Shown here piece after piece: positions 1 to 64,000 of a DNA stretch of 64,000 bases. The notes under the pieces were generated by a model that was given only the letters and a program-made list of their open reading frames with translations, made no database searches and was not told the DNA's origin. This DNA comes from Idiomarina tyrosinivorans. GTDB taxonomy: Bacteria; Pseudomonadota; Gammaproteobacteria; Enterobacterales; Alteromonadaceae. Position 1 is the stretch's first letter, and every line of letters starts with the position of its first letter. The stretch lies in NCBI RefSeq assembly GCF_003987475.1, contig NZ_PIQH01000003.1, forward strand, positions 124,001 through 188,000, read 5' to 3'. Position numbers and translations under genes: made by a program.

Positions 1-406
1 TTGGACACGGATAGCGCTCGAATAATTGCCGTGCAAAGCCAGCCATTGCCGGCTGCTGCGTTTGCCCAAAGCAAATTAACACCGTTACTGAAGACTCTTG
101 GCGTTGGTCGAGCTGTTTACTCAGATTCTTGTCGATGGGCGACATTAACTGGTAGTGCGAGAAGTTCGCCAAATCGTTAATGGTCGATACCGACGGCATA
201 ATGCGTTGGCCACGGGCTTCGGCTAACAAACTCACGTAGTAACCGGTCGATAAATAGCTTAGATCACCACATAAGTTGAGCGCGTATGAACGGCTTTTCA
301 GCGGGTTACTTTGCAGGTACTCGCTGGCGGTAATCAATGTCTGGCTGGGGTAATATGGTTGCCAGTCGGCAATGTCATCAACAATTACATGAGCAGATTG
401 CTGCAT
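1..406 (-). CDS. RimK-like ATP-grasp protein, N-terminal part (partial)
   Basis: The gene runs off the left edge of the window, so only about 135 N-terminal residues are visible. The start is the ATG at 404-406. The opening residues (VIVDDIADWQPYYPS near residues 8-22) match the RLAN domain that precedes the ATP-grasp domain in long RimK-family proteins; that is recognition from memory. Members are predicted carboxylate-amine ligases related to RimK, the enzyme that adds glutamate to ribosomal protein S6, but the substrate of this subfamily is not settled. The catalytic ATP-grasp part would lie outside the window. The gene points away from the TIGR03546 gene, so the 185 bp between them should hold promoters for both. 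Confidence 0.7.
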   Translation of the reverse strand, partial: MQQSAHVIVDDIADWQPYYPSQTLITASEYLQSNPLKSRSYALNLCGDLSYLSTGYYVSLLAEARGQRIMPSVSTINDLANFSHYQLMSPIDKNLSKQLDQRQESSVTVLICFGQTQQPAMAGFARQLFERYPCP

Positions 407-591
407 AGTCAGCTTAAATCCTTAAAAAAATGAGTTCAGGCAAACGCCGAATGCGTTTTACTCCGAGTTAATGCAATTTACTAGTGTTTTATTTACCTTA
501 GCAAAAGTTTTCTTAAATTCATTGATCGAAGCGGGGGCCTTTGCGCTATTCTTGAATATCTACCAGAAAAAAAGATAGGGAGATCACGGGG

Positions 592-1098
592 ATGCTAACG
601 CTAATTGCGAAGTTGCTTCGTGCACTAAATTCGGAGACGAGTCCTTGGGCACTGGCTATGGCCGTGGTGCTGGGGATGATAATGGGGCTGACGCCATTAT
701 GGCGCGTTCATAACGTAATTATTTTATTGGCAGCACTATTGTTCAGAATAAATCTCACCGCATTCTTGCTGTCTTTTGCTGTTTTCTCTGGGTTGGCGTA
801 TTTGTTCGATCCACTATTCCATGACGTTGGCTTAGCAGTGTTAGAAGCACCGAGTTGGCAAGGCATCTATCAAGCCATTTACCAAACAGCGATTGGTCGT
901 CTAACCCAGTTTTACCACACTATCACCATGGGTAGTGTGATCTGCTCGTTACTGTTTGCGCCCATCTTAGCGGTTGTGACCTATTTTATTGTGGTGAATT
1001 ATCGCCGCCGAATTCAGGCGTGGTTCAATAAATTGAGAGTGGTGCGCGCAATTCAAGCTAGCCGCATTTGGCAAATTTACACAGGGCTGCGGGGGTAA
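592..1098 (+). CDS. TIGR03546 family membrane protein (DUF2062-like)
   Basis: A 168-residue inner-membrane protein with three or more hydrophobic stretches (about residues 18-48, 55-75 and 108-135) and a basic C-terminal tail. The N-terminal block with SPWALAMAVVLGMIMG followed by a proline-containing second helix is typical of TIGR03546, a family related to DUF2062. Its biochemical role is unknown. The ATG at 592 follows purine-rich sequence (AGGGAG at 577-582). The stop lies 3 bp before the next start, and TIGR03546 and TIGR03545 genes are usually paired, so the two proteins probably act together. Confidence 0.8.
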   Translation: MLTLIAKLLRALNSETSPWALAMAVVLGMIMGLTPLWRVHNVIILLAALLFRINLTAFLLSFAVFSGLAYLFDPLFHDVGLAVLEAPSWQGIYQAIYQTAIGRLTQFYHTITMGSVICSLLFAPILAVVTYFIVVNYRRRIQAWFNKLRVVRAIQASRIWQIYTGLRG

Positions 1099-1101
1099 GT
1101 T

Positions 1102-2847
1102 ATGCAACGGAGTGTTATTCGCTGGCCAGGCTTGATGGTCTTTGTCGGCATTATTGTTCTACTCACGGCGTTTTCATGGTTATTCCTCGATAATCTGTTG
1201 CGCTGGGGAATGGAACGCACATTAGGACGCTTAAACGGCGCGGAAGTAAATATTGCAAAAGTAGAGCACCATTGGGTGCCTTTAGGGCTTAAAGTTTCGG
1301 GCGTACAAATCACTGACCCCGCCCAACCGCTACAAAACCGTTTAGTGGTGGGTGAATTAGAAGCCAACATTGAAGCTGATCAACTGCTATTGGGGCGGGT
1401 GGTGATCGACCAAATGACCGCTGCTGGTATTCGCATTGCGCAACCGCGGCAGAGTGAGGGTGAAGTTTACGCGCCAGTGTCTGAACAGGCCAGTGATCTC
1501 GCTGGCGCGGGTTGGGAACAGCTGAACGCGACGCTACCCTCGGTCGAGGAAATCGTTGCCAAAGTTGGCTTACAAACCGATACGGTAGTGAGTGAAGCGA
1601 AGCAAAAGCTGGAAGCACAAAAAACAGCATTCAATGAAGCGAAGCAAGCATTACCGAGCAAAGAAAAAATCCAACAGTATCAAGAAAAGATTAAAGCAAT
1701 CACGTCCGGAAAAATTAGTGGTGCCGAAGACTTGGCTAAACGTAAACAAGCGTTGGATGATCTGAAAGCGGAGATCAAACAAGACAAGCAAGCGGTTAAG
1801 ACGTTTAAAGAGGAAGTTGGCAACAGTAAGGATCTGCTGCAGCAGCAATTGGCCGCGGTTAAGAATGCGCCGGGCAACGACATCGATCGGATTAAGCAGT
1901 TTTTTAATCTCGACGGTAGCGGCTTAGGCAATATCACTGGCTTACTGTTTGGTGACCAAGCCCAGCAGTGGAGCCAGTATGTACTCCTGGCTTATGAACA
2001 AGTTGCGCCAATGATGGCACGTTCGGGCAATGATGACTCGGTGAAACCTGTGCGCGGTGAAGGCCAGTGGATTTCCTTTGTTGATGAAGATGCGAAGCCG
2101 GAATTCTTGATCAAAAAAGCTAAAACCGAAATCCAGTTGGGTGCTACTACCGTTGATGTTGATTGGCAGAATATCACCCACCAGCATCAGCTGTTGGGTC
2201 AGCCCACCACCTATCAAGCACGCGCCGACAATAATGGCTTATGGGATTCCTTTAACCTCAATGGCGAAATCGCCCTCACTGATATGGGGTTTGATTCACG
2301 GCAACAGTGGCAGTTGCGCGGTGCACAATTGCAGCAGTTAACACTGAGTCAGTCGGATAAGCTGTCGGCAGTGATTAGTTCCGCTCGACTGAATAGCGAC
2401 GGCGACGTAAACGTTCGTAACAGCGAGTTAGGTGGTAGTGCTGGGATGCGCTTCAGCGATATGGTGATGCAGGCGGACGGCAGTAGCCAACTGACTAAAA
2501 CCATCGCTGGCGCATTGCAAAAGCTTGAGCGACTAGACATTCGCACCAAGTTGAGTGGTAACTTAACCAACCCATCGTTGCAGTTACAGTCTGATCTTGA
2601 CCAACAACTGGGTCAGTTGATGAGTGGCGCACTGAGTGCGCAATCAGAGGGTAAATTGGCCGATATTAAGGCCAAACTCAGCGAGCAAATTGCACCGGTG
2701 GTTGGTGATTACCAAGGTGTGTTAGACACTATTGGTGGCTCGGAAGAGACCGCCGACAACCTTGACCAGCAACTCGAAGAGCTGCTGAAAGCCAAGGTCG
2801 AGGACAATCTTAAAGACTTGCTGAAAGGCAAACTGTTCGGCAATTAA
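1102..2847 (+). CDS. TIGR03545 family AsmA-like membrane-anchored protein
   Basis: A 581-residue protein with one N-terminal membrane anchor (about residues 10-30). A periplasmic region resembling AsmA/DUF748-type proteins follows, with a long charged coiled coil around residues 155-255 rich in K, E and Q, and a C-terminal part resembling a lipid-transfer repeat domain. It matches TIGR03545, the constant partner of TIGR03546. Function is not established; AsmA-like architecture suggests envelope lipid transport or homeostasis, which is inference. It is translated 3 bp after the TIGR03546 gene. Its TAA overlaps the TAA of the convergent permease gene, so there is no room for a terminator between them. 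Confidence 0.75.
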   Translation: MQRSVIRWPGLMVFVGIIVLLTAFSWLFLDNLLRWGMERTLGRLNGAEVNIAKVEHHWVPLGLKVSGVQITDPAQPLQNRLVVGELEANIEADQLLLGRVVIDQMTAAGIRIAQPRQSEGEVYAPVSEQASDLAGAGWEQLNATLPSVEEIVAKVGLQTDTVVSEAKQKLEAQKTAFNEAKQALPSKEKIQQYQEKIKAITSGKISGAEDLAKRKQALDDLKAEIKQDKQAVKTFKEEVGNSKDLLQQQLAAVKNAPGNDIDRIKQFFNLDGSGLGNITGLLFGDQAQQWSQYVLLAYEQVAPMMARSGNDDSVKPVRGEGQWISFVDEDAKPEFLIKKAKTEIQLGATTVDVDWQNITHQHQLLGQPTTYQARADNNGLWDSFNLNGEIALTDMGFDSRQQWQLRGAQLQQLTLSQSDKLSAVISSARLNSDGDVNVRNSELGGSAGMRFSDMVMQADGSSQLTKTIAGALQKLERLDIRTKLSGNLTNPSLQLQSDLDQQLGQLMSGALSAQSEGKLADIKAKLSEQIAPVVGDYQGVLDTIGGSEETADNLDQQLEELLKAKVEDNLKDLLKGKLFGN

Positions 2848-4142
2848 CCGAACCAGTTAAACAATGCAATGGCGATGCTTAACCCAATGGTTGGTACCAC
2901 CAGTGTTACCGCGGCGAGCGGCCAATAGGCTGCTTGGTGCGTTTCACCGCAGATTGCGCGGATGGTTGTAACCACGTAACCGTTGTGTGGCAAGGAATCC
3001 AAGGCCCCAGAAGAAATGGCCACAATGCGATGTAACTGCTCGGGGTTAACGCCAGCATTAATGTAATGTGGGCCAACCTCTGGAAGCGCGATGGCTTGTC
3101 CGCCAGATGCCGAGCCCGTTAAGCCAGCGATGACACTCACGGCAATGGCCGCTCCGACTAACTCATTGCCCGGAATGTGGGTCATGGCTTGCACTGCCTC
3201 GTGGAACGCAGGGGTGGCTTTTGCGATACTGCCAAAGCCGACAACGGCGGAGGTATTACCAATGGCAATTAACGCGCCGGTGGTGGCTTCGCCGATGGCT
3301 TTTTGCGGAGTGTGAAAGTGGCGGAAATTAATCAGGCTAATGGTAATGACACCACCCAGTAATGCCACGATGAGTGCGTTTTGATGAAGCTCGCCACTAA
3401 ACATAAATGATAATGCCAAGATCACCACTAACGGGATAAAACCGCTAACTGGAGAGGGCAGCTCGCGTTCAGGTAGATCGGGGTCGTCGGCGCGAGCGAT
3501 AAACTGTTCACCGTTGGCTACGGCATTGGCAATCATGCGTTTTAACCACCAGTAGCCTAAGCTAGCCATGATCACGGCCACCACAATACTGACTTCCCAG
3601 CCGGCGTATGGCGATGTGCCTAAATATTTTACTGGAATCCAGTTTTGGATTTCAGGTGAACCGGCGGAGGTCATGGTAAAAGTGATCGAGCCAAAGGCGA
3701 GCGCTGCTGGAATAAAACGACGCGGCAGGTTGGCGTCTTTAAACAGGCTTAGCGCCATCGGGTAAACCGAAAATGCGACAATAAATACGCTGACCCCTCC
3801 GTAGGTTAAAATGGCACAAGCCAAAACCACGGCCAATAGTGCCTGGCGTTTTCCCAATTTGGTAATAATCCAGCGCGCGACACTTTCCGCGGCGCCCGTG
3901 TCTTCCATTAATTTACCGAACAGCGAGCCGAGCAAGAACATGAGGAACCACGCTTGCAAAAAGCCGGCAAAGCCCTGCATATAACCTGACACAAATGTGA
4001 AATCACCATTAAAAACAGGGATGCCACTAAACAATGCAACAATCAGCGCACAAACAGGTGCGGTAATGAACAAGTTCATGCCGCGCATGGTGAGTACAAT
4101 CAGTAGCAACAGCCCAAGTCCGAGGCCGATAAAACTACTCAT
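2844..4142 (-). CDS. GntP family permease
   Basis: A 432-residue very hydrophobic protein with about 12 predicted membrane spans, no signal peptide and the layout of the GntP/gluconate:H+ symporter family (glycine- and proline-rich loops, a conserved SASGGQAIALPEVG segment around residues 341-354). The family includes gluconate, D-serine and fructuronate importers; the substrate here cannot be told from sequence. A strong ribosome binding site (AAGGGGAA) precedes the ATG. It lies 27 bp downstream of the TRIC-like gene on the same strand and may be co-transcribed with it. Confidence 0.75.
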   Translation of the reverse strand: MSSFIGLGLGLLLLIVLTMRGMNLFITAPVCALIVALFSGIPVFNGDFTFVSGYMQGFAGFLQAWFLMFLLGSLFGKLMEDTGAAESVARWIITKLGKRQALLAVVLACAILTYGGVSVFIVAFSVYPMALSLFKDANLPRRFIPAALAFGSITFTMTSAGSPEIQNWIPVKYLGTSPYAGWEVSIVVAVIMASLGYWWLKRMIANAVANGEQFIARADDPDLPERELPSPVSGFIPLVVILALSFMFSGELHQNALIVALLGGVITISLINFRHFHTPQKAIGEATTGALIAIGNTSAVVGFGSIAKATPAFHEAVQAMTHIPGNELVGAAIAVSVIAGLTGSASGGQAIALPEVGPHYINAGVNPEQLHRIVAISSGALDSLPHNGYVVTTIRAICGETHQAAYWPLAAVTLVVPTIGLSIAIALFNWFG

Positions 4143-4169
4143 GATGTTCCCCTTTTTTATTTTTTGTTG

Positions 4170-4799
4170 TTATAAGCTACCGTCTTGGTGCTCTTGGAAA
4201 ACCGGCAATGACCAGCGATAGCGGATGGCTGTTAACCGTAGCAAGAGTGTGGCTAACATGCCAACAGACAATGCCGCCACGGCATTCCACTGCATCACAA
4301 TCACATAAGCGCTGGCGCCAACCACACAGGTGGTGGCATACAGCTCGCCTTTTAATACCATCGGAATATCGCGCGCTAAAACATCGCGAATCATCCCGCC
4401 GAAGCAAGCTGAAATAGTGCCCATAACGACGGCGATAAAAGGTGAAAAGCCCGCCATTAAGGTTTTTTGCGCGCCCATTGTAGCGAAAAATGCGACCCCA
4501 ACGGCATCCGCCACCAATAGTGTGGTAATCGGAATATAGGCTTTAAAGCGCAACCAGATAATGGTTAATACTGCTACCGCTAAAATGCAGTAAAGGTAAG
4601 TTGGGTCGGTGGTCCAAAAAACCGGTAAGCCCAAAATAAGGTCTCGCAATGTTCCGCCGCCAATAGCGGTCACCGACGCTAAAACGATGACGCCGAACCC
4701 ATCCATGTGCTTACGAAACGCCAGTAAAGTCCCAGAAATAGCAAAAACGGCTACTCCAGCCAAATCGGTCCAGTAAAAAATCTGTTCCATGGTCGCCAC
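4170..4799 (-). CDS. TRIC/YadS-YicG family cation channel-like membrane protein (UPF0126)
   Basis: A 209-residue integral membrane protein with about seven hydrophobic segments arranged as two related halves. The glycine-rich GGGTLRD motif at residues 47-53 and a second copy-like motif (GGMIRD, near residue 130) are the hallmark of the UPF0126 family, now known as prokaryotic TRIC channels (E. coli YadS and YicG). Archaeal and bacterial TRIC proteins form trimeric monovalent cation channels; roles for YadS/YicG-type members in glycine uptake have also been proposed. The ATG is at 4797-4799. The upstream region is shared with the divergent sigma-54 activator gene. Confidence 0.8.
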   Translation of the reverse strand: MATMEQIFYWTDLAGVAVFAISGTLLAFRKHMDGFGVIVLASVTAIGGGTLRDLILGLPVFWTTDPTYLYCILAVAVLTIIWLRFKAYIPITTLLVADAVGVAFFATMGAQKTLMAGFSPFIAVVMGTISACFGGMIRDVLARDIPMVLKGELYATTCVVGASAYVIVMQWNAVAALSVGMLATLLLRLTAIRYRWSLPVFQEHQDGSL

Positions 4800-4921
4800 C
4801 GAGATTGATAATACTTCGCTCAGTGTCGCATGAACAGCGATGAAAGCCTAGTGAACGGGGTGGCTATTTTGCAGACAAGGCAGTATGATATATGTCATGT
4901 TTTAGGAGGTAGTGTTCATTC

Positions 4922-6490
4922 ATGGCAGACGACGTTCAGACACAAGTGGATCTTACGCAAACCCGTCACGACACCTCAGGGATGCCGCGAGACGACGAGC
5001 TGTTGCCCACTCTTGTGATTATGTGTCACCCCAACCCAGAGCGGGTGGGCGAACAAGCAATTCTTTTAGATCTTTGGCGTGACGGTGAGGCCTATGTAAG
5101 CCGCAATGCCCCAGAGTTCTCACGCTATGGTGGATTGGGCCAAGCGTTAATGGACACTTATATCAGCCGCTCGCCGGTAATCTTCCAGCGTGACGGTCAT
5201 AAGGGTGTGCGTATTCGTACCCACCACACCAACACGCGTTTAACTATCGCCGAACGCACACCGCAAGAAGACTATGCGGTGAGTGAGGAAGAGTTACAAG
5301 AAGGCTGCGCAATTACTCTAAACGATCGCATCGTACTGTTGTTGAAACTGTTGCCCCCGCAAGATCCGCCGCAGACCCCAGACTACGAACTACAAGGTAT
5401 CAGCAGCGATTTGCTGAGTGTCCGCACGCGCATCGAACGTATCGCAGGGCTTGATGAGCCTGTATTGATTCGGGGCGAAACAGGTACGGGTAAAGAGTTG
5501 GTGGCACAAGCCATCTACAGTAATAGCCAAAGGGTGAATAAGCCGTTTGTGTCGGTTAATTTAGCAGCAATGCAAGACTCTCTAGCGGCAGCAGAGCTTT
5601 TTGGTGCACAGAAAGGGGCGTTCACTGGCGCTAATAGTGATCGAGAAGGTTACTTCAGTGCGGCCGACGGTGGCACATTGTTTCTCGATGAAATAGGCGA
5701 AGCCTCGGCCGATGTACAAGCGATGTTGTTGCGCGCCATTGAAACGGGTGAAATTTACCCAGTGGGTTCGACCCAGCCAAAAAACATCAACGTTCGGTTA
5801 CTGGCCGCAACCGACGCCGACTTGGAGTCCTTAAGCGAGACTGACGGTTTTAAACTGCCGTTACTACACCGCTTATCCAGTTATCAGATTTTCTTACCGA
5901 CGCTTCGCGACCGCAAAGAGGACATTGGCATTTTATTCCAACATTTTGCTAAGCAGCAGTGGCGTCGTATTCACCCAAATGACCATGACCAGCGGCCGTT
6001 ACCGGTCACTCCCACAGCACTAATGAACCAATTGCTGCAGTTCCCATGGCCGGGCAACGTGCGGCAACTGCGCAATGTTGCGAGGCAGGTGGTTATCGAC
6101 AGCCGCGAGGCTGAATTTTTGCAAATGGATCCGCAACTGTTGTCGATGTTGCGCCCACAAACCCGTGATGGACAAAAGTTGAGCACGCGTTCGGCGTCGT
6201 CAAGTAAGCGTCGTCCAAACAGTATTAGCCGCGAAGAACTGGTGGCTGCGTTAGAAAATAATCGCTTTGAACTACAGGCTACGGCTGAGCAACTAGCGAT
6301 TTCTCGCGCTTCAGTTTATCAGTTGATTCAGCGCAACAAAGGGCTGCAAACCGCACAGGATATTGATAAAGCGGTGCTAGCGGAGTGCTATGAAAGCTGT
6401 GACGGTGATACCGAGCAAATGATGTGGGAGCTGCGAGTATCACAAATTGGTTTGCGCAGGCGGCTAAAATCGTTAGGCTATGACGTTTAG
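4922..6490 (+). CDS. sigma-54-dependent transcriptional activator with FHA-like N-terminus
   Basis: A 522-residue enhancer-binding protein. Residues about 50-145 resemble an FHA-type phosphopeptide-binding sensor rather than a receiver domain. The AAA+ domain shows Walker A GETGTGKE (185-192), the sigma-54 contact loop GAFTGA (232-237) and Walker B LFLDEIGE (253-260). A Fis-type helix-turn-helix lies around residues 435-475. The protein should activate RNA polymerase carrying RpoN. The ATG at 4922 follows AGGAGGT at 4904-4910. No sigma-54 promoter was recognised nearby and no kinase gene is adjacent, so the regulated genes and the signal are unknown. A hairpin terminator candidate follows the gene. 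Confidence 0.85.
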   Translation: MADDVQTQVDLTQTRHDTSGMPRDDELLPTLVIMCHPNPERVGEQAILLDLWRDGEAYVSRNAPEFSRYGGLGQALMDTYISRSPVIFQRDGHKGVRIRTHHTNTRLTIAERTPQEDYAVSEEELQEGCAITLNDRIVLLLKLLPPQDPPQTPDYELQGISSDLLSVRTRIERIAGLDEPVLIRGETGTGKELVAQAIYSNSQRVNKPFVSVNLAAMQDSLAAAELFGAQKGAFTGANSDREGYFSAADGGTLFLDEIGEASADVQAMLLRAIETGEIYPVGSTQPKNINVRLLAATDADLESLSETDGFKLPLLHRLSSYQIFLPTLRDRKEDIGILFQHFAKQQWRRIHPNDHDQRPLPVTPTALMNQLLQFPWPGNVRQLRNVARQVVIDSREAEFLQMDPQLLSMLRPQTRDGQKLSTRSASSSKRRPNSISREELVAALENNRFELQATAEQLAISRASVYQLIQRNKGLQTAQDIDKAVLAECYESCDGDTEQMMWELRVSQIGLRRRLKSLGYDV

Positions 6491-6506
6491 CCAATAAACC
6501 TAACGG

Positions 6507-6538
6507 TGGGGACTTGTTATTGTAAATAACAGTCCCCA
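6507..6538 (+). terminator. long hairpin after the sigma-54 activator gene
   Basis: Arms of 15 and 14 bases pair perfectly except for one bulged T, around a 3-base loop, and are followed by TCGTTTTA. The position just after the stop codon and before yajC suggests an intrinsic terminator, although the T-tract is weak. Confidence 0.5.
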
Positions 6539-6591
6539 TCTCGTTTTATAATCATAACAATTTACACCCAGAATACGTTGAGGTAGCTAGC

Positions 6592-6927
6592 ATGGATTTG
6601 ATTAATACGGCACACGCACAAGGCGCGGGCGCAGCTCAGAGCGGCGGAACAATGCAACTTGTGTTCATGTTATTAATGTTCGGTGTGATCTTTTACTTCA
6701 TGATCTTCCGGCCACAGAAAAAACGCATGAATGCGCATAAAGAGCTGATGGCGTCTATGAGCAAAGGTGACGAAGTCCTTACTCAAGGCGGTATGGTGGG
6801 TAAAATTACCAAAATCAGTGCTGAAAAAGACTTCATCGTTATTGCCTTGAACGAAGAAATGGAAGTGACTGTACAAAAAGCGTCAGTGACGGCTGTTTTG
6901 CCTAAAGGCACCATGAAATCATTGTAA
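6592..6927 (+). CDS. yajC: preprotein translocase subunit YajC
   Basis: A 111-residue protein with one membrane span (about residues 20-42) followed by the conserved FRPQKKR basic patch and a small cytoplasmic domain with the GDEVLTQGGMVGKI signature. YajC associates with SecD and SecF in the holotranslocon that uses the proton gradient to help exported proteins across the inner membrane. The ATG at 6592 begins the yajC-secD-secF operon. The usual tgt/queA genes are not upstream; a sigma-54 activator is there instead. Confidence 0.95.
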   Translation: MDLINTAHAQGAGAAQSGGTMQLVFMLLMFGVIFYFMIFRPQKKRMNAHKELMASMSKGDEVLTQGGMVGKITKISAEKDFIVIALNEEMEVTVQKASVTAVLPKGTMKSL

Positions 6928-6957
6928 TCCATAACCACCACAAGAGAAGGGCACGAC

Positions 6958-8805
6958 GTGTTAAATAAATACCCGTTGTGGAAAAATCTGCTGGTCATTA
7001 TAGTTATCGCCGTGGCAGCGCTGTACGCGCTGCCAAATCTTTATGGCGAAGAGCCTGCCGTGCAGATTTCCGCAAGCCGCAATGCCGAACTCACACCAGC
7101 TACGCTGGATACTGTCCGTTCGACACTTCAACAAGAAAATATCAGCGCTAAGTCAGTAGCATTAGAAAACAACCAAATTCTGGTGCGCTTGAAATCTGAT
7201 AAAGACCAATTAGCAGCGAAAGACGCCATTATTGATAGCTTGGGTGACTCGTATATTGTTGCCCTTAACCTAGCGCCAGCAACGCCAAGTTGGCTGGAAA
7301 GCATAGGCGCATCACCAATGAAGCTAGGTTTGGACTTACGTGGCGGTGTGCACTTCTTGATGGAAGTGGACATGAACGAGGCTTTAGAGAAAATTCAAAA
7401 CGGCATGACCGACAGCCTGCGTTCACAGTTTCGTGAAGAGCGTATTCGTTATACGGATATTTCGGTCGATGGTCGTGATATCGAATTAACACTTCGTACC
7501 GTTGAGGATGCGCAGCAAGCGAGAAGTTTCTTGGATAATCGCTTTCAAGGTTACACCCTGAAAAACAACGACGCGGACTCAAAACAAGTTATTCTGCACA
7601 TGACTGAGCAGAAGTTGAAAGAAACACGTGACTACGCCATTTCGCAGAACATTACCATTATGCGTAATCGAGTGAATGAACTTGGTGTGGCGGAACCACT
7701 GATTCAGCGCCAAGGTGCCAACCGTATTGTGGTTGAGTTACCCGGTATCCAAGATACCGCACGGGCAAAAGAAATCTTGGGAGCGACTGCAACCCTAGAG
7801 TTCCGTATGGTAGATACGGATAACAGTGTGCGGGATGCGATCAACGGTCGGGTGCCGTATGGTAGCCAATTATTACCAATGCGCGACGGACCTCCGCAAC
7901 TATTGAAAGATGACATCATTCTTACCGGCGATCATATTGTAAATGCGTCTGTTGGTTACGATGAGTATAACCGTCCGCAGGTCAATATTAGCCTTGATGG
8001 TGTTGGCGGAAACAAAATGTCTTTAGCCACTAAGGACAATGTTGGCAAGCCGATGGCGACCGTATTCATTGAATACGAAGCGACCGGCACACGCGACGCC
8101 GAAGGCAACATGCAGTTTAAGAAAAATGCTGAGGTTATTAACGTAGCCACCATTCAGTCGCGCTTGAGTAGTCAATTCCGGATCACTGGCGTGGGCGCTC
8201 AGGAAGCGCAAAACCTTGCGTTGCTGCTGCGTGCAGGTGCTTTGATTGCCCCTATTCAAATTGTTGAAGAACGCACGGTGGGTCCAAGCCTAGGCCAAGA
8301 AAACATCGATCGCGGTACCCAAGCGATTGTTTGGGGTTTCATCTTGGTCGTGTTGTTTATGATGGCTTACTACCGCAAGTTCGGTATGGTTGCCAACCTC
8401 GCGCTCTTTGCTAACGTGATTTTGATCATCGGGGTGATGTCGATGATTCCAGGGGCGACACTGACTTTGCCGGGGATGGCGGGTATTGTTTTGACCGTTG
8501 GCATGGCAGTGGACGCTAATGTGTTGATTTTCGAGCGTATTCGCGAAGAAATTCGTGCTAAACGGAGTCCGCAACAAGCGATTCACCACGGTTACGATAG
8601 TGCATTTTCAACCATCGCTGATGCGAACGTTACCACACTGATAGCCGCGTTGATTCTGTTTGCCGTTGGTAACGGTCCAGTGAAAGGTTTTGCGATTACT
8701 CTGGCCATTGGTATTGTCACGTCAATGTTTACCGCTATTGTAGGAACTCGAGCCGTTATTAACGCGGTTTGGGGCGGTAAAAAAATTAAGAAGCTATCGG
8801 TCTAG
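6958..8805 (+). CDS. secD: protein translocase subunit SecD
   Basis: A 615-residue RND-type membrane protein. It has an N-terminal membrane span (about 10-27), the LGLDLRGG motif (123-130), a large periplasmic P1 region and five C-terminal spans containing the [14 protein letters not shown] motif that carries residues for proton conduction. SecDF pulls translocating chains from the periplasmic side using proton motive force. The start is GTG at 6958, after AGAAGG. It is 30 bp downstream of yajC and 8 bp upstream of secF. Length fits the family. Confidence 0.96.
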
Positions 8806-8813
8806 GGGGACGC

Positions 8814-9761
8814 ATGAGAGAAATCATAAATACCGAACAGACGCTGGGCTTCATGAAGTTGCGGAAAATTGCCGCAGCCTTCAGTATTATTTTACTCATT
8901 GTCTCTATCACGTCGCTGGCGATTAATAAGTTGAACTTCGGCTTGGATTTCACCGGTGGAACGTTAATAGAAGTGAACTTTCAGAAGCCAGCAGATTTGA
9001 ATAATATCCGCGAGGTTATGAAGGAAGCTGACTATTCGGACGCCGTGGTTCAGGCCTATGGCACAGAGCGTGACGTCCTGATCCGGTTAGCGCCAAGAAA
9101 TAATGTAAAAGCTCAAGAACTCGGTGACCAAGTACTGCAAACTCTGCGAGCGGGTATTGACGATAAAATCGCCGTACGTCGGATTGAGTTTGTCGGTCCG
9201 AATGTGGGTGATGAGTTTGTTATCCAAGGTGGTTTGGCAATGCTGGTCGCGTTGCTTTCTATTTTGCTCTATATCGCAATACGTTTTGAATGGCGTTTGG
9301 CGGTAGGTGCCGTTACAGCATTGGTACACGACGTTATTATCACCTTAGGTTTGTTTTCGGTGTTGGGGCTGGAGTTTGACCTAACGGTTATGGCGGCTGT
9401 GCTAGCGGTGATCGGTTACTCTATCAACGATACCGTGGTGGTGTTTGACCGTATACGGGAGAACTTCCGTAAATACTCGAAACTCACTCCGTTGCAAACG
9501 ATCAACCGCTCGCTAACCGATACCATTAGCCGTACTCTGATTACTTCAGGAACGACGATTTTGGTATTGCTGGCGCTGTTCTTCTTAGGCGGACAGCTGA
9601 TCCATGGTTTTTCTACGGCACTATTATTTGGCATTTTCATTGGAACCTACTCGTCGATTTATATCGCTAGCGCGGTAGCGTTCTGGTTGGGTGTTAGTCG
9701 TGAAGACTTAATGCCTACTGAAGTCGAGAAAGAGGGTGCGGATCTGGATCCAATGCCTTAA
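8814..9761 (+). CDS. secF: protein translocase subunit SecF
   Basis: A 315-residue partner of SecD with an N-terminal span (about 18-38), the FGLDFTGGT motif (42-50) and five C-terminal membrane spans including the conserved GYSINDTVVVFDRIREN segment. It forms the SecDF complex with the preceding gene product and YajC. The ATG at 8814 lies 8 bp after secD. An intrinsic terminator follows at 9784-9811, closing the yajC-secDF operon. Confidence 0.96.
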   Translation: MREIINTEQTLGFMKLRKIAAAFSIILLIVSITSLAINKLNFGLDFTGGTLIEVNFQKPADLNNIREVMKEADYSDAVVQAYGTERDVLIRLAPRNNVKAQELGDQVLQTLRAGIDDKIAVRRIEFVGPNVGDEFVIQGGLAMLVALLSILLYIAIRFEWRLAVGAVTALVHDVIITLGLFSVLGLEFDLTVMAAVLAVIGYSINDTVVVFDRIRENFRKYSKLTPLQTINRSLTDTISRTLITSGTTILVLLALFFLGGQLIHGFSTALLFGIFIGTYSSIYIASAVAFWLGVSREDLMPTEVEKEGADLDPMP

Positions 9762-9783
9762 AGTATTGCTGTCAGGTCAATCA

Positions 9784-9811
9784 AAAAAGGCCGGCTTGTC
9801 CGGTCTTTTTT
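9784..9811 (+). terminator. intrinsic terminator after secF
   Basis: An 11-bp stem (one G-T pair) with a five-base CTTGT loop is followed by a run of T. The A-rich left arm means it could also act on the opposite strand. Confidence 0.85.
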
Positions 9812-9851
9812 ATCGCCGTAAGCCTTAATTTTCGCGAATAGAGCCTACACT

Positions 9852-10238
9852 ATGCAACATAATGAAAAATTTCTGCAGCTCGTTAACCGCTTAAAGCCTC
9901 TAGTTCAGGAATGGCCAGAAGCGGATATTGATGGATTTCGGCGTCAGTATCCTAACGGTTTAGTGGTTGATGTGCGCGAAGACCGCGAGTGGGATGCTGG
10001 CCGTGTCCCCGGCGCTGAACACATGGCACGCGGCGTGCTGGAACGCGATATCGAGAACCAGGTAAGCGATCCAAACGTACCCATTCTGCTGTATTGCGGA
10101 GGAGGCTACCGGTCTATTTTAGCTGCCGCATCGTTGCAGCAAATGGGCTATCGTAATGTTTGGTCGCTAGCTGGTGGTTATCGGAGTTGGAGCCAGCAGA
10201 ACAGTGGCATAGAACGAGCGTCAAGCGAGAAGGAATAA
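9852..10238 (+). CDS. rhodanese-like domain protein
   Basis: A 128-residue single rhodanese domain with no signal peptide. The active-site loop CGGGYR puts the catalytic Cys at residue 82 and Arg at 87, and the upstream VVDVREDREWDAGRVPGAEH block (residues 38-57) is the usual rhodanese CH2A-like region. Such proteins carry sulfane sulfur as a cysteine persulfide; the acceptor is unknown. The next gene, yaaA, begins 3 bp after its stop, suggesting co-expression. The loop composition (GGGY) is that of small single-domain sulfurtransferases rather than of GlpE. Confidence 0.85.
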   Translation: MQHNEKFLQLVNRLKPLVQEWPEADIDGFRRQYPNGLVVDVREDREWDAGRVPGAEHMARGVLERDIENQVSDPNVPILLYCGGGYRSILAAASLQQMGYRNVWSLAGGYRSWSQQNSGIERASSEKE

Positions 10239-10241
10239 ATC

Positions 10242-11018
10242 ATGTTAGCAGTGGTTTCGCCAGCGAAAAACTTGGACTACGAATCGGATACTCCTGCCGT
10301 TAAGGCATCGCAACCACGGTGGTTAGATCGCGCTGAGCGATTGGTTGAAATTTGCCGTAAGATGTCGCCGCAAGAGCTCGGCTCGTTGATGAAAATCAGT
10401 GATAAATTAGCGGGCCTTAATGCAGCGCGGTTCGAACAATGGCAAAGGCCTTTTACCGGCGATAATGCGCGTCCGGCATTATTTGCGTTTAACGGCGATG
10501 TATACGCGGGTTTAGAAGCGAGTAGCTTAAGTGCCGACGAAATTGACTACGCGCAGAGCCACCTGCGAATTCTGTCGGGTCTTTACGGCGTATTGCGACC
10601 GCTAGATTTAATGCAACCTTACCGGTTAGAGATGGGAACCAAGCTGGAAAACCCAGCAGGCAAAAACCTTTATGATTATTGGGGCGACAGTATAGCCAAA
10701 GCACTGAATGAAGATATGCAAGAAGCGGACACGCAGCTGCTCATTAATCTTGCCTCGAACGAGTATTTTTCAGCGGTCGACACCAAGGTGCTGAAAGGCG
10801 ATATCATAACTCCCGTATTCAAAGATGAGAAAAACGGTAAATATAAAATTATCAGTTTTTATGCGAAGAAAGCGCGGGGTATGATGGCGCGCTTTATCTT
10901 GAACGAAAAACCACGTTCAGTGTCTGACTTAAAGCAGTTTGACACTGCCGGCTACCAATTTAATGAAGCTGCCTCAGAGGGCAATACATTGGTATTTCAT
11001 CGTAAAGAGAACGCGTAG
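10242..11018 (+). CDS. yaaA: peroxide stress protein YaaA
   Basis: A 258-residue cytoplasmic protein that matches YaaA (formerly DUF328) over its whole length. It opens with the family motif [12 protein letters not shown] and has the conserved central [21 protein letters not shown] block (near residues 108-128) and a basic [10 protein letters not shown] segment near the C-terminus. In E. coli YaaA lowers intracellular unincorporated iron during peroxide stress and binds DNA. The ATG is 3 bp after the rhodanese gene. No OxyR site was identified upstream. Confidence 0.93.
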
Positions 11019-11042
11019 AGCGCGGTGAATAGGAGATTTTCG

Positions 11043-11942
11043 ATGAGTGAACAACCACAGCAACCTAACGACGACTACAGCGAACAGCGCTCGGGCAATC
11101 GCGGCACTATATGGGGCGTTGTCATTATTCTAGTGCTGGCCGCAGCGGCCGCTGTTTGGTGGTTTGTCAATCAGGATGCGGAACCAAAAGCGCCTGCAAA
11201 AACGACGATGGAAATACCGCAACAGCCACAGGAAAAGACCGTGGAGCCAGAGCCTGAACCTGAGCCGCAAGCGCCAGCGATGGAAGAAGCAAGCACCGAT
11301 GAAGATGATCAGACGGCAATGGCAGCAGAACCCGAACCGGAACCAGAAGTGGTATTACCGGAATTGGGTGAAAGCACACCGACCGTATTGCAACGTTTAG
11401 ATACCAGCGACATGAACATTCAGCCATTGAAGAGTTCGCAGTTAATTCGCGATGCAGTGGTGTTGGTCGACAACTTACGCAATGGCTTAGTGGTACGTGA
11501 CCGTACCATTGTGCAGCGTCCTGAAGGCCGCTTTAGTGTAGTTGAAGTAGACGATAAATTGTATATTGATGAAGTCAGTTATCACCGCTATGACACCCTT
11601 GTCGATTGGTTTGTCAGTTTAGATCCGCAAGCGTTGGTCGATAACTTAGATTACTTCTATCCACTCGTTGAAGAAGCCTACGGTGATATTGGCTACCCAG
11701 ACAAGCCTTTCACTGAGTCGTTGCTAGAAGCGATTAACGTATTGTTGGACACACCAGTGCCAGACTCGCTGGTGGAAGTGAAAGACGACCAAGTGATGTA
11801 CACCTATGCCGACCCTGCGTTAGAAGCATTGCCGCCTGCGCAAAAACAATTGTTGCGTATGGGCCCAGCAAATATTCAACGGGTGAAAAAGCAGTTGCGC
11901 AACATTAAAGCCGCGCTGCAACAAAGTGAGGTCAGTCAGTGA
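11043..11942 (+). CDS. DUF3014 domain membrane-anchored protein
   Basis: A 299-residue protein from the ATG at 11043, which is preceded by AGGAGA at 11031-11036; an in-frame GTG at 11025 is less likely because it lies upstream of that site. A short acidic and polar N-terminus leads into one membrane span, then a low-complexity linker with runs of Pro-Glu repeats, then a globular periplasmic domain that matches DUF3014. No enzymatic motif is evident. The gene ends in a GTGA overlap with the acyltransferase start, so translation is probably coupled. Function is unknown. Confidence 0.8.
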   Translation: MSEQPQQPNDDYSEQRSGNRGTIWGVVIILVLAAAAAVWWFVNQDAEPKAPAKTTMEIPQQPQEKTVEPEPEPEPQAPAMEEASTDEDDQTAMAAEPEPEPEVVLPELGESTPTVLQRLDTSDMNIQPLKSSQLIRDAVVLVDNLRNGLVVRDRTIVQRPEGRFSVVEVDDKLYIDEVSYHRYDTLVDWFVSLDPQALVDNLDYFYPLVEEAYGDIGYPDKPFTESLLEAINVLLDTPVPDSLVEVKDDQVMYTYADPALEALPPAQKQLLRMGPANIQRVKKQLRNIKAALQQSEVSQ

Positions 11943-12550
11943 TAGACGACAAGCAAGTCGATACTATTCCAGCCGACGTGGTGGGCAAAATGCCACGTCG
12001 TGAAAGCCGTTTTTTACGTTGGTTGGGGCGCGTCGGAATGCGTCTGATGGGCGGTTGGAAAATTAACGGTGAACTCCCCAACGTGAAAAAAGCCATTATC
12101 CCTGTAGCGCCACATTCCTCAAATTGGGATTTCCCGATCGGGGTGTTTGTGATGTTTGCGCTGGGTATGAAGCTGAATTACTTTGGCAAAAAAAGCCTTT
12201 TTCGGTTTCCGCTTAATGGCTTGATGCGAAAATTGGGAGGGATCCCCATTGATCGCAGTGCCGCCAATGGCGTGGTTCAACAAATGGTTGAGCAATTCAA
12301 AAAGCAACCAGAATTGGTGTTGGTGATTGCCCCTGAAGGCACTCGTAAAAAAGTGAATGAGTGGAAAAAAGGCTTCATTCATATTGCTCAACAAGCTCGC
12401 GTGCCAGTCGTTCCGGTGGTCATGGACTATGCGCGCAAGGTTATTGATATCGGTCCTGCGATAATGATTGGCCACGATATCGAGGTTGAGTTGAAACGAG
12501 TGAAAGGCTTTTTCTCTCACGCGGTAGGGAAAAATCCGGAGTATTGTTAA
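11939..12550 (+). CDS. lysophospholipid acyltransferase-family protein (PlsC-like)
   Basis: A 203-residue protein with the PlsC-type HX4D catalytic motif (His59 to Asp64, sequence HSSNWD) and the EGTR substrate-binding motif at residues 133-136. It resembles the short 1-acyl-glycerol-3-phosphate acyltransferase-like proteins of unknown acceptor rather than housekeeping PlsC, which is longer. It probably acts at the inner face of the inner membrane. The GTG start overlaps the TGA of the DUF3014 gene by 4 bp, and its own stop overlaps the next start (TAATG), so three genes form a tightly coupled unit. Confidence 0.8.
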   Translation: MIDDKQVDTIPADVVGKMPRRESRFLRWLGRVGMRLMGGWKINGELPNVKKAIIPVAPHSSNWDFPIGVFVMFALGMKLNYFGKKSLFRFPLNGLMRKLGGIPIDRSAANGVVQQMVEQFKKQPELVLVIAPEGTRKKVNEWKKGFIHIAQQARVPVVPVVMDYARKVIDIGPAIMIGHDIEVELKRVKGFFSHAVGKNPEYC

Positions 12551-13194
12551 TGCGACATCTGCTGCGTAATCTCGTCTGCGCTGTTTTGCTGTTAAGTTTC
12601 ACTGGCGCCACAGTGGCTGCGGAATTTTGGCAGAGTGATTGGCAAATTCCTGAAAAATGGGCCACTAAGCAGTTACTCATTCGCCCTATCACCGAAGCCG
12701 ACAGCCAAGCGTTGTATTACACCTACATGGACGCTCAGCAAGCCTTATACCAGCAATTGGGTTGGAGCTGGCCGTCGGCAAAAACCTCCATTGAGCAAAA
12801 TCAGTCGATGGTGCGTTACCATCTTAGCCAGTGGCAAGATAAATCGGCATTTACCTATGTGGTGATTATCCCACAAACGTCTCGAATAATCGGCATGCTT
12901 TACATGGTACCGGTTCTGGATAGCCATGAATCGTCGCCGGGGATAGATACCGAACATTTTAATGCCGAGGTGAGTTGGTGGCTCACCCCGTCCGCCTACG
13001 ATGACGGCCTACAAAATCTTTTCTTCACCCAATTATTGAAATGGCTACACAAAGATTGGCCGTGGCAACAAATTTTACTGCCAGTATCTGACCACAACGC
13101 GCCAACCCTGACATTGTTGCAGGACAGTGTGGCACGGGCGTTAGGTCACGACCAAGATCTGCAACAGCGGTTTTTCGCCCTGACCTTAAACTAG
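12550..13194 (+). CDS. GNAT-fold protein with an N-terminal signal sequence
   Basis: From the ATG at 12550 (overlapping the previous stop as TAATG) this is a 214-residue protein. Residues 1-24 form a typical Sec signal peptide: basic start, hydrophobic core and a V-A-A cleavage site. The rest resembles RimJ/RimL-type GNAT acetyltransferases, with the LLIRPITEADSQALYYTYMD opening and a core beta-strand pair around the VIIPQTSRIIGMLYM segment. Acetyl-CoA is not normally available in the periplasm, so an exported GNAT domain is odd. It may be a degenerate or membrane-tethered member, or a non-acetylating binding protein. Assignment to GNAT is moderately sure. Confidence 0.6.
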   Translation: MRHLLRNLVCAVLLLSFTGATVAAEFWQSDWQIPEKWATKQLLIRPITEADSQALYYTYMDAQQALYQQLGWSWPSAKTSIEQNQSMVRYHLSQWQDKSAFTYVVIIPQTSRIIGMLYMVPVLDSHESSPGIDTEHFNAEVSWWLTPSAYDDGLQNLFFTQLLKWLHKDWPWQQILLPVSDHNAPTLTLLQDSVARALGHDQDLQQRFFALTLN

Positions 13195-13228
13195 CGTTGG
13201 TGAAGCTACTGCCTATTTTGCCGAGTTG

Positions 13229-13237
13229 TGCTATGAT
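13229..13237 (+). promoter_or_regulatory. extended -10 promoter candidate for ribH-nusB-thiL-pgpA
   Basis: TGC followed by TATGAT gives an extended -10 element 46 bp before the ribH start. No good -35 is seen at the right spacing, as is common for extended -10 promoters. Confidence 0.45.
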
Positions 13238-13282
13238 CGCGCACAATTTTGACGCGTAATTAAGTAAAATTAAGGACACACC

Positions 13283-13747
13283 ATGAACCTGATTGAAGGT
13301 GGTATTGCCGCGAAAGGCAAAAAGTTTGCGATCGTTGTCGCTCGCTTTAATCACTTTGTCGTCGATAGCCTGCAAGAGGGCGCAGTGGCGACATTAAAGC
13401 AATACGGTCAGGTTAACGATGATGACATCACCGTCGTTAAAGTACCGGGTGCCTATGAAATGCCAGTCGCTGCCAAGCGTTTGGCAGCATCAGGTGAATA
13501 TGATGCCATTATTGCCATTGGTGCAGTCATCCGCGGTGGTACGCCGCATTTTGAATTTGTTGCCGGTGAATGCAACAGTGGGCTTGGTCGCGTAGCCACC
13601 GAATATGGTCTCCCAGTTGCCTTCGGTGTGATCACCGTCGACAGTATTGAACAAGCGATTGAGCGCAGCGGTACTAAAGCTGGCAATAAGGGTGCTGAAG
13701 CTGCCCTCAGCGCATTGGAAATGGTTAACGTGTTGGAGCAACTGTGA
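13283..13747 (+). CDS. ribH: 6,7-dimethyl-8-ribityllumazine synthase
   Basis: A 154-residue enzyme of riboflavin synthesis that condenses 5-amino-6-ribitylaminouracil with dihydroxybutanone phosphate. The signature [11 protein letters not shown] lies at residues 80-90 and includes the catalytic His89; the RFN substrate-binding segment is at 21-23. Length is normal for the homopentameric or icosahedral enzyme. It is first in a ribH-nusB-thiL-pgpA operon, an order widely conserved in gammaproteobacteria. No FMN riboswitch was seen in the 88 bp before it. Its TGA overlaps the nusB GTG by 4 bp. Confidence 0.95.
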
Positions 13748-14178
13748 ATAACAGCACAATGAAACCAGCGGCTCGTCGCCGCGCCCGCAAGCTAGCGGTA
13801 CAAGCAATTTACTCTTGGCAGCTGTCAGGCAACACGCTCAGTGACATCGAAGCGCAGTTTCTTACCGACAACGATGTCAGCAAAATTGATGTCGACTATT
13901 TCCTCGATTTAGTGCGCGGCGTAGGTAGTTATGCCACGTCATTAGATGAGGCTATGGCACCGTTTGTTGACCGGCCGCTGAAAGATCTTGATCACGTAGA
14001 GCGTGCTGTTCTGCGCATTGCTTGCTACGAATTACGTGAACGCGTTGATGTGCCGTACAAAGTGGCGATTAACGAAGCAATCGAGCTAGCAAAATCGTTC
14101 GGTGCTGACGACAGCCACCGTTTTGTAAATGGCGTATTAGACAAAGCGGTTGACACACTTCGCCCAGCCCGCCAATAG
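13744..14178 (+). CDS. nusB: transcription antitermination factor NusB
   Basis: A 144-residue all-helical RNA-binding protein. The N-terminal [17 protein letters not shown] segment (residues 9-25) is the NusB arginine-rich region that binds boxA RNA, and the C-terminal [10 protein letters not shown] segment is conserved. With NusE (S10) it assembles the antitermination complex on rRNA operons. The GTG start at 13744 overlaps the ribH stop by 4 bp, so translation is likely coupled. thiL follows after 11 bp. Confidence 0.95.
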
Positions 14179-14189
14179 CGGTTGTTAGC

Positions 14190-15173
14190 GTGGACGAATT
14201 CAACCTCATTGACGCGTTTTTTGCGCGCCATCAATCGCGCCGTCGCGATGTCGTTATCGGCATCGGCGATGACGGCGCGGTAGTACAGCCTGCTGCCGAA
14301 CATGAATTGGTGATCGCCACCGACACTATGGTTGAAGGTGTTCACTTTGATAGCACCACTCCTCCCCGCGCTTTAGGGCATAAAATTGCCGCGGTAAATA
14401 TCAGCGATCTTGCCGCTATGGGTGCCGAGCCCAGTTGGTTGACGCTAGCGCTGACACTGCCCCGAGTTGATCGAGATTGGTTGGAAGAATTTTCCGCCGG
14501 GCTGTTTGAAATTGCCGACTATTACCACTGCGCACTAGTTGGTGGCGACACCACTCGCGGCCCATTAACTCTCACCGTCACCGCTCAAGGGCAATTGCCC
14601 AAGGGCAAGGCCATTAGCCGCGGTAAAGCAAAGCCGGGCGACTGGATTTATGTCAGTGGTGACCTAGGTGATGCTGGGCTCGGTTTAGCGGTGTCGCAGC
14701 AGCGCGTTGAAGTAGCGTCTCGGCATTTGAAGCGGGTTTACGATAAACTGCACTACCCAATGCCACGAGTGGCCCTAGGGCAAGCCTTACGAGGCATTGC
14801 AAGCGCCTGTATCGACGTTTCAGACGGCTTGTTAGCCGATCTTGGGCAAATCCTAAAGCAATCGAATTGCGCTGCTCAGGTGCAAATTGACAAGCTGCCA
14901 CTATCGCTCGCACTCACCGAAACTCTGGAAGCCGAGGATGCGCTGCGTTATGCGCTTACCAGCGGCGACGATTATGAACTGTGCTTTACCTTACCCGAGC
15001 AACACCGCGGCCAACTAGAAACACGCATCGCTCATACCGCCATCAAACCGGTGTGTATTGGCCAAGTGGTGGGCGGTGACAAAGGCAAAATTCGCTTGCG
15101 TGATGGTGCTGACGAGTGGCAGTTTGCGGCGGCGGTGCAACCCGGCTATAACCATTTTAACGACAACGACTGA
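14190..15173 (+). CDS. thiL: thiamine-monophosphate kinase
   Basis: A 327-residue ATP-dependent kinase that converts thiamine monophosphate to thiamine pyrophosphate, the last step of the pathway. The IGDDGAVV motif (residues 25-32), the later VGGDTTRG motif and the DVSDGL motif are the metal and nucleotide binding sites of the PurM/ThiL superfamily. The start is GTG at 14190, consistent with the operon spacing. The product provides TPP for Dxs, whose gene is just downstream on the opposite strand. No TPP riboswitch was recognised. Confidence 0.95.
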   Translation: MDEFNLIDAFFARHQSRRRDVVIGIGDDGAVVQPAAEHELVIATDTMVEGVHFDSTTPPRALGHKIAAVNISDLAAMGAEPSWLTLALTLPRVDRDWLEEFSAGLFEIADYYHCALVGGDTTRGPLTLTVTAQGQLPKGKAISRGKAKPGDWIYVSGDLGDAGLGLAVSQQRVEVASRHLKRVYDKLHYPMPRVALGQALRGIASACIDVSDGLLADLGQILKQSNCAAQVQIDKLPLSLALTETLEAEDALRYALTSGDDYELCFTLPEQHRGQLETRIAHTAIKPVCIGQVVGGDKGKIRLRDGADEWQFAAAVQPGYNHFNDND

Positions 15174-15175
15174 CG

Positions 15176-15658
15176 ATGAATTTAGCCTATAACTTAACTT
15201 GGAAAAATCCACTGCACTGGCTTGCTATCGGCTTTGGCTCTGGGTTGCTACCTAAGGCGCCAGGCACATTCGGTACCGTTGCGGCTATTCCGATTGTGCT
15301 GCTAATGCACGCCTATTTGTCCCCGACGCTTTATCTACTCGTGCTGTTGTTAATGACGTTGGCGGGTGTGGCTATTTGTGCAATGACCGCGAAACATATG
15401 GGCGTGCATGACCATCCTGCCATCGTCTGGGATGAAATCGTTGGCTATGCCATTGCCATGTTTGCTTTGCCGGCTAGCTGGCCGTGGCTGCTCGCGGCGT
15501 TTGTGTTATTCCGCTTTTTTGATATCCGTAAGCCATTACTGATCGGGTGGTGCGATCGTCGCTTACATGGCGGCTGGGGCATTATGATGGATGATGTGGT
15601 GGCGGGTATGGTTAGTGCCGTTATCTTGCAAGTGGTTGCTTGGCAAGTCGGTGCCTAA
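15176..15658 (+). CDS. pgpA: phosphatidylglycerophosphatase A
   Basis: A 160-residue membrane enzyme that removes the phosphate from phosphatidylglycerophosphate to make phosphatidylglycerol. It shows the PgpA features: the GFGSGLLPKAPGTFGT block (residues 18-33), the VWDEIVGYAIAMFALP segment with acidic residues for metal binding, and FDIRKP near residue 119. Four hydrophobic segments are predicted. The ATG follows thiL by only 2 bp, and it is the last gene of the ribH-nusB-thiL-pgpA operon. It is convergent with dxs, with no clear terminator in the 37 bp between. Confidence 0.93.
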   Translation: MNLAYNLTWKNPLHWLAIGFGSGLLPKAPGTFGTVAAIPIVLLMHAYLSPTLYLLVLLLMTLAGVAICAMTAKHMGVHDHPAIVWDEIVGYAIAMFALPASWPWLLAAFVLFRFFDIRKPLLIGWCDRRLHGGWGIMMDDVVAGMVSAVILQVVAWQVGA

Positions 15659-15695
15659 ACCGACACCGAGCTGATAAATCGCCAACAACGATCGA

Positions 15696-17561
15696 CTAGC
15701 GACCGAAGCGCTGCTGAATTTGTGCCAAAATGCCTGCGCTATCCAAGCCTAGGTCGGCACGAACCTCCGCTTGTGAACCATGCTTAATAAATTGGTCCGG
15801 TAGCCCAATGGTCAATATTTGTGGCTGAGTCTTCGCGTTAGCCGCAAAGTATTCTAGCACGGCACTCCCCGCTCCCCCTTGAATCACGTTTTCTTCTATC
15901 GTGACAAATTGCGAGTGGCTGTCACCTAAGCGCGCTAGCATCTCGCTATCAAGCGGCTTCACAAAACGCATATCTACTACGGTGGCATCCAATTGTTCTG
16001 CTGCTTGCATGACTTCTGGCAGTAACGTACCGAAGTTGAGTAACGCGATTGTTTTGCCTTCACGCACGAGCTTGGCTTTACCTAACTCGACCTGCTCGGT
16101 AATGGCGCCGAGCGCCACACCAGTACCATTGCCGCGCGGATAGCGCACCGCTGCTGGCTGTTTGGCGTAGTAAGCGGTGGTCAGTAAACGACGACATTCA
16201 GCTTCATCGCTTGGCGCCATCACCAACATATTTGGAATACAACGCAAGTAGCTAAGGTCGAACGCTCCTTGGTGCGTTGGGCCATCAGCACCAACGATGC
16301 CGGCACGGTCGATCGCGAACACTACCGGCAAGTTTTGCAACGCGACATCGTGAATTAACTGGTCATAGCCACGTTGCAAAAAGGTCGAATAAATCGCCAC
16401 GACTGGGCGTTTCCCGGCAATGGCAAAACCTGCCGCCAAGGTAACCGCATGTTGTTCGGCAATCGCCACGTCGAAATATTGTGCGGGGTAGCGCTTAGAA
16501 AACTCGACCATGCCCGAACCCTCACGCATGGCTGGGGTAATGGCCATTAACTCACTATCGCGTTCCGCCATTTCACAAAGCCATTGTCCAAAAATCGCCG
16601 AATAGGAGGGGGTTGCCGATGGCTTTGACGGTAATTCGTGAATATCCGGATTGAACTTTGGTACCCCGTGATAGCCGATAGGATCATTCTCTGCCGGGGT
16701 ATAACCTTTGCCTTTTTGGGTAACAATATGGAGTAGTTGCGGGCCATTCATTTCGCGCATATTGGCCAGCGTGCGTACCAAACTCTCGACGTCATGGCCG
16801 TCAATGGGGCCAATATAGTTAAAGCCCAACTCTTCGAAAATAGTGCCTGGCGCTACCATGCCCTTCATGTGCTCTTCGGCGCGGCTGGCTAGGTGTTTGA
16901 CATGCGGCATGCCACTTAATAGCTTTTTCCCGCCTTCGCGCAGCGAGGTATAAAACTTACCCGATAGTAGGCGGGCAAAATGTTGGTTTAGCGCACCAAC
17001 ATTTTCTGAAATCGACATATCGTTGTCGTTCAGGATAACCAACATATTCGGTTTGATATCGCCAGCATGGTTCATCGCTTCAAACGCCATTCCTGCTGTC
17101 ATTGCGCCATCGCCAATCACGGCGACCACCTTTTCTGGATCAGGGCGCTGCTGCGCCGCTACCGCCATACCTAATGCGGCACTGATAGAGGTGCTGGAGT
17201 GGCCTACACAAAGGGTGTCGTAAGGACTTTCTTCGCGCCATGGGAAGGGGTGCAGGCCGTCTTTTTGGCGAATGCTTTGCAACTGGTGCTTGCGCCCAGT
17301 AAGAATTTTATGAGGATAGGCTTGGTGACCAACATCCCACACTAACTGGTCTTTCGGCGTTTGATAGACATAGTGCAGCGCCACCGTCAGCTCCACGGTG
17401 CCTAACCCTGACGCTAAATGGCCACTGCTTTGGCTGACCGACTGCAACAGGAACTCGCGTACCTCGTCACACAGTTTCGGTAGTTGCTGTGGCTGCAGAC
17501 GACGCAAGTCATCTGGGCTATCAATCGTATCCAGTAATGGGTAATGTTTTTCTGCGGTCAT
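15696..17561 (-). CDS. dxs: 1-deoxy-D-xylulose-5-phosphate synthase
   Basis: A 621-residue TPP-dependent enzyme that joins pyruvate and glyceraldehyde 3-phosphate in the first step of the MEP isoprenoid pathway. The TPP-binding motif [15 protein letters not shown] lies around residues 151-165 and the transketolase-type pyrimidine domain with the [15 protein letters not shown] segment follows in the middle third, with a C-terminal transketolase domain. It is co-directional with ispA (4 bp upstream) and xseB, the standard xseB-ispA-dxs operon. Confidence 0.96.
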
Positions 17562-17565
17562 GTAA

Positions 17566-18456
17566 TCAATGATCCCGATTTAACAGGACGTTGGCAAGTT
17601 GTTCTAGTCGATCGGTATTGTAAGGGATTGCGGCCAGTGAATGTAGCGCTTTCTGGTGTAAATCTTGAATTCGTTGTTGAGCGCCACTCAGTCCTAGCAA
17701 TTTTACATAGGTGGCTTTATCGGCGGCTAGGTCTGAACCTTGCGGTTTACCCAGTACTTCGGTGGAGGCGGTCACATCGAGGACGTCATCTTGCACTTGA
17801 AAGCCCAGCCCTAAGGCATCGGCAAACTGGTCAAAGGCTTCGCGGTATTGCTGTACGTCTTCGGTACCGCAGAGCACGCCTAGTTGTACCGCAGCACGAA
17901 TCAGAGCGCCGGTCTTTTTACGGTGTAACTGCGCTAACGCTGCTTCATCAATCACTTGCCCCGTTGCGGCCAAATCTAGCGCCTGGCCGCCACACATCCC
18001 TAGGTCGCCAGAGGCGCTTGCCAATGCCTGCACCATTTGCAGTTGCTGGGTAGCAGATACTTGCCAGCCATGTTGGCTATCACTGAGTAATTCGAACGCC
18101 AAGGTTTGTAAGGCGTCGCCGGCTAAAATCGCGGTGGCCTCGTCAAAGGCTTTGTGACAGGTGGGTTGGCCACGACGTAGGTCATCATCATCCATCGCTG
18201 GCAGGTCATCGTGAATTAGTGAGTAAGCGTGGATGGCTTCAACCGCTGCTGCGGCGCGCAAAGCATCATCAGCGGCACCCTGGCAGGCCTCGGCAACGCT
18301 CATGGTAAGGTACGGCCGCACCCGTTTTCCGCCGAGCAGTAAGCCATGCTGCATGGCTTTTTGCAACTGTGCTGTAGCAGGACGACGACGCAAGTAATCT
18401 TGTAAAAACGCGTCTAGTTGCTGGCGCACATTCGCGGTCAGATCATTGACAGTCAC
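17566..18456 (-). CDS. ispA: (2E,6E)-farnesyl diphosphate synthase
   Basis: A 296-residue prenyltransferase that builds geranyl and farnesyl diphosphate. The first aspartate-rich motif ([15 protein letters not shown], residues 82-96) and the second (QVQDDVLD, near 220) bind the magnesium-diphosphate. The spacing between the two aspartates of the first motif is that of type II bacterial enzymes. The ATG overlaps the xseB stop by 4 bp. The product feeds undecaprenyl, quinone and haem O side-chain synthesis. Confidence 0.95.
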
Positions 18457-18710
18457 GCAGGCGTCTCGCCGTTGTCGTTGTTGGGTTGTGCAAAGTCGGC
18501 GAGCTGCTCGTCACCGTTCTGGTTGAGCAATTGCTGCACTTTTTGCTCTGCCGCTTGTAGTTGTTGTTGCGACAGGCGCGACAGTTTGACGGCTTGCTCG
18601 AACTTTTCCAACGCTTGTTCTAACGGCAGTTCGCCTTGCTCAAGATCGTGTACGATGGCTTCGAGTTGTTGTAGCGCTTGTTCAAATGAAGGATTTTTGC
18701 CCGCACTCAT
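18453..18710 (-). CDS. xseB: exodeoxyribonuclease VII small subunit
   Basis: An 85-residue, helical, Glu/Gln-rich protein that matches XseB over its length; the SFEQALQQLEAIVHDLEQGELPLE core (residues 8-31, in two parts) is diagnostic. It binds XseA to form exonuclease VII, which degrades single-stranded DNA. First gene of the xseB-ispA-dxs operon, overlapping ispA by 4 bp. The tail beyond residue 65 is Q-rich and variable, as usual. Confidence 0.92.
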   Translation of the reverse strand: MSAGKNPSFEQALQQLEAIVHDLEQGELPLEQALEKFEQAVKLSRLSQQQLQAAEQKVQQLLNQNGDEQLADFAQPNNDNGETPA

Positions 18711-18815
18711 AGAGTTTGCCTACTAGTTATTTGGCGCTCAAATTAACCTAGAAGCGAGAAAGGGTCAAATTCCCTCGTAAAGAATTCGCGCTTGGCGCCG
18801 ATGTTATTAGACACA

Positions 18816-18838
18816 GTGACAAAGACAATGCTTGTCAC
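18816..18838. repeat. 7-bp perfect inverted repeat between xseB and pomA
   Basis: GTGACAA and TTGTCAC flank a 9-base spacer in the 192 bp between the divergent xseB and pomA genes. It may be a regulator site; no factor can be named. No sigma-28 or sigma-54 promoter was recognised in this interval. Confidence 0.35.
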
Positions 18839-18902
18839 CGACTTTGTGATGATTAAGAATAGCTGAGAAAGAACGTAACTTGCTATGGTGGAGGAAAGCT
18901 GA

Positions 18903-19667
18903 GTGGATATAGCAACACTGGTTGGCATCTTAGGTGCCATCGGCCTAGTCGTTGTCTCTATGGTATTAGGTGGAGACCTCGGACTATTTATCAACATCCC
19001 CTCAATCTTCATCGTATTTGGCGGTTCGATTTTTATTACCCTTTCTAACTTTACCCTGTCGCAATTTTTGAACGCCGGTAAGGTCGCGGTAAAAGCCTTC
19101 GTATTCAAAATCGAACATCCGCAAGAGCTGATCGATAAAGCCGTAGAAATGGCAGACTCTGCGCGCAAGGGCGGTTTTCTGGCGCTTGAAGAGGCAGAAA
19201 TTCCTAATAACTTTTTCCGTAAAGGTATCGACATGTTGGTCGATGGTCACGACGCTGACGTTGTTCGCCAAACCCTGAATAAAGACATTCAAATGAGTTA
19301 TGCGCGGCACGAAGAAGGCGCACGGATTTTTAAAATTATGAGTGATATCGCTCCGGCGATGGGGATGATCGGTACCCTGATCGGCCTGGTTGCGATGCTC
19401 TCGAACATGGACGATCCAAAAGCAATCGGCCCAGCCATGGCGGTAGCCTTGTTGACCACCCTCTATGGTGCCTTTATTGCTAACGTCATTTGTATTCCCG
19501 TGGCGAATAAATTAATCCTTCGCGCAGATCAAGAAAAACTCAACCAAAACCTGATTTTGGATGCCATTCTCGGTATTCAAGACGGTCAAAACCCACGCGT
19601 GATCGACGGTTTATTACGTAACTATCTGGCAGAATCAAAACGCGCTGATGCGGGTGATGACGAGTAA
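18903..19667 (+). CDS. pomA: flagellar motor stator protein PomA (MotA family)
   Basis: A 254-residue stator subunit with four membrane spans (two near residues 5-50, two near 145-205) and a cytoplasmic loop that contacts FliG. The sequence opening DIATLVGILGAIGLVV and the SDIAPAMGMIGTLIGLVAML segment are typical of PomA, the sodium-driven form, rather than the proton-driven MotA of enterics; ion choice is inference. The start is GTG at 18903 with GGTGGAGGA just upstream. pomB follows after 5 bp. Confidence 0.9.
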   Translation: MDIATLVGILGAIGLVVVSMVLGGDLGLFINIPSIFIVFGGSIFITLSNFTLSQFLNAGKVAVKAFVFKIEHPQELIDKAVEMADSARKGGFLALEEAEIPNNFFRKGIDMLVDGHDADVVRQTLNKDIQMSYARHEEGARIFKIMSDIAPAMGMIGTLIGLVAMLSNMDDPKAIGPAMAVALLTTLYGAFIANVICIPVANKLILRADQEKLNQNLILDAILGIQDGQNPRVIDGLLRNYLAESKRADAGDDE

Positions 19668-19672
19668 CGCTT

Positions 19673-20635
19673 ATGGCCGCTTCTGAAGAACAAGAAGATT
19701 GTAACTGCCCACCACCCGGGTTACCGATGTGGATGGCGACGTTTGCCGACTTGATGACCCTGTTGATGTGTTTCTTCGTGTTATTGTTGGCGTTCTCGGA
19801 AATGGATGTTTTGAAGTTCAAGCAGATTGCTGGCTCGATGAAATTCGCGCTGGGCGTGCAAAACAAAATCGAAGTCAAAGATATTCCTAAAGGTACCAGC
19901 GTGATTGCTCAGGAATTTCGCCCTGGGCGGCCGGAACCTACGCCGATAGAAACCATCCAGCAACAAACCGTGGAAATGACTCAACAAATGCTCGACTTTC
20001 AAGACGGCGAATCGGATTTTGCTGGCGGCCAACAACGCCAAAGGGGTGGTACAGACTCGCCTGAACAAGATAAGCAGCAGGCGATGCAACAACAAAAGCA
20101 GCAGCAACAGCAAGAACAAATGTCTGAGAGCATGAAGGAACTGCTGAAACGACTGCAGGATCAAATGCAAGAACAAATCGAGAATGGTGCGCTAGAGCTT
20201 GAGCAACTGGGTCAGCAAATACTGATTCGGATAAAGGAAAAGGGATCTTTCCCGGCGGGGTCGGCATTTTTGCAACCTCAGTTCCGTCCGATTATTCGCA
20301 AAGTGGCTGAGCTGTTAAAAGACATTCCTGGTGAAATTACTATTTCAGGACACACCGATAATCGCCAAGTGGTGTCAGAGATGTATAGCTCCGGCTGGGA
20401 TCTGTCAAGCGCCCGAGCCGTCGCGGTTGCTGAAGAAATGTTAAAGGTCAAAGACTTTGGTGAAGACCGAATGGTGGTGATGGGGTATGCCGATACCAAA
20501 CCATTAGTGCCGAATAACTCTGCCGAAAACCGTGCCATTAACCGTCGCGTTGATATTGCTATTATGCAAGGTAAAGCCAAAGAATCGGATCCGATTGATG
20601 TGACTGGCCCTGCTCCAGAAACCCCTGCGCAATAG
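19673..20635 (+). CDS. pomB: flagellar motor stator protein PomB (MotB/OmpA domain)
   Basis: A 320-residue stator protein with a single N-terminal span holding the ion-binding aspartate Asp26 (WMATFADLMTL), followed by a plug/linker and a C-terminal OmpA-like peptidoglycan-binding domain (about 190-300, ISGHTDNR). An unusual Q-rich low-complexity run of the form QQKQQQQQEQ occupies about residues 137-150 within the periplasmic linker. It forms the A5B2-type stator with PomA. Directly downstream of pomA, with the last residues rich in proline. Confidence 0.9.
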   Translation: MAASEEQEDCNCPPPGLPMWMATFADLMTLLMCFFVLLLAFSEMDVLKFKQIAGSMKFALGVQNKIEVKDIPKGTSVIAQEFRPGRPEPTPIETIQQQTVEMTQQMLDFQDGESDFAGGQQRQRGGTDSPEQDKQQAMQQQKQQQQQEQMSESMKELLKRLQDQMQEQIENGALELEQLGQQILIRIKEKGSFPAGSAFLQPQFRPIIRKVAELLKDIPGEITISGHTDNRQVVSEMYSSGWDLSSARAVAVAEEMLKVKDFGEDRMVVMGYADTKPLVPNNSAENRAINRRVDIAIMQGKAKESDPIDVTGPAPETPAQ

Positions 20636-20642
20636 TCGAGCG

Positions 20643-20672
20643 CTGGCACATAAAGCTTGATAGCGGTATAAT
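20643..20672 (+). promoter_or_regulatory. sigma-70 promoter candidate for thiI
   Basis: A perfect TATAAT at 20667-20672 has CTGGCA at 20643-20648 as -35 with 18-bp spacing. It lies 33 bp before the thiI ATG. Confidence 0.55.
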
Positions 20673-20704
20673 TCTGCGCTTTTAGCCTAGCCAGTGGGGT
20701 CATC

Positions 20705-22156
20705 ATGCAGTTTGTCGTTCGTTTACATGCCGAGATAACGATCAAAAGTCGCTCGGTACGCAAGCGCCACGGTAAGGTTCTCACCAACAACCTGAAAAAG
20801 CTTCTACGTCCGTTAGACGACAGCCTATATGTGAAATGGCTTTGGGACCGCATTGCGGTAACGGCCGATGGCAATGACCCACAATTACGTGCCGCTATCA
20901 TAGAACGCCTGCAGTGTGTGCCAGGCGTATCATGGTTTACCGAAGTGATCGAACAACCCGTGAGTGATTTTGCCACGCTGGCTGATTGGGTCTGTGACCA
21001 CTGGGCGGAAAAGCTGGTGAACAAAAGCTTTGCGGTTCGAGTAAAACGCAAGGGTCACCATGATTTTTCATCGCAAGATTTGCAGCGCTATTTGGGCGGC
21101 GCGCTGCTGCGTAATGCTCAAGGCAGCTCGGTAAAACTAAAAGATCCCGAGGTCGATGTGAGTATCCAAGTCACTGACAAAGTGGTGCATATTCTCGGTG
21201 ATCGTTATCAGGGCCTAGGCGGCTTCCCCATTCCTACGCAAGAAACCGTCTTGAGCTTAATGAGCGGTGGCTTCGATTCCAGTGTTGCCTCTTTTGAGTT
21301 TATTCGCCGTGGTGCCCGTACCCATTTTTGCTTTTTTAACTTAGGTGGCGATGCCCATGAAGTCGCGGTGCGTCAAATCGCTTATTTTCTGTGGCAGAAA
21401 TACAGTGCTTCACACCCGATAAAATTTGTCAGCGTCGACTTTGGCCCTGTGGTGGAAGATATTCTTCAGCACGTCGATAATGGCCAAATGGGCGTGGTGT
21501 TGAAGCGCCAAATGCTTAGAGCGGCGAGTAAAGTTGCGCGGTTTACCAAAGCCCGCGCGCTTGTTACCGGCGAGGCGATGGGACAAGTATCTAGCCAAAC
21601 CCTGGCGAATTTACAGGTGATTGACCAAGCGACCGATACATTGGTTCTGCGGCCATTAATCACCATGGACAAACAGGACATCGTTGACCGTGCTAAGCAG
21701 ATTGGCACCGAAGCTTTGGCGAAATCTATTCCAGAGTATTGCGGTGTTATCTCTAACAAGCCTACCGTAATGGCGCAACCTGAAGTGGTGGCACAAGAAG
21801 AGGCGAAACTTGATCCTGAACTGATCGATACAGTGGTGCGCGCCGCGCAAGTCTTGAGCATGGAAGAAATTGGTGAGCAGGCGAAGCAACAAGCCGGTAC
21901 GGTCACTCGATTGGAAGACAGCGAAGGGGCAGTGGTAATTGATATCCGAGCTCCCGAGGAAGAGGATGAAGCACCGTTAGAGATTGATCGCGAGGTCGTT
22001 TGCATACCTTTTTATCAATTAGCCCGTAAATTTGCGGAACTCGATCAACAACAACGGTATCTACTGTACTGTCAGCAGGGCGTGATGAGTCGCATGCAAG
22101 CGCTGCTTTTACAGGAAGAAGGCTATACCAACGTCGCAGTTTATGAAGGAGAGTAG
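20705..22156 (+). CDS. thiI: tRNA 4-thiouridine synthase / thiamine sulfur transferase ThiI
   Basis: A 483-residue protein with an N-terminal ferredoxin-like and THUMP region (to about 165), the PP-loop SGGFDSS (187-193) that adenylates tRNA U8, a conserved Cys in PEYCGVISNKPT, and a C-terminal rhodanese domain with the catalytic Cys456 in CQQGVMSR. It is the long, rhodanese-fused form used both for s4U in tRNA and for the thiazole of thiamine. It receives sulfur from IscS. A promoter with perfect TATAAT lies upstream. Confidence 0.95.
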   Translation: MQFVVRLHAEITIKSRSVRKRHGKVLTNNLKKLLRPLDDSLYVKWLWDRIAVTADGNDPQLRAAIIERLQCVPGVSWFTEVIEQPVSDFATLADWVCDHWAEKLVNKSFAVRVKRKGHHDFSSQDLQRYLGGALLRNAQGSSVKLKDPEVDVSIQVTDKVVHILGDRYQGLGGFPIPTQETVLSLMSGGFDSSVASFEFIRRGARTHFCFFNLGGDAHEVAVRQIAYFLWQKYSASHPIKFVSVDFGPVVEDILQHVDNGQMGVVLKRQMLRAASKVARFTKARALVTGEAMGQVSSQTLANLQVIDQATDTLVLRPLITMDKQDIVDRAKQIGTEALAKSIPEYCGVISNKPTVMAQPEVVAQEEAKLDPELIDTVVRAAQVLSMEEIGEQAKQQAGTVTRLEDSEGAVVIDIRAPEEEDEAPLEIDREVVCIPFYQLARKFAELDQQQRYLLYCQQGVMSRMQALLLQEEGYTNVAVYEGE

Positions 22157-22157
22157 T

Positions 22158-22508
22158 TTGACGTTATCTCGAGTAGTCATGCGCTGGCTGTTTGCCATCT
22201 GCTTAGCGGTAGTAACGTATTTATTTTTGTCTAGCATGCCGGCGGGTGTGCCGCGTTTCCCACATATCGACAAAGTGTTCCACTTTGGCTCGTTTTTTGT
22301 GTTGAGCGCGTTGCTGTATCGCGCCTTCGTGGTACCCCAGTGGTTGGCGGCTTTGCTGCTTCTAACCTACGGCTTACTGATAGAATTTTTGCAGCTTTAC
22401 ACCTTTGACCGCACCGCCGATTTTTATGATTGGCTTACAGACGCCGCGGGTATTGCCGCGTACTTGTTTGTCCACGGCGTTATTGAGCGGCGTCAGCAAG
22501 CCTCTTAA
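22158..22508 (+). CDS. VanZ family membrane protein
   Basis: A small membrane protein with three or four hydrophobic segments and the VanZ-type pattern of short helices with FPHIDKVFHFGSFFVLS in the first half and a DWLTDAAG motif near the C-terminus. An ATG at 22143 would add five residues but sits just before the AAGGAGAG ribosome binding site (22146-22153), so I prefer the TTG at 22158, giving 116 residues. The stop of thiI is at 22154-22156. VanZ-like proteins are of unknown function outside glycopeptide resistance clusters. The 3' end overlaps srmB by 4 bp. Confidence 0.7.
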   Translation: MTLSRVVMRWLFAICLAVVTYLFLSSMPAGVPRFPHIDKVFHFGSFFVLSALLYRAFVVPQWLAALLLLTYGLLIEFLQLYTFDRTADFYDWLTDAAGIAAYLFVHGVIERRQQAS

Positions 22509-23731
22509 CGGCGAGACTTCTTGGGCTTCTTGGGCACTTTTTTCTTGCTCTTCTTCCGCGTTTTCTGGGTCGCAGGGAATTTATACTGCGGCCGCAAGTC
22601 GTCGATAACACGGCGCTCAATTTTCTCGCCTTGGTAGCGTTCAATGCGGCCTAGCAGCAGAGCGTCATGGGCTTCTACTAATGCAATCGCCAAACCTTTC
22701 TTGCCGCCACGCGCCGTGCGCCCAATGCGGTGGATATATACATCTGCCGATTTGGGTAGGTCAAAGTTTACTACCAAACTGACGTCATCAATATCTAAAC
22801 CGCGAGCGGCAACGTCAGTTGCTACTAGAATCGCGTCTTTATCCTGTTGCAGACGATTGATGATTTGCTGACGGTCGGCTTGTGGCATATCACCGCGCAG
22901 AGTGAGTACATGATCGTCTTGGTATTCCCGGCGCAAGTGTCCAGCGAGTTGCTCGACCCGTTCGCGGGTGCGCACGAACACTAAACGTCGACCTTGGTGT
23001 TCGCCCAATAGGCGCAATAATAGCTGCTGTTTATGCTCGAGCGTGTCGGCTTGGTACATCAACTGTTGAATCTTCCCGCGCTCGCGCCGCGGCGGGTGCA
23101 CATCTATCGCTTCAGGCTCATTAAGAATACGCTTAGCAAATTGGGCAACACCTTCACTGTCTAATGTCGCTGAGACCAGAATACTTTGCTGGCGCGAGCG
23201 AGTGGCTGTCGCAATGTCATCTACTACAGAGCGGAAGCCCATATCGAGCATACGGTCGGCTTCGTCGATGATCAGCCATTCAACGTCATCTAAGTGGTAC
23301 TGCTCGGCACCCAACAGATCAGCTAACCGCCCGGGTGTGGCAATAACCAGTTCATGACCTTGTTCCAACTGAGACAATTGACTGCCGTAATTGATACCAC
23401 CGGTTATTACGACACTGCGTAGGCCGCTTGATTGTTCAAATTGCTTTGTTTGTCCGCCAATTTGTTCAGCTAACTCACGAGTAGGGGTGAGCACTAAAAC
23501 CCGTGCGGCGCCGGGTTTACGTCGCGGAAAATCGAGCATGTGCTGTAACGCAGGCAATAAGAATGCGAGCGTCTTGCCGGTGCCGGTAGGGGCACTTAAC
23601 AGTAAGTCTCTGCCATCCAACGCCACAGGCAGCGCCTGTTGTTGCACTTTGGTTGGTTTGTTCAATTGGTTTGCCAACAGCACCTTGATCAGGGCATCAT
23701 CTAGCCCAAGTTCAGCCCAGTCTGGGGTCAT
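22505..23731 (-). CDS. srmB: DEAD-box ATP-dependent RNA helicase SrmB
   Basis: A 408-residue helicase with the Q motif (PTKVQQQA, 26-33), Walker A APTGTGKT (47-54), DEAD in IIDEADRML (near 155), SAT in LVSATLD, and the C-terminal HRIGRTARGG motif. A very basic tail rich in K and R ends the protein. SrmB assists early assembly of the 50S ribosomal subunit. Its placement next to trmN6 on the opposite strand repeats the srmB-yfiC arrangement of E. coli, which supports the assignment over other DEAD-box paralogues. Confidence 0.88.
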   Translation of the reverse strand: MTPDWAELGLDDALIKVLLANQLNKPTKVQQQALPVALDGRDLLLSAPTGTGKTLAFLLPALQHMLDFPRRKPGAARVLVLTPTRELAEQIGGQTKQFEQSSGLRSVVITGGINYGSQLSQLEQGHELVIATPGRLADLLGAEQYHLDDVEWLIIDEADRMLDMGFRSVVDDIATATRSRQQSILVSATLDSEGVAQFAKRILNEPEAIDVHPPRRERGKIQQLMYQADTLEHKQQLLLRLLGEHQGRRLVFVRTRERVEQLAGHLRREYQDDHVLTLRGDMPQADRQQIINRLQQDKDAILVATDVAARGLDIDDVSLVVNFDLPKSADVYIHRIGRTARGGKKGLAIALVEAHDALLLGRIERYQGEKIERRVIDDLRPQYKFPATQKTRKKSKKKVPKKPKKSRR

Positions 23732-23765
23732 CTTTCATTCCTAAGTCATACGCGGGAGTCGCGCA

Positions 23766-24482
23766 ATGTCATTTCAATGTCGGCAATTTTACCTGAAAGA
23801 TGATCACTGTGCGATGAAAGTTGGCACTGATAGTTTATTACTCGGCAGTTGGTGCGGGGTTGCCGATTCAGGCGTTGCTGCGGACCTAGGCTGTGGCTGT
23901 GGGATTTTGGCGTTAATGCTGGCGCAGCGGAGCGAACATTTGCTCATCCATGGCGTCGATAGCTGTGCTGATAGCTTGACCGATGCTACCAGTAATGTGC
24001 AGCAGTCACCGTGGCCGCACCGAATCATATTACGCCAGCAAGATATCTTTCAACCGTTACCACAGCCTTGTTACCAGCAGGTGATTAGTAACCCACCATT
24101 CTTTGTCGATAGCCTAGAGAGTCCCGAGCGGGGGCGAAGGCGAGCTCGGCATGCATCAACAGTACAATTGAGTGAGTGGTTACTTCGGGCGTATGACTTG
24201 TTGGATAAGAACGGTTTATTCAGCACCATTCTGCCAATGCAGAGTTGGCTACAGTTGCAACCCCTTGTTATCCCAACCCTAGGCCATCCGGTGCGCGGCT
24301 GTGAAGTGCGCAGTGTCGCGCCTAAACCGGTGTCACGAGTGCTAGTAGAGTGGCAAAAAAAAGACGCAGCCAATGCTGCGCCTTGTCAGTTTGCTTCGCT
24401 GGTTATCCACCACCAAGGGGATTACAGCGCGGCTTACCAGCAGTTGACCGCGCCTTTTTACCTACGCGGAGAACAGTGGTAA
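23766..24482 (+). CDS. trmN6: tRNA1(Val) (adenine(37)-N6)-methyltransferase
   Basis: A 238-residue SAM-dependent enzyme (YfiC). The SAM-binding motif DLGCGCGIL is at residues 40-48 and the N6-adenine signature NPPF at 109-112. The N-terminal FQCRQFYLKDDHCAMKVGTD block (4-22) is typical of TrmN6 and its relatives. It methylates A37 next to the anticodon of tRNA1(Val). It diverges from srmB and is convergent with the M49-like gene, whose stop lies 5 bp away. Confidence 0.88.
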   Translation: MSFQCRQFYLKDDHCAMKVGTDSLLLGSWCGVADSGVAADLGCGCGILALMLAQRSEHLLIHGVDSCADSLTDATSNVQQSPWPHRIILRQQDIFQPLPQPCYQQVISNPPFFVDSLESPERGRRRARHASTVQLSEWLLRAYDLLDKNGLFSTILPMQSWLQLQPLVIPTLGHPVRGCEVRSVAPKPVSRVLVEWQKKDAANAAPCQFASLVIHHQGDYSAAYQQLTAPFYLRGEQW

Positions 24483-24487
24483 ATCGA

Positions 24488-26167
24488 TTACTCCGCTAAG
24501 CCAAGCTGCTGTTTACCTTGTACAAAGGTAATATCAACCGGGATATTGGCATCCTTCAAACGCTCTAAGTCGGCTCGCAAGGTATCATTGATTACGCCCA
24601 TTTTCGCAAATAGCTCTGCCGCGCCTTGGTAATCTCCATCGCCTTGTAGGGTGAGGATTTTATTTGATAGCGAGTTCATGGCTTCACGCATTTTCGCCAT
24701 ATTCACCGAATATTGGCCTTCAGCATTGCGGCTAAAGGCACCGCGGTCGGCAAAGTAGTTAAAGCGCACCATGTTAGCTTTACCATGCGCGTCAGAAGCG
24801 CCGAAGCGCACTGAGCGGAAGATACTTGCCAAGAAGGTGGTGTAATAGTCTTCGAGCTTGCCTTCTGTTAGTACGCCTTTCTCGAACAATTGCGTGACCA
24901 TATATAAGCCCAAGATATCGGCTTTACCCTCTTCTAGTGCCGAGGCATGCTCTTTTAGTGCGTGGCGTACCGTACCTTTACCATCTAAGGTATTCTTAAT
25001 ACCTAAACCATGAGCAACTTCGTGGAACATGGTGTTGGCAAAGAACGCATTAAAGGTAATGTTATCACGTTGCTCTGGCACGATCAGTTGGTTGGCAATT
25101 GGCACCAAGATCTTGTCAAACTTAGCCCGCATCGCATTTTTCAACTGCAATCGACGCGTGCCTTTTTCTAACTGCACTTCTTCGTCGTTTGGTAAGTTAA
25201 TTGCAATGGTTTTGCCGCCAGCGTTTGCATGACCAGCATAGTAAACCGCATCATAGGCGTTTAACTGGGCATTCGATCCTGGCGTTTCCGCTTTGTATTC
25301 TTCACTAACCGGCAGGTTGCGTTGTAGCTCAGGTAAGTACTGCGCATACTTAGCGAGCTTTTCGCTCCAGACCTTGTCTTTAATCAGAACATAGGCTTCA
25401 AATGCGGCGCGGTAGCCGTAAAGTTGATCTTCATAGGTTTCAATAGGGCCAATAACAATATCAACCGGGTTGTCTTGCATTTCCATCCAAGCAAAATCAG
25501 ACTTTTGATAGTCATTGCTGAGTAAGGCGTCAGCGCGCATGTTCAGATAGTTGGCGAAGGCTTTGTTTTCCGCATAAGTAGCCGCTTCACGAAGTGCATC
25601 GGCTGCTTTCTGCAGTTGTTCGCTGTACGCTTCTGAATAAGGAATGGAATAGAGCTTGCCGTTCTCGTCACGGCGCACCAAAGTATATAAGCTGGTTTTA
25701 CCGGCAAAGTCAGCTGCTTCAAACTCTTCTTTGGTCATGTCGGTTGGATAAAAATTGGCACCCGCGGGCTTTTCACCAAAACCGGTTAAAAATGGCTTGT
25801 CGCCATTTAAGCGGTCCCATGGTCCATAGTTAAGGCGGGTAAACTCACGCACATCACCTTTAACTGCGCTAAGTAGGGTGGCTTTGTCACCAGGGTAAGC
25901 TTGTCGCCAAAACAGATCGTTCATTAGCTCGGCAGCGTCGATTAACTTCGCGATCATTTTTTTCTGATTCTCGCTAAAACCAGAGAGGTCGGAAGTGAGT
26001 GTAAATGGTGTATAAATATCTAAACGTGACTCGGCTCCGTCCACTAATGAATACAGATTTTTGTTGCCATCAGCTGTGCTGGCGGTGGATTCGTTATTGT
26101 CTTTGGCAGGTGAGCATGCCGCTAGGGTCACGCTCAAAGCAGCCGCTAGGTAGGCGACTTTTTTCAT
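24488..26167 (-). CDS. M49-like (dipeptidyl-peptidase III related) lipoprotein
   Basis: A 559-residue exported protein. Residues 1-18 form a lipoprotein signal with the lipobox LAAC and the modified Cys18. The zinc site is HEVAH (His382, Glu383, His386) with a downstream EEGKAD motif (412-417) supplying the third ligand and partners. This is the short-HEXXH form found in M49-related 'Zn-dependent hydrolases' rather than the HEXXXH of classical dipeptidyl-peptidase III. It is expected to face the periplasm as a lipid-anchored metallopeptidase. The substrate is unknown. The neighbouring genes give no pathway clue. Confidence 0.7.
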   Translation of the reverse strand: MKKVAYLAAALSVTLAACSPAKDNNESTASTADGNKNLYSLVDGAESRLDIYTPFTLTSDLSGFSENQKKMIAKLIDAAELMNDLFWRQAYPGDKATLLSAVKGDVREFTRLNYGPWDRLNGDKPFLTGFGEKPAGANFYPTDMTKEEFEAADFAGKTSLYTLVRRDENGKLYSIPYSEAYSEQLQKAADALREAATYAENKAFANYLNMRADALLSNDYQKSDFAWMEMQDNPVDIVIGPIETYEDQLYGYRAAFEAYVLIKDKVWSEKLAKYAQYLPELQRNLPVSEEYKAETPGSNAQLNAYDAVYYAGHANAGGKTIAINLPNDEEVQLEKGTRRLQLKNAMRAKFDKILVPIANQLIVPEQRDNITFNAFFANTMFHEVAHGLGIKNTLDGKGTVRHALKEHASALEEGKADILGLYMVTQLFEKGVLTEGKLEDYYTTFLASIFRSVRFGASDAHGKANMVRFNYFADRGAFSRNAEGQYSVNMAKMREAMNSLSNKILTLQGDGDYQGAAELFAKMGVINDTLRADLERLKDANIPVDITFVQGKQQLGLAE

Positions 26168-26337
26168 AATGTTCTCCCTGGTGTTATGTGGTTCGGGCAG
26201 GTGTAGTCAATCTACTGCGATGTGAAGCAAGGTTCAAGTACCCCGTGGCGAGAAACGGCGTGGTATTAGTGATAAAAAAAACACATAATTAGCTAACGTA
26301 TGTTATGATTTCGCGAGCAAGTGACAAGGAAAACCCA

Positions 26338-27189
26338 ATGCTCCCGCAAAATGCACTCTACTCAATTATTGAAGATCGGCTGGCTCGAGATGAGCTAACC
26401 CTTCCTAGCATGCCTAAAACCGCTGAGCAAGTTCGTAACGCCACCTTCGATGAACGCTGCAATTTACAGCAGCTTGCGCGCATTATTCAACATGATCCTG
26501 CCCTCAGCGCAAGGCTGATAAAACTGGCCAACTCGGCCTATTTGGGTGGTCGCAACAAAGCGGAAAGTGTGATGCAAGCGCTTACCCGTATTGGCATGCG
26601 GCGCATTCGCACACTCGCACTAGCACTAGCGATGGAACAGGTGTTTCAACCGCAAAACGATATCGTTAAACACTACGCCGATGAATTTTGGCAGTGCTCT
26701 CAAGAACTCGCCGCGGCGGCAGTGGTAATCACCCAATATCTGCAGACTCGCGGACTGGCATTGCGCCTGCACCAAGATGTGGCGTTATTGTCGGGCATGG
26801 TGTCACGGCTCGGTGTTGCGCCGATTCTGCGCTTAGCGGATGAACACTCAGACAGTTTTGCCAATCCGAGCTTTATTCGACAAACCACGGATCAGTTAGA
26901 TTGCCGTATTGGCGAGCGGATTTTGAATGAGTGGGATTTCAGCGAAAATGTCATCGACGTGGTGCGCTATTATCGCTCAGGACGTAAAGGTCGGTTGGAC
27001 GATGCAGTACTCGTTAACTATTGCGATATCGTACATTTGGCGGCGCTTTGTACGGGGCATTTAAGCGCCGCACGCGGCACGATGTCTTTGGCCGATTATC
27101 AGCAGTTAGACATTATTGATGCGGATGACTTTTGGCAGCGGGACGACCTGCAGTCGTCCTACCGCGATATAAAAGCAATATTGGATTAA
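26338..27189 (+). CDS. HDOD domain protein
   Basis: A 283-residue protein from the ATG at 26338, which has CAAGGA at 26325-26330; an in-frame ATG at 26305 coincides with a -10-like TATGAT (26304-26309) and is unlikely to be the start. An N-terminal helical segment is followed by an HDOD domain (LPSMPKTAEQVRN near residues 20-32, then the DPALSARLIKLANSAYLGG block). HDOD proteins lack HD phosphodiesterase catalysis and serve in signal transduction and cyclic-di-GMP networks. No output domain is visible. The 3' end overlaps rdgC by 4 bp. Confidence 0.8.
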   Translation: MLPQNALYSIIEDRLARDELTLPSMPKTAEQVRNATFDERCNLQQLARIIQHDPALSARLIKLANSAYLGGRNKAESVMQALTRIGMRRIRTLALALAMEQVFQPQNDIVKHYADEFWQCSQELAAAAVVITQYLQTRGLALRLHQDVALLSGMVSRLGVAPILRLADEHSDSFANPSFIRQTTDQLDCRIGERILNEWDFSENVIDVVRYYRSGRKGRLDDAVLVNYCDIVHLAALCTGHLSAARGTMSLADYQQLDIIDADDFWQRDDLQSSYRDIKAILD

Positions 27190-28088
27190 TTGTCGGCTTG
27201 CTGAAACGCCGCATTCAAGGCAAGGTACAGTTCCCCTAATTCGCCACTCAATAGCGCAAAATCTGCGTCGACTTGCTGCTCCGGTGTGGCGTCGACCAAA
27301 TTGTCTTGTTGTTCCATCAAGTGGTCAGTGGCTTTCACCCGCTTTAAGGCAAAATCATCTTCAATAATGAATTCTAGGCGTTCTTGCCAGGTGAGGCCAA
27401 GCTTGGTGACTCGTAAGCCAAACTCTAAATTGGCCAACCATTCTTTTGCGGTTAACTCGTGTTGTTTGCAGCGTAACACTGCACCGTCTGACTCGGGCTC
27501 GCGCAATTCAGCTTCGTCACCAAATTGGAAACCGTTGGGTAGACGCTTTTCTTGCAACCAATGGGTTAGGTATACATCGGCGCTGCTGGCAGCAGAGAAC
27601 GGTTTGACGGGTAACGAGCCCAGTGACGAGCGCAACAGGCCAAGAAAATCTTCGGCGCGTCCAGCAGCAGACGAATCCACGGCAATCATTTGTCGGTCTA
27701 AGTCAATGTATCCCCAGGTCAGGCGCGATTGGGTGAACGCCTGAGGTAGTAACTGGTGAACAATATCTTCTTTGAGGTTTTGCTTTTCTTTGCGATTTAC
27801 TGGGCGGCCTTGCTCTTCGCTAATTTGCCGTGCTTTTTCATCCACTTCCGTCTGAATGACTTTTGCCGGGAGAACCTTTTCTTCTTTGCGCGCGCACAAC
27901 AAGATGCAGTTACCAATGCGATGGGTCAATGCCGCTTCTTCACGGTTGAACGGTGAGTACCAACCAAAGCTTGATAGCTCTTGCCGACCGCAAGGGCGAA
28001 ACGCGGCCTCAGCGAGTACCTCATCGACGGCATCTGGCAGTTCAAATTGGCTGGAAAACGTGTAATAGCGAACATTACGAAACCACAT
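27186..28088 (-). CDS. rdgC: recombination-associated protein RdgC
   Basis: A 300-residue protein that matches RdgC along its length: MWFRNVRYYTFS opening, the QLSS-type ELSSFGWYSPF segment near residue 40 and the LPAKVIQTEVDEKARQISEEQG block. RdgC forms a ring-shaped dimer around double-stranded DNA and modulates RecA-dependent recombination. The ATG at 28086-28088 is clear. It overlaps the HDOD gene by 4 bp in a convergent arrangement. Confidence 0.95.
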   Translation of the reverse strand: MWFRNVRYYTFSSQFELPDAVDEVLAEAAFRPCGRQELSSFGWYSPFNREEAALTHRIGNCILLCARKEEKVLPAKVIQTEVDEKARQISEEQGRPVNRKEKQNLKEDIVHQLLPQAFTQSRLTWGYIDLDRQMIAVDSSAAGRAEDFLGLLRSSLGSLPVKPFSAASSADVYLTHWLQEKRLPNGFQFGDEAELREPESDGAVLRCKQHELTAKEWLANLEFGLRVTKLGLTWQERLEFIIEDDFALKRVKATDHLMEQQDNLVDATPEQQVDADFALLSGELGELYLALNAAFQQADN

Positions 28089-28158
28089 AACAAACCCTTG
28101 TGAAAACTTTTAGAACGCGGAATTGTAGCGAGGCTGACGAGGAATGTCAGCCGCTGTT

Positions 28159-29901
28159 TTAGGAATTCAGTAATGGCTCAACGACAAAGGAGAATTGGTA
28201 GGTGAGACCTTTGCCCGGTTCGCTGCTGGCATCGATTTCGCCGTGGAGCGTTTGTACCACCAAGTTGCGCACAATATGGGTGCCGAGGCCGCTGCCACCT
28301 TGATGGCGTTTGGTGGTAAAGAATGGGTCAAACAAGCGGTTTAACTGCTCTTCACTCAGGCCTTTACCATTATCACTGTATCGGAACCGCAGTTGCTCGC
28401 CGTCTAATTCGGCTGAGATTTCAATGATGCCGCCTTCACGTTGGCCATCGAAACCGTGTAATAGTGAGTTCATAATGAGGTTGGTAAAAATCTGTGAAAT
28501 CGCGCCCGCCGGACAGCGAATATCAATATCTTCGGCGCAGGACAAGCTAATTTCGTGCGAGGTCTTTTTCAAGTGCGGTTGCAGCGATTGAATAACCTCT
28601 TGCAGATAGGTACGGAGGTTAATATCACGGATTGCATCGGAGGTTTGGTCAACCGCAACCTGTTTGAAACTGCTGATTAATTCAGACGCCCGTTGCAAGT
28701 TATTGTCGAGCAGCGACAAGCTATCGCGGCTTTCTTCTATGAACTTGGTTAATTGCGCTTGGGTGAGTGACTTATCGCCTAACGCCAACTCTAGGCTATC
28801 CACTTTTTCCCGCAAATAAGAAGACGCCGTAACACTAATACCGATGGGGGTGTTCACGTCGTGTGTAATACCGGCCACTAGACCGCCCAGCGAGGCCATC
28901 TTTTCCGATTCCACCAGTTGGTCTTGCGCTTCGCGTAGGGTTTTAAGTGACGACTCCAAGCGCTGGTTCGACTGACGCAAGGTGTTTTCCATGGCACGCC
29001 GTTGGCTGACTTCGCGCTCCAGCTTTTCTTGGCGCATTTCTAATTCATTTTTACGCTGCTCTAAGTCCAACATCACCTGACTTAAGCGCGAGGTTTTGCG
29101 CGCAACCTCCTGCTCCAAAATGGCATTTTGTTCGTCCAACTGCCGATTCGCCATCTCTAGCTTTTGTTGTGACCGCTGTAAGTCCTGCTGATAGTCTTCG
29201 ATGTTATCGATAAGTTGGTTGTAGGCCTGCTCAATTAATACAAATTCATTATCGTGTTGGTCGTGCAAACGGATGCGAGAGCTGTCGAGGTTATCCAAGC
29301 GGAAGCTACGAATTTGGTCGGTAAGCTCGCGCATTGGTCGGTTCAGCATGCGGTTAAAGGCTAAGGTAAAGAGCAACAGCAAAAAGGTGCTCTTGACGAT
29401 GGCATTACCAATAATAAAAGCGAGGCTTATTTTAATCCGATCAATTGCAATATCACGGGTGGAAAATAGGGTCACGTCACCGACCTTTGTCGAGTGACCA
29501 GAAAACTCAAAAACTAACGTAGAGAAATAGCCGAAAACGCCACTTCGTTCAGGCAGCATCATGCCCTCTGAGGGCTTTTTGGGCAACGAGTCGATAGCCA
29601 TGGTTTCACCCATTTGAATAAGGATATTGCCGGCATCGTCGCGAATCAGTACGCCAGCAATAGCAGGGATACCAATCAAGCCTTCGGCAATGGCTTCTAT
29701 TTGCGGATTGTTAAATTCCCATAAAGAACGAGTAAGTGAACCATTAAAGGTGTGTTGCTGGTTTTTTAACTCCGCCAGCAGGGTATTTTTGGTGTCGAAA
29801 TATTCGCCGCCAATTTGTACACAGGTGACTAAGAAGGTCAGAATAAAGTACACCGATAGCACACGGGTCAAAAGCGATCGTGAAATGCTTCTTATGGCCA
29901 T
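28159..29901 (-). CDS. membrane sensor histidine kinase
   Basis: A 580-residue kinase. Two membrane spans (about 10-30 and 158-182) enclose a periplasmic sensor domain, followed by a HAMP-like segment, a long coiled coil (about 225-330) and an atypical phosphoacceptor motif with His347 in THDVNTPIG. The ATPase domain shows a G2-box GGSGLGTHIV near the C-terminus. No receiver domain is fused and no response regulator gene is adjacent, so it is an orphan kinase. The HDVNTP variant of the H-box is found in hybrid and chemotaxis-related kinases of marine gammaproteobacteria (from memory). Its upstream region is shared with the Pho-controlled TonB operon. Confidence 0.85.
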   Translation of the reverse strand: MAIRSISRSLLTRVLSVYFILTFLVTCVQIGGEYFDTKNTLLAELKNQQHTFNGSLTRSLWEFNNPQIEAIAEGLIGIPAIAGVLIRDDAGNILIQMGETMAIDSLPKKPSEGMMLPERSGVFGYFSTLVFEFSGHSTKVGDVTLFSTRDIAIDRIKISLAFIIGNAIVKSTFLLLLFTLAFNRMLNRPMRELTDQIRSFRLDNLDSSRIRLHDQHDNEFVLIEQAYNQLIDNIEDYQQDLQRSQQKLEMANRQLDEQNAILEQEVARKTSRLSQVMLDLEQRKNELEMRQEKLEREVSQRRAMENTLRQSNQRLESSLKTLREAQDQLVESEKMASLGGLVAGITHDVNTPIGISVTASSYLREKVDSLELALGDKSLTQAQLTKFIEESRDSLSLLDNNLQRASELISSFKQVAVDQTSDAIRDINLRTYLQEVIQSLQPHLKKTSHEISLSCAEDIDIRCPAGAISQIFTNLIMNSLLHGFDGQREGGIIEISAELDGEQLRFRYSDNGKGLSEEQLNRLFDPFFTTKRHQGGSGLGTHIVRNLVVQTLHGEIDASSEPGKGLTYQFSFVVEPLLNS

Positions 29902-30038
29902 AAGCAGTGTGCATCCATGGTTGCTGTGAACAAATGTTATGTCCTTAAACTAATACAGCTTAATAACTAACGCAATCTCTTATCAGGGTCATAGTTTTGC
30001 CATAAAACTGCCACAACCGTTACATAAATGACACATAA

Positions 30039-30072
30039 CTGTCATTCCGTTGTCATCAAACTTTCCTAAAGT
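30039..30072 (+). promoter_or_regulatory. PhoB box and -10 before the TonB2 operon
   Basis: CTGTCAT (30039-30045), 4 bp, TTGTCAT (30050-30056) match the PHO box consensus. After exactly 10 bp comes TAAAGT (30067-30072) as -10. Further weaker 11-bp-phased repeats lie upstream from about 30008. Confidence 0.75.
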
Positions 30073-30133
30073 GCCTGCTGAATTCAATGCGCGTCGGCAA
30101 TACCGCTGACGACCCAACAGTAGGATTACTATC

Positions 30134-30907
30134 ATGAGGCTGTTAGCAACGGGAAGTGCGGTCGCGTTAGCGGCCATGATGGCGCTGCCATCTTACGCAC
30201 AAGACTCGACTTTGCAACCGGTGGTGAAGGCCGCTACGAAAATCAATGAATCGGCGCAGCAATCACAACAAAAAATTGATGCGATTGCCGACAAACTGCA
30301 AGACCGATTGCAGCAATACAAGCGCATCCTAAAGCAGATCGACGGCTTATAAGTTTATACCGCGCAGTTGCAGCGCCAAATTGATAACCAGAATAAAGAA
30401 GCTGCCGATTTAACCGCATCCTTTGATGAAGTGAGCGTTGTAGAACGCCAAATCACGCCGTTGATGTTGCGCATGATTGATTCACTAAAAACCTTCGTTG
30501 GCTTAGATGTTCCCTTCCTACAAGAGGAGCGGCAGAAGCGCCTAGCGGAATTAGAAGCTCTCATGGATCGCGCGGATGTCGACGTCTCGGAGAAATTTCG
30601 CCGTGTGCTTGAAGTCTACCAAATTGAAGCCGACTACGGCCGCAACATCGAAGCTTACAACGGTACGTTAACAGTTGACGGAAAGCCGCAAGAAGTAGAG
30701 TTCCTGCGTATTGGCCGTTTAGCACTGATTTACAAAACCCGCGACGGCGAACAACTCGGTATTTGGCGGAATGAAACCAAGCAATGGCAGAGCTTAGACA
30801 ATAGCTATTTACCGCAGGTACAAGGCGCATTGCGGATTGCCAAGAAACAGAAGGCGCCGGACATGCTAATGCTGCCGGTTCCAGTGAACACTGCAGCCGC
30901 GCAATAA
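30134..30907 (+). pseudogene. DUF3450 family TonB-system periplasmic protein, interrupted by a TAA
   Basis: A signal peptide (cleavage after SYA near residue 22) leads into a Q-rich coiled coil, then at 30350-30352 an in-frame TAA. The same frame continues without further stops to 30907, giving the remaining two thirds of a DUF3450 protein of about 257 residues, the usual family length. At this position relatives have Lys or Arg after a Gly-Leu pair (from memory), so a single AAA to TAA change is the simplest origin. A TTG at 30368 could restart translation, but the product would lack a signal peptide. DUF3450 proteins head TonB2-type operons with TtpC. It may be a dead gene, or may be rescued by readthrough. 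Confidence 0.75.
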
Positions 30908-30919
30908 GGAGTGATGACA

Positions 30920-31417
30920 ATGTTGCATAATGTTAAACGTTGGACAGCGGTTGGGGCTGCGGTATTAACACTGACTAGCATGACCGCATCAGCGAGAGCG
31001 CCGCAAGATCCGGTGAATTTAGACCAATTGTTGAAACAGCTGCAACAAGTGGCAAACGATGCCTCGAGTAACTTTCAAAATTCAGTGATTTCGGCGCAAT
31101 TCCCCGGTCGTTCTGATGAAATGGCCGAGCTGGCTAAGAAAATGGGATCGACTTCAACGCTCCCATCTATCGAAAACATCGAACAGGTCTGGTTTGGTTT
31201 GCAGCGGGAAATGACCGAGTCGGGCAAAGTCGCGCATTTTACCACCGAAGTGACCCAGGCCGATGGTGATAAAGTTCAGCAGGACGTTGTGCGAGTGGGG
31301 AGCTTTAACTTAGTTTCTGACGGCAAATACCTAGAGTATTTACCCACCACTCATGCCGTTGCTGAATTGATTCGACAGCCGGCTGACCGGTACCTCAGTA
31401 GTGCTGAAGAAATTTAG
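30920..31417 (+). pseudogene. ttpC: N-terminal half of TtpC (periplasmic part), ends at in-frame TAG
   Basis: The likely start is ATG 30920, 8 bp after AAGGAG; ATG 30914 and GTG 30911 are also in frame. A signal peptide (to about ASA near residue 24) is followed by the SAQFPGR and LPSIENIEQVWFGLQREMTESGKV segments of TtpC. A TAG at 31415-31417 stops it; the same frame goes on as the ExbB-like half. Compared with TtpC relatives as I remember them, about 75 residues of coiled coil between DQLLKQ and QQVANDASS are missing, so there may also be an in-frame deletion. TtpC is needed with ExbB2-ExbD2-TonB2 in vibrios. Confidence 0.7.
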
Positions 31418-31432
31418 AACCAGAAAGAGGGT

Positions 31433-32062
31433 GTGGTTGAGTTTGGATTAGACCCTACTGGCGGCTCGATTCTTAACCTATTAGTTCAAGCGCCAAACCT
31501 TAGCGAGCGCGTTGAGCAAGGCGGTACCGTCGGCTATATCATCCTCGGTTTAGGTGTGATTGGTTTGCTGTTCGCACTCGAGCGCTTTATCTCGCTAATG
31601 TTGATTGGCAACAAGGTCGGTCGTCAGCTTAAGCGTGATGACGCCAGTGAGGACAACCCGTTAGGCCGCGTCATGCAGGTAAAAGATCGCAACCCTGATG
31701 CGGACACTGAAACCCTAGAGTTGAAACTTAGCGAAGCCATTCTGCGAGAAATTCCGAAAATCACGCGTAACCTAACTTTCATTAAGATTATTTCAGTGGT
31801 GGCACCGTTGCTCGGTCTGCTAGGTACGGTTACCGGTATGATCAATACCTTCCAAGCCATCACCTTGTTTGGTACCGGTGACCCGAAATTGATGGCTGGC
31901 GGCATTTCGCAGGCGTTGGTGACTACCGTGTTAGGCCTTGTGGTAGCGATTCCAATGACCTTGTTGTTCGCTACCTTAAACACACGTAGCCGCAATGTGA
32001 TTCACATTCTGCAGGAACAAGCTTCAGGGATTATTGCGGAACGTTCAGAGCGGAGTGCGTAA
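31433..32062 (+). CDS. ttpC: C-terminal half of TtpC: MotA/TolQ/ExbB proton channel domain
   Basis: A 209-residue ExbB-like protein with three membrane spans (about 31-53, 115-140 and 162-185) and the conserved APLLGLLGTVTGMI block. It is in the same frame as the preceding TtpC fragment and separated from it by a TAG and five codons, so it is the channel half of a split TtpC. The first possible start is GTG 31433; purine-rich AAAGAGG lies just before it but with only 2-3 bp spacing. Because the break falls between the periplasmic and membrane domains, both halves might work as separate chains. Otherwise this is a decayed gene. Confidence 0.75.
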   Translation: MVEFGLDPTGGSILNLLVQAPNLSERVEQGGTVGYIILGLGVIGLLFALERFISLMLIGNKVGRQLKRDDASEDNPLGRVMQVKDRNPDADTETLELKLSEAILREIPKITRNLTFIKIISVVAPLLGLLGTVTGMINTFQAITLFGTGDPKLMAGGISQALVTTVLGLVVAIPMTLLFATLNTRSRNVIHILQEQASGIIAERSERSA

Positions 32063-32064
32063 CC

Positions 32065-32595
32065 GTGTTATTTCTCATCGAGTTTGGCAATGCCATTCGG
32101 GACTTTATCGAGGCGGGTGGCCAAGTGCTGCTCGTCATCGGCATCCTTATTTTCATCATTTGGCTGATGATACTCGAGCGGATTTTTTATTACCTTCATG
32201 GTCATCGCCAATGTAAGAAGGCTGCGCTTAAGATGTGGCACCAGAGCGAAGACAAGTCATCTTGGAATGCCGAACAAATTCGGCAAGCGATGATTTCTCG
32301 CGTGAACATGGCACTGTCCAATAATCTGCCGATCATTCAAGTACTGGTGACGTTATGCCCACTATTGGGTTTGATGGGCACGGTGACCGGGATGATCGAA
32401 GTGTTTGATGTGATGTCGATTACCGGCACTGGCAGTGCCCGATTGATGGCGTCAGGGGTGTCAACAGCGACCATCCCAACGATGGCGGGGATGGTCGGCG
32501 CACTGTCTGGGGTATTCGCCTCAACTTGGCTGAAGCGAATTTCACGCCGCGAACGGTTGAAGTTAGAAGACCGCATTCTACTTGAGCGCCATTAA
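32065..32595 (+). CDS. exbB: ExbB-type biopolymer transporter (ExbB2)
   Basis: A 176-residue MotA/TolQ/ExbB family protein with three membrane spans (about 15-38, 90-115 and 131-155) and the LCPLLGLMGTVTGMIEVFD block. With ExbD it makes the proton channel that energises TonB. The start is GTG 32065, 2 bp after the preceding stop, and exbD follows after 17 bp. The second ExbB-like protein of the operon; the short ExbB2 plus long TtpC pair is typical of TonB2 systems. Confidence 0.88.
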   Translation: MLFLIEFGNAIRDFIEAGGQVLLVIGILIFIIWLMILERIFYYLHGHRQCKKAALKMWHQSEDKSSWNAEQIRQAMISRVNMALSNNLPIIQVLVTLCPLLGLMGTVTGMIEVFDVMSITGTGSARLMASGVSTATIPTMAGMVGALSGVFASTWLKRISRRERLKLEDRILLERH

Positions 32596-32612
32596 GTTTC
32601 GCGGATTCAAAC

Positions 32613-33020
32613 ATGAAACAACATTTTGCCAATTTAATTGAAGAAGAAGAGACTGCGATCGATATGACGCCGATGTTGGATGTGGTGTTCATTATGCTGA
32701 TCTTCTTTATTGTCACCGCCTCATTCGTAAAAGAGTCAGGGATCGACGTAAACCGTCCTGATGCGGCGACAGCGGTGCAAAAAGACCGCGCCAATATATT
32801 GGTCGCAATCAGTTCAGAAAACGAGGTTTGGATAAACAAGCGTGAAATAGATATCCGCGCGGTACAAGCGAATATCGAACGCCTGTATGCAGAAAACCCC
32901 CAAGGATCCGTAGTGATTCAAGCGGACAAGCTTTCTAACACTGAAACCCTGATAAAAGTTATGGATGCTGCCCGTTCTGCGGGTGTTTACGACGTTTCAG
33001 TGGCGACCCAAGAAGAGTGA
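32613..33020 (+). CDS. exbD: ExbD-type biopolymer transporter (ExbD2)
   Basis: A 135-residue protein with one membrane span (about 22-44) that carries the essential Asp in the AIDMTPMLDVVFIMLIFF block (Asp25 is the channel residue of the family). A periplasmic domain of about 85 residues follows. It sits between exbB2 and tonB. Its stop overlaps the tonB start (GTGA). Confidence 0.9.
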   Translation: MKQHFANLIEEEETAIDMTPMLDVVFIMLIFFIVTASFVKESGIDVNRPDAATAVQKDRANILVAISSENEVWINKREIDIRAVQANIERLYAENPQGSVVIQADKLSNTETLIKVMDAARSAGVYDVSVATQEE

Positions 33021-33631
33021 CTGTGATGCGATTTTTCTATGCACTGTTAGCTGCGGCGGCAATGACCATTGGCTTGTACTATTTAATGCAGTCCCTGATC
33101 ACCGGGGGCGAGGGGGCATTTTCTGAACCTCCACGCGGTAGTGTGCTGGATTTCGTGCGGGTGAAGCAGCAGGAACAGGTTCAACAGAAAGAGCGTAAAC
33201 CTGAGCGACCGCCAGAGCCAAAAGAGCCACCGCCAGAAATGCCGCAACCGCAAATGAGTGAAAGTGTCGACGATAGTGCGTCTGCGGCGATGGACTTTAG
33301 TGCCGATATCAGTTCTGCCGCCGACTTAGGTAATGGCTTGTCGTTGCAGTCGAGCGACGGTGAATACTTACCCATTGTAAAGGTACAAGCGATGTATCCA
33401 CGGCGTGCGCTTCAGCGCGGTATCGAAGGCTACGTGTTGGTCGAATTTACGGTAACTCCGCAAGGGTCTGTCACTAATCCGCATGTGGTAAAAGCAGAAC
33501 CTGAGGGCATTTTTGAACAAGCGGCGATGGATGCCGTGTTGAAATTCAAATACAAGCCACGGGTAGTGAATGGCGAGCCAGTGGCGGTTGAGGGCGTGCA
33601 AAACCGCATTACCTTTGAGATGAGTGGTTAA
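33017..33631 (+). CDS. tonB: energy transducer TonB (TonB2 type)
   Basis: A 204-residue protein with an N-terminal membrane anchor (about residues 5-24), a short Pro-Glu-Lys-rich spacer (about 58-78) and a C-terminal TonB domain containing MYPRRALQRGIEGYVLVEF near residues 124-142. The short spacer and small size are typical of TonB2 proteins. The start may be GTG 33017, overlapping the exbD stop, or ATG 33026. It transmits energy from the ExbB-ExbD motor to outer-membrane receptors; no TonB-dependent receptor gene lies in this window. Confidence 0.9.
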   Translation: MTVMRFFYALLAAAAMTIGLYYLMQSLITGGEGAFSEPPRGSVLDFVRVKQQEQVQQKERKPERPPEPKEPPPEMPQPQMSESVDDSASAAMDFSADISSAADLGNGLSLQSSDGEYLPIVKVQAMYPRRALQRGIEGYVLVEFTVTPQGSVTNPHVVKAEPEGIFEQAAMDAVLKFKYKPRVVNGEPVAVEGVQNRITFEMSG

Positions 33632-34908
33632 TGACTATGAACAATGCAACACTACTACGTCGCTGCTCAATGGCGATTGGATTGACGCTTGCAATATGGA
33701 CAGAGACCAGTTTGGCGCAACAAACGGAACGTGTCCCTGCATTGCGTGAACGGGTATACAGCCAGTTAGCGCGGGCACAAGAGACTGCGGATTCTGGAAA
33801 GCCCAACGAGGGTTTAGCGATACTGGCTGAGGTTGAAAGTAAAGCCGACAGCATGAACAGTTACGAGCGCGCGATGCTGTGGAATTTTTATGGCTTTATG
33901 TACTACGAACAAGACCAAGTGGATAAAGCCATTGGCTACTTTGACAAGGTGATTAACGAACAGCCGATTCCTGCATCGCTAAAAATGAGTACGTTGTTTA
34001 GCTTGGCCCAGCTAACCTTAGCACAAGGCGAGTTCAAGCAAACACTCGATTATTTAGCGCGCTGGAAGCAGCTTGCCGACCCAAGCCAATATAGTAAAGC
34101 CTACATTTTACAGGCGCAGGCGCTGTATCAGAGTGAGCGCTACCAAGAGGCGTTGCCATTGGTGCAAAAGGCCATTGACGATGCCCTAACCAATGGCAAA
34201 ACCCCGGATGAAAACTGGCTGATTTTGGCTCGAGCATTGCACTATGAGTTAAAGCAACCAGAGCAAATTGTGGACGTATTGAAGCAGTTAATTCGTTGGT
34301 ATAACAAACCGGATTATTGGGTTCAATTAGCGGGTATGTATGGTCAACTAGAGCAAGACGAAAAACAGCTAGCTGTGCTTGAAGCCGCTTACCAGCAAGG
34401 TTACCTGACCACCGGTGAGCAGCTACGGAACTTGGTGCAGGTGTACTACTTTAATGAACTTCCTTACAAAGCAGGGCAGGTGTTAACCGAAGCTATGCAA
34501 CAAGGAAAAGTCGATACGGATTTGAAAACCCTTAAACAATTAGCGCAAAACTGGATTCTCGCCAAAGAATACGAAAAAGCGGTGGAGACCTTAAAGCAAG
34601 CGAATGCTGTAGCAGAAGATGGCGAAGTTGCAGCGCAACTTGCGCAAGTATTGTTGAACCAAGATCACAATACGGATGCACTAGAAGCTGCCGAGCAAGC
34701 GCTCGCGAAAGGCGGCTTAGCCAATCCTGGCATGATGTATTTAGCCAAAGGCATGGCATTGCTGAACTTGGAACGTTACCAAGAGTCGATTGCGGCATTT
34801 AGCAAAGCGCAACAGTTCCAGCAGACCCAAGCCAATGCGCAACAATGGTTGCAGTATGCAAAAAGCCAACACCACCAACAACAAGCATTGGCGGCGGGTT
34901 CGTCATGA
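33631..34908 (+). CDS. TPR repeat protein of the TonB2 operon
   Basis: A 425-residue exported protein with a signal peptide (cleavage near SLAQ, residue 30) and at least seven tetratricopeptide repeats spread over about 45-420, rich in Ala, Gln and Leu. The ATG overlaps the tonB stop (TAATG). A periplasmic TPR protein is a standard last gene of the DUF3450-TtpC-ExbB-ExbD-TonB2 cluster and presumably scaffolds the complex; that role is inferred from position. No terminator is evident after it, so some transcription may continue into the porin gene. Confidence 0.85.
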   Translation: MTMNNATLLRRCSMAIGLTLAIWTETSLAQQTERVPALRERVYSQLARAQETADSGKPNEGLAILAEVESKADSMNSYERAMLWNFYGFMYYEQDQVDKAIGYFDKVINEQPIPASLKMSTLFSLAQLTLAQGEFKQTLDYLARWKQLADPSQYSKAYILQAQALYQSERYQEALPLVQKAIDDALTNGKTPDENWLILARALHYELKQPEQIVDVLKQLIRWYNKPDYWVQLAGMYGQLEQDEKQLAVLEAAYQQGYLTTGEQLRNLVQVYYFNELPYKAGQVLTEAMQQGKVDTDLKTLKQLAQNWILAKEYEKAVETLKQANAVAEDGEVAAQLAQVLLNQDHNTDALEAAEQALAKGGLANPGMMYLAKGMALLNLERYQESIAAFSKAQQFQQTQANAQQWLQYAKSQHHQQQALAAGSS

Positions 34909-34971
34909 TTTCGCAATAAAAAAGATACATTAGTGTCGTAAAACCGCCAAAAAATTCAGCAAAATGCCATA

Positions 34972-35005
34972 AAGTCATAAAACTGTCATAAACTGTCTCT
35001 ATGAT
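34972..35005 (+). promoter_or_regulatory. PhoB box and -10 before the porin gene
   Basis: AAGTCAT (34972-34978), 4 bp, CTGTCAT (34983-34989), then exactly 10 bp to TATGAT (35000-35005). A further partial repeat (CTGTCTC) follows at 34993. Confidence 0.75.
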
Positions 35006-35080
35006 GTCGCCCCGTTGAGAGTGCAACGGGGAGCCGTTGCTGTCATTTGTCGTGCAAACGATATAAAACAGATGGGGTTT

Positions 35081-36046
35081 ATGATGAAAACTTGGAACGT
35101 TTTACCAACAGTCTCGGCAGTTGCGCTATTAACGACTGCTCTACCATTGGCAGCGAACGCGGCCGATGGTGACAAAGATTTATTAACGGTTTACGGAAAA
35201 GCCAACGTTTCATTACAACGTAATGATGAAGGTGGCAAAACCACCAATGAACTTGAAAGCAATGCTTCGCGTTTTGGTGTGAAAGGTAAGCAAGCTTTAG
35301 AAAGTGGCTTGACCGCATTCTATAAATTTGAATGGGATGTTGACCTAACCGATAACGCTAAAGGTGACAACATCAAATCACGTAACCAATATGTTGGTTT
35401 GGCAGGTGACTTTGGTGAAGTGATGGTTGGTCGTCGCGATACCGTGCTAAAAAGTTCGCAGGGCAACACTGACGTATTCAGTGACTACGACGGTGATATT
35501 AAAGCCTTGTTTGAAGGCGAAAACCGTTTAAGTAACTCAGTGACCTATTTCTCGCCAAGCTTCTCGAACTTCAAAGTGGGCGTTTCTTACATCCTTTCTG
35601 AAGATGAGAACGTTGACGATGGCGTTTCTGCGAGTTTGATGTACGGCGATGAGGACTTAAAAGCAACGCCTTACTATTTCGCGATTGCTGCAGACCAAGA
35701 CGTTGATGGCTGGGACGTGATTCGTGGTACAGCTTCAACCGCGTTTAACAAAACCCAAGTCAGCTTGATGTTGCAAACGCAAGAGAGTTCGATGGATTCC
35801 AGTATCCAGGGTGACGGTTATATGCTCAGCGTGGCACATCCGTTCGGTGCATTAAAACTCAAAGCGCAATTCCAGAGCATGGACTACGACGGCTTTGATA
35901 CCGCCCGTTCTTACAGTGTTGGAGCGGACTACAAATTGGCAAAAAGCACCAAGGTTTATACCTGGGTAACACATCGCACACTTGCGACTGCTGAGCCAAA
36001 CGAAGACTATATTGCCTTGGGTATTGAACACAAATTCTCTTGGTAA
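35081..36046 (+). CDS. outer-membrane porin (OmpC/PhoE-like), Pho-controlled
   Basis: From the paired ATGs at 35081/35084 this is a porin of about 321 residues with a Sec signal peptide (cleavage after NAA near residue 26), and an alternating beta-strand pattern ending in a C-terminal aromatic residue (HKFSW), the usual outer-membrane insertion signal. It resembles gram-negative general porins (Porin_4/OmpC type) and not the OprP/OprO family. An in-frame GTG start at 35015 lies upstream of the promoter region and is not credible. The strong PhoB box suggests it helps phosphate or phosphate esters cross the outer membrane, like PhoE. Confidence 0.85.
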   Translation: MMKTWNVLPTVSAVALLTTALPLAANAADGDKDLLTVYGKANVSLQRNDEGGKTTNELESNASRFGVKGKQALESGLTAFYKFEWDVDLTDNAKGDNIKSRNQYVGLAGDFGEVMVGRRDTVLKSSQGNTDVFSDYDGDIKALFEGENRLSNSVTYFSPSFSNFKVGVSYILSEDENVDDGVSASLMYGDEDLKATPYYFAIAADQDVDGWDVIRGTASTAFNKTQVSLMLQTQESSMDSSIQGDGYMLSVAHPFGALKLKAQFQSMDYDGFDTARSYSVGADYKLAKSTKVYTWVTHRTLATAEPNEDYIALGIEHKFSW

Positions 36047-36079
36047 GTGATTGTTAAGCATGACAGCATAACGACGTAT

Positions 36080-36107
36080 CTAGCCCGAGGCATGTTCCTC
36101 GGGTTAG
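36080..36107 (+). terminator. hairpin after the porin gene
   Basis: An 11-bp stem (one G-T pair) with a CATGTT loop lies 33 bp after the porin stop. There is no proper T-tract, so termination strength is uncertain. Confidence 0.5.
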
Positions 36108-36140
36108 AATGTTAATCATCCTCCACAAGCCGCTGTCATC

Positions 36141-37049
36141 ATGGAAAACTTCATTCTTATTGGTGCTTACCTGATTATCGGTAAGTTACTGCAGAAAGTC
36201 CGCAAGTTCCCAGAAAATACCGGCGAAGTATTAAACCTTTATGTGATTTATATCGCACTTCCCGCGCTGGTTTTAGAAAAAGTTCCGAGCTTAGTCTTTT
36301 CCTCAGAATTATTGGTTCCGGCAATTTTGCCATGGCTACTGTTGCTGGCGACTGTTGCCGTGATTTTGTTATTGGCCAAAGCCTTAGGCTGGAACCGTGG
36401 CACTGTTGGCGCATTATTAATTTGTGTGCCGTTAGGCAACACGTCGTTTATTGGATTACCGATGATCGATGCGTTTTATGGTGCAAAAGGTATTCCCTAT
36501 GGGGTGCTGTATGACCAAGTCGGTTCTTTTTTGGCGCTGGCCATATATGCCACCATTATTGCGGCGGCTTATAGCGACCAACAGCAGCGACCTAGTGCCG
36601 CGCAAATAACCAAGCGTATCGTCATTTTCCCGCCTTTTATCGCCTTAGTGGCAGCATTGATTTTGCGTGATTGGCAGTACCCAGGTCCCATGCAAACCTT
36701 GGTGAATACTTTGGCGTCAACATTGGTTCCTGTGATCATGGTGGCGGTCGGCTTTCAATTGAAGTTCCGTTTGCCGAAAGAGCATCGCGGGCCTTTGGCG
36801 ATGGGGTTGGTATTAAAACTGGTGTTTATGCCGCTGCTGGCTTTGGCGTTGGTTTATCCGTTTGGCATTGAGGGATTAGCAACGCAGGTGAGCCTCTTAG
36901 AAGCTGCCATGCCGTCGATGATTTCGGCCGGTGCGATTGCCATTATGGCGGGCTTGGCTCCCACTTTAGCGGCAGCATTAATTGGTTACGGCATTATCTT
37001 TTGTTTTATTAGCTTGCCGTTATTTTACGCGCTCATTCAGTGGCTGTAG
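36141..37049 (+). CDS. AEC (auxin efflux carrier) family transporter
   Basis: A 302-residue membrane protein with about ten spans arranged as two five-helix halves, matching the AEC family that includes malonate and malate carriers and E. coli YfdV. No soluble domain. The substrate cannot be inferred. It sits between the porin and phoB without a PHO box of its own, so its relation to phosphate is only positional. The 101 bp before phoB contain the phoB promoter. Confidence 0.8.
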   Translation: MENFILIGAYLIIGKLLQKVRKFPENTGEVLNLYVIYIALPALVLEKVPSLVFSSELLVPAILPWLLLLATVAVILLLAKALGWNRGTVGALLICVPLGNTSFIGLPMIDAFYGAKGIPYGVLYDQVGSFLALAIYATIIAAAYSDQQQRPSAAQITKRIVIFPPFIALVAALILRDWQYPGPMQTLVNTLASTLVPVIMVAVGFQLKFRLPKEHRGPLAMGLVLKLVFMPLLALALVYPFGIEGLATQVSLLEAAMPSMISAGAIAIMAGLAPTLAAALIGYGIIFCFISLPLFYALIQWL

Positions 37050-37083
37050 AAAAAGTTCACGTTTTTTTAACGATTTGTTGGAT

Positions 37084-37117
37084 GTTTCATAAAAGTGTCA
37101 CAATACTGATTGATAAT
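37084..37117 (+). promoter_or_regulatory. PhoB box and -10 before phoB
   Basis: GTTTCAT (37084-37090), 4 bp, GTGTCAC (37095-37101), exactly 10 bp, then GATAAT (37112-37117). It implies autoregulation of phoBR. Confidence 0.7.
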
Positions 37118-37150
37118 CGGCACCATCAGAGAAACAGTTAGGTATTTAGC

Positions 37151-37837
37151 ATGTCGAGAAAAATCTTGATTGTCGAAGATGAAGCGCCGATTCGCGAGAT
37201 GCTCAGCTTTGTGATGGAGCAGCACGGTTACCAAGCGATGGAAGCCGGTGATTTTCATAGTGCATTAGACAAAATTGTAGAGCCATTCCCAGATATGATC
37301 TTACTCGACTGGATGCTACCAGGGGGCTCCGGTATTCAATTGGCGAAGCAGTTAAAATCTGACGATTTTACCCGCAATATTCCGATTATTATGCTGACGG
37401 CTCGCGGCGAAGAAGAAGATAAAATCAAAGGGCTAGAAGTCGGTGCTGATGATTACATCACCAAACCGTTTTCGCCAAAAGAGCTAATGGCACGGATGCG
37501 CGCCGTGTTCCGTCGGGTCGTGCCGACGTCACTGGACGAACCGTTAGAATTGGAAGGGCTGAAATTAGACCCGGTATCGCACCGCGTTTCTTGTAACGGT
37601 GCATCCATCGATATGGGACCAACCGAATTTCGTTTGTTGCACTTCTTTATGACACACCCAGAACGGGTGTATAGTCGGGAGCAGTTACTGGACCACGTTT
37701 GGGGCACCAATGTTTATGTTGAAGATCGCACCGTGGATGTTCACATTCGTCGCTTGCGTAAAGCGATTGCTGAGCACGGTCACGACCGCTACGTACAAAC
37801 CGTACGCGGCGTGGGATATCGCTTCTCAAGTCGGTAA
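37151..37837 (+). CDS. phoB: phosphate regulon response regulator PhoB
   Basis: A 228-residue OmpR-family regulator: receiver domain with phospho-acceptor Asp53 ([11 protein letters not shown]), conserved Lys in [13 protein letters not shown], and a C-terminal winged helix (about 130-228) with [17 protein letters not shown] for DNA contact. It binds PHO boxes and contacts sigma-70. It is followed by phoR after 2 bp. Its own promoter carries a PHO box. Confidence 0.95.
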
Positions 37838-37839
37838 AC

Positions 37840-39144
37840 ATGGATAATCACTACTCAGTACCATTTATTCTACGGGGCCTATTACTGTTTTTGGCCCCGT
37901 TTTTATTAATTGGCTGGCTCGCCGATGCCTTTTGGATGTGGCTTGCTATTGGCCTGATTGTGGTGGTTAGCTGGCACTATCTTTATCAACTGCGGCTTAT
38001 TCACTGGTTGTGGCGCAGCCGCAATTTGCTCCCGCCCTCAGCGTCAGGCAGTTGGAGCTATATCTATGATGGTATTTATCGTACCCAACGGCGCAGTCAA
38101 CAGCGTCGGCGCGCATTAGCGCGCATTTTACGGCGTTTTCGAGAAGCCTCTGAAGCGTTACCCGATGCGGCGTTCGTGTTTCGCCGCGACGGTGCACTGC
38201 TGTGGAGTAATAAGCTGGCGCAGTTTTACTTTGGTCTGCGCTGGCCAGGCGATGCTGGGTTGCGAATTTCTAGCTTGATCCGTCACCCAGACTTTCTGGC
38301 GTATTTAAACCGCGGTGACTTTAGCGAAGCGCTAAATATGCCTTCCCCGATGCGTGAAAGCTTAGAGTTGGAGCTGCGCATCATGCCTTACAGTGAAGAC
38401 CAATTTTTACTCATAGCGCGCGACGTTACGCAGTTACGCCAATTAGAAAATATGCGCCGCGACTTTGTGGCTAATGTCTCTCATGAGCTTAAGACGCCGT
38501 TGACGGTATTGCAGGGTTACCTAGAAATGATGGAGAGCCCTGCGGACGTGCCGGATGCGTTATTAGCGAAAGCCGTTAAAGACATGGACGGGCAAACCAC
38601 CCGAATGGGGAAACTGATTGACCAGCTCCTAGTGCTGTCGCGGATCGAATCGCAGGCGGGCGACATATTTGACCATAAAGTGGGGATGCCACGCTTATTG
38701 AAAGCTCTCGAGAATGATGCCATCACGCTAAACAGCGAACGCAATCATGAACTGGTATTCGACTTTGAGAATGTCGATATGTATGGCCGTGAAGATGAAA
38801 TGCGTAGCGTGATCATGAATTTGGTCAGCAATGCTATCTACTACACTCCCGCCGGAGGCACTATCCGAATTTCCTGGAAACCGGTGCTAGGTGGAGCGAT
38901 GGAGTTCTGCGTGGAAGATACGGGCCCCGGCATTGCGCAAGAACATATTCCGCGACTTACCGAACGTTTTTACCGAGTCGATCGAGACCGCAATAGCAAA
39001 CGCGGCGGTACAGGATTGGGCTTATCAATCGTTAAGCACGCGCTGGAACATCATAATAGTCATTTGCAAATCAATAGCTTGCCTGGGAAAGGTAGCCGCT
39101 TCTCGTTCCGGATTTCCGCTGAACAACTGGTTGATGACAACTAA
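37840..39144 (+). CDS. phoR: phosphate regulon sensor kinase PhoR
   Basis: A 434-residue kinase. The N-terminal hydrophobic hairpin (about 9-50) anchors it without a sizeable periplasmic domain, followed by a cytoplasmic charged linker, a PAS domain (about 100-200), the phosphoacceptor His215 in NVSHELKTPL, and an ATPase domain ending in GTGLGLSIVKHAL. This is the standard PhoR layout. It senses phosphate through PstSCAB-PhoU rather than directly. It is 2 bp after phoB and is followed by the pstS promoter. Confidence 0.95.
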   Translation: MDNHYSVPFILRGLLLFLAPFLLIGWLADAFWMWLAIGLIVVVSWHYLYQLRLIHWLWRSRNLLPPSASGSWSYIYDGIYRTQRRSQQRRRALARILRRFREASEALPDAAFVFRRDGALLWSNKLAQFYFGLRWPGDAGLRISSLIRHPDFLAYLNRGDFSEALNMPSPMRESLELELRIMPYSEDQFLLIARDVTQLRQLENMRRDFVANVSHELKTPLTVLQGYLEMMESPADVPDALLAKAVKDMDGQTTRMGKLIDQLLVLSRIESQAGDIFDHKVGMPRLLKALENDAITLNSERNHELVFDFENVDMYGREDEMRSVIMNLVSNAIYYTPAGGTIRISWKPVLGGAMEFCVEDTGPGIAQEHIPRLTERFYRVDRDRNSKRGGTGLGLSIVKHALEHHNSHLQINSLPGKGSRFSFRISAEQLVDDN

Positions 39145-39173
39145 GTGACCAAAAAATGACAGAAAATGTCTAT

Positions 39174-39207
39174 TTGTCATTAAAGTGTCATATTGACGCC
39201 CTAAACT
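39174..39207 (+). promoter_or_regulatory. PhoB box and -10 before pstS
   Basis: TTGTCAT (39174-39180), 4 bp, GTGTCAT (39185-39191), exactly 10 bp, then TAAACT (39202-39207). The start codon of pstS is 56 bp further on. Confidence 0.8.
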
Positions 39208-39262
39208 AAGCCTCGAATTAAATCAAAAGTGGTTGTAGAAACGTCACTAACGGAGTGAACCT

Positions 39263-40240
39263 ATGTTCAAATCTACATTAAATCGAGTTTTCACCGCAGC
39301 GGCCGTTGCCGGCAGTTTAGCGATCGCGAGTGTTGCTGCTCAAGATAACGACTTACCTGAATATCAAAAAATCAGTGGTCTATCGGGTAACTTATCATCG
39401 GTTGGTTCAGACACTTTGGCTAACCTGATGACGTTCTGGGGTGAAGAATTCAAACGCCTTTACCCAAGCGTAAACATGCAGATTCAAGCAGCAGGTTCTT
39501 CAACTGCGCCACCTGCACTGACTGAGGGTACTTCAAACTTCGGCCCTATGAGCCGTGAAATGAAGTCGAAAGAAATTGAAGCATTTGAAAAGCGCCATGG
39601 TTACAAGCCTACCGCTATTCGCGTAGCGATTGATGCACTTGCGGTCTTCGTGCATAAAGACAATCCTATTAAAGGCTTAACGATTCCAGAAGTCGATGCG
39701 ATTTTCTCTGCAACGCGCAAGTGTGGTGCAACGGATCCCGTTAACCGCTGGGGTCAATTAGGTATGGACGGTGCGTGGAAAAACCGTGACTTGCAGCTTT
39801 ACGGCCGTAACTCAGTATCTGGTACCTATGGCTACTTTAAAGAAGTTGCACTTTGTGACGGTGACTTCCGTTCTAGCGTCAACGAACAACCGGGTTCAGC
39901 CTCAGTGGTACAGTCAGTGTCTGCGTCGTTGAACGGCATCGGCTACTCAGGTATCGGTTACAAAACCTCTAGTGTGAAAGTGGTACCACTGGCACGCGCT
40001 GAAGGTCAGCCTTTTGTTCACGCAACACCTGAGAACGCGCTGTCTGGCGAATACCCACTAGCACGTTTCTTGTACATTTACGTGAACAAGCATCCGAACA
40101 AACCATTAGCACCTGCAGAGCAGGAATTCATTAAAATGGTATTGTCAAAGTCTGGTCAGAAGATCGTGAAGAAAGACGGTTACATTCCATTGCCAAAAGC
40201 ACTGGTTGAACAAGAGCTAGCAAAACTCGGCATCCAGTAA
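39263..40240 (+). CDS. pstS: phosphate ABC transporter substrate-binding protein PstS
   Basis: A 325-residue periplasmic protein with a signal peptide (cleavage near ASVAAQ, residue 26), then the phosphate-binding motifs [12 protein letters not shown] and [25 protein letters not shown] (in shorter pieces, residues 46-95), with the serine and glycine residues that hold the phosphate oxyanions. It belongs to the gammaproteobacterial PstS group without the E. coli-like N-terminus. It has its own PHO-box promoter and a terminator after it, so it is transcribed apart from pstC and expected at higher levels. Confidence 0.93.
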
Positions 40241-40257
40241 CTGATTGTTGAACTTTG

Positions 40258-40290
40258 AAACAGCCGCTTCTGCGGCTGTTTGTGTTTTAT
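40258..40290 (+). terminator. intrinsic terminator after pstS
   Basis: A perfect 10-bp stem (AAACAGCCGC with its complement) with a TTCT loop is followed by TGTGTTTTA. It separates pstS from pstCAB-phoU transcription. Confidence 0.8.
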
Positions 40291-40308
40291 GACCGAAAAA
40301 TGACAGGC

Positions 40309-40342
40309 ATGTAACAATACTGTCATAATCCTGTTTTATACT
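40309..40342 (+). promoter_or_regulatory. PhoB box and -10 before pstC
   Basis: ATGTAAC (40309-40315), 4 bp, CTGTCAT (40320-40326), exactly 10 bp, then TATACT (40337-40342). A third repeat, CTGTTTT, follows at 40331 in 11-bp phase. Confidence 0.7.
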
Positions 40343-40405
40343 TCGCGTTAAGTAATTCGTGAACGCTGTTCACGGCACATTCGAGTAGGGATTCTGGAGT
40401 ACTGC

Positions 40406-42670
40406 ATGAGCTCAGATTCAGCCCAACAATTAGCCGCAAACCGCTCACGCCTGATTAAAGATAAGCTGGCGAAATATGGCGTGACTCTAGGCGGAACCAT
40501 GGTATTGGTTGCGTTGCTGCTGATTTTCTTTTACCTGCTGTACGTAGTAGAGCCTATCTTCCGCTCCGTTGAGCTAGACCCACAGCAACAGTTTGACCTT
40601 CCTGGCAAGGGACAAACCTTAGTGATGGGAATGGAAGAACAAAGCGAAGTGGGTTACCGCTTTACTGATAGTGGCGAAATGATCTTTTTTGCTACCCAAC
40701 CTAAAAAGGCATTTGACCGTGAACCCGGCGATATCCTGTTAGAAGAGCAAGTGGTGGGTGCCGATGAAATGGTAAGCTTTGCTAAAACCTTGCCGGTGAA
40801 CCATCAGTATGCAGTGGGGACCAAAGACGGTAAGGCGTGGCTGTTTACTCCCACCTTTGATGTGAGCTTCCCCGGTAAAGCAGGCGGAACAGAGCCGAAA
40901 CGTTTAATTGAGCCCAAGTTAACCCGCTTGAACGATGGCAAACCTTTGCTGATCGACCAACAACATCGGGCGCTGACTAAACTCGCTTATGAGACCAACG
41001 ATAAAGCCAAGTTATTTGTTGCGCAGACCGCTGATGGCAAATTAATCAGCACGTTTTTCGAAACCCGAAGCAACTTTTTAACCGGCGTGAAAACCCTAGT
41101 TCCGCACTACAACGCGTTAACGTTCGAGAAGCCGGTAGACGATTTGGCGATTCGCCCAGACTTGCGCCAGTTTATGGTGTTGTCGGGTAACCAGTTACAA
41201 GTATTCGATGTCAGTATCAGCGGTCAGGTAACACAAGGCCAACGTGTCGATTTAAAGTCTAAGCTGTTGGGTAAACCGGAACGTTTGCAGTTGTTAGCCG
41301 GCGCTAGCTCGCTACTGGTTGCACACAAAGGCGGTAAAGTGAGCCAATGGTTTGAGGTGGCTGGCGACCAAGGCCGTGAGTACCAATTTATTCGCTCGTT
41401 CAAAACGGCCGGCGAAATCAAAGATATTGTTGTTGAATACTACCGTCGCACCTTCTATACCGTGAGTGATACGGGAGCGTTAGATATCTTCCATACCACG
41501 TCAGAAGCCGACTTATACCATGACAAGCCAGAGGGGCTGAGCTTGAGCAAAGTCAGTGTAGGCCCGCGGGCAAATATGCTGCTGACCCAAAGCGGTGACC
41601 AACTGCACTTGTTCCGCCTCCACAACGAACACCCTGAAGTCAGTTGGAGCGGGTTATGGCATAAAGTGTGGTACGAGGGCTACCCAGAGCCAACCTACAC
41701 TTGGCAGTCCACCTCGGGCTCTGACGACTTTGAACCGAAATTCAGCTTAGTACCGATTTCGTTCGGTACCATTAAAGCCGCCGCCTACGCGATGTTGTTC
41801 GCGGTACCGATTGGTCTGGCTGCTGCAGTATACACCGCATACTTCATGTCACCGTCGATTCGCAAAGTGGTGAAACCGACGGTGGAAATCATGGAGGCGT
41901 TGCCAACGGTTATTCTCGGTTTCCTCGCCGGTCTGTGGCTGGCGCCGCTGATAGAAGAATATCTGCCTGGCATAATAGCGGTACTGATTTTATTGCCGGC
42001 GGCTATTATCGGCTCGGCAGCAATTTGGAGTCAGTTCCCAGAACGTATACGCACGAAAATTAACGATGGAAGGGTCTCGCTGTTATTAATTCCGGTGGTT
42101 GTTTTGGTGGGTTGGGCATCGTTTGCTATGAGTCCTTGGTTGGAACACGTGTTGTTCGACGGCAACGTGCGTGGCTACCTGACCAATGAACTCGGGATAA
42201 ACTACGACCAACGTAATTCCCTCGTGGTGGGCATTGCCATGGGTTTTGCGGTAATTCCGACCATCTTCTCGATTGCCGAGGATGCGATTTTCAGTGTGCC
42301 TAAACACCTTTCTAACGGTTCGTTAGCCTTGGGGGCGACACCGTGGCAGACCTTGATGCGAGTCGTATTGTTGACTGCTAGCCCAGGAATTTTCTCTGCC
42401 GTAATGATGGGGCTTGGTCGGGCCGTGGGTGAAACCATGATTGTCTTAATGGCTACCGGTAATACACCGATTATGGACTGGAACATCTTTGAAGGGATGC
42501 GTACCTTATCGGCTAATATTGCGGTTGAGATGCCAGAGTCAGAAGTGGGCAGTTCGCATTACCGGATTTTATTCCTTGCGGCCTTTGTGTTGTTTATTTT
42601 CACCTTTATTTTTAACACCGTCGCCGAGTTTGTCCGTCAGCGTTTGCGTGACAAATACAGCTCGATGTAA
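40406..42670 (+). CDS. pstC: phosphate ABC transporter permease PstC, long form
   Basis: A 754-residue permease, more than twice the length of E. coli PstC. An N-terminal membrane span (about 27-50) is followed by a large soluble periplasmic domain of roughly 400 residues with beta-rich, WD40-like or PQQ-like sequence, then the ABC permease domain with at least five spans and the EAA-type loop containing [18 protein letters not shown]. The long form is found in several marine gammaproteobacteria. It works with PstA, PstB and PstS. It follows a PHO box; pstA begins 15 bp after it. Confidence 0.92.
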   Translation: MSSDSAQQLAANRSRLIKDKLAKYGVTLGGTMVLVALLLIFFYLLYVVEPIFRSVELDPQQQFDLPGKGQTLVMGMEEQSEVGYRFTDSGEMIFFATQPKKAFDREPGDILLEEQVVGADEMVSFAKTLPVNHQYAVGTKDGKAWLFTPTFDVSFPGKAGGTEPKRLIEPKLTRLNDGKPLLIDQQHRALTKLAYETNDKAKLFVAQTADGKLISTFFETRSNFLTGVKTLVPHYNALTFEKPVDDLAIRPDLRQFMVLSGNQLQVFDVSISGQVTQGQRVDLKSKLLGKPERLQLLAGASSLLVAHKGGKVSQWFEVAGDQGREYQFIRSFKTAGEIKDIVVEYYRRTFYTVSDTGALDIFHTTSEADLYHDKPEGLSLSKVSVGPRANMLLTQSGDQLHLFRLHNEHPEVSWSGLWHKVWYEGYPEPTYTWQSTSGSDDFEPKFSLVPISFGTIKAAAYAMLFAVPIGLAAAVYTAYFMSPSIRKVVKPTVEIMEALPTVILGFLAGLWLAPLIEEYLPGIIAVLILLPAAIIGSAAIWSQFPERIRTKINDGRVSLLLIPVVVLVGWASFAMSPWLEHVLFDGNVRGYLTNELGINYDQRNSLVVGIAMGFAVIPTIFSIAEDAIFSVPKHLSNGSLALGATPWQTLMRVVLLTASPGIFSAVMMGLGRAVGETMIVLMATGNTPIMDWNIFEGMRTLSANIAVEMPESEVGSSHYRILFLAAFVLFIFTFIFNTVAEFVRQRLRDKYSSM

Positions 42671-42685
42671 TCCTAGAGGTATTTC

Positions 42686-44341
42686 ATGAAGAATTGGTTT
42701 GCATCAGGAAAGCCCTGGATCTGGATGACAGCGGGCTCCGTAAGTATCAGCCTAATTGCCGTACTGGGACTGGTGATGATGATCGCTTGGAAAGGATTAT
42801 CATTTTTCTGGCCAGCGCAGTTGCATGAAATGCAGGTGGCAAACACCGATGGCGAGGTTAGTACCCTAATTGGGGAAATCTATGATAGCGAAAATATACC
42901 GCTATCTCGCCTCAGCGAGGCAGGCATTACTTTAGAGGGCTATCACGAAGATAGAGTTACCCGCTTGCTAATGAAAATTGGTAATCGTGAATACGTGCCG
43001 TTGGACTTTACTTGGATTATTAAACCACTGATCAAGAGCGATAAAACTCCTGACGGCTTGGCGAAAGTAGAGCGTAGTAAAGACGGGAATTTCTATGGTT
43101 ACGTCGAAGATGTTTTAGAAAATGGCCAGTCAGTCGTTAATGATGGCAACTTACGGGCAGTATTAGCAAAGCGCATTGCGCGCGTTCAAGCGCTTAATGA
43201 ACAAGCACATGAACTGCAAACAGACGAAATAGGCAGCATTAATTATGAGCTTAATGAACTGCGATTAACGCAACGCCGTTTGGAAATGAACAACGAGCTT
43301 ACCGATGCTGCGCTTGCGGAATTGGAGCATAAGCGCGAACAGTTGCATCAACGTTATCAAGAATTGGAAGATAAACTATTTGAACTAAGGGACCGTGCTA
43401 AGCGAGACGCGGTTGTAATTAGGGACTTCCGCAATAAAGAAGTGACATTACCGATGTATGAGGTAATAGCTATCACTTTTCCCAATGACATGAATGTGTT
43501 GGAAAAAGCGGGTCACTTCTTAGCGCAAATATGGGGCTTTGTCAGCGAGCCTCCGCGCGAAGCCAACACTGAAGGTGGGGTGTTCCCGGCGATTTTTGGC
43601 ACCGTATTCATGGTGTTATTGATGTCGATTATTGTGACGCCGTTTGGCGTGGTCGCGGCAATTTACTTACACGAATATGCCGGTAAGAACGCCATTACCA
43701 AGATGATCCGCATTGCGGTGATCAACTTGGCCGGTGTACCGTCGATTGTTTACGGGGTATTTGGTTTGGGCTTCTTTGTCTACATGGTAGGCGGCAGCAT
43801 TGACCAAGTGTTCTATCCAGAGGCATTACCTAGCCCAACCTTTGGTACGCCTGGGGTATTATGGTCGGCGATTACCTTGGCTATTTTGACCCTGCCGGTG
43901 GTGATTGTCTCTACCGAAGAGGGGCTGTCGCGGATTCCAAGTTCAGTCCGTGAAGGCAGCTTGGCGTTAGGTGCCACCAAAGCGGAAACCATCTGGCGTA
44001 TTATCGTGCCGATGGCATCGCCAGCCATTATGACTGGTCTTATTTTGGCCGTTGCCCGAGCTGCCGGTGAAGTAGCGCCACTGATGTTAGTCGGGGTGGT
44101 GAAGTCAGCCCCAACGCTGCCCGTGGACGGTAACTTCCCGTACTTGCACTTAGACCGTAAGTTTATGCACTTGGGCTTCCACATCTATGATGTCGGCTTC
44201 CAAAGTCCGAACGTGGAAGCTGCACGACCGCTGGTTTATGCCACGTCGTTTTTATTGGTCACCGTTATCGTTGGCCTGAACTTAACAGCGATTGGGGTGC
44301 GTAACCACCTTCGCGAAAAATTCCGTACGTTGGATCAGTAA
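42686..44341 (+). CDS. pstA: phosphate ABC transporter permease PstA, long form
   Basis: A 551-residue permease, longer than the roughly 300 residues of E. coli PstA. After an N-terminal span (about 15-38), a periplasmic insertion of about 230 residues contains a predicted coiled coil (about 195-250, rich in E, L, R and Q). The C-terminal permease domain has the usual spans and the EAA loop [22 protein letters not shown]. It pairs with the long PstC. pstB begins 46 bp after its stop. Confidence 0.92.
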
Positions 44342-44387
44342 TGCTACACCAACCGTTGCATTCAACTCGCGCAAAAGGTTTAACAGT

Positions 44388-45206
44388 ATGATTTCGGTAA
44401 ACCCGACGAACAGCAGTGCAGAGCCACTGGATTTAGAAAATTTGACCCAGGAGCAAACCACGTTAGAAATTAAAAACTTGGATTTGTTCTACGGTGAGGC
44501 GCAAGCCTTGCATGATATTTCGATGAAGATTCCAAAGAACCGTGTTACCGCGTTCATCGGTCCGTCAGGTTGTGGTAAGTCGACGTTGCTACGTTGCATT
44601 AATCGGATGAACGATCTGGTTGAGATCTGCCGTATCGACGGTGAGATCTTGTTGCACGACAAGAACATCTACGAGCGCGATGTCGACGTAGCGGCGTTGC
44701 GTCGTCGCATTGGCATGGTGTTCCAACGTCCCAATCCGTTCCCGAAATCCATTTACGAGAACGTGGTTTATGGCTTGCGCTTGCAGGGCGTGAAAGATCG
44801 CCGTGTATTAGACGAAGCGGTAGAGCGTTCGTTAAAAGGCGCAGCCTTGTGGGACGAAGTAAAAGACCGCTTAAACGAAAATGCTTTCAGCCTGTCTGGT
44901 GGTCAGCAGCAACGTTTGGTGATTGCGCGCTCAATTGCGATTGAGCCAGAAGTGCTATTGTTGGACGAACCGACCTCTGCACTCGACCCGATTTCGACAC
45001 TGACTATCGAAGAGCTGATCACTGAGTTGAAAGAAAAATACACAGTGGTGATTGTGACCCATAACATGCAACAAGCGGCGCGGGTTTCAGACCAAACAGC
45101 GTTTATGTACATGGGTAAATTGATTGAATACGCAGACACCAATGCGTTGTTCACCACGCCGGCTCAGAAGCAGACGGAAGATTACATTACCGGTCGTTAC
45201 GGTTAA
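44388..45206 (+). CDS. pstB: phosphate ABC transporter ATP-binding protein PstB
   Basis: A 272-residue ATPase from the ATG at 44388 (AAAGG about 10 bp upstream). Walker [10 protein letters not shown] is at residues 58-66, the signature LSGGQQQR near 163 and Walker [13 protein letters not shown] near 185. An upstream in-frame start at 44292 would overlap pstA by 50 bp and is not supported. It powers phosphate import through PstC-PstA and takes part in PhoR control. phoU follows after 11 bp. Confidence 0.95.
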
Positions 45207-45217
45207 GCGAGGACGCA

Positions 45218-45940
45218 ATGGATAAAATTAATGTTGGCAAACACATTTCAGGTAAATTCAACGAAGAGCTAGAAGCCGTTCGTAACCGCGTACTGAGTAT
45301 GGGCGGACTGGTTGAGCAACAACTGCAAGATGCGCTGTCGGCGGTTGAAGCATTTGATGAGCCACTAGCGGATAAAGTGTTGAGTAGCGACCACAAGGTA
45401 AACGCGCTAGAGGTGTCTATTGATGAAGCCTGTGTGCAAATTATTGCTAAACGCCAGCCGGCTGCCAGTGATTTGCGGCTAGTGATCGCGATTTTGAAAA
45501 CCATCGCCGACCTAGAGCGCATTGGTGACGAAGCAGAGCGGATTGCTAAAGTCGCAAAAGAGAGCTTTAACAACGATCAGCAACAGTTCTTGGTAAGCTT
45601 AGAAAACCTAGGCCAGCAAGTACTGGGTATGTTGCACCGGGTGTTGGATGCGTTTGCACGGATGGATTTAGAGGCAGCGTATGAGGTTCACCAGCAAGAC
45701 GAGCAAGCGGACCGCCAGTACGAGGCGCTGACGCGCCAGTTAATGACTTACATGATGGAAGACCCACGGGCAATTCCAAAAATCATGAACGTCCTTTGGT
45801 CAGCGCGTTCTTTAGAGCGTATTGGTGACCGTTGCCAAAACATTGCCGAATACATCATTTTCTTTGTCAAAGGCAAAGATGTACGCCACGTATCAGCAGA
45901 ATCGATTGAGCGTACTGTAAAAGGTAAGCAGGGCAGCTAA
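45218..45940 (+). CDS. phoU: phosphate signalling protein PhoU
   Basis: A 240-residue protein made of two similar three-helix bundles, each with the PhoU metal-binding motif (DLERIGDEAERIA in the first and SLERIGDRCQNIAEY in the second). PhoU links the Pst transporter state to PhoR and keeps the regulon off when phosphate is plentiful. It ends the pstC-pstA-pstB-phoU operon. A hairpin overlapping its stop codon may terminate transcription. Confidence 0.95.
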   Translation: MDKINVGKHISGKFNEELEAVRNRVLSMGGLVEQQLQDALSAVEAFDEPLADKVLSSDHKVNALEVSIDEACVQIIAKRQPAASDLRLVIAILKTIADLERIGDEAERIAKVAKESFNNDQQQFLVSLENLGQQVLGMLHRVLDAFARMDLEAAYEVHQQDEQADRQYEALTRQLMTYMMEDPRAIPKIMNVLWSARSLERIGDRCQNIAEYIIFFVKGKDVRHVSAESIERTVKGKQGS

Positions 45941-45955
45941 GCCCTGCCTGTTCTA
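45928..45955 (+). terminator. hairpin terminator candidate after phoU
   Basis: A perfect 7-bp stem (GCAGGGC with GCCCTGC) enclosing the phoU stop codon in its loop, then CTGTTCTAGTT. The T-tract is poor. The convergent serA ends 12 bp further on. Confidence 0.5.
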
Positions 45956-45961
45956 GTTAGC

Positions 45962-47191
45962 CTAGAGTAACTCCCGGGCGCGAATCGTGCCTGGGATGTC
46001 TTTCAAGCGTTGCAATATTGCTTGAGTGTCCTGACTATCCACATCAATCACCACATAACCGATGGCTTCGTCGGTTTGCAGATACTGCCCCGAAACGTTC
46101 ATCGATGATTCACTGATCACTTGGTTAATCGCATTCAACATGCCTGGCCGGTTTTGGTGAATGTGCAACAGTCGCCGAGCATCAGTGTGCGCAGGCAAGC
46201 TAACCTCAGGGAAGTTCACTGCCGACAGGGTTGAGCCATTATCCGAGTAACGCACCAACTTACCCGCCACCTCGATACCGATGTTCTCTTGCGCTTCTTG
46301 CGTAGAACCACCGATATGCGGCGTTAAAATACACTGGGTAAGGCCGCGCAACGGCGATTCGAAGGCTTCGTCGTTGCCTTTCGGCTCTTGCGGGAATACA
46401 TCGATAGCGGCACCACTTAAACGCTCAGACTTCAGCGCCTCGGCTAAAGCGTCGATATCAACCACCGTGCCCCGGGAGGCGTTAATTAGCGCACTGCCAG
46501 GCTTCATTCGGGATAACTGCCGGGCTCCAAACATCATGTGGGTCTGCGGCGTTTGCGGCACGTGCAACGTTACGATATCGGCTTCGCTGAGAAGATCGTC
46601 TAGGGTGCTGACGGGCACCGCGTTACCCATCGGCAGTTTATCCTCAATATCGTAATAGCGAACTTGCATGCCCAGTTGCTCGGCTAACACGCTGAGCTGA
46701 CTGCCGATGTGTCCGTAACCAATAATCCCTAGTACCTTGCCACGGGCTTCAAACGATCCAGTGGCTGACTTATCCCAGCCGCCTTGGTGTGCCATAGCAT
46801 TTTTGTGTGGAATACGGCGCAACAACATAATGGCTTCGGCGAGGACTAACTCGGCAACGCTACGGGTGTTAGAGAATGGCGCGTTGAATACCACAATACC
46901 GCGCTTTTTCGCCGCATCGAGCTCTACCTGGTTAGTGCCAATACAGAAACAGCCGATGGCGATCAGCTTATCGGCGTAGGCCAACACTTCGTCGCTAAGC
47001 TGCGTGCGTGAGCGAATGCCGATAATATGGGCATCGGCAATTTTTTCTTTTAGTTCGGCATCGGACAATGAGGTTTTTAGGTACTCAATTTGATGGTAAC
47101 CGTGGCGCTCGAATAATTTTACTGCGCTGGGGTGAACCCCTTCTAGCAGCAGTACGCGAATTTTATCTTTTGCTAAAGACAAGTCAGCCAT
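45962..47191 (-). CDS. serA: D-3-phosphoglycerate dehydrogenase
   Basis: A 409-residue NAD-dependent enzyme that starts serine biosynthesis. The Rossmann motif GIIGYGHIGSQ (near 157-167), catalytic Arg in NASRGTVVDI, the catalytic His in TPHIGGSTQEAQ (near 290) and a C-terminal ACT domain (about 339-409) for serine feedback are all present. It matches the length of E. coli SerA. It lies 2 bp after rpiA, as in many gammaproteobacteria. Confidence 0.95.
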   Translation of the reverse strand: MADLSLAKDKIRVLLLEGVHPSAVKLFERHGYHQIEYLKTSLSDAELKEKIADAHIIGIRSRTQLSDEVLAYADKLIAIGCFCIGTNQVELDAAKKRGIVVFNAPFSNTRSVAELVLAEAIMLLRRIPHKNAMAHQGGWDKSATGSFEARGKVLGIIGYGHIGSQLSVLAEQLGMQVRYYDIEDKLPMGNAVPVSTLDDLLSEADIVTLHVPQTPQTHMMFGARQLSRMKPGSALINASRGTVVDIDALAEALKSERLSGAAIDVFPQEPKGNDEAFESPLRGLTQCILTPHIGGSTQEAQENIGIEVAGKLVRYSDNGSTLSAVNFPEVSLPAHTDARRLLHIHQNRPGMLNAINQVISESSMNVSGQYLQTDEAIGYVVIDVDSQDTQAILQRLKDIPGTIRARELL

Positions 47192-47193
47192 GG

Positions 47194-47865
47194 TTATTTC
47201 CTTTTTCGCGTTTCGGTGCCATTGGCGGTGGCAACAATGGCGACATCAGCATTACGGTTGGCGAATAAGCCGTTGGTAACGACGCCAGTAATTTGGTTCA
47301 ACTGGCGTTCGAGTTCAGCGGCATTAAGGATATCGAAGTGATGCACATCGAGGATCCAGTTACCGTTGTCGGTCACCACTCCCTGACGCCATTCAGGGTC
47401 ACCACCGAGCTTAACGATTTGCCGGGCGACGTACGATCGCGCCATAGGAATGACTTCTACCGGAACCGGGAAAGTGCCTAAACGACCGACCCATTTTGAT
47501 TCATCAACGACACACACAAATTTATCCGCCACTGCGGCGATGATTTTTTCTCGGGTGAGCGCGCCGCCACCGCCTTTAACCATTTGTAAGTGTTCGTTAA
47601 TCTCGTCCGCTCCGTCGACATACACCGGCAGTTCCGCAACGTTGTTTAGGTCAAACACTTCGATGCCATGTGCCTGTAGGCGTTCGGTGGATGCTTGAGA
47701 ACTGGATACCGCGCCCTCGAACTGATGTTTGCGCTGGGCTAGGGCATCGATAAAGAAGTTAACCGTGGAGCCGGTACCGACACCGACCACAGAACCGGGT
47801 TGAAGAAAGTCGAGGGCTGCTTCTGCAGCCGCTTTTTTTTGCGCATCTTGCGGACTAAGAGACAT
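47194..47865 (-). CDS. rpiA: ribose-5-phosphate isomerase A
   Basis: A 223-residue isomerase of the pentose phosphate pathway. The substrate-binding GTGSTV (30-35), the VDGADEI motif with catalytic aspartates (near 82-88) and [11 protein letters not shown] (near 96-106) are all present. It precedes serA on the same strand with a 2 bp gap. The 5-formyl-THF cyclo-ligase gene lies 64 bp upstream. Confidence 0.95.
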
Positions 47866-47929
47866 AAGCGACGGCTCATTTTTTCGGCGAAAAGATGCAC
47901 TTTAGTATACGGGAAAGCGGGGGTAAAAA

Positions 47930-48526
47930 TCAGCAAAAAATCCAATGTTTGCTGGGGGTAATGATATGCGGCAGAGGAATGTCCCAATGCTCCGCTGGAA
48001 TATTATCGACACGCTGGCAATCGTGGGCTAGGCCAATCGGAATAAGGTCGGGATAATCGCCACGTTGCCAGTGCGCTAGAGTACGATCGTAGTAACCGCC
48101 ACCCATGCCCAGACGCTGACCCGTGGCATCGAACCCCACCAGCGGCATAAACAAAAAACGGACCCGCGAGAGTGGAATGATGCGCCCACAATGCAGCGCG
48201 GGTTCGGCAATACCGTAGCGGTTTTTTGTCATCGGCACTTCGGGGTCGTAATGTTGAAACAGTAATTGCCCAGGATTGAGTGGATGCAACACCGGTAATG
48301 CGGTGGGCATGTGTTGCTGCCACAACGCATCAATCAGCAATGAGGTGTCCAACTCGCCTCCCAAGCTGTGGTAAGTACCACAATACTGGTCCGGCTGTGG
48401 TTGCTGTTCAGCAATAAACGCCATGGCTCTATGGCAAACTTGCGCCGCCGCTTGTTGTTGCTGCGCTTTACTTAATGCGGCACGGCGTTGTTGCAGTTCG
48501 CGCCGCAATTGCTGGCGCAGACTCAT
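47930..48526 (-). CDS. fau: 5-formyltetrahydrofolate cyclo-ligase
   Basis: A 198-residue enzyme (YgfA/Fau) that uses ATP to convert 5-formyl-THF to 5,10-methenyl-THF. The N-terminal R-rich helix, the central PLVGFDATGQRLGMGGGYYDRTL segment (read in two blocks near 127-149) and the C-terminal IGLAHD motif are family features. In enterobacteria fau follows 6S RNA directly; here an M24 peptidase gene lies in between. The start overlaps the upstream gene's stop by 4 bp. Confidence 0.9.
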   Translation of the reverse strand: MSLRQQLRRELQQRRAALSKAQQQQAAAQVCHRAMAFIAEQQPQPDQYCGTYHSLGGELDTSLLIDALWQQHMPTALPVLHPLNPGQLLFQHYDPEVPMTKNRYGIAEPALHCGRIIPLSRVRFLFMPLVGFDATGQRLGMGGGYYDRTLAHWQRGDYPDLIPIGLAHDCQRVDNIPAEHWDIPLPHIITPSKHWIFC

Positions 48527-49827
48527 GGCTTAGCTGCAAGCTTTCCTAGTGGGCTATCGAGTGACGTTGGCGGCTCGGTAAACCATTTGGGGCCGCTTTC
48601 GGTCATGTACAGGCAGTCTTCTAAGCGCACGCCAAACTGTCCAGGAATATAAATGCCCGGTTCGTTCGAGAAGCACATTCCTGGCTTTAATGGCGTGGCT
48701 TCGTTATGCACGAAATTCACACGTTCATGGCCTTCCATGCCGATGCCGTGCCCAGTGCGGTGAGAAAGCCCTGGCAATTGATAATCTGGACCGTAGCCCA
48801 TGGTTTCGTAGTAGGCGCGCACAGCATCGTCGACGGTTCCCGCCGGTTTACCCAGCTTGGCGGCGTTAAAGGCAATATCTTGGCCGTTACGCACGGTTTC
48901 CCAAACCTTACGTTGGTGTTTACTCGCGCTGCCATAAACCAATGTTCGGCTGATATCAGATTGATAACCATGCACGGCACAGCCACTATCGAGTAAGACA
49001 ATAGAACCGTCTTTAATGGTTTGCTGTTGGTGGGTGCCGTGCGGATAGGCGCTGGCTTCGTTAAACAACGCTAAACACCACGGGCTACTACCCCCCAATG
49101 CGACCTGCGCCTGATTCATTAGTTGCTTGGCATGCGCTTGGGTCATGCCTTTTTCGAGGTTGTTAAAAACAAACTCATAGGCGCGCAACGTGACTTCGCT
49201 GGCTTTGTGCATGAGCTGTAATTCGTGCTGTGTTTTGTACATACGGCAGCCCAGCGTAACCGGCTCAGCCAGGGTATGCGTCATGTTGTTGGCAATGGCC
49301 ATAATGCCATCGACGACAAAATAGCGAACGCTACTTTCAAAGCCGATGCGACCATTATTGATGCCACGGTCTTTTAATACTTGAACGACGCGTTGGAACG
49401 GACTTTCATGCTCTTGCCAAACGCGAACATCGCTGCCTACTTGCAAGGTTTCGCGAATGCTGGGCTCTTCGAAGAAGGGGCAGACCACTGCAACCTCACC
49501 CTCGCGCGGGATCACCAACGCGGTGAGGCGTTCACTGCGCCACCACTGAATGCCAGAAAAATAATCCATCGCGGCGCCGGGCTCGAGCACCAGTGCGGCG
49601 ATATCATATTGCTGCATTAACTGTTGGGCTTTGGCGATGCGCTGGCGCCGTTCGGCTGCACTGATAGGCGCAACAGAGCCAGTAATATCGGTTAGGCCGT
49701 CGAGGCTGGAGGTTTTTGCTTGTGCCTTACTCGCCGCAAGAACAGAGCCGCTAAGCGGCAGACTCATTGATGCAAGGCCAAGCCCTGCAAGCTTTAAAAA
49801 ACCGCGTTTGTCCATGCTATCACTCAA
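48523..49827 (-). CDS. exported Xaa-Pro peptidase family protein (M24B)
   Basis: A 434-residue protein with a Tat-like signal in which the motif is KRGFLK (residues 7-12) rather than RR, then a hydrophobic stretch and an Ala-rich cleavage region near 31-37. The M24 metal ligands are present: two Asp in LLDSGCAVHGYQSDISR, His in HRTGHGIGMEGHE, and two Glu in NEPGIYIP and RLEDCL. It should be a periplasmic proline-dependent peptidase. It lies just after 6S RNA and overlaps fau by 4 bp, so it may be part of the same transcript. Confidence 0.75.
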   Translation of the reverse strand: MSDSMDKRGFLKLAGLGLASMSLPLSGSVLAASKAQAKTSSLDGLTDITGSVAPISAAERRQRIAKAQQLMQQYDIAALVLEPGAAMDYFSGIQWWRSERLTALVIPREGEVAVVCPFFEEPSIRETLQVGSDVRVWQEHESPFQRVVQVLKDRGINNGRIGFESSVRYFVVDGIMAIANNMTHTLAEPVTLGCRMYKTQHELQLMHKASEVTLRAYEFVFNNLEKGMTQAHAKQLMNQAQVALGGSSPWCLALFNEASAYPHGTHQQQTIKDGSIVLLDSGCAVHGYQSDISRTLVYGSASKHQRKVWETVRNGQDIAFNAAKLGKPAGTVDDAVRAYYETMGYGPDYQLPGLSHRTGHGIGMEGHERVNFVHNEATPLKPGMCFSNEPGIYIPGQFGVRLEDCLYMTESGPKWFTEPPTSLDSPLGKLAAKP

Positions 49828-49839
49828 TTGTTAGGTTGG

Positions 49840-50023
49840 TGGTTCCCCAAGATGCCGCTGCGTGGCCGTAGCCCTTGAACCCACTGGTTCAAGGCGGGGA
49901 GCAATTGGTATCCGTCGTAGGCTTCCCGATGCGTGTCGGGCTTGCTCATGACGGGCCAGTGATCCCCTTTTTCAAAAAGCATCGGCTCAGGGACATAAGC
50001 CTGCTGGCGAACACCCCAGGGAA
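49840..50023 (-). ncRNA. ssrS: 6S RNA
   Basis: Read on the minus strand, the RNA begins near GGTTCCCTGGGGTGTTCGCC and ends near GGCATCTTGGGGAACC, which form the closing stem. The core block TCCCTGAGCCGAT and the 3' block CCAGTGGGTTCAAGGGCTAC match E. coli 6S RNA, with the same order and roughly 184 nt length. 6S RNA binds sigma-70 RNA polymerase as a promoter mimic and is released by pRNA synthesis. It lies 12 bp after zapA, as in many gammaproteobacteria. Ends are approximate to a few bases. Confidence 0.92.
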
Positions 50024-50034
50024 CCGCAAACTGG

Positions 50035-50343
50035 TTATCGGCGTGAGTTGCGTTGCTCGCTCATCGCTTGTTCGATGGTCGCTTGCAGCAACTGAATCTT
50101 TTCTTCCAATTTCGCGGTACGTTCGGACTGCTCACGTTGTTCCTGCATCCATTCGTGACACAGGTTCAATGCTGTCATCACAGCAATTTGTTCAACGTTC
50201 GTCAACTGTGTTGCAGTTTTCGTCTGGCGCAATTTTTCGTCCAGCAAATCAACGGACTCTTGAAGCGCTGATTCCTGCCCTTGTGGACAACTCACGCGGT
50301 AATTGCGGTCCAGCAAAGTAATATCCATTGTGCGCGCAGACAT
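50035..50343 (-). CDS. zapA: cell division protein ZapA
   Basis: A 102-residue protein from the ATG at 50341-50343, preceded by AAGGAT on the minus strand; upstream in-frame codons to 50394 do not look like ZapA. The DITLLDRNYRVSCP opening and the coiled-coil C-terminus (about 60-100) are typical. ZapA cross-links FtsZ filaments at the division site. 6S RNA follows directly, and the divergent ygfB operon starts 180 bp away. Confidence 0.9.
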   Translation of the reverse strand: MSARTMDITLLDRNYRVSCPQGQESALQESVDLLDEKLRQTKTATQLTNVEQIAVMTALNLCHEWMQEQREQSERTAKLEEKIQLLQATIEQAMSEQRNSRR

Positions 50344-50522
50344 GTTAGCAATCCTTCTAGTACTGACGTAAAAAGTACCTAACACAGCACCCATAACAGG
50401 TTACTGTAATGCATCCGATTTTGATCATTATGACATGAGCGAACCGCGCTTGTCAGCTAGCGTCTGCATTATCCGAGTGTTAGGATAAAAGTCAGTTTAG
50501 CGCAAAAAAGAGTGGCAGCCCG

Positions 50523-51098
50523 ATGGCGTCAAATTCACAGCAATACAATTACGACCGCCTCAGTGAACAACTGCAACAGCACGATGTTCACCCTAGCGCG
50601 GCAGACATTCACGGTATGTTGACCGGGCTTTTGGCCTCAGGAACACCGTTAACCGATGACGATTGGCTGGTATTGATGAGCGACCTTGCCAATGAAGGGC
50701 AAGCTTTTGATAGTGCCCTGCTGCCATTATTACGCAATTTGGCAGAGGATACGTCGGCAGGGTTGCGCGACCGTGAGTTCGGTTTTCAACTGTTGCTGCC
50801 AGAGGAAAAAGCGCCGTTGCATGAACGCCTGCAGGCGTTGGTCGCCTGGGTACAATCATTTTTAGTCGGGTTTGGAATAAACCAAACCAACCTTACGGCA
50901 CTATCTAAAGACCTACGAGAGGCAATTGACGACATGGTCGAAATTGCCAAGTTGGAATTTGAAGCCGAGGACAGCGAAGAAGCCGAGCAGGCTTACGACG
51001 AGGTGTTAGAATATTTACGTGTGTCGGCGATGATGTGTGCAGCCGAATTGGCACAAACCCCTCGCAAACCTGCAGCCTCGGGCAAAACCCTACATTAA
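50523..51098 (+). CDS. ygfB: YgfB/YecA-type UPF0149 family protein
   Basis: A 191-residue acidic protein of the UPF0149 family with the DIHGMLTGLLASGTP motif near residue 29 and a helical C-terminal half. It lacks the SEC-C zinc motif of YecA-like relatives. It is the first gene of the ygfB-pepP-ubiH-ubiI operon, the order seen in E. coli. In Pseudomonas, YgfB affects beta-lactamase regulation; the general role is unclear. The divergent zapA shares the upstream region. Confidence 0.88.
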   Translation: MASNSQQYNYDRLSEQLQQHDVHPSAADIHGMLTGLLASGTPLTDDDWLVLMSDLANEGQAFDSALLPLLRNLAEDTSAGLRDREFGFQLLLPEEKAPLHERLQALVAWVQSFLVGFGINQTNLTALSKDLREAIDDMVEIAKLEFEAEDSEEAEQAYDEVLEYLRVSAMMCAAELAQTPRKPAASGKTLH

Positions 51099-51101
51099 TC
51101 G

Positions 51102-52433
51102 ATGGAGCCTATGTTAGAGCAACTGCCGATAGAAGAATTTCAGCAGCGCCGCGCTGCGCTGTTACGCCAGTTACCCAAGGGCAGTGTGGCCATAGTTGCC
51201 GCTGCCAGCGAGAAAACCCGCAGCAATGATACCGAGTATCCATTCCGGCAAAACAGCGACTTTTTCTACCTAACGGGTTTTAATGAACCAGACGCGCTAT
51301 TGCTGTTAGCCAACGATGCCGAGCAACCCGTGCAACTATTTTGCCATGATAAAGATCCGCAAGTAGAGGTGTGGCACGGTTTGCGCTTAGGGGTCGAAAA
51401 TGCGGTAGAGCAGTTGGGCGTAGATGTGGCGTATTCGTTAGACGACATTGATAGCCACCTACCAGAATTGCTGAATGGCAGTGAGCGGGTTTTGATTTTA
51501 CGGGGCGAAGAAGACCAACCCGAATTGCAGTTGAGTTATTGGCTACACAGTGTGCGCGAAAAAGCGCGGCAGGGCTACCAAGCGCCACCGATTGTGGAAG
51601 ATCTCGCACCCTACCTGCACAATATGCGGCGCAGTAAATCCGCTGGTGAGCAACGAATGATGCGACGCGCCGCAGACATTTCGGTAGCAGCGTTCAAACG
51701 CGCGATGCAATTTGCCAAGCCAGGGCGTTACGAGTTCCAAGTGGCTGCAGAGTTGCACCATGCATTTGCCATGGAGGGTGCGCATCAGCCAGCATACGGA
51801 ACTATTTGTGCGGGGGGCGCGAATGCTTGCGTACTGCATTACACCGACAACAAAGATCGCTTACAAGACGGTGATTTATTGTTGATTGATGCCGGCGGCG
51901 AGTACCAAGGCTATGCCGCCGATATCACCCGAACCTTTCCAGTAAATGGACGCTTTACTGAGCCGCAACGGCAATTATACCAATGGGTATTAGACGCGCA
52001 GTTAGCGGCGATTGAGGTGCTGAGACCGGGCGCAACCTTGCAGCAAGCGACTGATGCGGCAGCAAAAGTGCTCAACCGTGGACTAACGCAATTAGGTATA
52101 CTCGACGGCGACGAACAGCAGAATTATGAGCAAAAACGCTGGCGCAAATACTTTATTCATGGCCTTGGCCATTGGCTGGGATTGGATGTCCACGATCGCG
52201 GTGACTACCGCAATAATGGCAGCAACGTGAAGTTGGCTGCTGGCATGGTACTGACCGTGGAGCCCGGGTTATATATTCCTGCCGACGCAGAGGTGGAAGA
52301 GCAATGGCGTGACATCGGTATTCGTATTGAAGACGATATTTTAATTACCGCGAACGGTCACGAAAACCTCACGGCAGCATTGCCAAAAACGGTGGAAGAC
52401 ATTGAAGCATGGCTAGCACAGGGTCAAAATTAA
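51102..52433 (+). CDS. pepP: Xaa-Pro aminopeptidase PepP
   Basis: A 443-residue cytoplasmic enzyme that removes an N-terminal residue before proline. The N-terminal domain matches AMP_N (residues 5-140) and the M24 domain shows the metal ligands: two Asp in LLIDAGGEYQGYAADITRTF, His in HGLGHWLGLDVHD, Glu in TVEPGLYIP and Glu in IRIEDDI. The start is ATG 51102, or possibly 51111. The 3' end overlaps the ubiH start by 25 bp. Second gene in the ygfB-pepP-ubiH-ubiI operon. Confidence 0.94.
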   Translation: MEPMLEQLPIEEFQQRRAALLRQLPKGSVAIVAAASEKTRSNDTEYPFRQNSDFFYLTGFNEPDALLLLANDAEQPVQLFCHDKDPQVEVWHGLRLGVENAVEQLGVDVAYSLDDIDSHLPELLNGSERVLILRGEEDQPELQLSYWLHSVREKARQGYQAPPIVEDLAPYLHNMRRSKSAGEQRMMRRAADISVAAFKRAMQFAKPGRYEFQVAAELHHAFAMEGAHQPAYGTICAGGANACVLHYTDNKDRLQDGDLLLIDAGGEYQGYAADITRTFPVNGRFTEPQRQLYQWVLDAQLAAIEVLRPGATLQQATDAAAKVLNRGLTQLGILDGDEQQNYEQKRWRKYFIHGLGHWLGLDVHDRGDYRNNGSNVKLAAGMVLTVEPGLYIPADAEVEEQWRDIGIRIEDDILITANGHENLTAALPKTVEDIEAWLAQGQN

Positions 52434-53572
52434 TCCCGATTTGTATTGCCGGGGGCGGCTTGGTGGGCGCCCTCTGTGCCTTATTGTTAGCTGAACAAGG
52501 CCTGCCAACGGTCGTGTTAGAACCACGGGAGCAGGGCCCGAGCCCTGATAAACGCACCATTGCTTTAGCTGCTGCCACTTTGGCGCAATTACAGCAACTC
52601 GGTTTACTGGAAAAGCTGGCACAGCGCAGTGCCATTGAGCATATTCACATTTCTGATCGCGGCCACTTAGGCGCCGTTGAATTGCACGCGGAGCAGGCGC
52701 AGGTACCCGCTTTGGGTGAAGTGGTTTCCGCTGCTGCGCTGAGCGAAGTATTGTACCAAGCCTGCCAACAACAGCCTTTGATCGAATGGCGCGGTGGCGC
52801 TGGCGTCGACAAGCTCGAGCAACAACAGCAACAGGTTAGCGTAACCCTAACTAACGGTGAGCAATTACAAACCGCGCTAATCATTGGCGCCGACGGTAAC
52901 CGTTCGCAAGTGCGGGAAAGTTTAGCGATTGCCACCGAGGTCACCGATTACCAACAGGTTGGTTGGATAGCAACTCTTGAACTCGCGGACGATTTGCAGG
53001 GGTGGGCGTACGAACGCTTTACCGACACCGGACCAATGGCGTTATTACCAATGCCTCAACGCCAAGCCTCGTTGGTGTGGAGTGTGACGCCTGAGCATGC
53101 CGAAGCAATGAAACATTGGTCTGATGCCCAATTCTTAGCTGGCGCCCAACAGGCTTTTGGCTACCGAGCTGGGCGTTTTATTAAAGTGTCGCAACGCTTA
53201 GCGTTTCCGCTGCAGTTGCGTTTGGCAGAACGTTCCGTATGCCACCGTGCGGTGCTCATTGGTAACGCGTCACACGCACTACACCCGATTGCAGGGCAAG
53301 GCTTTAACTTGGGTGTGCGAGATGCACAAGTGTTGGCAAAAGTCTGCGCGGGGCAAACCGATCCCGGTGCCTTTAACGTGTTATCGGCATACCAGCAGCA
53401 ACGGCAACAAGATTACAAAGCCATCATCGGCTTTACCGATACATTGGTGCGCACCTTTTCTAACCAACACCTGCCGCTCGTGGTAGGGCGCAATCTTGCA
53501 CTCTTTGGCTTAGCACACTGCTCGCTGTTACGCAGTCGTGTCGCCGACCAATCGATGGGAATTGCCGTATGA
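52409..53572 (+). CDS. ubiH: 2-octaprenyl-6-methoxyphenol hydroxylase UbiH
   Basis: A 387-residue FAD-dependent monooxygenase of ubiquinone synthesis. The dinucleotide-binding motif CIAGGGLVGALCALLLAE is near residues 12-29, the DG motif (IIGADGNRSQVRE) in the middle and the GD-type motif near LIGNASHALHPIAGQGFNLG. UbiH carries out a late aromatic ring hydroxylation. It overlaps the end of pepP by 25 bp, an unusually long overlap, and its own stop overlaps the ubiI start by 4 bp. Assignment over paralogues rests on order with ubiI. Confidence 0.88.
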   Translation: MASTGSKLIPICIAGGGLVGALCALLLAEQGLPTVVLEPREQGPSPDKRTIALAAATLAQLQQLGLLEKLAQRSAIEHIHISDRGHLGAVELHAEQAQVPALGEVVSAAALSEVLYQACQQQPLIEWRGGAGVDKLEQQQQQVSVTLTNGEQLQTALIIGADGNRSQVRESLAIATEVTDYQQVGWIATLELADDLQGWAYERFTDTGPMALLPMPQRQASLVWSVTPEHAEAMKHWSDAQFLAGAQQAFGYRAGRFIKVSQRLAFPLQLRLAERSVCHRAVLIGNASHALHPIAGQGFNLGVRDAQVLAKVCAGQTDPGAFNVLSAYQQQRQQDYKAIIGFTDTLVRTFSNQHLPLVVGRNLALFGLAHCSLLRSRVADQSMGIAV

Positions 53573-54732
53573 CGCAACGCAGTATTCCAGTGGATGCACT
53601 AATAATTGGTGCGGGTATGGTGGGCTTAGGCGTAGCCTTAGGGCTAGCGCAAAAAGGCCAACGGGTGGTGGTGGTGGCGCCACATGATCGGCCACAATTG
53701 ACCCCCAAGACACGTTTACGAGTGAGTGCACTGAACATAGCCAGCCGCCAGTGGCTGACTGACCTTGCTGTTTGGCAGCATGTGGATAGCGCAGAGATTG
53801 GTCCTTATAGCGCAATGGAAGTGTGGGACCATGACAGTTTTGGCCAGATTGCATTTGCCGCCGACGGTGTACGCTACCAAGATCTCGGGGCTATTGTTGA
53901 AAACGTACGAGTAGAGCAGGCGTTGTGGCAACAGGCAGAGCAGGCTGGGGTAGAATTTATTAATAGCAGCGATTGGGAACGCCAGCCGCAAGCCGACGGC
54001 AACGCCCTGTTACAGGTCGAGAGCCGCAGCTACGCCCCTACCGTGCTCATTGGCGCCGACGGCGCGCGCTCAAGTTTACGCCAACAAAGCGGCCTGCCGG
54101 TTATCGAGTGGCCCTATGAACAACGCGGCCTAGTGGGCATTATTGAGACCGCTAAGCCCCATAACGGCTGCTGCTATCAAGTGTTCTTGCCGAGCGGACC
54201 ATTAGCGTTACTGCCACTGGCTGACCCACACCAATGCTCTATTGTGTGGTCCCTAGATAACGGTGAATACGCGACAGTGAGTGGTTACTCCGATTCACAG
54301 TTAGGCCATGCCATTCAAGCGGCAACCGGGCAACGCTTGGGTGCGACGCAATGGCTGTCTGAGCGGGCGCAATTTCCATTGCACGCGCTCTATGCCAAAC
54401 GCTGGGTGGAGGGTAACACGGTGTTAGTCGGCGATGCTGCACATAGCGTTCACCCACTGGCTGGACAGGGGGCAAACCTCGGCTTAGCCGATGCGAAACA
54501 ACTGGTGGCGGCACTAACCGATGAAGCAGGCGAGCTGAATCGTCGCCTCCGCGCCTACGAACGCAGCCGCAAAACCGCAGCGATGTCACTGCTAACCGCT
54601 ATGGAAGCGTTCAAACGCGGCTTCGGCACCCGCAACCCCGTTATTAAAGCCCTCCGCGGCATCGGCTTCAACAGCGTAAATCACCTCCCCAGCATCAAAC
54701 AAAAATTCATGCGCCGGGCGCTGGGGTTCTAA
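53569..54732 (+). CDS. ubiI: 2-octaprenylphenol hydroxylase UbiI (VisC)
   Basis: A 387-residue paralogue of UbiH. FAD motifs are LIIGAGMVGLGVALGLAQKG (near 11-30), IGADGARSSLRQQSG and VGDAAHSVHPLAGQGANLGL. UbiI hydroxylates C5 of the ubiquinone ring. It overlaps ubiH by 4 bp and closes the ygfB-pepP-ubiH-ubiI operon. The convergent LysR gene begins 19 bp after its stop. No terminator was recognised in the gap. Confidence 0.88.
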   Translation: MTQRSIPVDALIIGAGMVGLGVALGLAQKGQRVVVVAPHDRPQLTPKTRLRVSALNIASRQWLTDLAVWQHVDSAEIGPYSAMEVWDHDSFGQIAFAADGVRYQDLGAIVENVRVEQALWQQAEQAGVEFINSSDWERQPQADGNALLQVESRSYAPTVLIGADGARSSLRQQSGLPVIEWPYEQRGLVGIIETAKPHNGCCYQVFLPSGPLALLPLADPHQCSIVWSLDNGEYATVSGYSDSQLGHAIQAATGQRLGATQWLSERAQFPLHALYAKRWVEGNTVLVGDAAHSVHPLAGQGANLGLADAKQLVAALTDEAGELNRRLRAYERSRKTAAMSLLTAMEAFKRGFGTRNPVIKALRGIGFNSVNHLPSIKQKFMRRALGF

Positions 54733-54751
54733 AAGCGGTGGTTATCACGCT

Positions 54752-55585
54752 TTAGATCCGTTCGCGGAGGAAGTTGGCGAGGTGGTCGGCTACGGGATCG
54801 GCTTTTGGCGATTTGCGCATCACCACGGAGACCATGCCGAGGCTGGGTAAGTTCGGTTGCTGGCGGGCGTACAGATCCGCCGGTACGGTACTAGCCGCGA
54901 GTACGGTCATGCCTAGGCCGCTACGAATCGCTGCGCTGAGGCCGGTGAAGTCGGCATTAGTATAGGTAATGTGAAACTTGCGGCCTTGTTGTTTTAGCGC
55001 GGTAGTGGCACGGTGGCGATAGATACAGCCCTCCGGCGCCACCACTAATGGGATGCTGGCTTGACTATCGCTTGGCGGTTCGCCGACCCAGATAAGCGGG
55101 TCTTGGCGCAGCAGTTCATCTTGGCGGTTGTCGTGGCGCTCGCGCAGGGCGATGATCACGTCGTAGTATTTCTCGAGGTCGGCCAGCAACGAACGGCTGA
55201 GTGCTGAAGTTACTTCTAAACTGATTTGCGGGTGAACCCCTGCAAACTGGCCGAGCAGTTTTGGCAAAACGCTGTTGGCAAACTCACTCGGTATCCCCAG
55301 CCTTGCTTGGCCGCTGAGTCCGGCTTGTTGAAAATGGGCGAAGGCTTGGTCATTGAGCGCTAGCATTTGCTGCGCATATTGGTACAGGTGGCTACCGGGG
55401 CCTGTTAGTTGAATACGACCACCTTGGCGGTGCAGTAATTTTACCCCGAGTTGTTCATCTAAGCGTTGTAGCTGCAGGCTGATGGCGGGCTGTGACCGTC
55501 CAAGTTGCTGCCCTGCGGCGGTGAAGCTTTGCAGGTCGACAACGCTAACAAAGGCGCGTAAAGCATCCATGGAGAGCTGTTTCAT
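54752..55585 (-). CDS. LysR family transcriptional regulator
   Basis: A 278-residue regulator from the ATG at 55583-55585, preceded by GGGGAAG on the minus strand; a start further upstream is possible but less typical. The winged HTH is at about residues 5-63 with SFTAAGQQLGRSQPAISLQLQRL (read in two blocks), followed by a LysR substrate-binding domain. It diverges from gcvT, and the dyad at 55622-55653 in the gap could be its operator. It is shorter than E. coli GcvA (305 residues), so I do not call it GcvA; control of the glycine cleavage genes is a guess from position. Confidence 0.85.
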   Translation of the reverse strand: MKQLSMDALRAFVSVVDLQSFTAAGQQLGRSQPAISLQLQRLDEQLGVKLLHRQGGRIQLTGPGSHLYQYAQQMLALNDQAFAHFQQAGLSGQARLGIPSEFANSVLPKLLGQFAGVHPQISLEVTSALSRSLLADLEKYYDVIIALRERHDNRQDELLRQDPLIWVGEPPSDSQASIPLVVAPEGCIYRHRATTALKQQGRKFHITYTNADFTGLSAAIRSGLGMTVLAASTVPADLYARQQPNLPSLGMVSVVMRKSPKADPVADHLANFLRERI

Positions 55586-55621
55586 GGGCTTCCCCGTTAT
55601 AATAATGTTCAATGCTAGCAA

Positions 55622-55653
55622 TTATACTATTAAAAAAATAAATAGCAGTATAA
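55622..55653. promoter_or_regulatory. dyad between LysR gene and gcvT
   Basis: TTATACT (55622-55628) and AGTATAA (55647-55653) are perfect inverted 7-mers, with CTATT and AATAG as an overlapping inner pair. It has the AT-rich nested form of LysR-type operators and lies 37 bp before the regulator start. Confidence 0.45.
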
Positions 55654-55723
55654 GTATTATTCATTTGTTGCTGACCCGCGCGGGTTGTAAAATCGGCGCC
55701 TAATTTTCAGTATGAGGTGAGTC

Positions 55724-56803
55724 ATGGGAAGCAAAACTCCACTGTATGATGCGCACGTAAAAGCGGGCGCGAAGATGGTCGATTTTCACGGTTGGGATAT
55801 GCCGTTGAACTATGGTTCGCAAATCGAAGAGCACCACGCGGTACGCCGTGACGTGGGGGTTTTTGATGTATCGCACATGACTATCGTGGATGCCCAGGGC
55901 GAACAAGCGCAAGCATTTTTGCGTTATTTGTTGGCGAATGACGTGGCTAAGCTTAAAACCGAAGGTAAAGCGCAATACACCAGCATGCTGAATGAAAAAG
56001 GTGGCGTGATCGACGATTTGATCGTCTACCATTTTAACGAAAACAGTTACCGCTTGGTGGTGAACTCAGCGACCCGCGAAAAGGACTTGAGCTGGATTAA
56101 CAGCGTGGCGGAGAAGTTCACGGTCACCATTAGCGAACGTGACGATTTAGCCATGGTAGCCGTGCAAGGTCCGAATGCGGCGGAAAAATTGCAACAGGTA
56201 TTAACCGCCGAGCAATTCGCCGAAATTGATGGCATGAAGCCATTTGTTGGCCGCCAAGTGGGCGATTTATTTATCGCCACCACCGGATACACCGGTGAGA
56301 AAGGTTATGAAATTATTGTGCCTGCCGACGCTATTGTAGGGTTCTGGGATGCATTGCTGGACGCGGGCGTAGCGCCTTGTGGTTTAGGCGCCCGTGACAC
56401 CTTGCGTTTAGAAGCTGGCATGAACTTGTACGGCCAAGACATGGACGAAACCGTCACACCGTTGGAAGCCAACATGGGCTGGAGCGTGGCGTTCGAACCA
56501 GCCGACCGTGACTTTATTGGTCGCCAAGCGCTCGAGCAGAAAAAAGCCGAAGGCCATGACAAGCTAGTAGGCTTGGTCATGGAAGAGAAAGGCGTATTAC
56601 GCCATGGGCAAAAAGTGATTGTTGAAGGCGGAGAAGGGCTGATTACATCGGGCTCGTTTTCGCCAACGCTAGGCTTCTCGGTAGCGATGGCACGCGTTCC
56701 AGCCACAGTGGGTGAAACTGCTGAGGTGGAAATGCGCAAGAAATTGGTTACAGTGAAAGTCGTTAAGCCAAGTTTTGTTCGTAACGGCCAGTCAGTGCTA
56801 TAA
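55724..56803 (+). CDS. gcvT: glycine cleavage system aminomethyltransferase GcvT
   Basis: A 359-residue T-protein that moves the aminomethyl group from lipoyl-GcvH to tetrahydrofolate. The [23 protein letters not shown] opening, split over residues 5-27, the GCV_T domain with GYTGEKGYE near 190 and the C-terminal GCV_T_C domain are standard. The operon order gcvT-gcvH-gcvP matches E. coli. The start ATG at 55724 follows GAGGTGAG. No glycine riboswitch was seen in the 100 bp before it. Confidence 0.95.
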
Positions 56804-56868
56804 CTGGCAGTTACAACGCTTTATTTGATACTAACCGCCAGCTAAGGCTGGTACAGAAGGATATAACC

Positions 56869-57258
56869 ATGAGCACGATTCCTGCTGACTTAAAATACGC
56901 ATCAACCCACGAGTGGGTCCGTAACGAAGGCGATGGCACTTTTACCGTAGGTATTAGTGAGCACGCGCAAGACTTGTTGGGCGACATGGTATTTGTTGAA
57001 TTGCCAGATGTTGGCGACAAAGTAGATGCTGGTGATGACGTTGCCGTTGCAGAGTCAGTAAAAGCCGCGTCTGACATCTATGCACCAATGACGGGCGAAG
57101 TTGTTGCCATTAACGAAGATTTGGAAGATGCGCCTGAAACCGTGAACAACGACCCTTACGGTGATGGTTGGTTATTCCGCATTAAGGCAGACGATGCCAG
57201 CGAGTTCGAAAACTTGCTAGACGCCGAAGGTTATCAAGCGGTTGTCGACGAAGACTAA
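56869..57258 (+). CDS. gcvH: glycine cleavage system H protein
   Basis: A 129-residue lipoyl-carrier protein. The lipoyl-bearing Lys65 is in [13 protein letters not shown]. It shuttles intermediates among GcvP, GcvT and dihydrolipoamide dehydrogenase. The gene starts 65 bp after gcvT. An intrinsic terminator lies between gcvH and gcvP, which could lower expression of the third gene. Confidence 0.96.
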
Positions 57259-57285
57259 GCCGCTTCAAACATGCAAGGATGCAAC

Positions 57286-57321
57286 AAGGACCCCGGGATA
57301 AGCGCTCGGGGTTCTTTGTTT
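57286..57321 (+). terminator. intrinsic terminator between gcvH and gcvP
   Basis: A 10-bp stem with one G-T pair (57286-57295 with 57307-57316) and an 11-base loop is followed by TGTTT. It suggests partial attenuation or a separate promoter for gcvP. Confidence 0.65.
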
Positions 57322-57370
57322 ACGCAACAAGGTTTACGCACCACATTCTATTAGTACGGGGCCGAGGTAA

Positions 57371-60259
57371 ATGACCAGTACCACTTTAACGCAACTTGAA
57401 CAGCATGATGAATTTATTGGCCGCCACATTGGGCCAAGCGCCGACGAAACAGCAGAAATGCTAAAAGAGTTAGGCGTGGATTCATTGGAGGCATTAACCG
57501 CAGATACAGTGCCAGGTTCGATTTTACGTGAACCTTTCCTGCAGGTTGGCGAGCCGAAAACCGAAGTGGAAGCATTGGCGCAATTAAAAGCCATTGCCAA
57601 GAAAAACCAAGTATTCACGTCGTACATTGGCATGGGTTATTACGATACCCTGACGCCGCACGTGATTTTGCGTAACGTATTGGAAAACCCAGGCTGGTAT
57701 ACCGCGTATACGCCGTACCAACCAGAGATTGCCCAAGGCCGTTTAGAAGCCTTGCTAAACTTCCAACAAATGACCATGGACCTTACCGGTTTAGACTTAG
57801 CCAGTGCGTCGTTGTTGGATGAAGCCACGGCCGCTGCAGAAGCGATGGCGATGGCAAAACGGGTGAGCAAGAACAAGAAAGCCAATGCCTTCTTTATTGC
57901 CGATAACGTGTACCCACAAACCATCGACGTGGTGAAAACCCGTGCCGAGTATTTTGGTTTTGACATTATCGTTGGCCCAGCGCGTGAAGCCGCTGACCAC
58001 GACGTATTTGGCGCATTGTTGCAGTACCCAGACAAGACTGGTCAGTTGCACAACATCGAGCAATTAATTGGCGAATTAAAAGACAAAAACGCGATTGTTG
58101 CGGTAGCTTCTGATTTAATGAGCTTGGTGATGTTGAAGTCCCCGGGTGAAATGGGCGCCGACATGGTGTTCGGTAACGCTCAGCGCTTTGGTGTACCGAT
58201 GGGCTATGGTGGTCCACACGCCGCGTTCTTCGCTACTCGCGATAAATTCAAACGGTCGTTGCCTGGCCGTATTATAGGTGTATCGAAAGACACCCGCGGC
58301 GAAAACGCTCTGCGGATGGCGATGCAGACCCGTGAGCAACACATCCGCCGCGAAAAAGCCAACTCGAACATCTGTACCGCTCAGGTATTGCTTGCCAACA
58401 TGGCATCGTTCTACGCCGTGTATCACGGTCCACAAGGCTTGAAGCGCATTGCTAACCGCATTCACCGGCTAACCGATATCGTAGCGTTGGGCTTAAAAGA
58501 CAGTGGCGTGACGCTAGAAAACAGCCATTGGTTCGATACCCTGACCTTCAGCGTCGATAACGCCGCAGAAGTGTTGGCACGTGCTAAAGCTGCGCAACTA
58601 AACCTGCGCCAAGATAGCCAAGGCACCTTTGGCATTAGCATGGACGAAGCGAAAACCCGCGCCGATGTAGAAACCTTATTTAACGTAATTTTAGGCGACA
58701 ACCACGGCCTAGACGTGGACGTGCTTGATAGCCGCGTAGCCTCTGGCGATATCGAATCCATTCCGGCAGAGCTGGTGCGTGAATCAGAATTCCTGACTCA
58801 CCCAGTGTTTAACCAGTACCACTCAGAAACTGAGATGCTGCGCTACATCAAAAAGCTGGAAAACAAAGACTTGGCATTGAACCACAGCATGATCTCATTG
58901 GGCTCGTGCACCATGAAGTTGAATGCCACCGCAGAAATGATTCCAGTGACCTGGCCAGAGTTTGCGCAGTTGCACCCATTCTGCCCGAAAGACCAAGCCC
59001 AAGGTTACGCCGAAATGATCGGCAGCCTAGCAGAGTGGCTGATTGATATTACCGGTTACGACAACTTGTCGATGCAGCCAAACTCTGGCGCGCAAGGCGA
59101 GTACGCCGGCTTATTAGCCATTCAGAAATACCACGAAAGCCGGGGCGATTCCCACCGTAACATCTGCTTGATCCCAAGCTCTGCGCACGGTACCAACCCA
59201 GCGTCAGCGCAAATGATGAACATGAAAGTGGTGGTGGTTGATTGCGACAAGAACGGCAACGTTGACATGAACGACCTGAAAGCCAAAGCCGAAGCGGCGG
59301 GCGATAACTTGTCGTGCATCATGGTGACGTACCCGTCGACCCACGGTGTGTACGAAGAAGGCATTAAAGCCATCTGTGATTTAGTCCACGAATACGGCGG
59401 CCAAGTTTACATGGACGGGGCTAACATGAACGCGCAGGTAGGGATTACCTCGCCGGGTTATATTGGCTCGGATGTGTCGCACCTGAACTTGCACAAAACC
59501 TTCTGTATTCCGCACGGCGGCGGCGGTCCAGGTATGGGACCGATTGGTGTGAAGTCGCACTTAGCGCCATTCTTACCCAACCACAGCTTGGTAAAAATCG
59601 ACGATACCGGTGCCGACAATGGCGCAGTATCAGCGGCACCATTCGGTAGTGCGAGCATTTTGCCGATTTCGTGGATGTACATTGCGATGATGGGCGGCCG
59701 CGGACTGCGCGAAGCCTCAGAAACGGCAATTATGAACGCGAACTATGTGGCTAAAAAGCTAAGCGCGCATTATCCGATTCTGTACAAAGGCCGTAACGAC
59801 CGTGTCGCGCACGAATGTATTATTGACTTGCGCCCGTTAAAAGAAGCGGCTGGCATTGCTGAAATTGATGTTGCTAAGCGTTTGCAAGACTACGGTTTCC
59901 ACTCACCGACCATGAGCTTCCCAGTAGCGGGTACGTTGATGGTTGAACCAACTGAGTCGGAATCGAAAGCCGAGCTAGACCGCTTTATTGAAGCGATGGT
60001 GAGCATTAAAGCCGAAGCCGATAAAGTGGCAAATGGCGAATGGCCAGCGGATAACAACCCACTGGTGAATGCACCGCATACCCTAGCGGACATCACAGAC
60101 CCAGAATGGGACCGCCCTTATGACCGTCGTACCGCAACCTACCCAGTTGCCGCGGTAGCCGAAGATAAATTCTGGCCAACCGTGAACCGCATCGACGACG
60201 TATTCGGCGACCGCAACCTAATGTGCTCATGCCCCGCAGTAGACAGCTACCGCGACTAG
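57371..60259 (+). CDS. gcvP: glycine dehydrogenase (decarboxylating) GcvP
   Basis: A 962-residue PLP enzyme that decarboxylates glycine and passes the aminomethyl group to lipoyl-GcvH. The single long chain contains both halves of the P-protein; the PLP lysine is Lys709 in [16 protein letters not shown]. The N-terminal [12 protein letters not shown] block (residues 16-27) is typical of the family. It is 112 bp after gcvH, past an intrinsic terminator. A terminator follows the gene at 60321-60346. Confidence 0.96.
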
Positions 60260-60276
60260 CCGCCTACGGCTCGTAG

Positions 60277-60296
60277 CCTGCCGCTACCGCGGCAGG
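60277..60296. repeat. perfect 8-bp hairpin after gcvP
   Basis: CCTGCCGC and GCGGCAGG flank TACC, 18 bp after the gcvP stop and upstream of the intrinsic terminator. It is REP-like in form, but no other copy was noticed in the window. Confidence 0.4.
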
Positions 60297-60320
60297 TCAC
60301 GCACAAATCTTAAAAAAGCG

Positions 60321-60346
60321 AAAACCCGCCATCCGGCGGGTTTTTT
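60321..60346. terminator. intrinsic terminator after gcvP (bidirectional)
   Basis: A perfect 10-bp stem, ATCC loop and TTTTTT tract; the A-rich left arm means it can serve the convergent antitoxin gene too. Confidence 0.88.
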
Positions 60347-60372
60347 GTTGTTCGTTGCTTATTCACTGCGGG

Positions 60373-60897
60373 CTAGAACGTTAACGAAGAAACTTTTGAC
60401 TGGGCATCACGATCTAACTGAGACCATTCCTTTGCAATATTTATTTGCATGTTAACTGAGGCAATGTCCTTAACCGTTTTATCTACATGCCTTTGTTGAG
60501 CCACCTCATACCATTGTAAAAAGCTAGATAGGTGCCAAAGCGAGACTTTACCGCAGTGCACGGGTTGCGGGAAATTTGCTTTTGTTATCTCTAACTTGCG
60601 TAAATACTGGCGACTAACCCCTATTAGTTCAGCGATGTCGGTTAAACCCACTAAATCAGGTGTTGATTCTACTAATTTGGCACCCGGGATAGCACGTATC
60701 GCATCTTCTATTGCTGAAGTGACAGCGGAAAATGCATCGTGAGCTTCGCGAGTAAATTGCAGTGCGACCCGGCCTTTTTCGCCAATTCCAATCATTGCAT
60801 CGTCACAGCCCGCTTCTGCGAGCGCCTCAATATAGTCTTGCGGATCCTGAGTGGAATTTGGGAGGGAAAATTTTACCGTAAACTCAAATGCTTTCAT
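60373..60897 (-). CDS. HTH DNA-binding protein, probable antitoxin of a HicA-like pair
   Basis: A 174-residue protein. Residues 1-75 look like a small alpha-beta domain (FTVKFSLPNS opening, FTREAHDAFSAVTSAIEDAI middle); a helix-turn-helix of MerR/AlpA-like type follows at about 83-120 (VGLTDIAELIGVSRQYLRKL), then a C-terminal helix region. It starts 3 bp after the stop of the HicA-like gene. Toxin first, antitoxin second, with a DNA-binding antitoxin and a palindromic operator upstream, is the hicAB layout. I recall relatives annotated only as DNA-binding proteins. An antitoxin role is inference. Confidence 0.65.
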   Translation of the reverse strand: MKAFEFTVKFSLPNSTQDPQDYIEALAEAGCDDAMIGIGEKGRVALQFTREAHDAFSAVTSAIEDAIRAIPGAKLVESTPDLVGLTDIAELIGVSRQYLRKLEITKANFPQPVHCGKVSLWHLSSFLQWYEVAQQRHVDKTVKDIASVNMQINIAKEWSQLDRDAQSKVSSLTF

Positions 60898-60900
60898 AAA

Positions 60901-61158
60901 TTACTCCGTAGAATCATTCTTCCGAGCCGCACAGTTATCAACAATTTTTTTAATTTGTTTAGCGTGATTGACTGCATTTCGCGGTGTGCTCCAAATGCTA
61001 GAAATACAAAACTCACCACATCGGCAGGCTTTGTCATTAAAAGGACAATACAGTTTGCCCCAAGCATGACCGCCAACCACTTCAATTTTCCAGCCATGAG
61101 CCTCTGCATAGCAAAGTGCTTTCTCAACGTCCTTCTTTGCGTGTTTCTTTCTGCGCAT
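60901..61158 (-). CDS. small HicA-like protein, probable toxin
   Basis: An 85-residue basic protein from the ATG at 61156-61158, with GAGGA 7 bp before it on the minus strand. The first half (KDVEKALCYAEAHGWKIEVV, then GGHAWG) resembles the HicA double-stranded-RNA-binding fold with its glycine-histidine turn, although the usual second His is absent. The second half has four cysteines in CPFNDKACRCGEFC, which may bind metal, and a conserved-looking SIWSTPRNAVNHAKQI segment. A longer TTG start at 61212 would run through the promoter. The assignment as an RNase toxin is inference from fold-like features and gene order. Confidence 0.6.
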   Translation of the reverse strand: MRRKKHAKKDVEKALCYAEAHGWKIEVVGGHAWGKLYCPFNDKACRCGEFCISSIWSTPRNAVNHAKQIKKIVDNCAARKNDSTE

Positions 61159-61176
61159 GGGGAAATCCTCTGCCGA

Positions 61177-61213
61177 AGTGTAGTTAGATAGGAAGAGGTT
61201 GTCAATTGACAAC
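61177..61213 (-). promoter_or_regulatory. operator-promoter of the HicA-like/HTH pair
   Basis: A perfect 16-bp palindrome (61198-61213, GTTGTCAATTGACAAC) contains on the minus strand the consensus -35 TTGACA (61205-61200). After 17 bp comes TACACT (61182-61177) as -10. A repressor bound to the palindrome would block the promoter. Confidence 0.7.
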
Positions 61214-61309
61214 TATTTGTAAGTGAAAATGATGGAGCGATAGTGCTACGCTGACTCCCTTGAACTGGTAAATAACACGATAGCTCTCAAATATCCTGCG
61301 CACAGTTAT
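61202..61309 (-). pseudogene. ParE/RelE-like toxin C-terminal remnant
   Basis: One frame gives a short stretch with RRIFESYRVIYQF and an HHFHLQ-like end, which resembles the C-terminal half of ParE toxins (the R-x-I-F-x-x-YRVIYQ pattern). There is a stop just upstream and no start. The match is from memory of the family, and the fragment partly overlaps the neighbouring promoter palindrome. Confidence 0.4.
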
Positions 61310-61411
61310 TTAAGAGACTTTCGAAGGGTAGGTATTGAGCGAAGTCACTGGTCATTACTGGCCATATTTCTCAGCAACAACCAGTGGTTTCTTGCACCAG
61401 CTCGTAGTGTT

Positions 61412-61600
61412 TCAATTGCAGGTGACATCGACTAATTGAGATACGGTGAACGTATGGCGTTTATTGCTGGGTAGGGCGATATAATCAGGAGAGAATACTA
61501 AAATATTCTTGCCGCCAGAATAATGTGCTAAGACACCAATCTCTTGGTTGTTAATACTCAGGGCTAGGCCTTCTACGCGCTCGATACGTTTTGCAGTCAT
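61412..61600 (-). pseudogene. truncated HipA-like gene (N-terminal piece only)
   Basis: A 62-residue ORF whose sequence (LALSINNQEIGVLAHYSGGKNILVF, in two blocks from residue 12, and a YIALPSNKRHTFTVSQ part) matches the N-terminal subdomain of HipA kinases. HipA is normally about 400-440 residues, so the kinase core is missing. No continuation was found in any frame of the 200 bp after it, only unrelated remnants. It starts 5 bp after the hipB-like stop, in the normal hipBA order. It cannot be an active kinase, though a short standalone N-subdomain protein cannot be excluded. Confidence 0.65.
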
Positions 61601-61605
61601 AGTGC

Positions 61606-61890
61606 CTAGTCCTCGAGGTGCTTGTGTTTGTTAGCCCAAATATTCTCCGCGTCGACATTCGCTGAACGTGGAGGCGCTGTATCCGTAGCCAATGGGTCGG
61701 AAATAGATAGTTCTAGTCCTAGCCCAGCGAGAATGCGCAATAAAGTCGACACTTTTAAATCTTGGCCAGCTTCAACCCTTTGGTACTGTTGCTGAGACAT
61801 GCCGATAAGCATCCGCATGTCTTTTTGCGATAGATCGCGTTTTTTGCGTTCTCTGACTAATAGCTCACTGAGTTCGTGTAGTGTTTTCAT
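61606..61890 (-). CDS. HipB-like HTH antitoxin
   Basis: A 94-residue protein with a Cro/C1-type helix-turn-helix (about residues 12-66: RKKRDLSQKDMRMLIGMSQQQYQRVEAG in two blocks) followed by a disordered C-terminal tail rich in A, D, P and N. This is the layout of HipB antitoxins and repressors. ATG at 61888-61890. The region just upstream contains four operator-like dyads, the first starting 3 bp before this start codon. Its toxin partner is truncated, so the protein may persist only as a repressor. Confidence 0.75.
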   Translation of the reverse strand: MKTLHELSELLVRERKKRDLSQKDMRMLIGMSQQQYQRVEAGQDLKVSTLLRILAGLGLELSISDPLATDTAPPRSANVDAENIWANKHKHLED

Positions 61891-61892
61891 TG

Positions 61893-62000
61893 AACAACCT
61901 ATCTGTTGTTTTTTGTATACTATACAACTAAAAAATTGTTTTATAAATATTTAACAACATACTTGTTGTTTTATTTATAGAATACAATATTTATGTTGTT
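61893..62000. promoter_or_regulatory. array of four operator-like dyads at 30-bp spacing
   Basis: Dyads of the form AACAAC-6 bp-GTTGTT start at 61893 (perfect), 61923 (TACAAC/ATTGTT), 61953 (perfect) and 61983 (TACAAT/GTTGTT). Each is exactly 30 bp from the next, close to three helical turns. A -10-like TATAGT for hipB lies between sites one and two on the minus strand. A separate perfect 15-bp palindrome centred on 61920 overlaps this -10. Confidence 0.7.
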
Positions 62001-62036
62001 TTTGTGGTGAGGGAGGGATTCGAGTATCGGCGCCTT

Positions 62037-62055
62037 GTTCGCATCGATTGCGAAC
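62037..62055. repeat. 7-bp inverted repeat in the accessory intergenic region
   Basis: GTTCGCA and TGCGAAC flank TCGAT. Nothing links it to a gene; it may be part of an old insertion boundary or a regulatory site. The rest of 62001-62175 shows no coding features. Confidence 0.35.
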
Positions 62056-62175
62056 TTAACGTCATAGTTGATCCTTGTTGTATCTAGCGAAAGGGTCATT
62101 GAAACGTAATAGAGGTTTACAACTCTTCGTTTACTCCATATCGTTCTAGTACGTTATTTTTAACAGGACGAGTTC

Positions 62176-62481
62176 GTGGGAAAACTTTTTTCAAGAACAG
62201 TAAAAATCGGCATCTTTTTAAACCTTCCGCCATTACTGATGCTGCTTATGGGCTTCCTTAAGCTAGATATTTTCCCGATCACTTTTACTGCATTGTTGTG
62301 GGCAAGCATCCCACTTCAGTATGTTGGAATGGCGTCATTTTTTACCGAAAGTCAGATAACTTTTAACGAGTGGGGTGTGAGTCAGGCATCGCCTGTGGTT
62401 TGGTTGTCTATTGTATTATTTTGGTTGCTTCTGGCAGCTCTCATTAGCTATATAAGCTTGCTAAGAATACACAGAGACTAG
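62176..62481 (+). CDS. small hypothetical membrane protein
   Basis: A 101-residue protein with three hydrophobic segments (about 8-30, 36-56 and 70-96) and a short basic tail. The GTG start has AGGA about 8 bp upstream. I do not recognise the family. The composition is AT-rich like its surroundings and unlike the conserved genes to the left. It sits alone between the hip region and a decayed fragment, with no close operon partner. Confidence 0.5.
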   Translation: MGKLFSRTVKIGIFLNLPPLLMLLMGFLKLDIFPITFTALLWASIPLQYVGMASFFTESQITFNEWGVSQASPVVWLSIVLFWLLLAALISYISLLRIHRD

Positions 62482-62585
62482 AGGCATAGCTTGTTTCCTC
62501 CTGGTGCAACCCACTGGTTGACGTATGAATAGAGGTATTGGCCATTGGGAATGGCGCCGTTTGCGCTTCAGCAGCGGGGCTTTAA

Positions 62586-62687
62586 AGCCATTTGGTGGTC
62601 ATTAAAATACTCGCTACGACCTTAGGTGAAACCGCGGGCGATGCGCTGTCAATGTCATTAGGGTTGGGCTATTTGCTGAGTACCTGA
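62586..62687 (+). pseudogene. remnant of a COG4705-like membrane protein
   Basis: One frame reads VIKILATTLGETAGDALSMS and then a short glycine-leucine part before a stop at 62685-62687. This segment resembles the N-terminal half of COG4705 membrane proteins (the LATTxGETAGD motif). There is a stop just upstream and nothing after, so only about 33 codons survive. Recognised from memory. Confidence 0.5.
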
Positions 62688-62696
62688 GCGCCCGCA

Positions 62697-64000
62697 CTAG
62701 AAGTCCACATAGCGCACCGGTGGCTCTGGTGGGCGGCGTGGGGGCAGTGAATAACCGCCAAACTGGTAACGCAGGTAAATCATGCCGTTGTTGGGGGTGT
62801 ACAGCTCGGCACGCTGTAAGTTTGCGGATAAGCCAATATACCAGTGGCGGGTTAAACGGTACTCAATAGCGGCGTTAATGCTGCGGCTAAAGCCATTGCT
62901 GTCGCCACCGGTAAATACCGGCTCAACAAAGGTGGTTCCTTGTGCATCCACGGCTTGTTGTTGCAGTGCAGGGTCGTTGGGGAAAAACAGCGCGTCGTCG
63001 TCGGATGTTTTCGAGCCACCTACGGATACACGTAATAAATACGAGAACCGCTGCCAACGGCCGTAAATCGTAATGGGTAGGCTAAGCGAGGCGTAGCTCT
63101 GCGGGCTGTAATAGTTACCCTGACCAAAGGTGGCTTCACTGGAATCGTCAGCAAATCCCCAAGTTAACGCCGTTAACCCGACATCAACGGCAAACGGCTC
63201 GGTGTTATAGGCGCGCCAATACACACCTGAGTAGGCATACCAGCGTGAATTATCGGCGGTGTTCACCCCTAGGTATTTGTCGTAGCCCGCCGAACCCCAC
63301 CAGCCAAAAGCACCACCTTGGTCCCAGCTTGCGGAGAGGTTAATGCCATTCTGCGTGACTCGGCCCCAGGTTTTCCCCGTGCGAAAGTCATCAATGGCGG
63401 CAAAGTTGAGTAAACTGGACGACAGAATCCGCCGCTCGACGCCCAGTGACCAACCTAATTCGCCAAAGTCTGATGAATAGCTCAAACCACCGGTCCAGGT
63501 GGAGCGCTTAAAGCCAATGGGCGAACGACCAATATCCGCGCTCCAGTTTGAGGTTGTAAAACCCAAACCTAAGGCAACGCCTTGGTCGTTTTGCGGTCGC
63601 GGGCTCAAGTCACAGTCGTTATTGCACAGCAGCCCAGTGCCGAAGCGCTGGCGCAGAAAATCGTCGGTCAAATCAGCGCTACCTGCGTCGGCACGTGTTG
63701 GGTCGATTTTAATAAACCACTCACCGCTGCCTAAGCCTAGTAGGTCTTTACTAGGTACTCTTAGGTCAAATAGCAGCGTTTGTGCGGTTAATGACGATAC
63801 GCCCGGTGTTGAGTCTCGGCTCTGATAGTCGTAAGCGATCGTTAATACTGCTTCATTTGCTTTAATGTAATCCAACGCTTGGCTACGAAGTCGATTGCGC
63901 CGCCAATCGTCGGTAGCTGTCGGTACCCAAGGGCTCTGGCCATCATTGCCATTAGCGAGCCCCTGTTGGTTTAACGCAAATGCGCTAGCATCGGCGCCGA
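62697..64000 (-). CDS. bcsC: BcsC-type cellulose synthase outer-membrane domain (partial)
   Basis: The frame is open from the window edge to the stop at 62697, so about 434 C-terminal residues are seen and the start lies outside. The sequence resembles the BCSC_C domain: a 16-stranded beta-barrel-like pattern with repeated aromatic-glycine strands, a Y-S-P-Q-S-Y-x-S-L-S-L-P motif around 63068-63109, and GQGNYY before it. A short proline-rich tail ends the protein. BcsC is the outer-membrane exit channel for cellulose, with TPR repeats in the unseen N-terminal part. bcsA and bcsB would be expected to the right. Confidence 0.75.
   Translation of the reverse strand, partial: GADASAFALNQQGLANGNDGQSPWVPTATDDWRRNRLRSQALDYIKANEAVLTIAYDYQSRDSTPGVSSLTAQTLLFDLRVPSKDLLGLGSGEWFIKIDPTRADAGSADLTDDFLRQRFGTGLLCNNDCDLSPRPQNDQGVALGLGFTTSNWSADIGRSPIGFKRSTWTGGLSYSSDFGELGWSLGVERRILSSSLLNFAAIDDFRTGKTWGRVTQNGINLSASWDQGGAFGWWGSAGYDKYLGVNTADNSRWYAYSGVYWRAYNTEPFAVDVGLTALTWGFADDSSEATFGQGNYYSPQSYASLSLPITIYGRWQRFSYLLRVSVGGSKTSDDDALFFPNDPALQQQAVDAQGTTFVEPVFTGGDSNGFSRSINAAIEYRLTRHWYIGLSANLQRAELYTPNNGMIYLRYQFGGYSLPPRRPPEPPVRYVDF

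Follow-up and report, generated by a model that had tools for sequence, protein, structure and literature searches.

In the 64-kb stretch of Idiomarina tyrosinivorans DNA that we analysed (hereafter the window), four dyads at a 30-bp period lie immediately upstream of a gene for a HipB-like repressor. The array is real and beyond chance; it accompanies hipB in related loci as well and most probably forms the operator set of that gene. With a probability of roughly 0.88, we predict that the four dyads are operators of the adjacent HipB antitoxin/repressor, which would use them for negative autoregulation of its own operon. Directly observed are the sites at their regular distances, the conservation of such arrays beside hipB in several genera, and the truncation of the neighbouring hipA.

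Each of the four dyads (starts 61893, 61923, 61953 and 61983, in an 18-bp frame; Table 1) is a full match to ACAAY-N6-RTTGT. The dyads at 61893 and 61953 are exact copies of AACAAC-N6-GTTGTT, and those at 61923 (TACAAC..ATTGTT) and 61983 (TACAAT..GTTGTT) depart from it at two positions each; the preliminary description, which had placed AACAAC-6-GTTGTT or near copies of it here at a 30-bp period, had the coordinates right. When the local 220 bp were resampled under a first-order Markov model (n = 20,000), 81 resamples contained one full site and none contained more than one.

Table 1. Features of the hipB locus, in positions of the window.
Feature	Position	Strand	Remarks
Dyad/operator 1	61893..61910	-	exact AACAAC-N6-GTTGTT; 2 nt from hipB start codon; most of predicted leader
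Dyad/operator 2	61923..61940	-	fills spacer between predicted -35 and -10
Dyad/operator 3	61953..61970	-	exact match
Dyad/operator 4	61983..62000	-	2 mismatches to AACAAC-N6-GTTGTT, full match to ACAAY-N6-RTTGT
Predicted -35 element TTTATA	61942..61947	-	linker between dyads 2 and 3; promoter scan
Predicted -10 element TATAGT	61919..61924	-	linker between dyads 1 and 2, with 2 bp shared with dyad 2
Weak ribosome-binding-site candidate AGG	61898..61900	-	inside dyad 1, 7 nt before ATG; inferred from sequence
hipB-like gene	61606..61890	-	94 aa, XRE/HTH_3 repressor, helix GMSQQQYQR, C-terminal W..LED motif; profile, alignment, Foldseek
hipA remnant	61412..61600	-	open frame of 62 codons; homology to HipA over codons 1-58, unrelated sequence from there to the stop

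The identification of the adjacent gene as hipB-like, proposed in the same description, is borne out by an HTH_3 score of 35.7 bits (cut-off 23) and by a Foldseek search with the AlphaFold model of the protein, in which the HipB structures of Shewanella oneidensis and Legionella came first and E. coli HipB soon after. The mean pLDDT of that model is 77, with residues 71-94 mostly below 60. The best NCBIfam matches are HipB-like models, all of them below cut-off (TIGR03070 couple_hipB, 31.4 against 71.65; NF007271/PRK09726 HipB, 16.2 against 79), and the protein stands outside these curated subfamilies. In an alignment of 23 rows, made up of the window protein and 22 of its 31 relatives, every sequence has GMSQQQYQR (G30-R38) and W85, and LED is nearly invariant; a second alignment of the family leaves out L037. 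The C-terminal tryptophan of the HipB family is thus present as W85, followed by nine residues, whereas W88 of E. coli HipB is its last residue.

Conservation of the array was assessed in 31 related hipB loci (L009-L039), drawn from genera that include Idiomarina, Pseudidiomarina, Colwellia, Bowmanella, Paraglaciecola, Endozoicomonas, Zobellella, Rahnella, Hafnia and Ewingella. Sites were called when at least 8 of the 10 positions matched, so that the ten core columns of the resulting logo are conserved by the selection of sites while flanks and spacing are not. Two or more sites 29-31 bp apart occur upstream of hipB in 29 of the 31 loci, the two loci without sites being L037, where the match lacks its N-terminus, and L039, an outlier whose protein is 39% identical and carries another recognition helix. 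Within the 200-bp upstream regions of the window and these loci, 78 of 81 adjacent spacings measure 29-31 bp (9 of 29 bp, 50 of 30 and 19 of 31, with one each of 25, 65 and 104), against a mean of 0.14 and a maximum of 3 such spacings in 300 Markov-resampled control sets. Both counts cover only the window and L009-L039. Array size is 2-6 sites in 34 of 36 loci and none in two, a count that includes L054-L057, themselves found by the array scan, and is therefore biased towards arrays. Loci identical over 142 bp were counted once (L087/L013, L088/L014, L089/L015 and L092/L020), and L041-L043 were likewise not counted beside L010, L016 and L017. Linker positions carry little information except for A/T-rich flanks, which played no part in the selection of sites.

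The placement of the sites is conserved as well: of the nearest relatives, L009-L019, most have dyad 1 at -19 to -22. Homology detected by blastn between the window and L009-L011 begins at 61929, which leaves dyads 3 and 4 outside it; the period thus persists beyond the alignable sequence. In other congeners the array is reduced, with a single site left in register in L090 and L091 and none in L086.

Whole genomes were also scanned blind, without reference to hipB. Of 295 genomes of the order, 11 contain the two-site pattern at 30 bp with up to one mismatch, and 7 of these have the match upstream of a hipB homologue (the window's own genome, G000, together with G023, G098, G123, G163, G209 and G126, the last with a HipB 33% identical and a cut hipA). 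The other four are G211, with an array outside long frames and without hipB, and G198, G299 and G338. In these last three the single-mismatch matches fall inside frames of 645, 606 and 259 codons, neither hipB nor hipA is matched convincingly, and the pattern looks like chance. The exact pattern at 29-31 bp matched in 6 of 295 genomes, five times at hipB and once in G211; such exact scans overlook real arrays with one mismatch, for example that of G023. At the level of the class, an exact scan matched in 2 of 369 genomes (the own genome and G613), both at hipB, with no control match among its rows.

The array of G211 (L060, 1501-1546) consists of two perfect operators 30 bp apart and lies outside any 100-codon frame. 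An ATG follows 3 nt after its inner site, an arrangement that the hipB loci share. There is no adjacent hipB, HipB finds only a weak best match in the whole genome (E = 0.001), and this array was probably left behind after the loss of hipB and hipA. The preliminary description had named wide scattering of the repeat away from HipB genes as evidence against its reading: most arrays found blind do stand at hipB, and G211 and the three matches in long frames are the exceptions.

With up to one mismatch, a reversed-pattern control likewise matched in 11 of the 295 genomes, which means that the count by itself does not exceed control; the exact control matched in 14 of 295, all of one genus (f27/g92). 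Because the control matches as many genomes or more, the argument rests on adjacency to hipB and on conservation of the locus rather than on counts. In the 14 genomes of genus g92, TGTTR-N6-YAACA occurs twice, exactly, 13-15 bp apart, and may represent a separate conserved element.

The arrangement of the dyads around the start of hipB suggests how they might act. In a promoter scan, the predicted promoter scores 9 of 12 with a 17-bp spacer, and the region holds two such matches against a shuffle mean of 1.1; this prediction alone, a consensus match in AT-rich DNA, is thus weak evidence. A -10 element 33-37 nt before the ATG, as in the window, is among the two best candidates in 8 of 12 loci (L009-L020) and not in the other four. 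An association of the first dyad with the ribosome binding site had been proposed and stands, although "touches", the word then used, does not describe it, the AGG candidate lying wholly inside dyad 1. HipB binding to the dyads, the position of the promoter and repression are what we infer. With SQQQYQR as the recognition helix, one HipB dimer would contact each ACAAY-N6-RTTGT dyad, and the dimers, stacked every 30 bp, would cover the hipB(A) promoter as well as the leader and ribosome binding site. HipB on dyads 1-3 would then block the polymerase and perhaps the start of translation, dyad 1 lying at the start point, predicted near 61911-61912, and in the leader, and the outcome would be repression of its own operon (negative autoregulation). 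Where the locus is intact, this array would be bound by HipB in complex with HipA.

The 30-bp period had been taken to place repressor dimers on one face of the helix, which holds roughly and not exactly. At 10.5 bp per turn, 30 bp make 2.86 turns, which offsets successive dimers by about -51 degrees; averaged over the window and its 31 relatives, the spacing is 30.13 bp and the step -47 degrees. A row of dimers that slowly twists, or DNA that HipB bends or over-winds, fits this offset of about 50 degrees better than exactly one face. E. coli HipB is described as bending DNA by 70 degrees in PMC3920265. Cooperative binding at the window array is plausible by analogy with E. coli HipB, for which it is described in PMC3376134.

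The recognition helix offers a candidate explanation for the half-site. Matched against known proteins, the profile of the 23 HipBs gives E-values of 1.6e-5 for E. coli HipB, 4.3e-5 for phage 434 Cro and about 0.009 for 434 repressor, and it has the QQ of its recognition helix in common with 434 Cro. The 434 proteins read ACAA through these glutamines, and 434 operators carry ACAA...TTGT half-sites 6 bp apart in a three-site switch. The conserved helix of the family thus resembles that of 434 Cro and would fit the ACAA half-site; within passages of the literature on 434 contacts, a statement on ACAA was not found. The ACAA-TTGT gap is 8 bp here against 6 in 434, and a long regular array stands here against the three-site switch. 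Some variation of the protein is found together with arrays: the HipBs of L054-L057 have K instead of S32 and no LED tail, and that of L059, with helix KQQQISR, is more divergent still, yet arrays are present in all of these.

The truncation of hipA reported earlier is real. Over its first 58 codons the remnant aligns with the N-terminal part of a HipA of 420 aa from Pseudidiomarina relatives, and homology ends there; hipB stands directly upstream of hipA in the family, and the window keeps only this beginning of it. The array has indeed persisted, as had also been remarked, with its four sites and the 94-aa frame intact. HipA queries on 40 sequences found a near-complete match after hipB in 27, four of them cut by the end of the locus. 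No hipA, or a fragment, was found at hipB in 10 of the 40 (the window, L015, L021, L022, L030, L037, L038, L055, L059 and L060); L015 has only a weak 26% HipA match, elsewhere than at hipB, hipB is broken in L022, and L060 has neither gene. The other three sequences are L039, with a distant HipA match (22%), L036, cut by the contig end, and L086, whose hipA is in two overlapping pieces in different frames. Since the search for loci was seeded from hipB, loss of hipB with hipA retained is invisible to these counts.

Several further features of the neighbourhood were observed. In L059 (genome G126, 845-1389), where the divergent HipB goes with a similar operator pair, hipA is cut at about codon 66, near the cut point in the window. 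A frame that we take to be prfC (release factor 3) follows hipBA, 1.7-1.9 kb past the hipB start, in L026, L027, L028, L031 and L033 (and L023), and this neighbourhood recurs in Rahnella, Hafnia, Ewingella and one MAG. The gene gcvP adjoins hipB both in Pseudidiomarina donghaiensis (L011, 2-1420 and 3001) and in the window (57371-60259), with hipB in opposite orientations. About 4.5 kb downstream of gcvP in six other genomes of the window's genus contained neither hipB nor any other window gene tested.

Loss of the toxin first is the ordinary account of a hipB and array that survive the loss of hipA. If the window locus is such a decaying remnant, both gene and array would be passive leftovers of hipBA, the array having worked in the ancestor and now only holding a useless HipB low. 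We give this account somewhat less than even odds, and it is compatible with the dyads being HipB operators. Beside the cut hipA of the window, it is favoured by the missing, cut or frameshifted hipA of L015, L021, L030, L055, L059 and L086, by the broken hipB of L022 and the loss of both genes in L060, and by the absence of this hipB from 11 of 18 other genomes of the genus. The intact state of all four sites and of the reading frame argues against it, as does a pN/pS of 0.15-0.20 for the window hipB against L009-L011, close to the 0.15-0.17 among those hipA-bearing loci, although pS is saturated in these comparisons, which makes them uninformative about selection since hipA was lost.

The preliminary description had suggested instead that, with hipA truncated, HipB may control other genes, and an intact HipB with a perfect array and no intact hipA at the locus is what retention as a stand-alone regulator would leave. 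Such persistence alone is no argument for new targets, as hipB and array without intact hipA recur in other loci, and the search of the 2.43-Mb genome speaks against the suggestion. WACAAY-N6-RTTGTT occurs in eight places, four of which are the array; the other four, single sites all within frames of at least 100 codons, give 5 strand hits against 8 for the reversed control. Allowing up to three mismatches, the two-site 30-bp pattern is exact only at the array and has three other places, with three mismatches each, against two control places. A HipB regulon was accordingly rejected as a candidate, neither single sites nor relaxed two-site patterns in the genome being above control. The genome carries three other HipA_C genes, and about 1.5 kb on each side of them holds no exact ACAAY-N6-RTTGT. 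We regard control of other genes by HipB as very improbable. Upstream of a paralogous HipB (C12) there is no ACAAY array, nor a clear dyad array by a simple 5-mer inverted-repeat scan; CTTCATTT occurs twice there, 28 bp apart (L044), and is perhaps part of that protein's own operator series.

We give hardly any credence to assigning the array to the divergent gene at 62176-62481 (+), or to reading it as bent DNA or a generic repeat in place of a HipB operator. The 101-aa frame of that gene does start 175 bp beyond the array, but tblastn with its product found no match in seven hipB loci (L009-L011 and L086-L089, with flanks of 1.5-3 kb) that carry arrays or partial arrays all the same, and the dyad holds its position relative to hipB.

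With the dyads read as operators of the adjacent HipB, the locus is a variant of a known multi-operator hipB design, with another half-site, a near-constant 30-bp period, a variable number of sites and a wide range. The hipBA operators O1-O4 of E. coli K-12 are alike in that four dyads lie upstream of hipB and a HipB dimer of XRE fold binds them cooperatively in autoregulation, as described in PMC3376134 and PMC3920265. The E. coli sites differ in sequence (TATCC-N8-GGATA, against ACAAY-N6-RTTGT in the window) and are unevenly spaced at 28/39/28 bp as measured in this analysis, and the helix of E. coli HipB reads KQATISNF where the window family has SQQQYQRV. Legionella hipBST has even operators O1-O3 upstream of HipB, surveyed in 28 species and bound in gel shifts, but these are three 18-nt sites of another sequence with 53-bp gaps in a tripartite system with HipS and HipT (PMC10653801). 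The relatives studied here have, in place of separate hipS and hipT, one hipA frame of about 420 aa, of which the window frame is the N-terminus. The Caulobacter hipBA1 and hipBA2 promoters carry series of inverted repeats, and PMC7029023 describes their intervals as compatible with the higher-order complex of E. coli. The best PDB match to the window HipB in sequence and fold, the HipB-operator complex of S. oneidensis (4pu3/4pu4), has the helix TKKTLIRV against SQQQYQRV. The main text of a Hip kinase phylogeny paper, as far as it was accessible, does not contain the term "inverted repeat" (PMC8262856), and the ACAAY-N6-RTTGT motif is unnamed in the titles and abstract openings covered, from which we do not claim its absence from print.

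A more far-reaching interpretation, which we consider unlikely on present grounds, is that a HipB lineage spanning several gammaproteobacterial orders uses arrays of 2-6 dyads, at a nearly strict 30 +/- 1 bp, as scaffolds on which repressors form a twisted filament. The length of an array would then set how many HipB2(HipA2) units are stored inactive, operator number would tune the threshold of dormancy, and loci without hipA would show the part of the register that HipB alone maintains. Multi-operator hipB promoters have been described for a few models, and the family reported here adds some 30 natural arrays, at loci with and without HipA. This set allows the role of the higher-order HipB(A)-promoter complex to be tested, be it cooperativity, toxin storage or dosage control.
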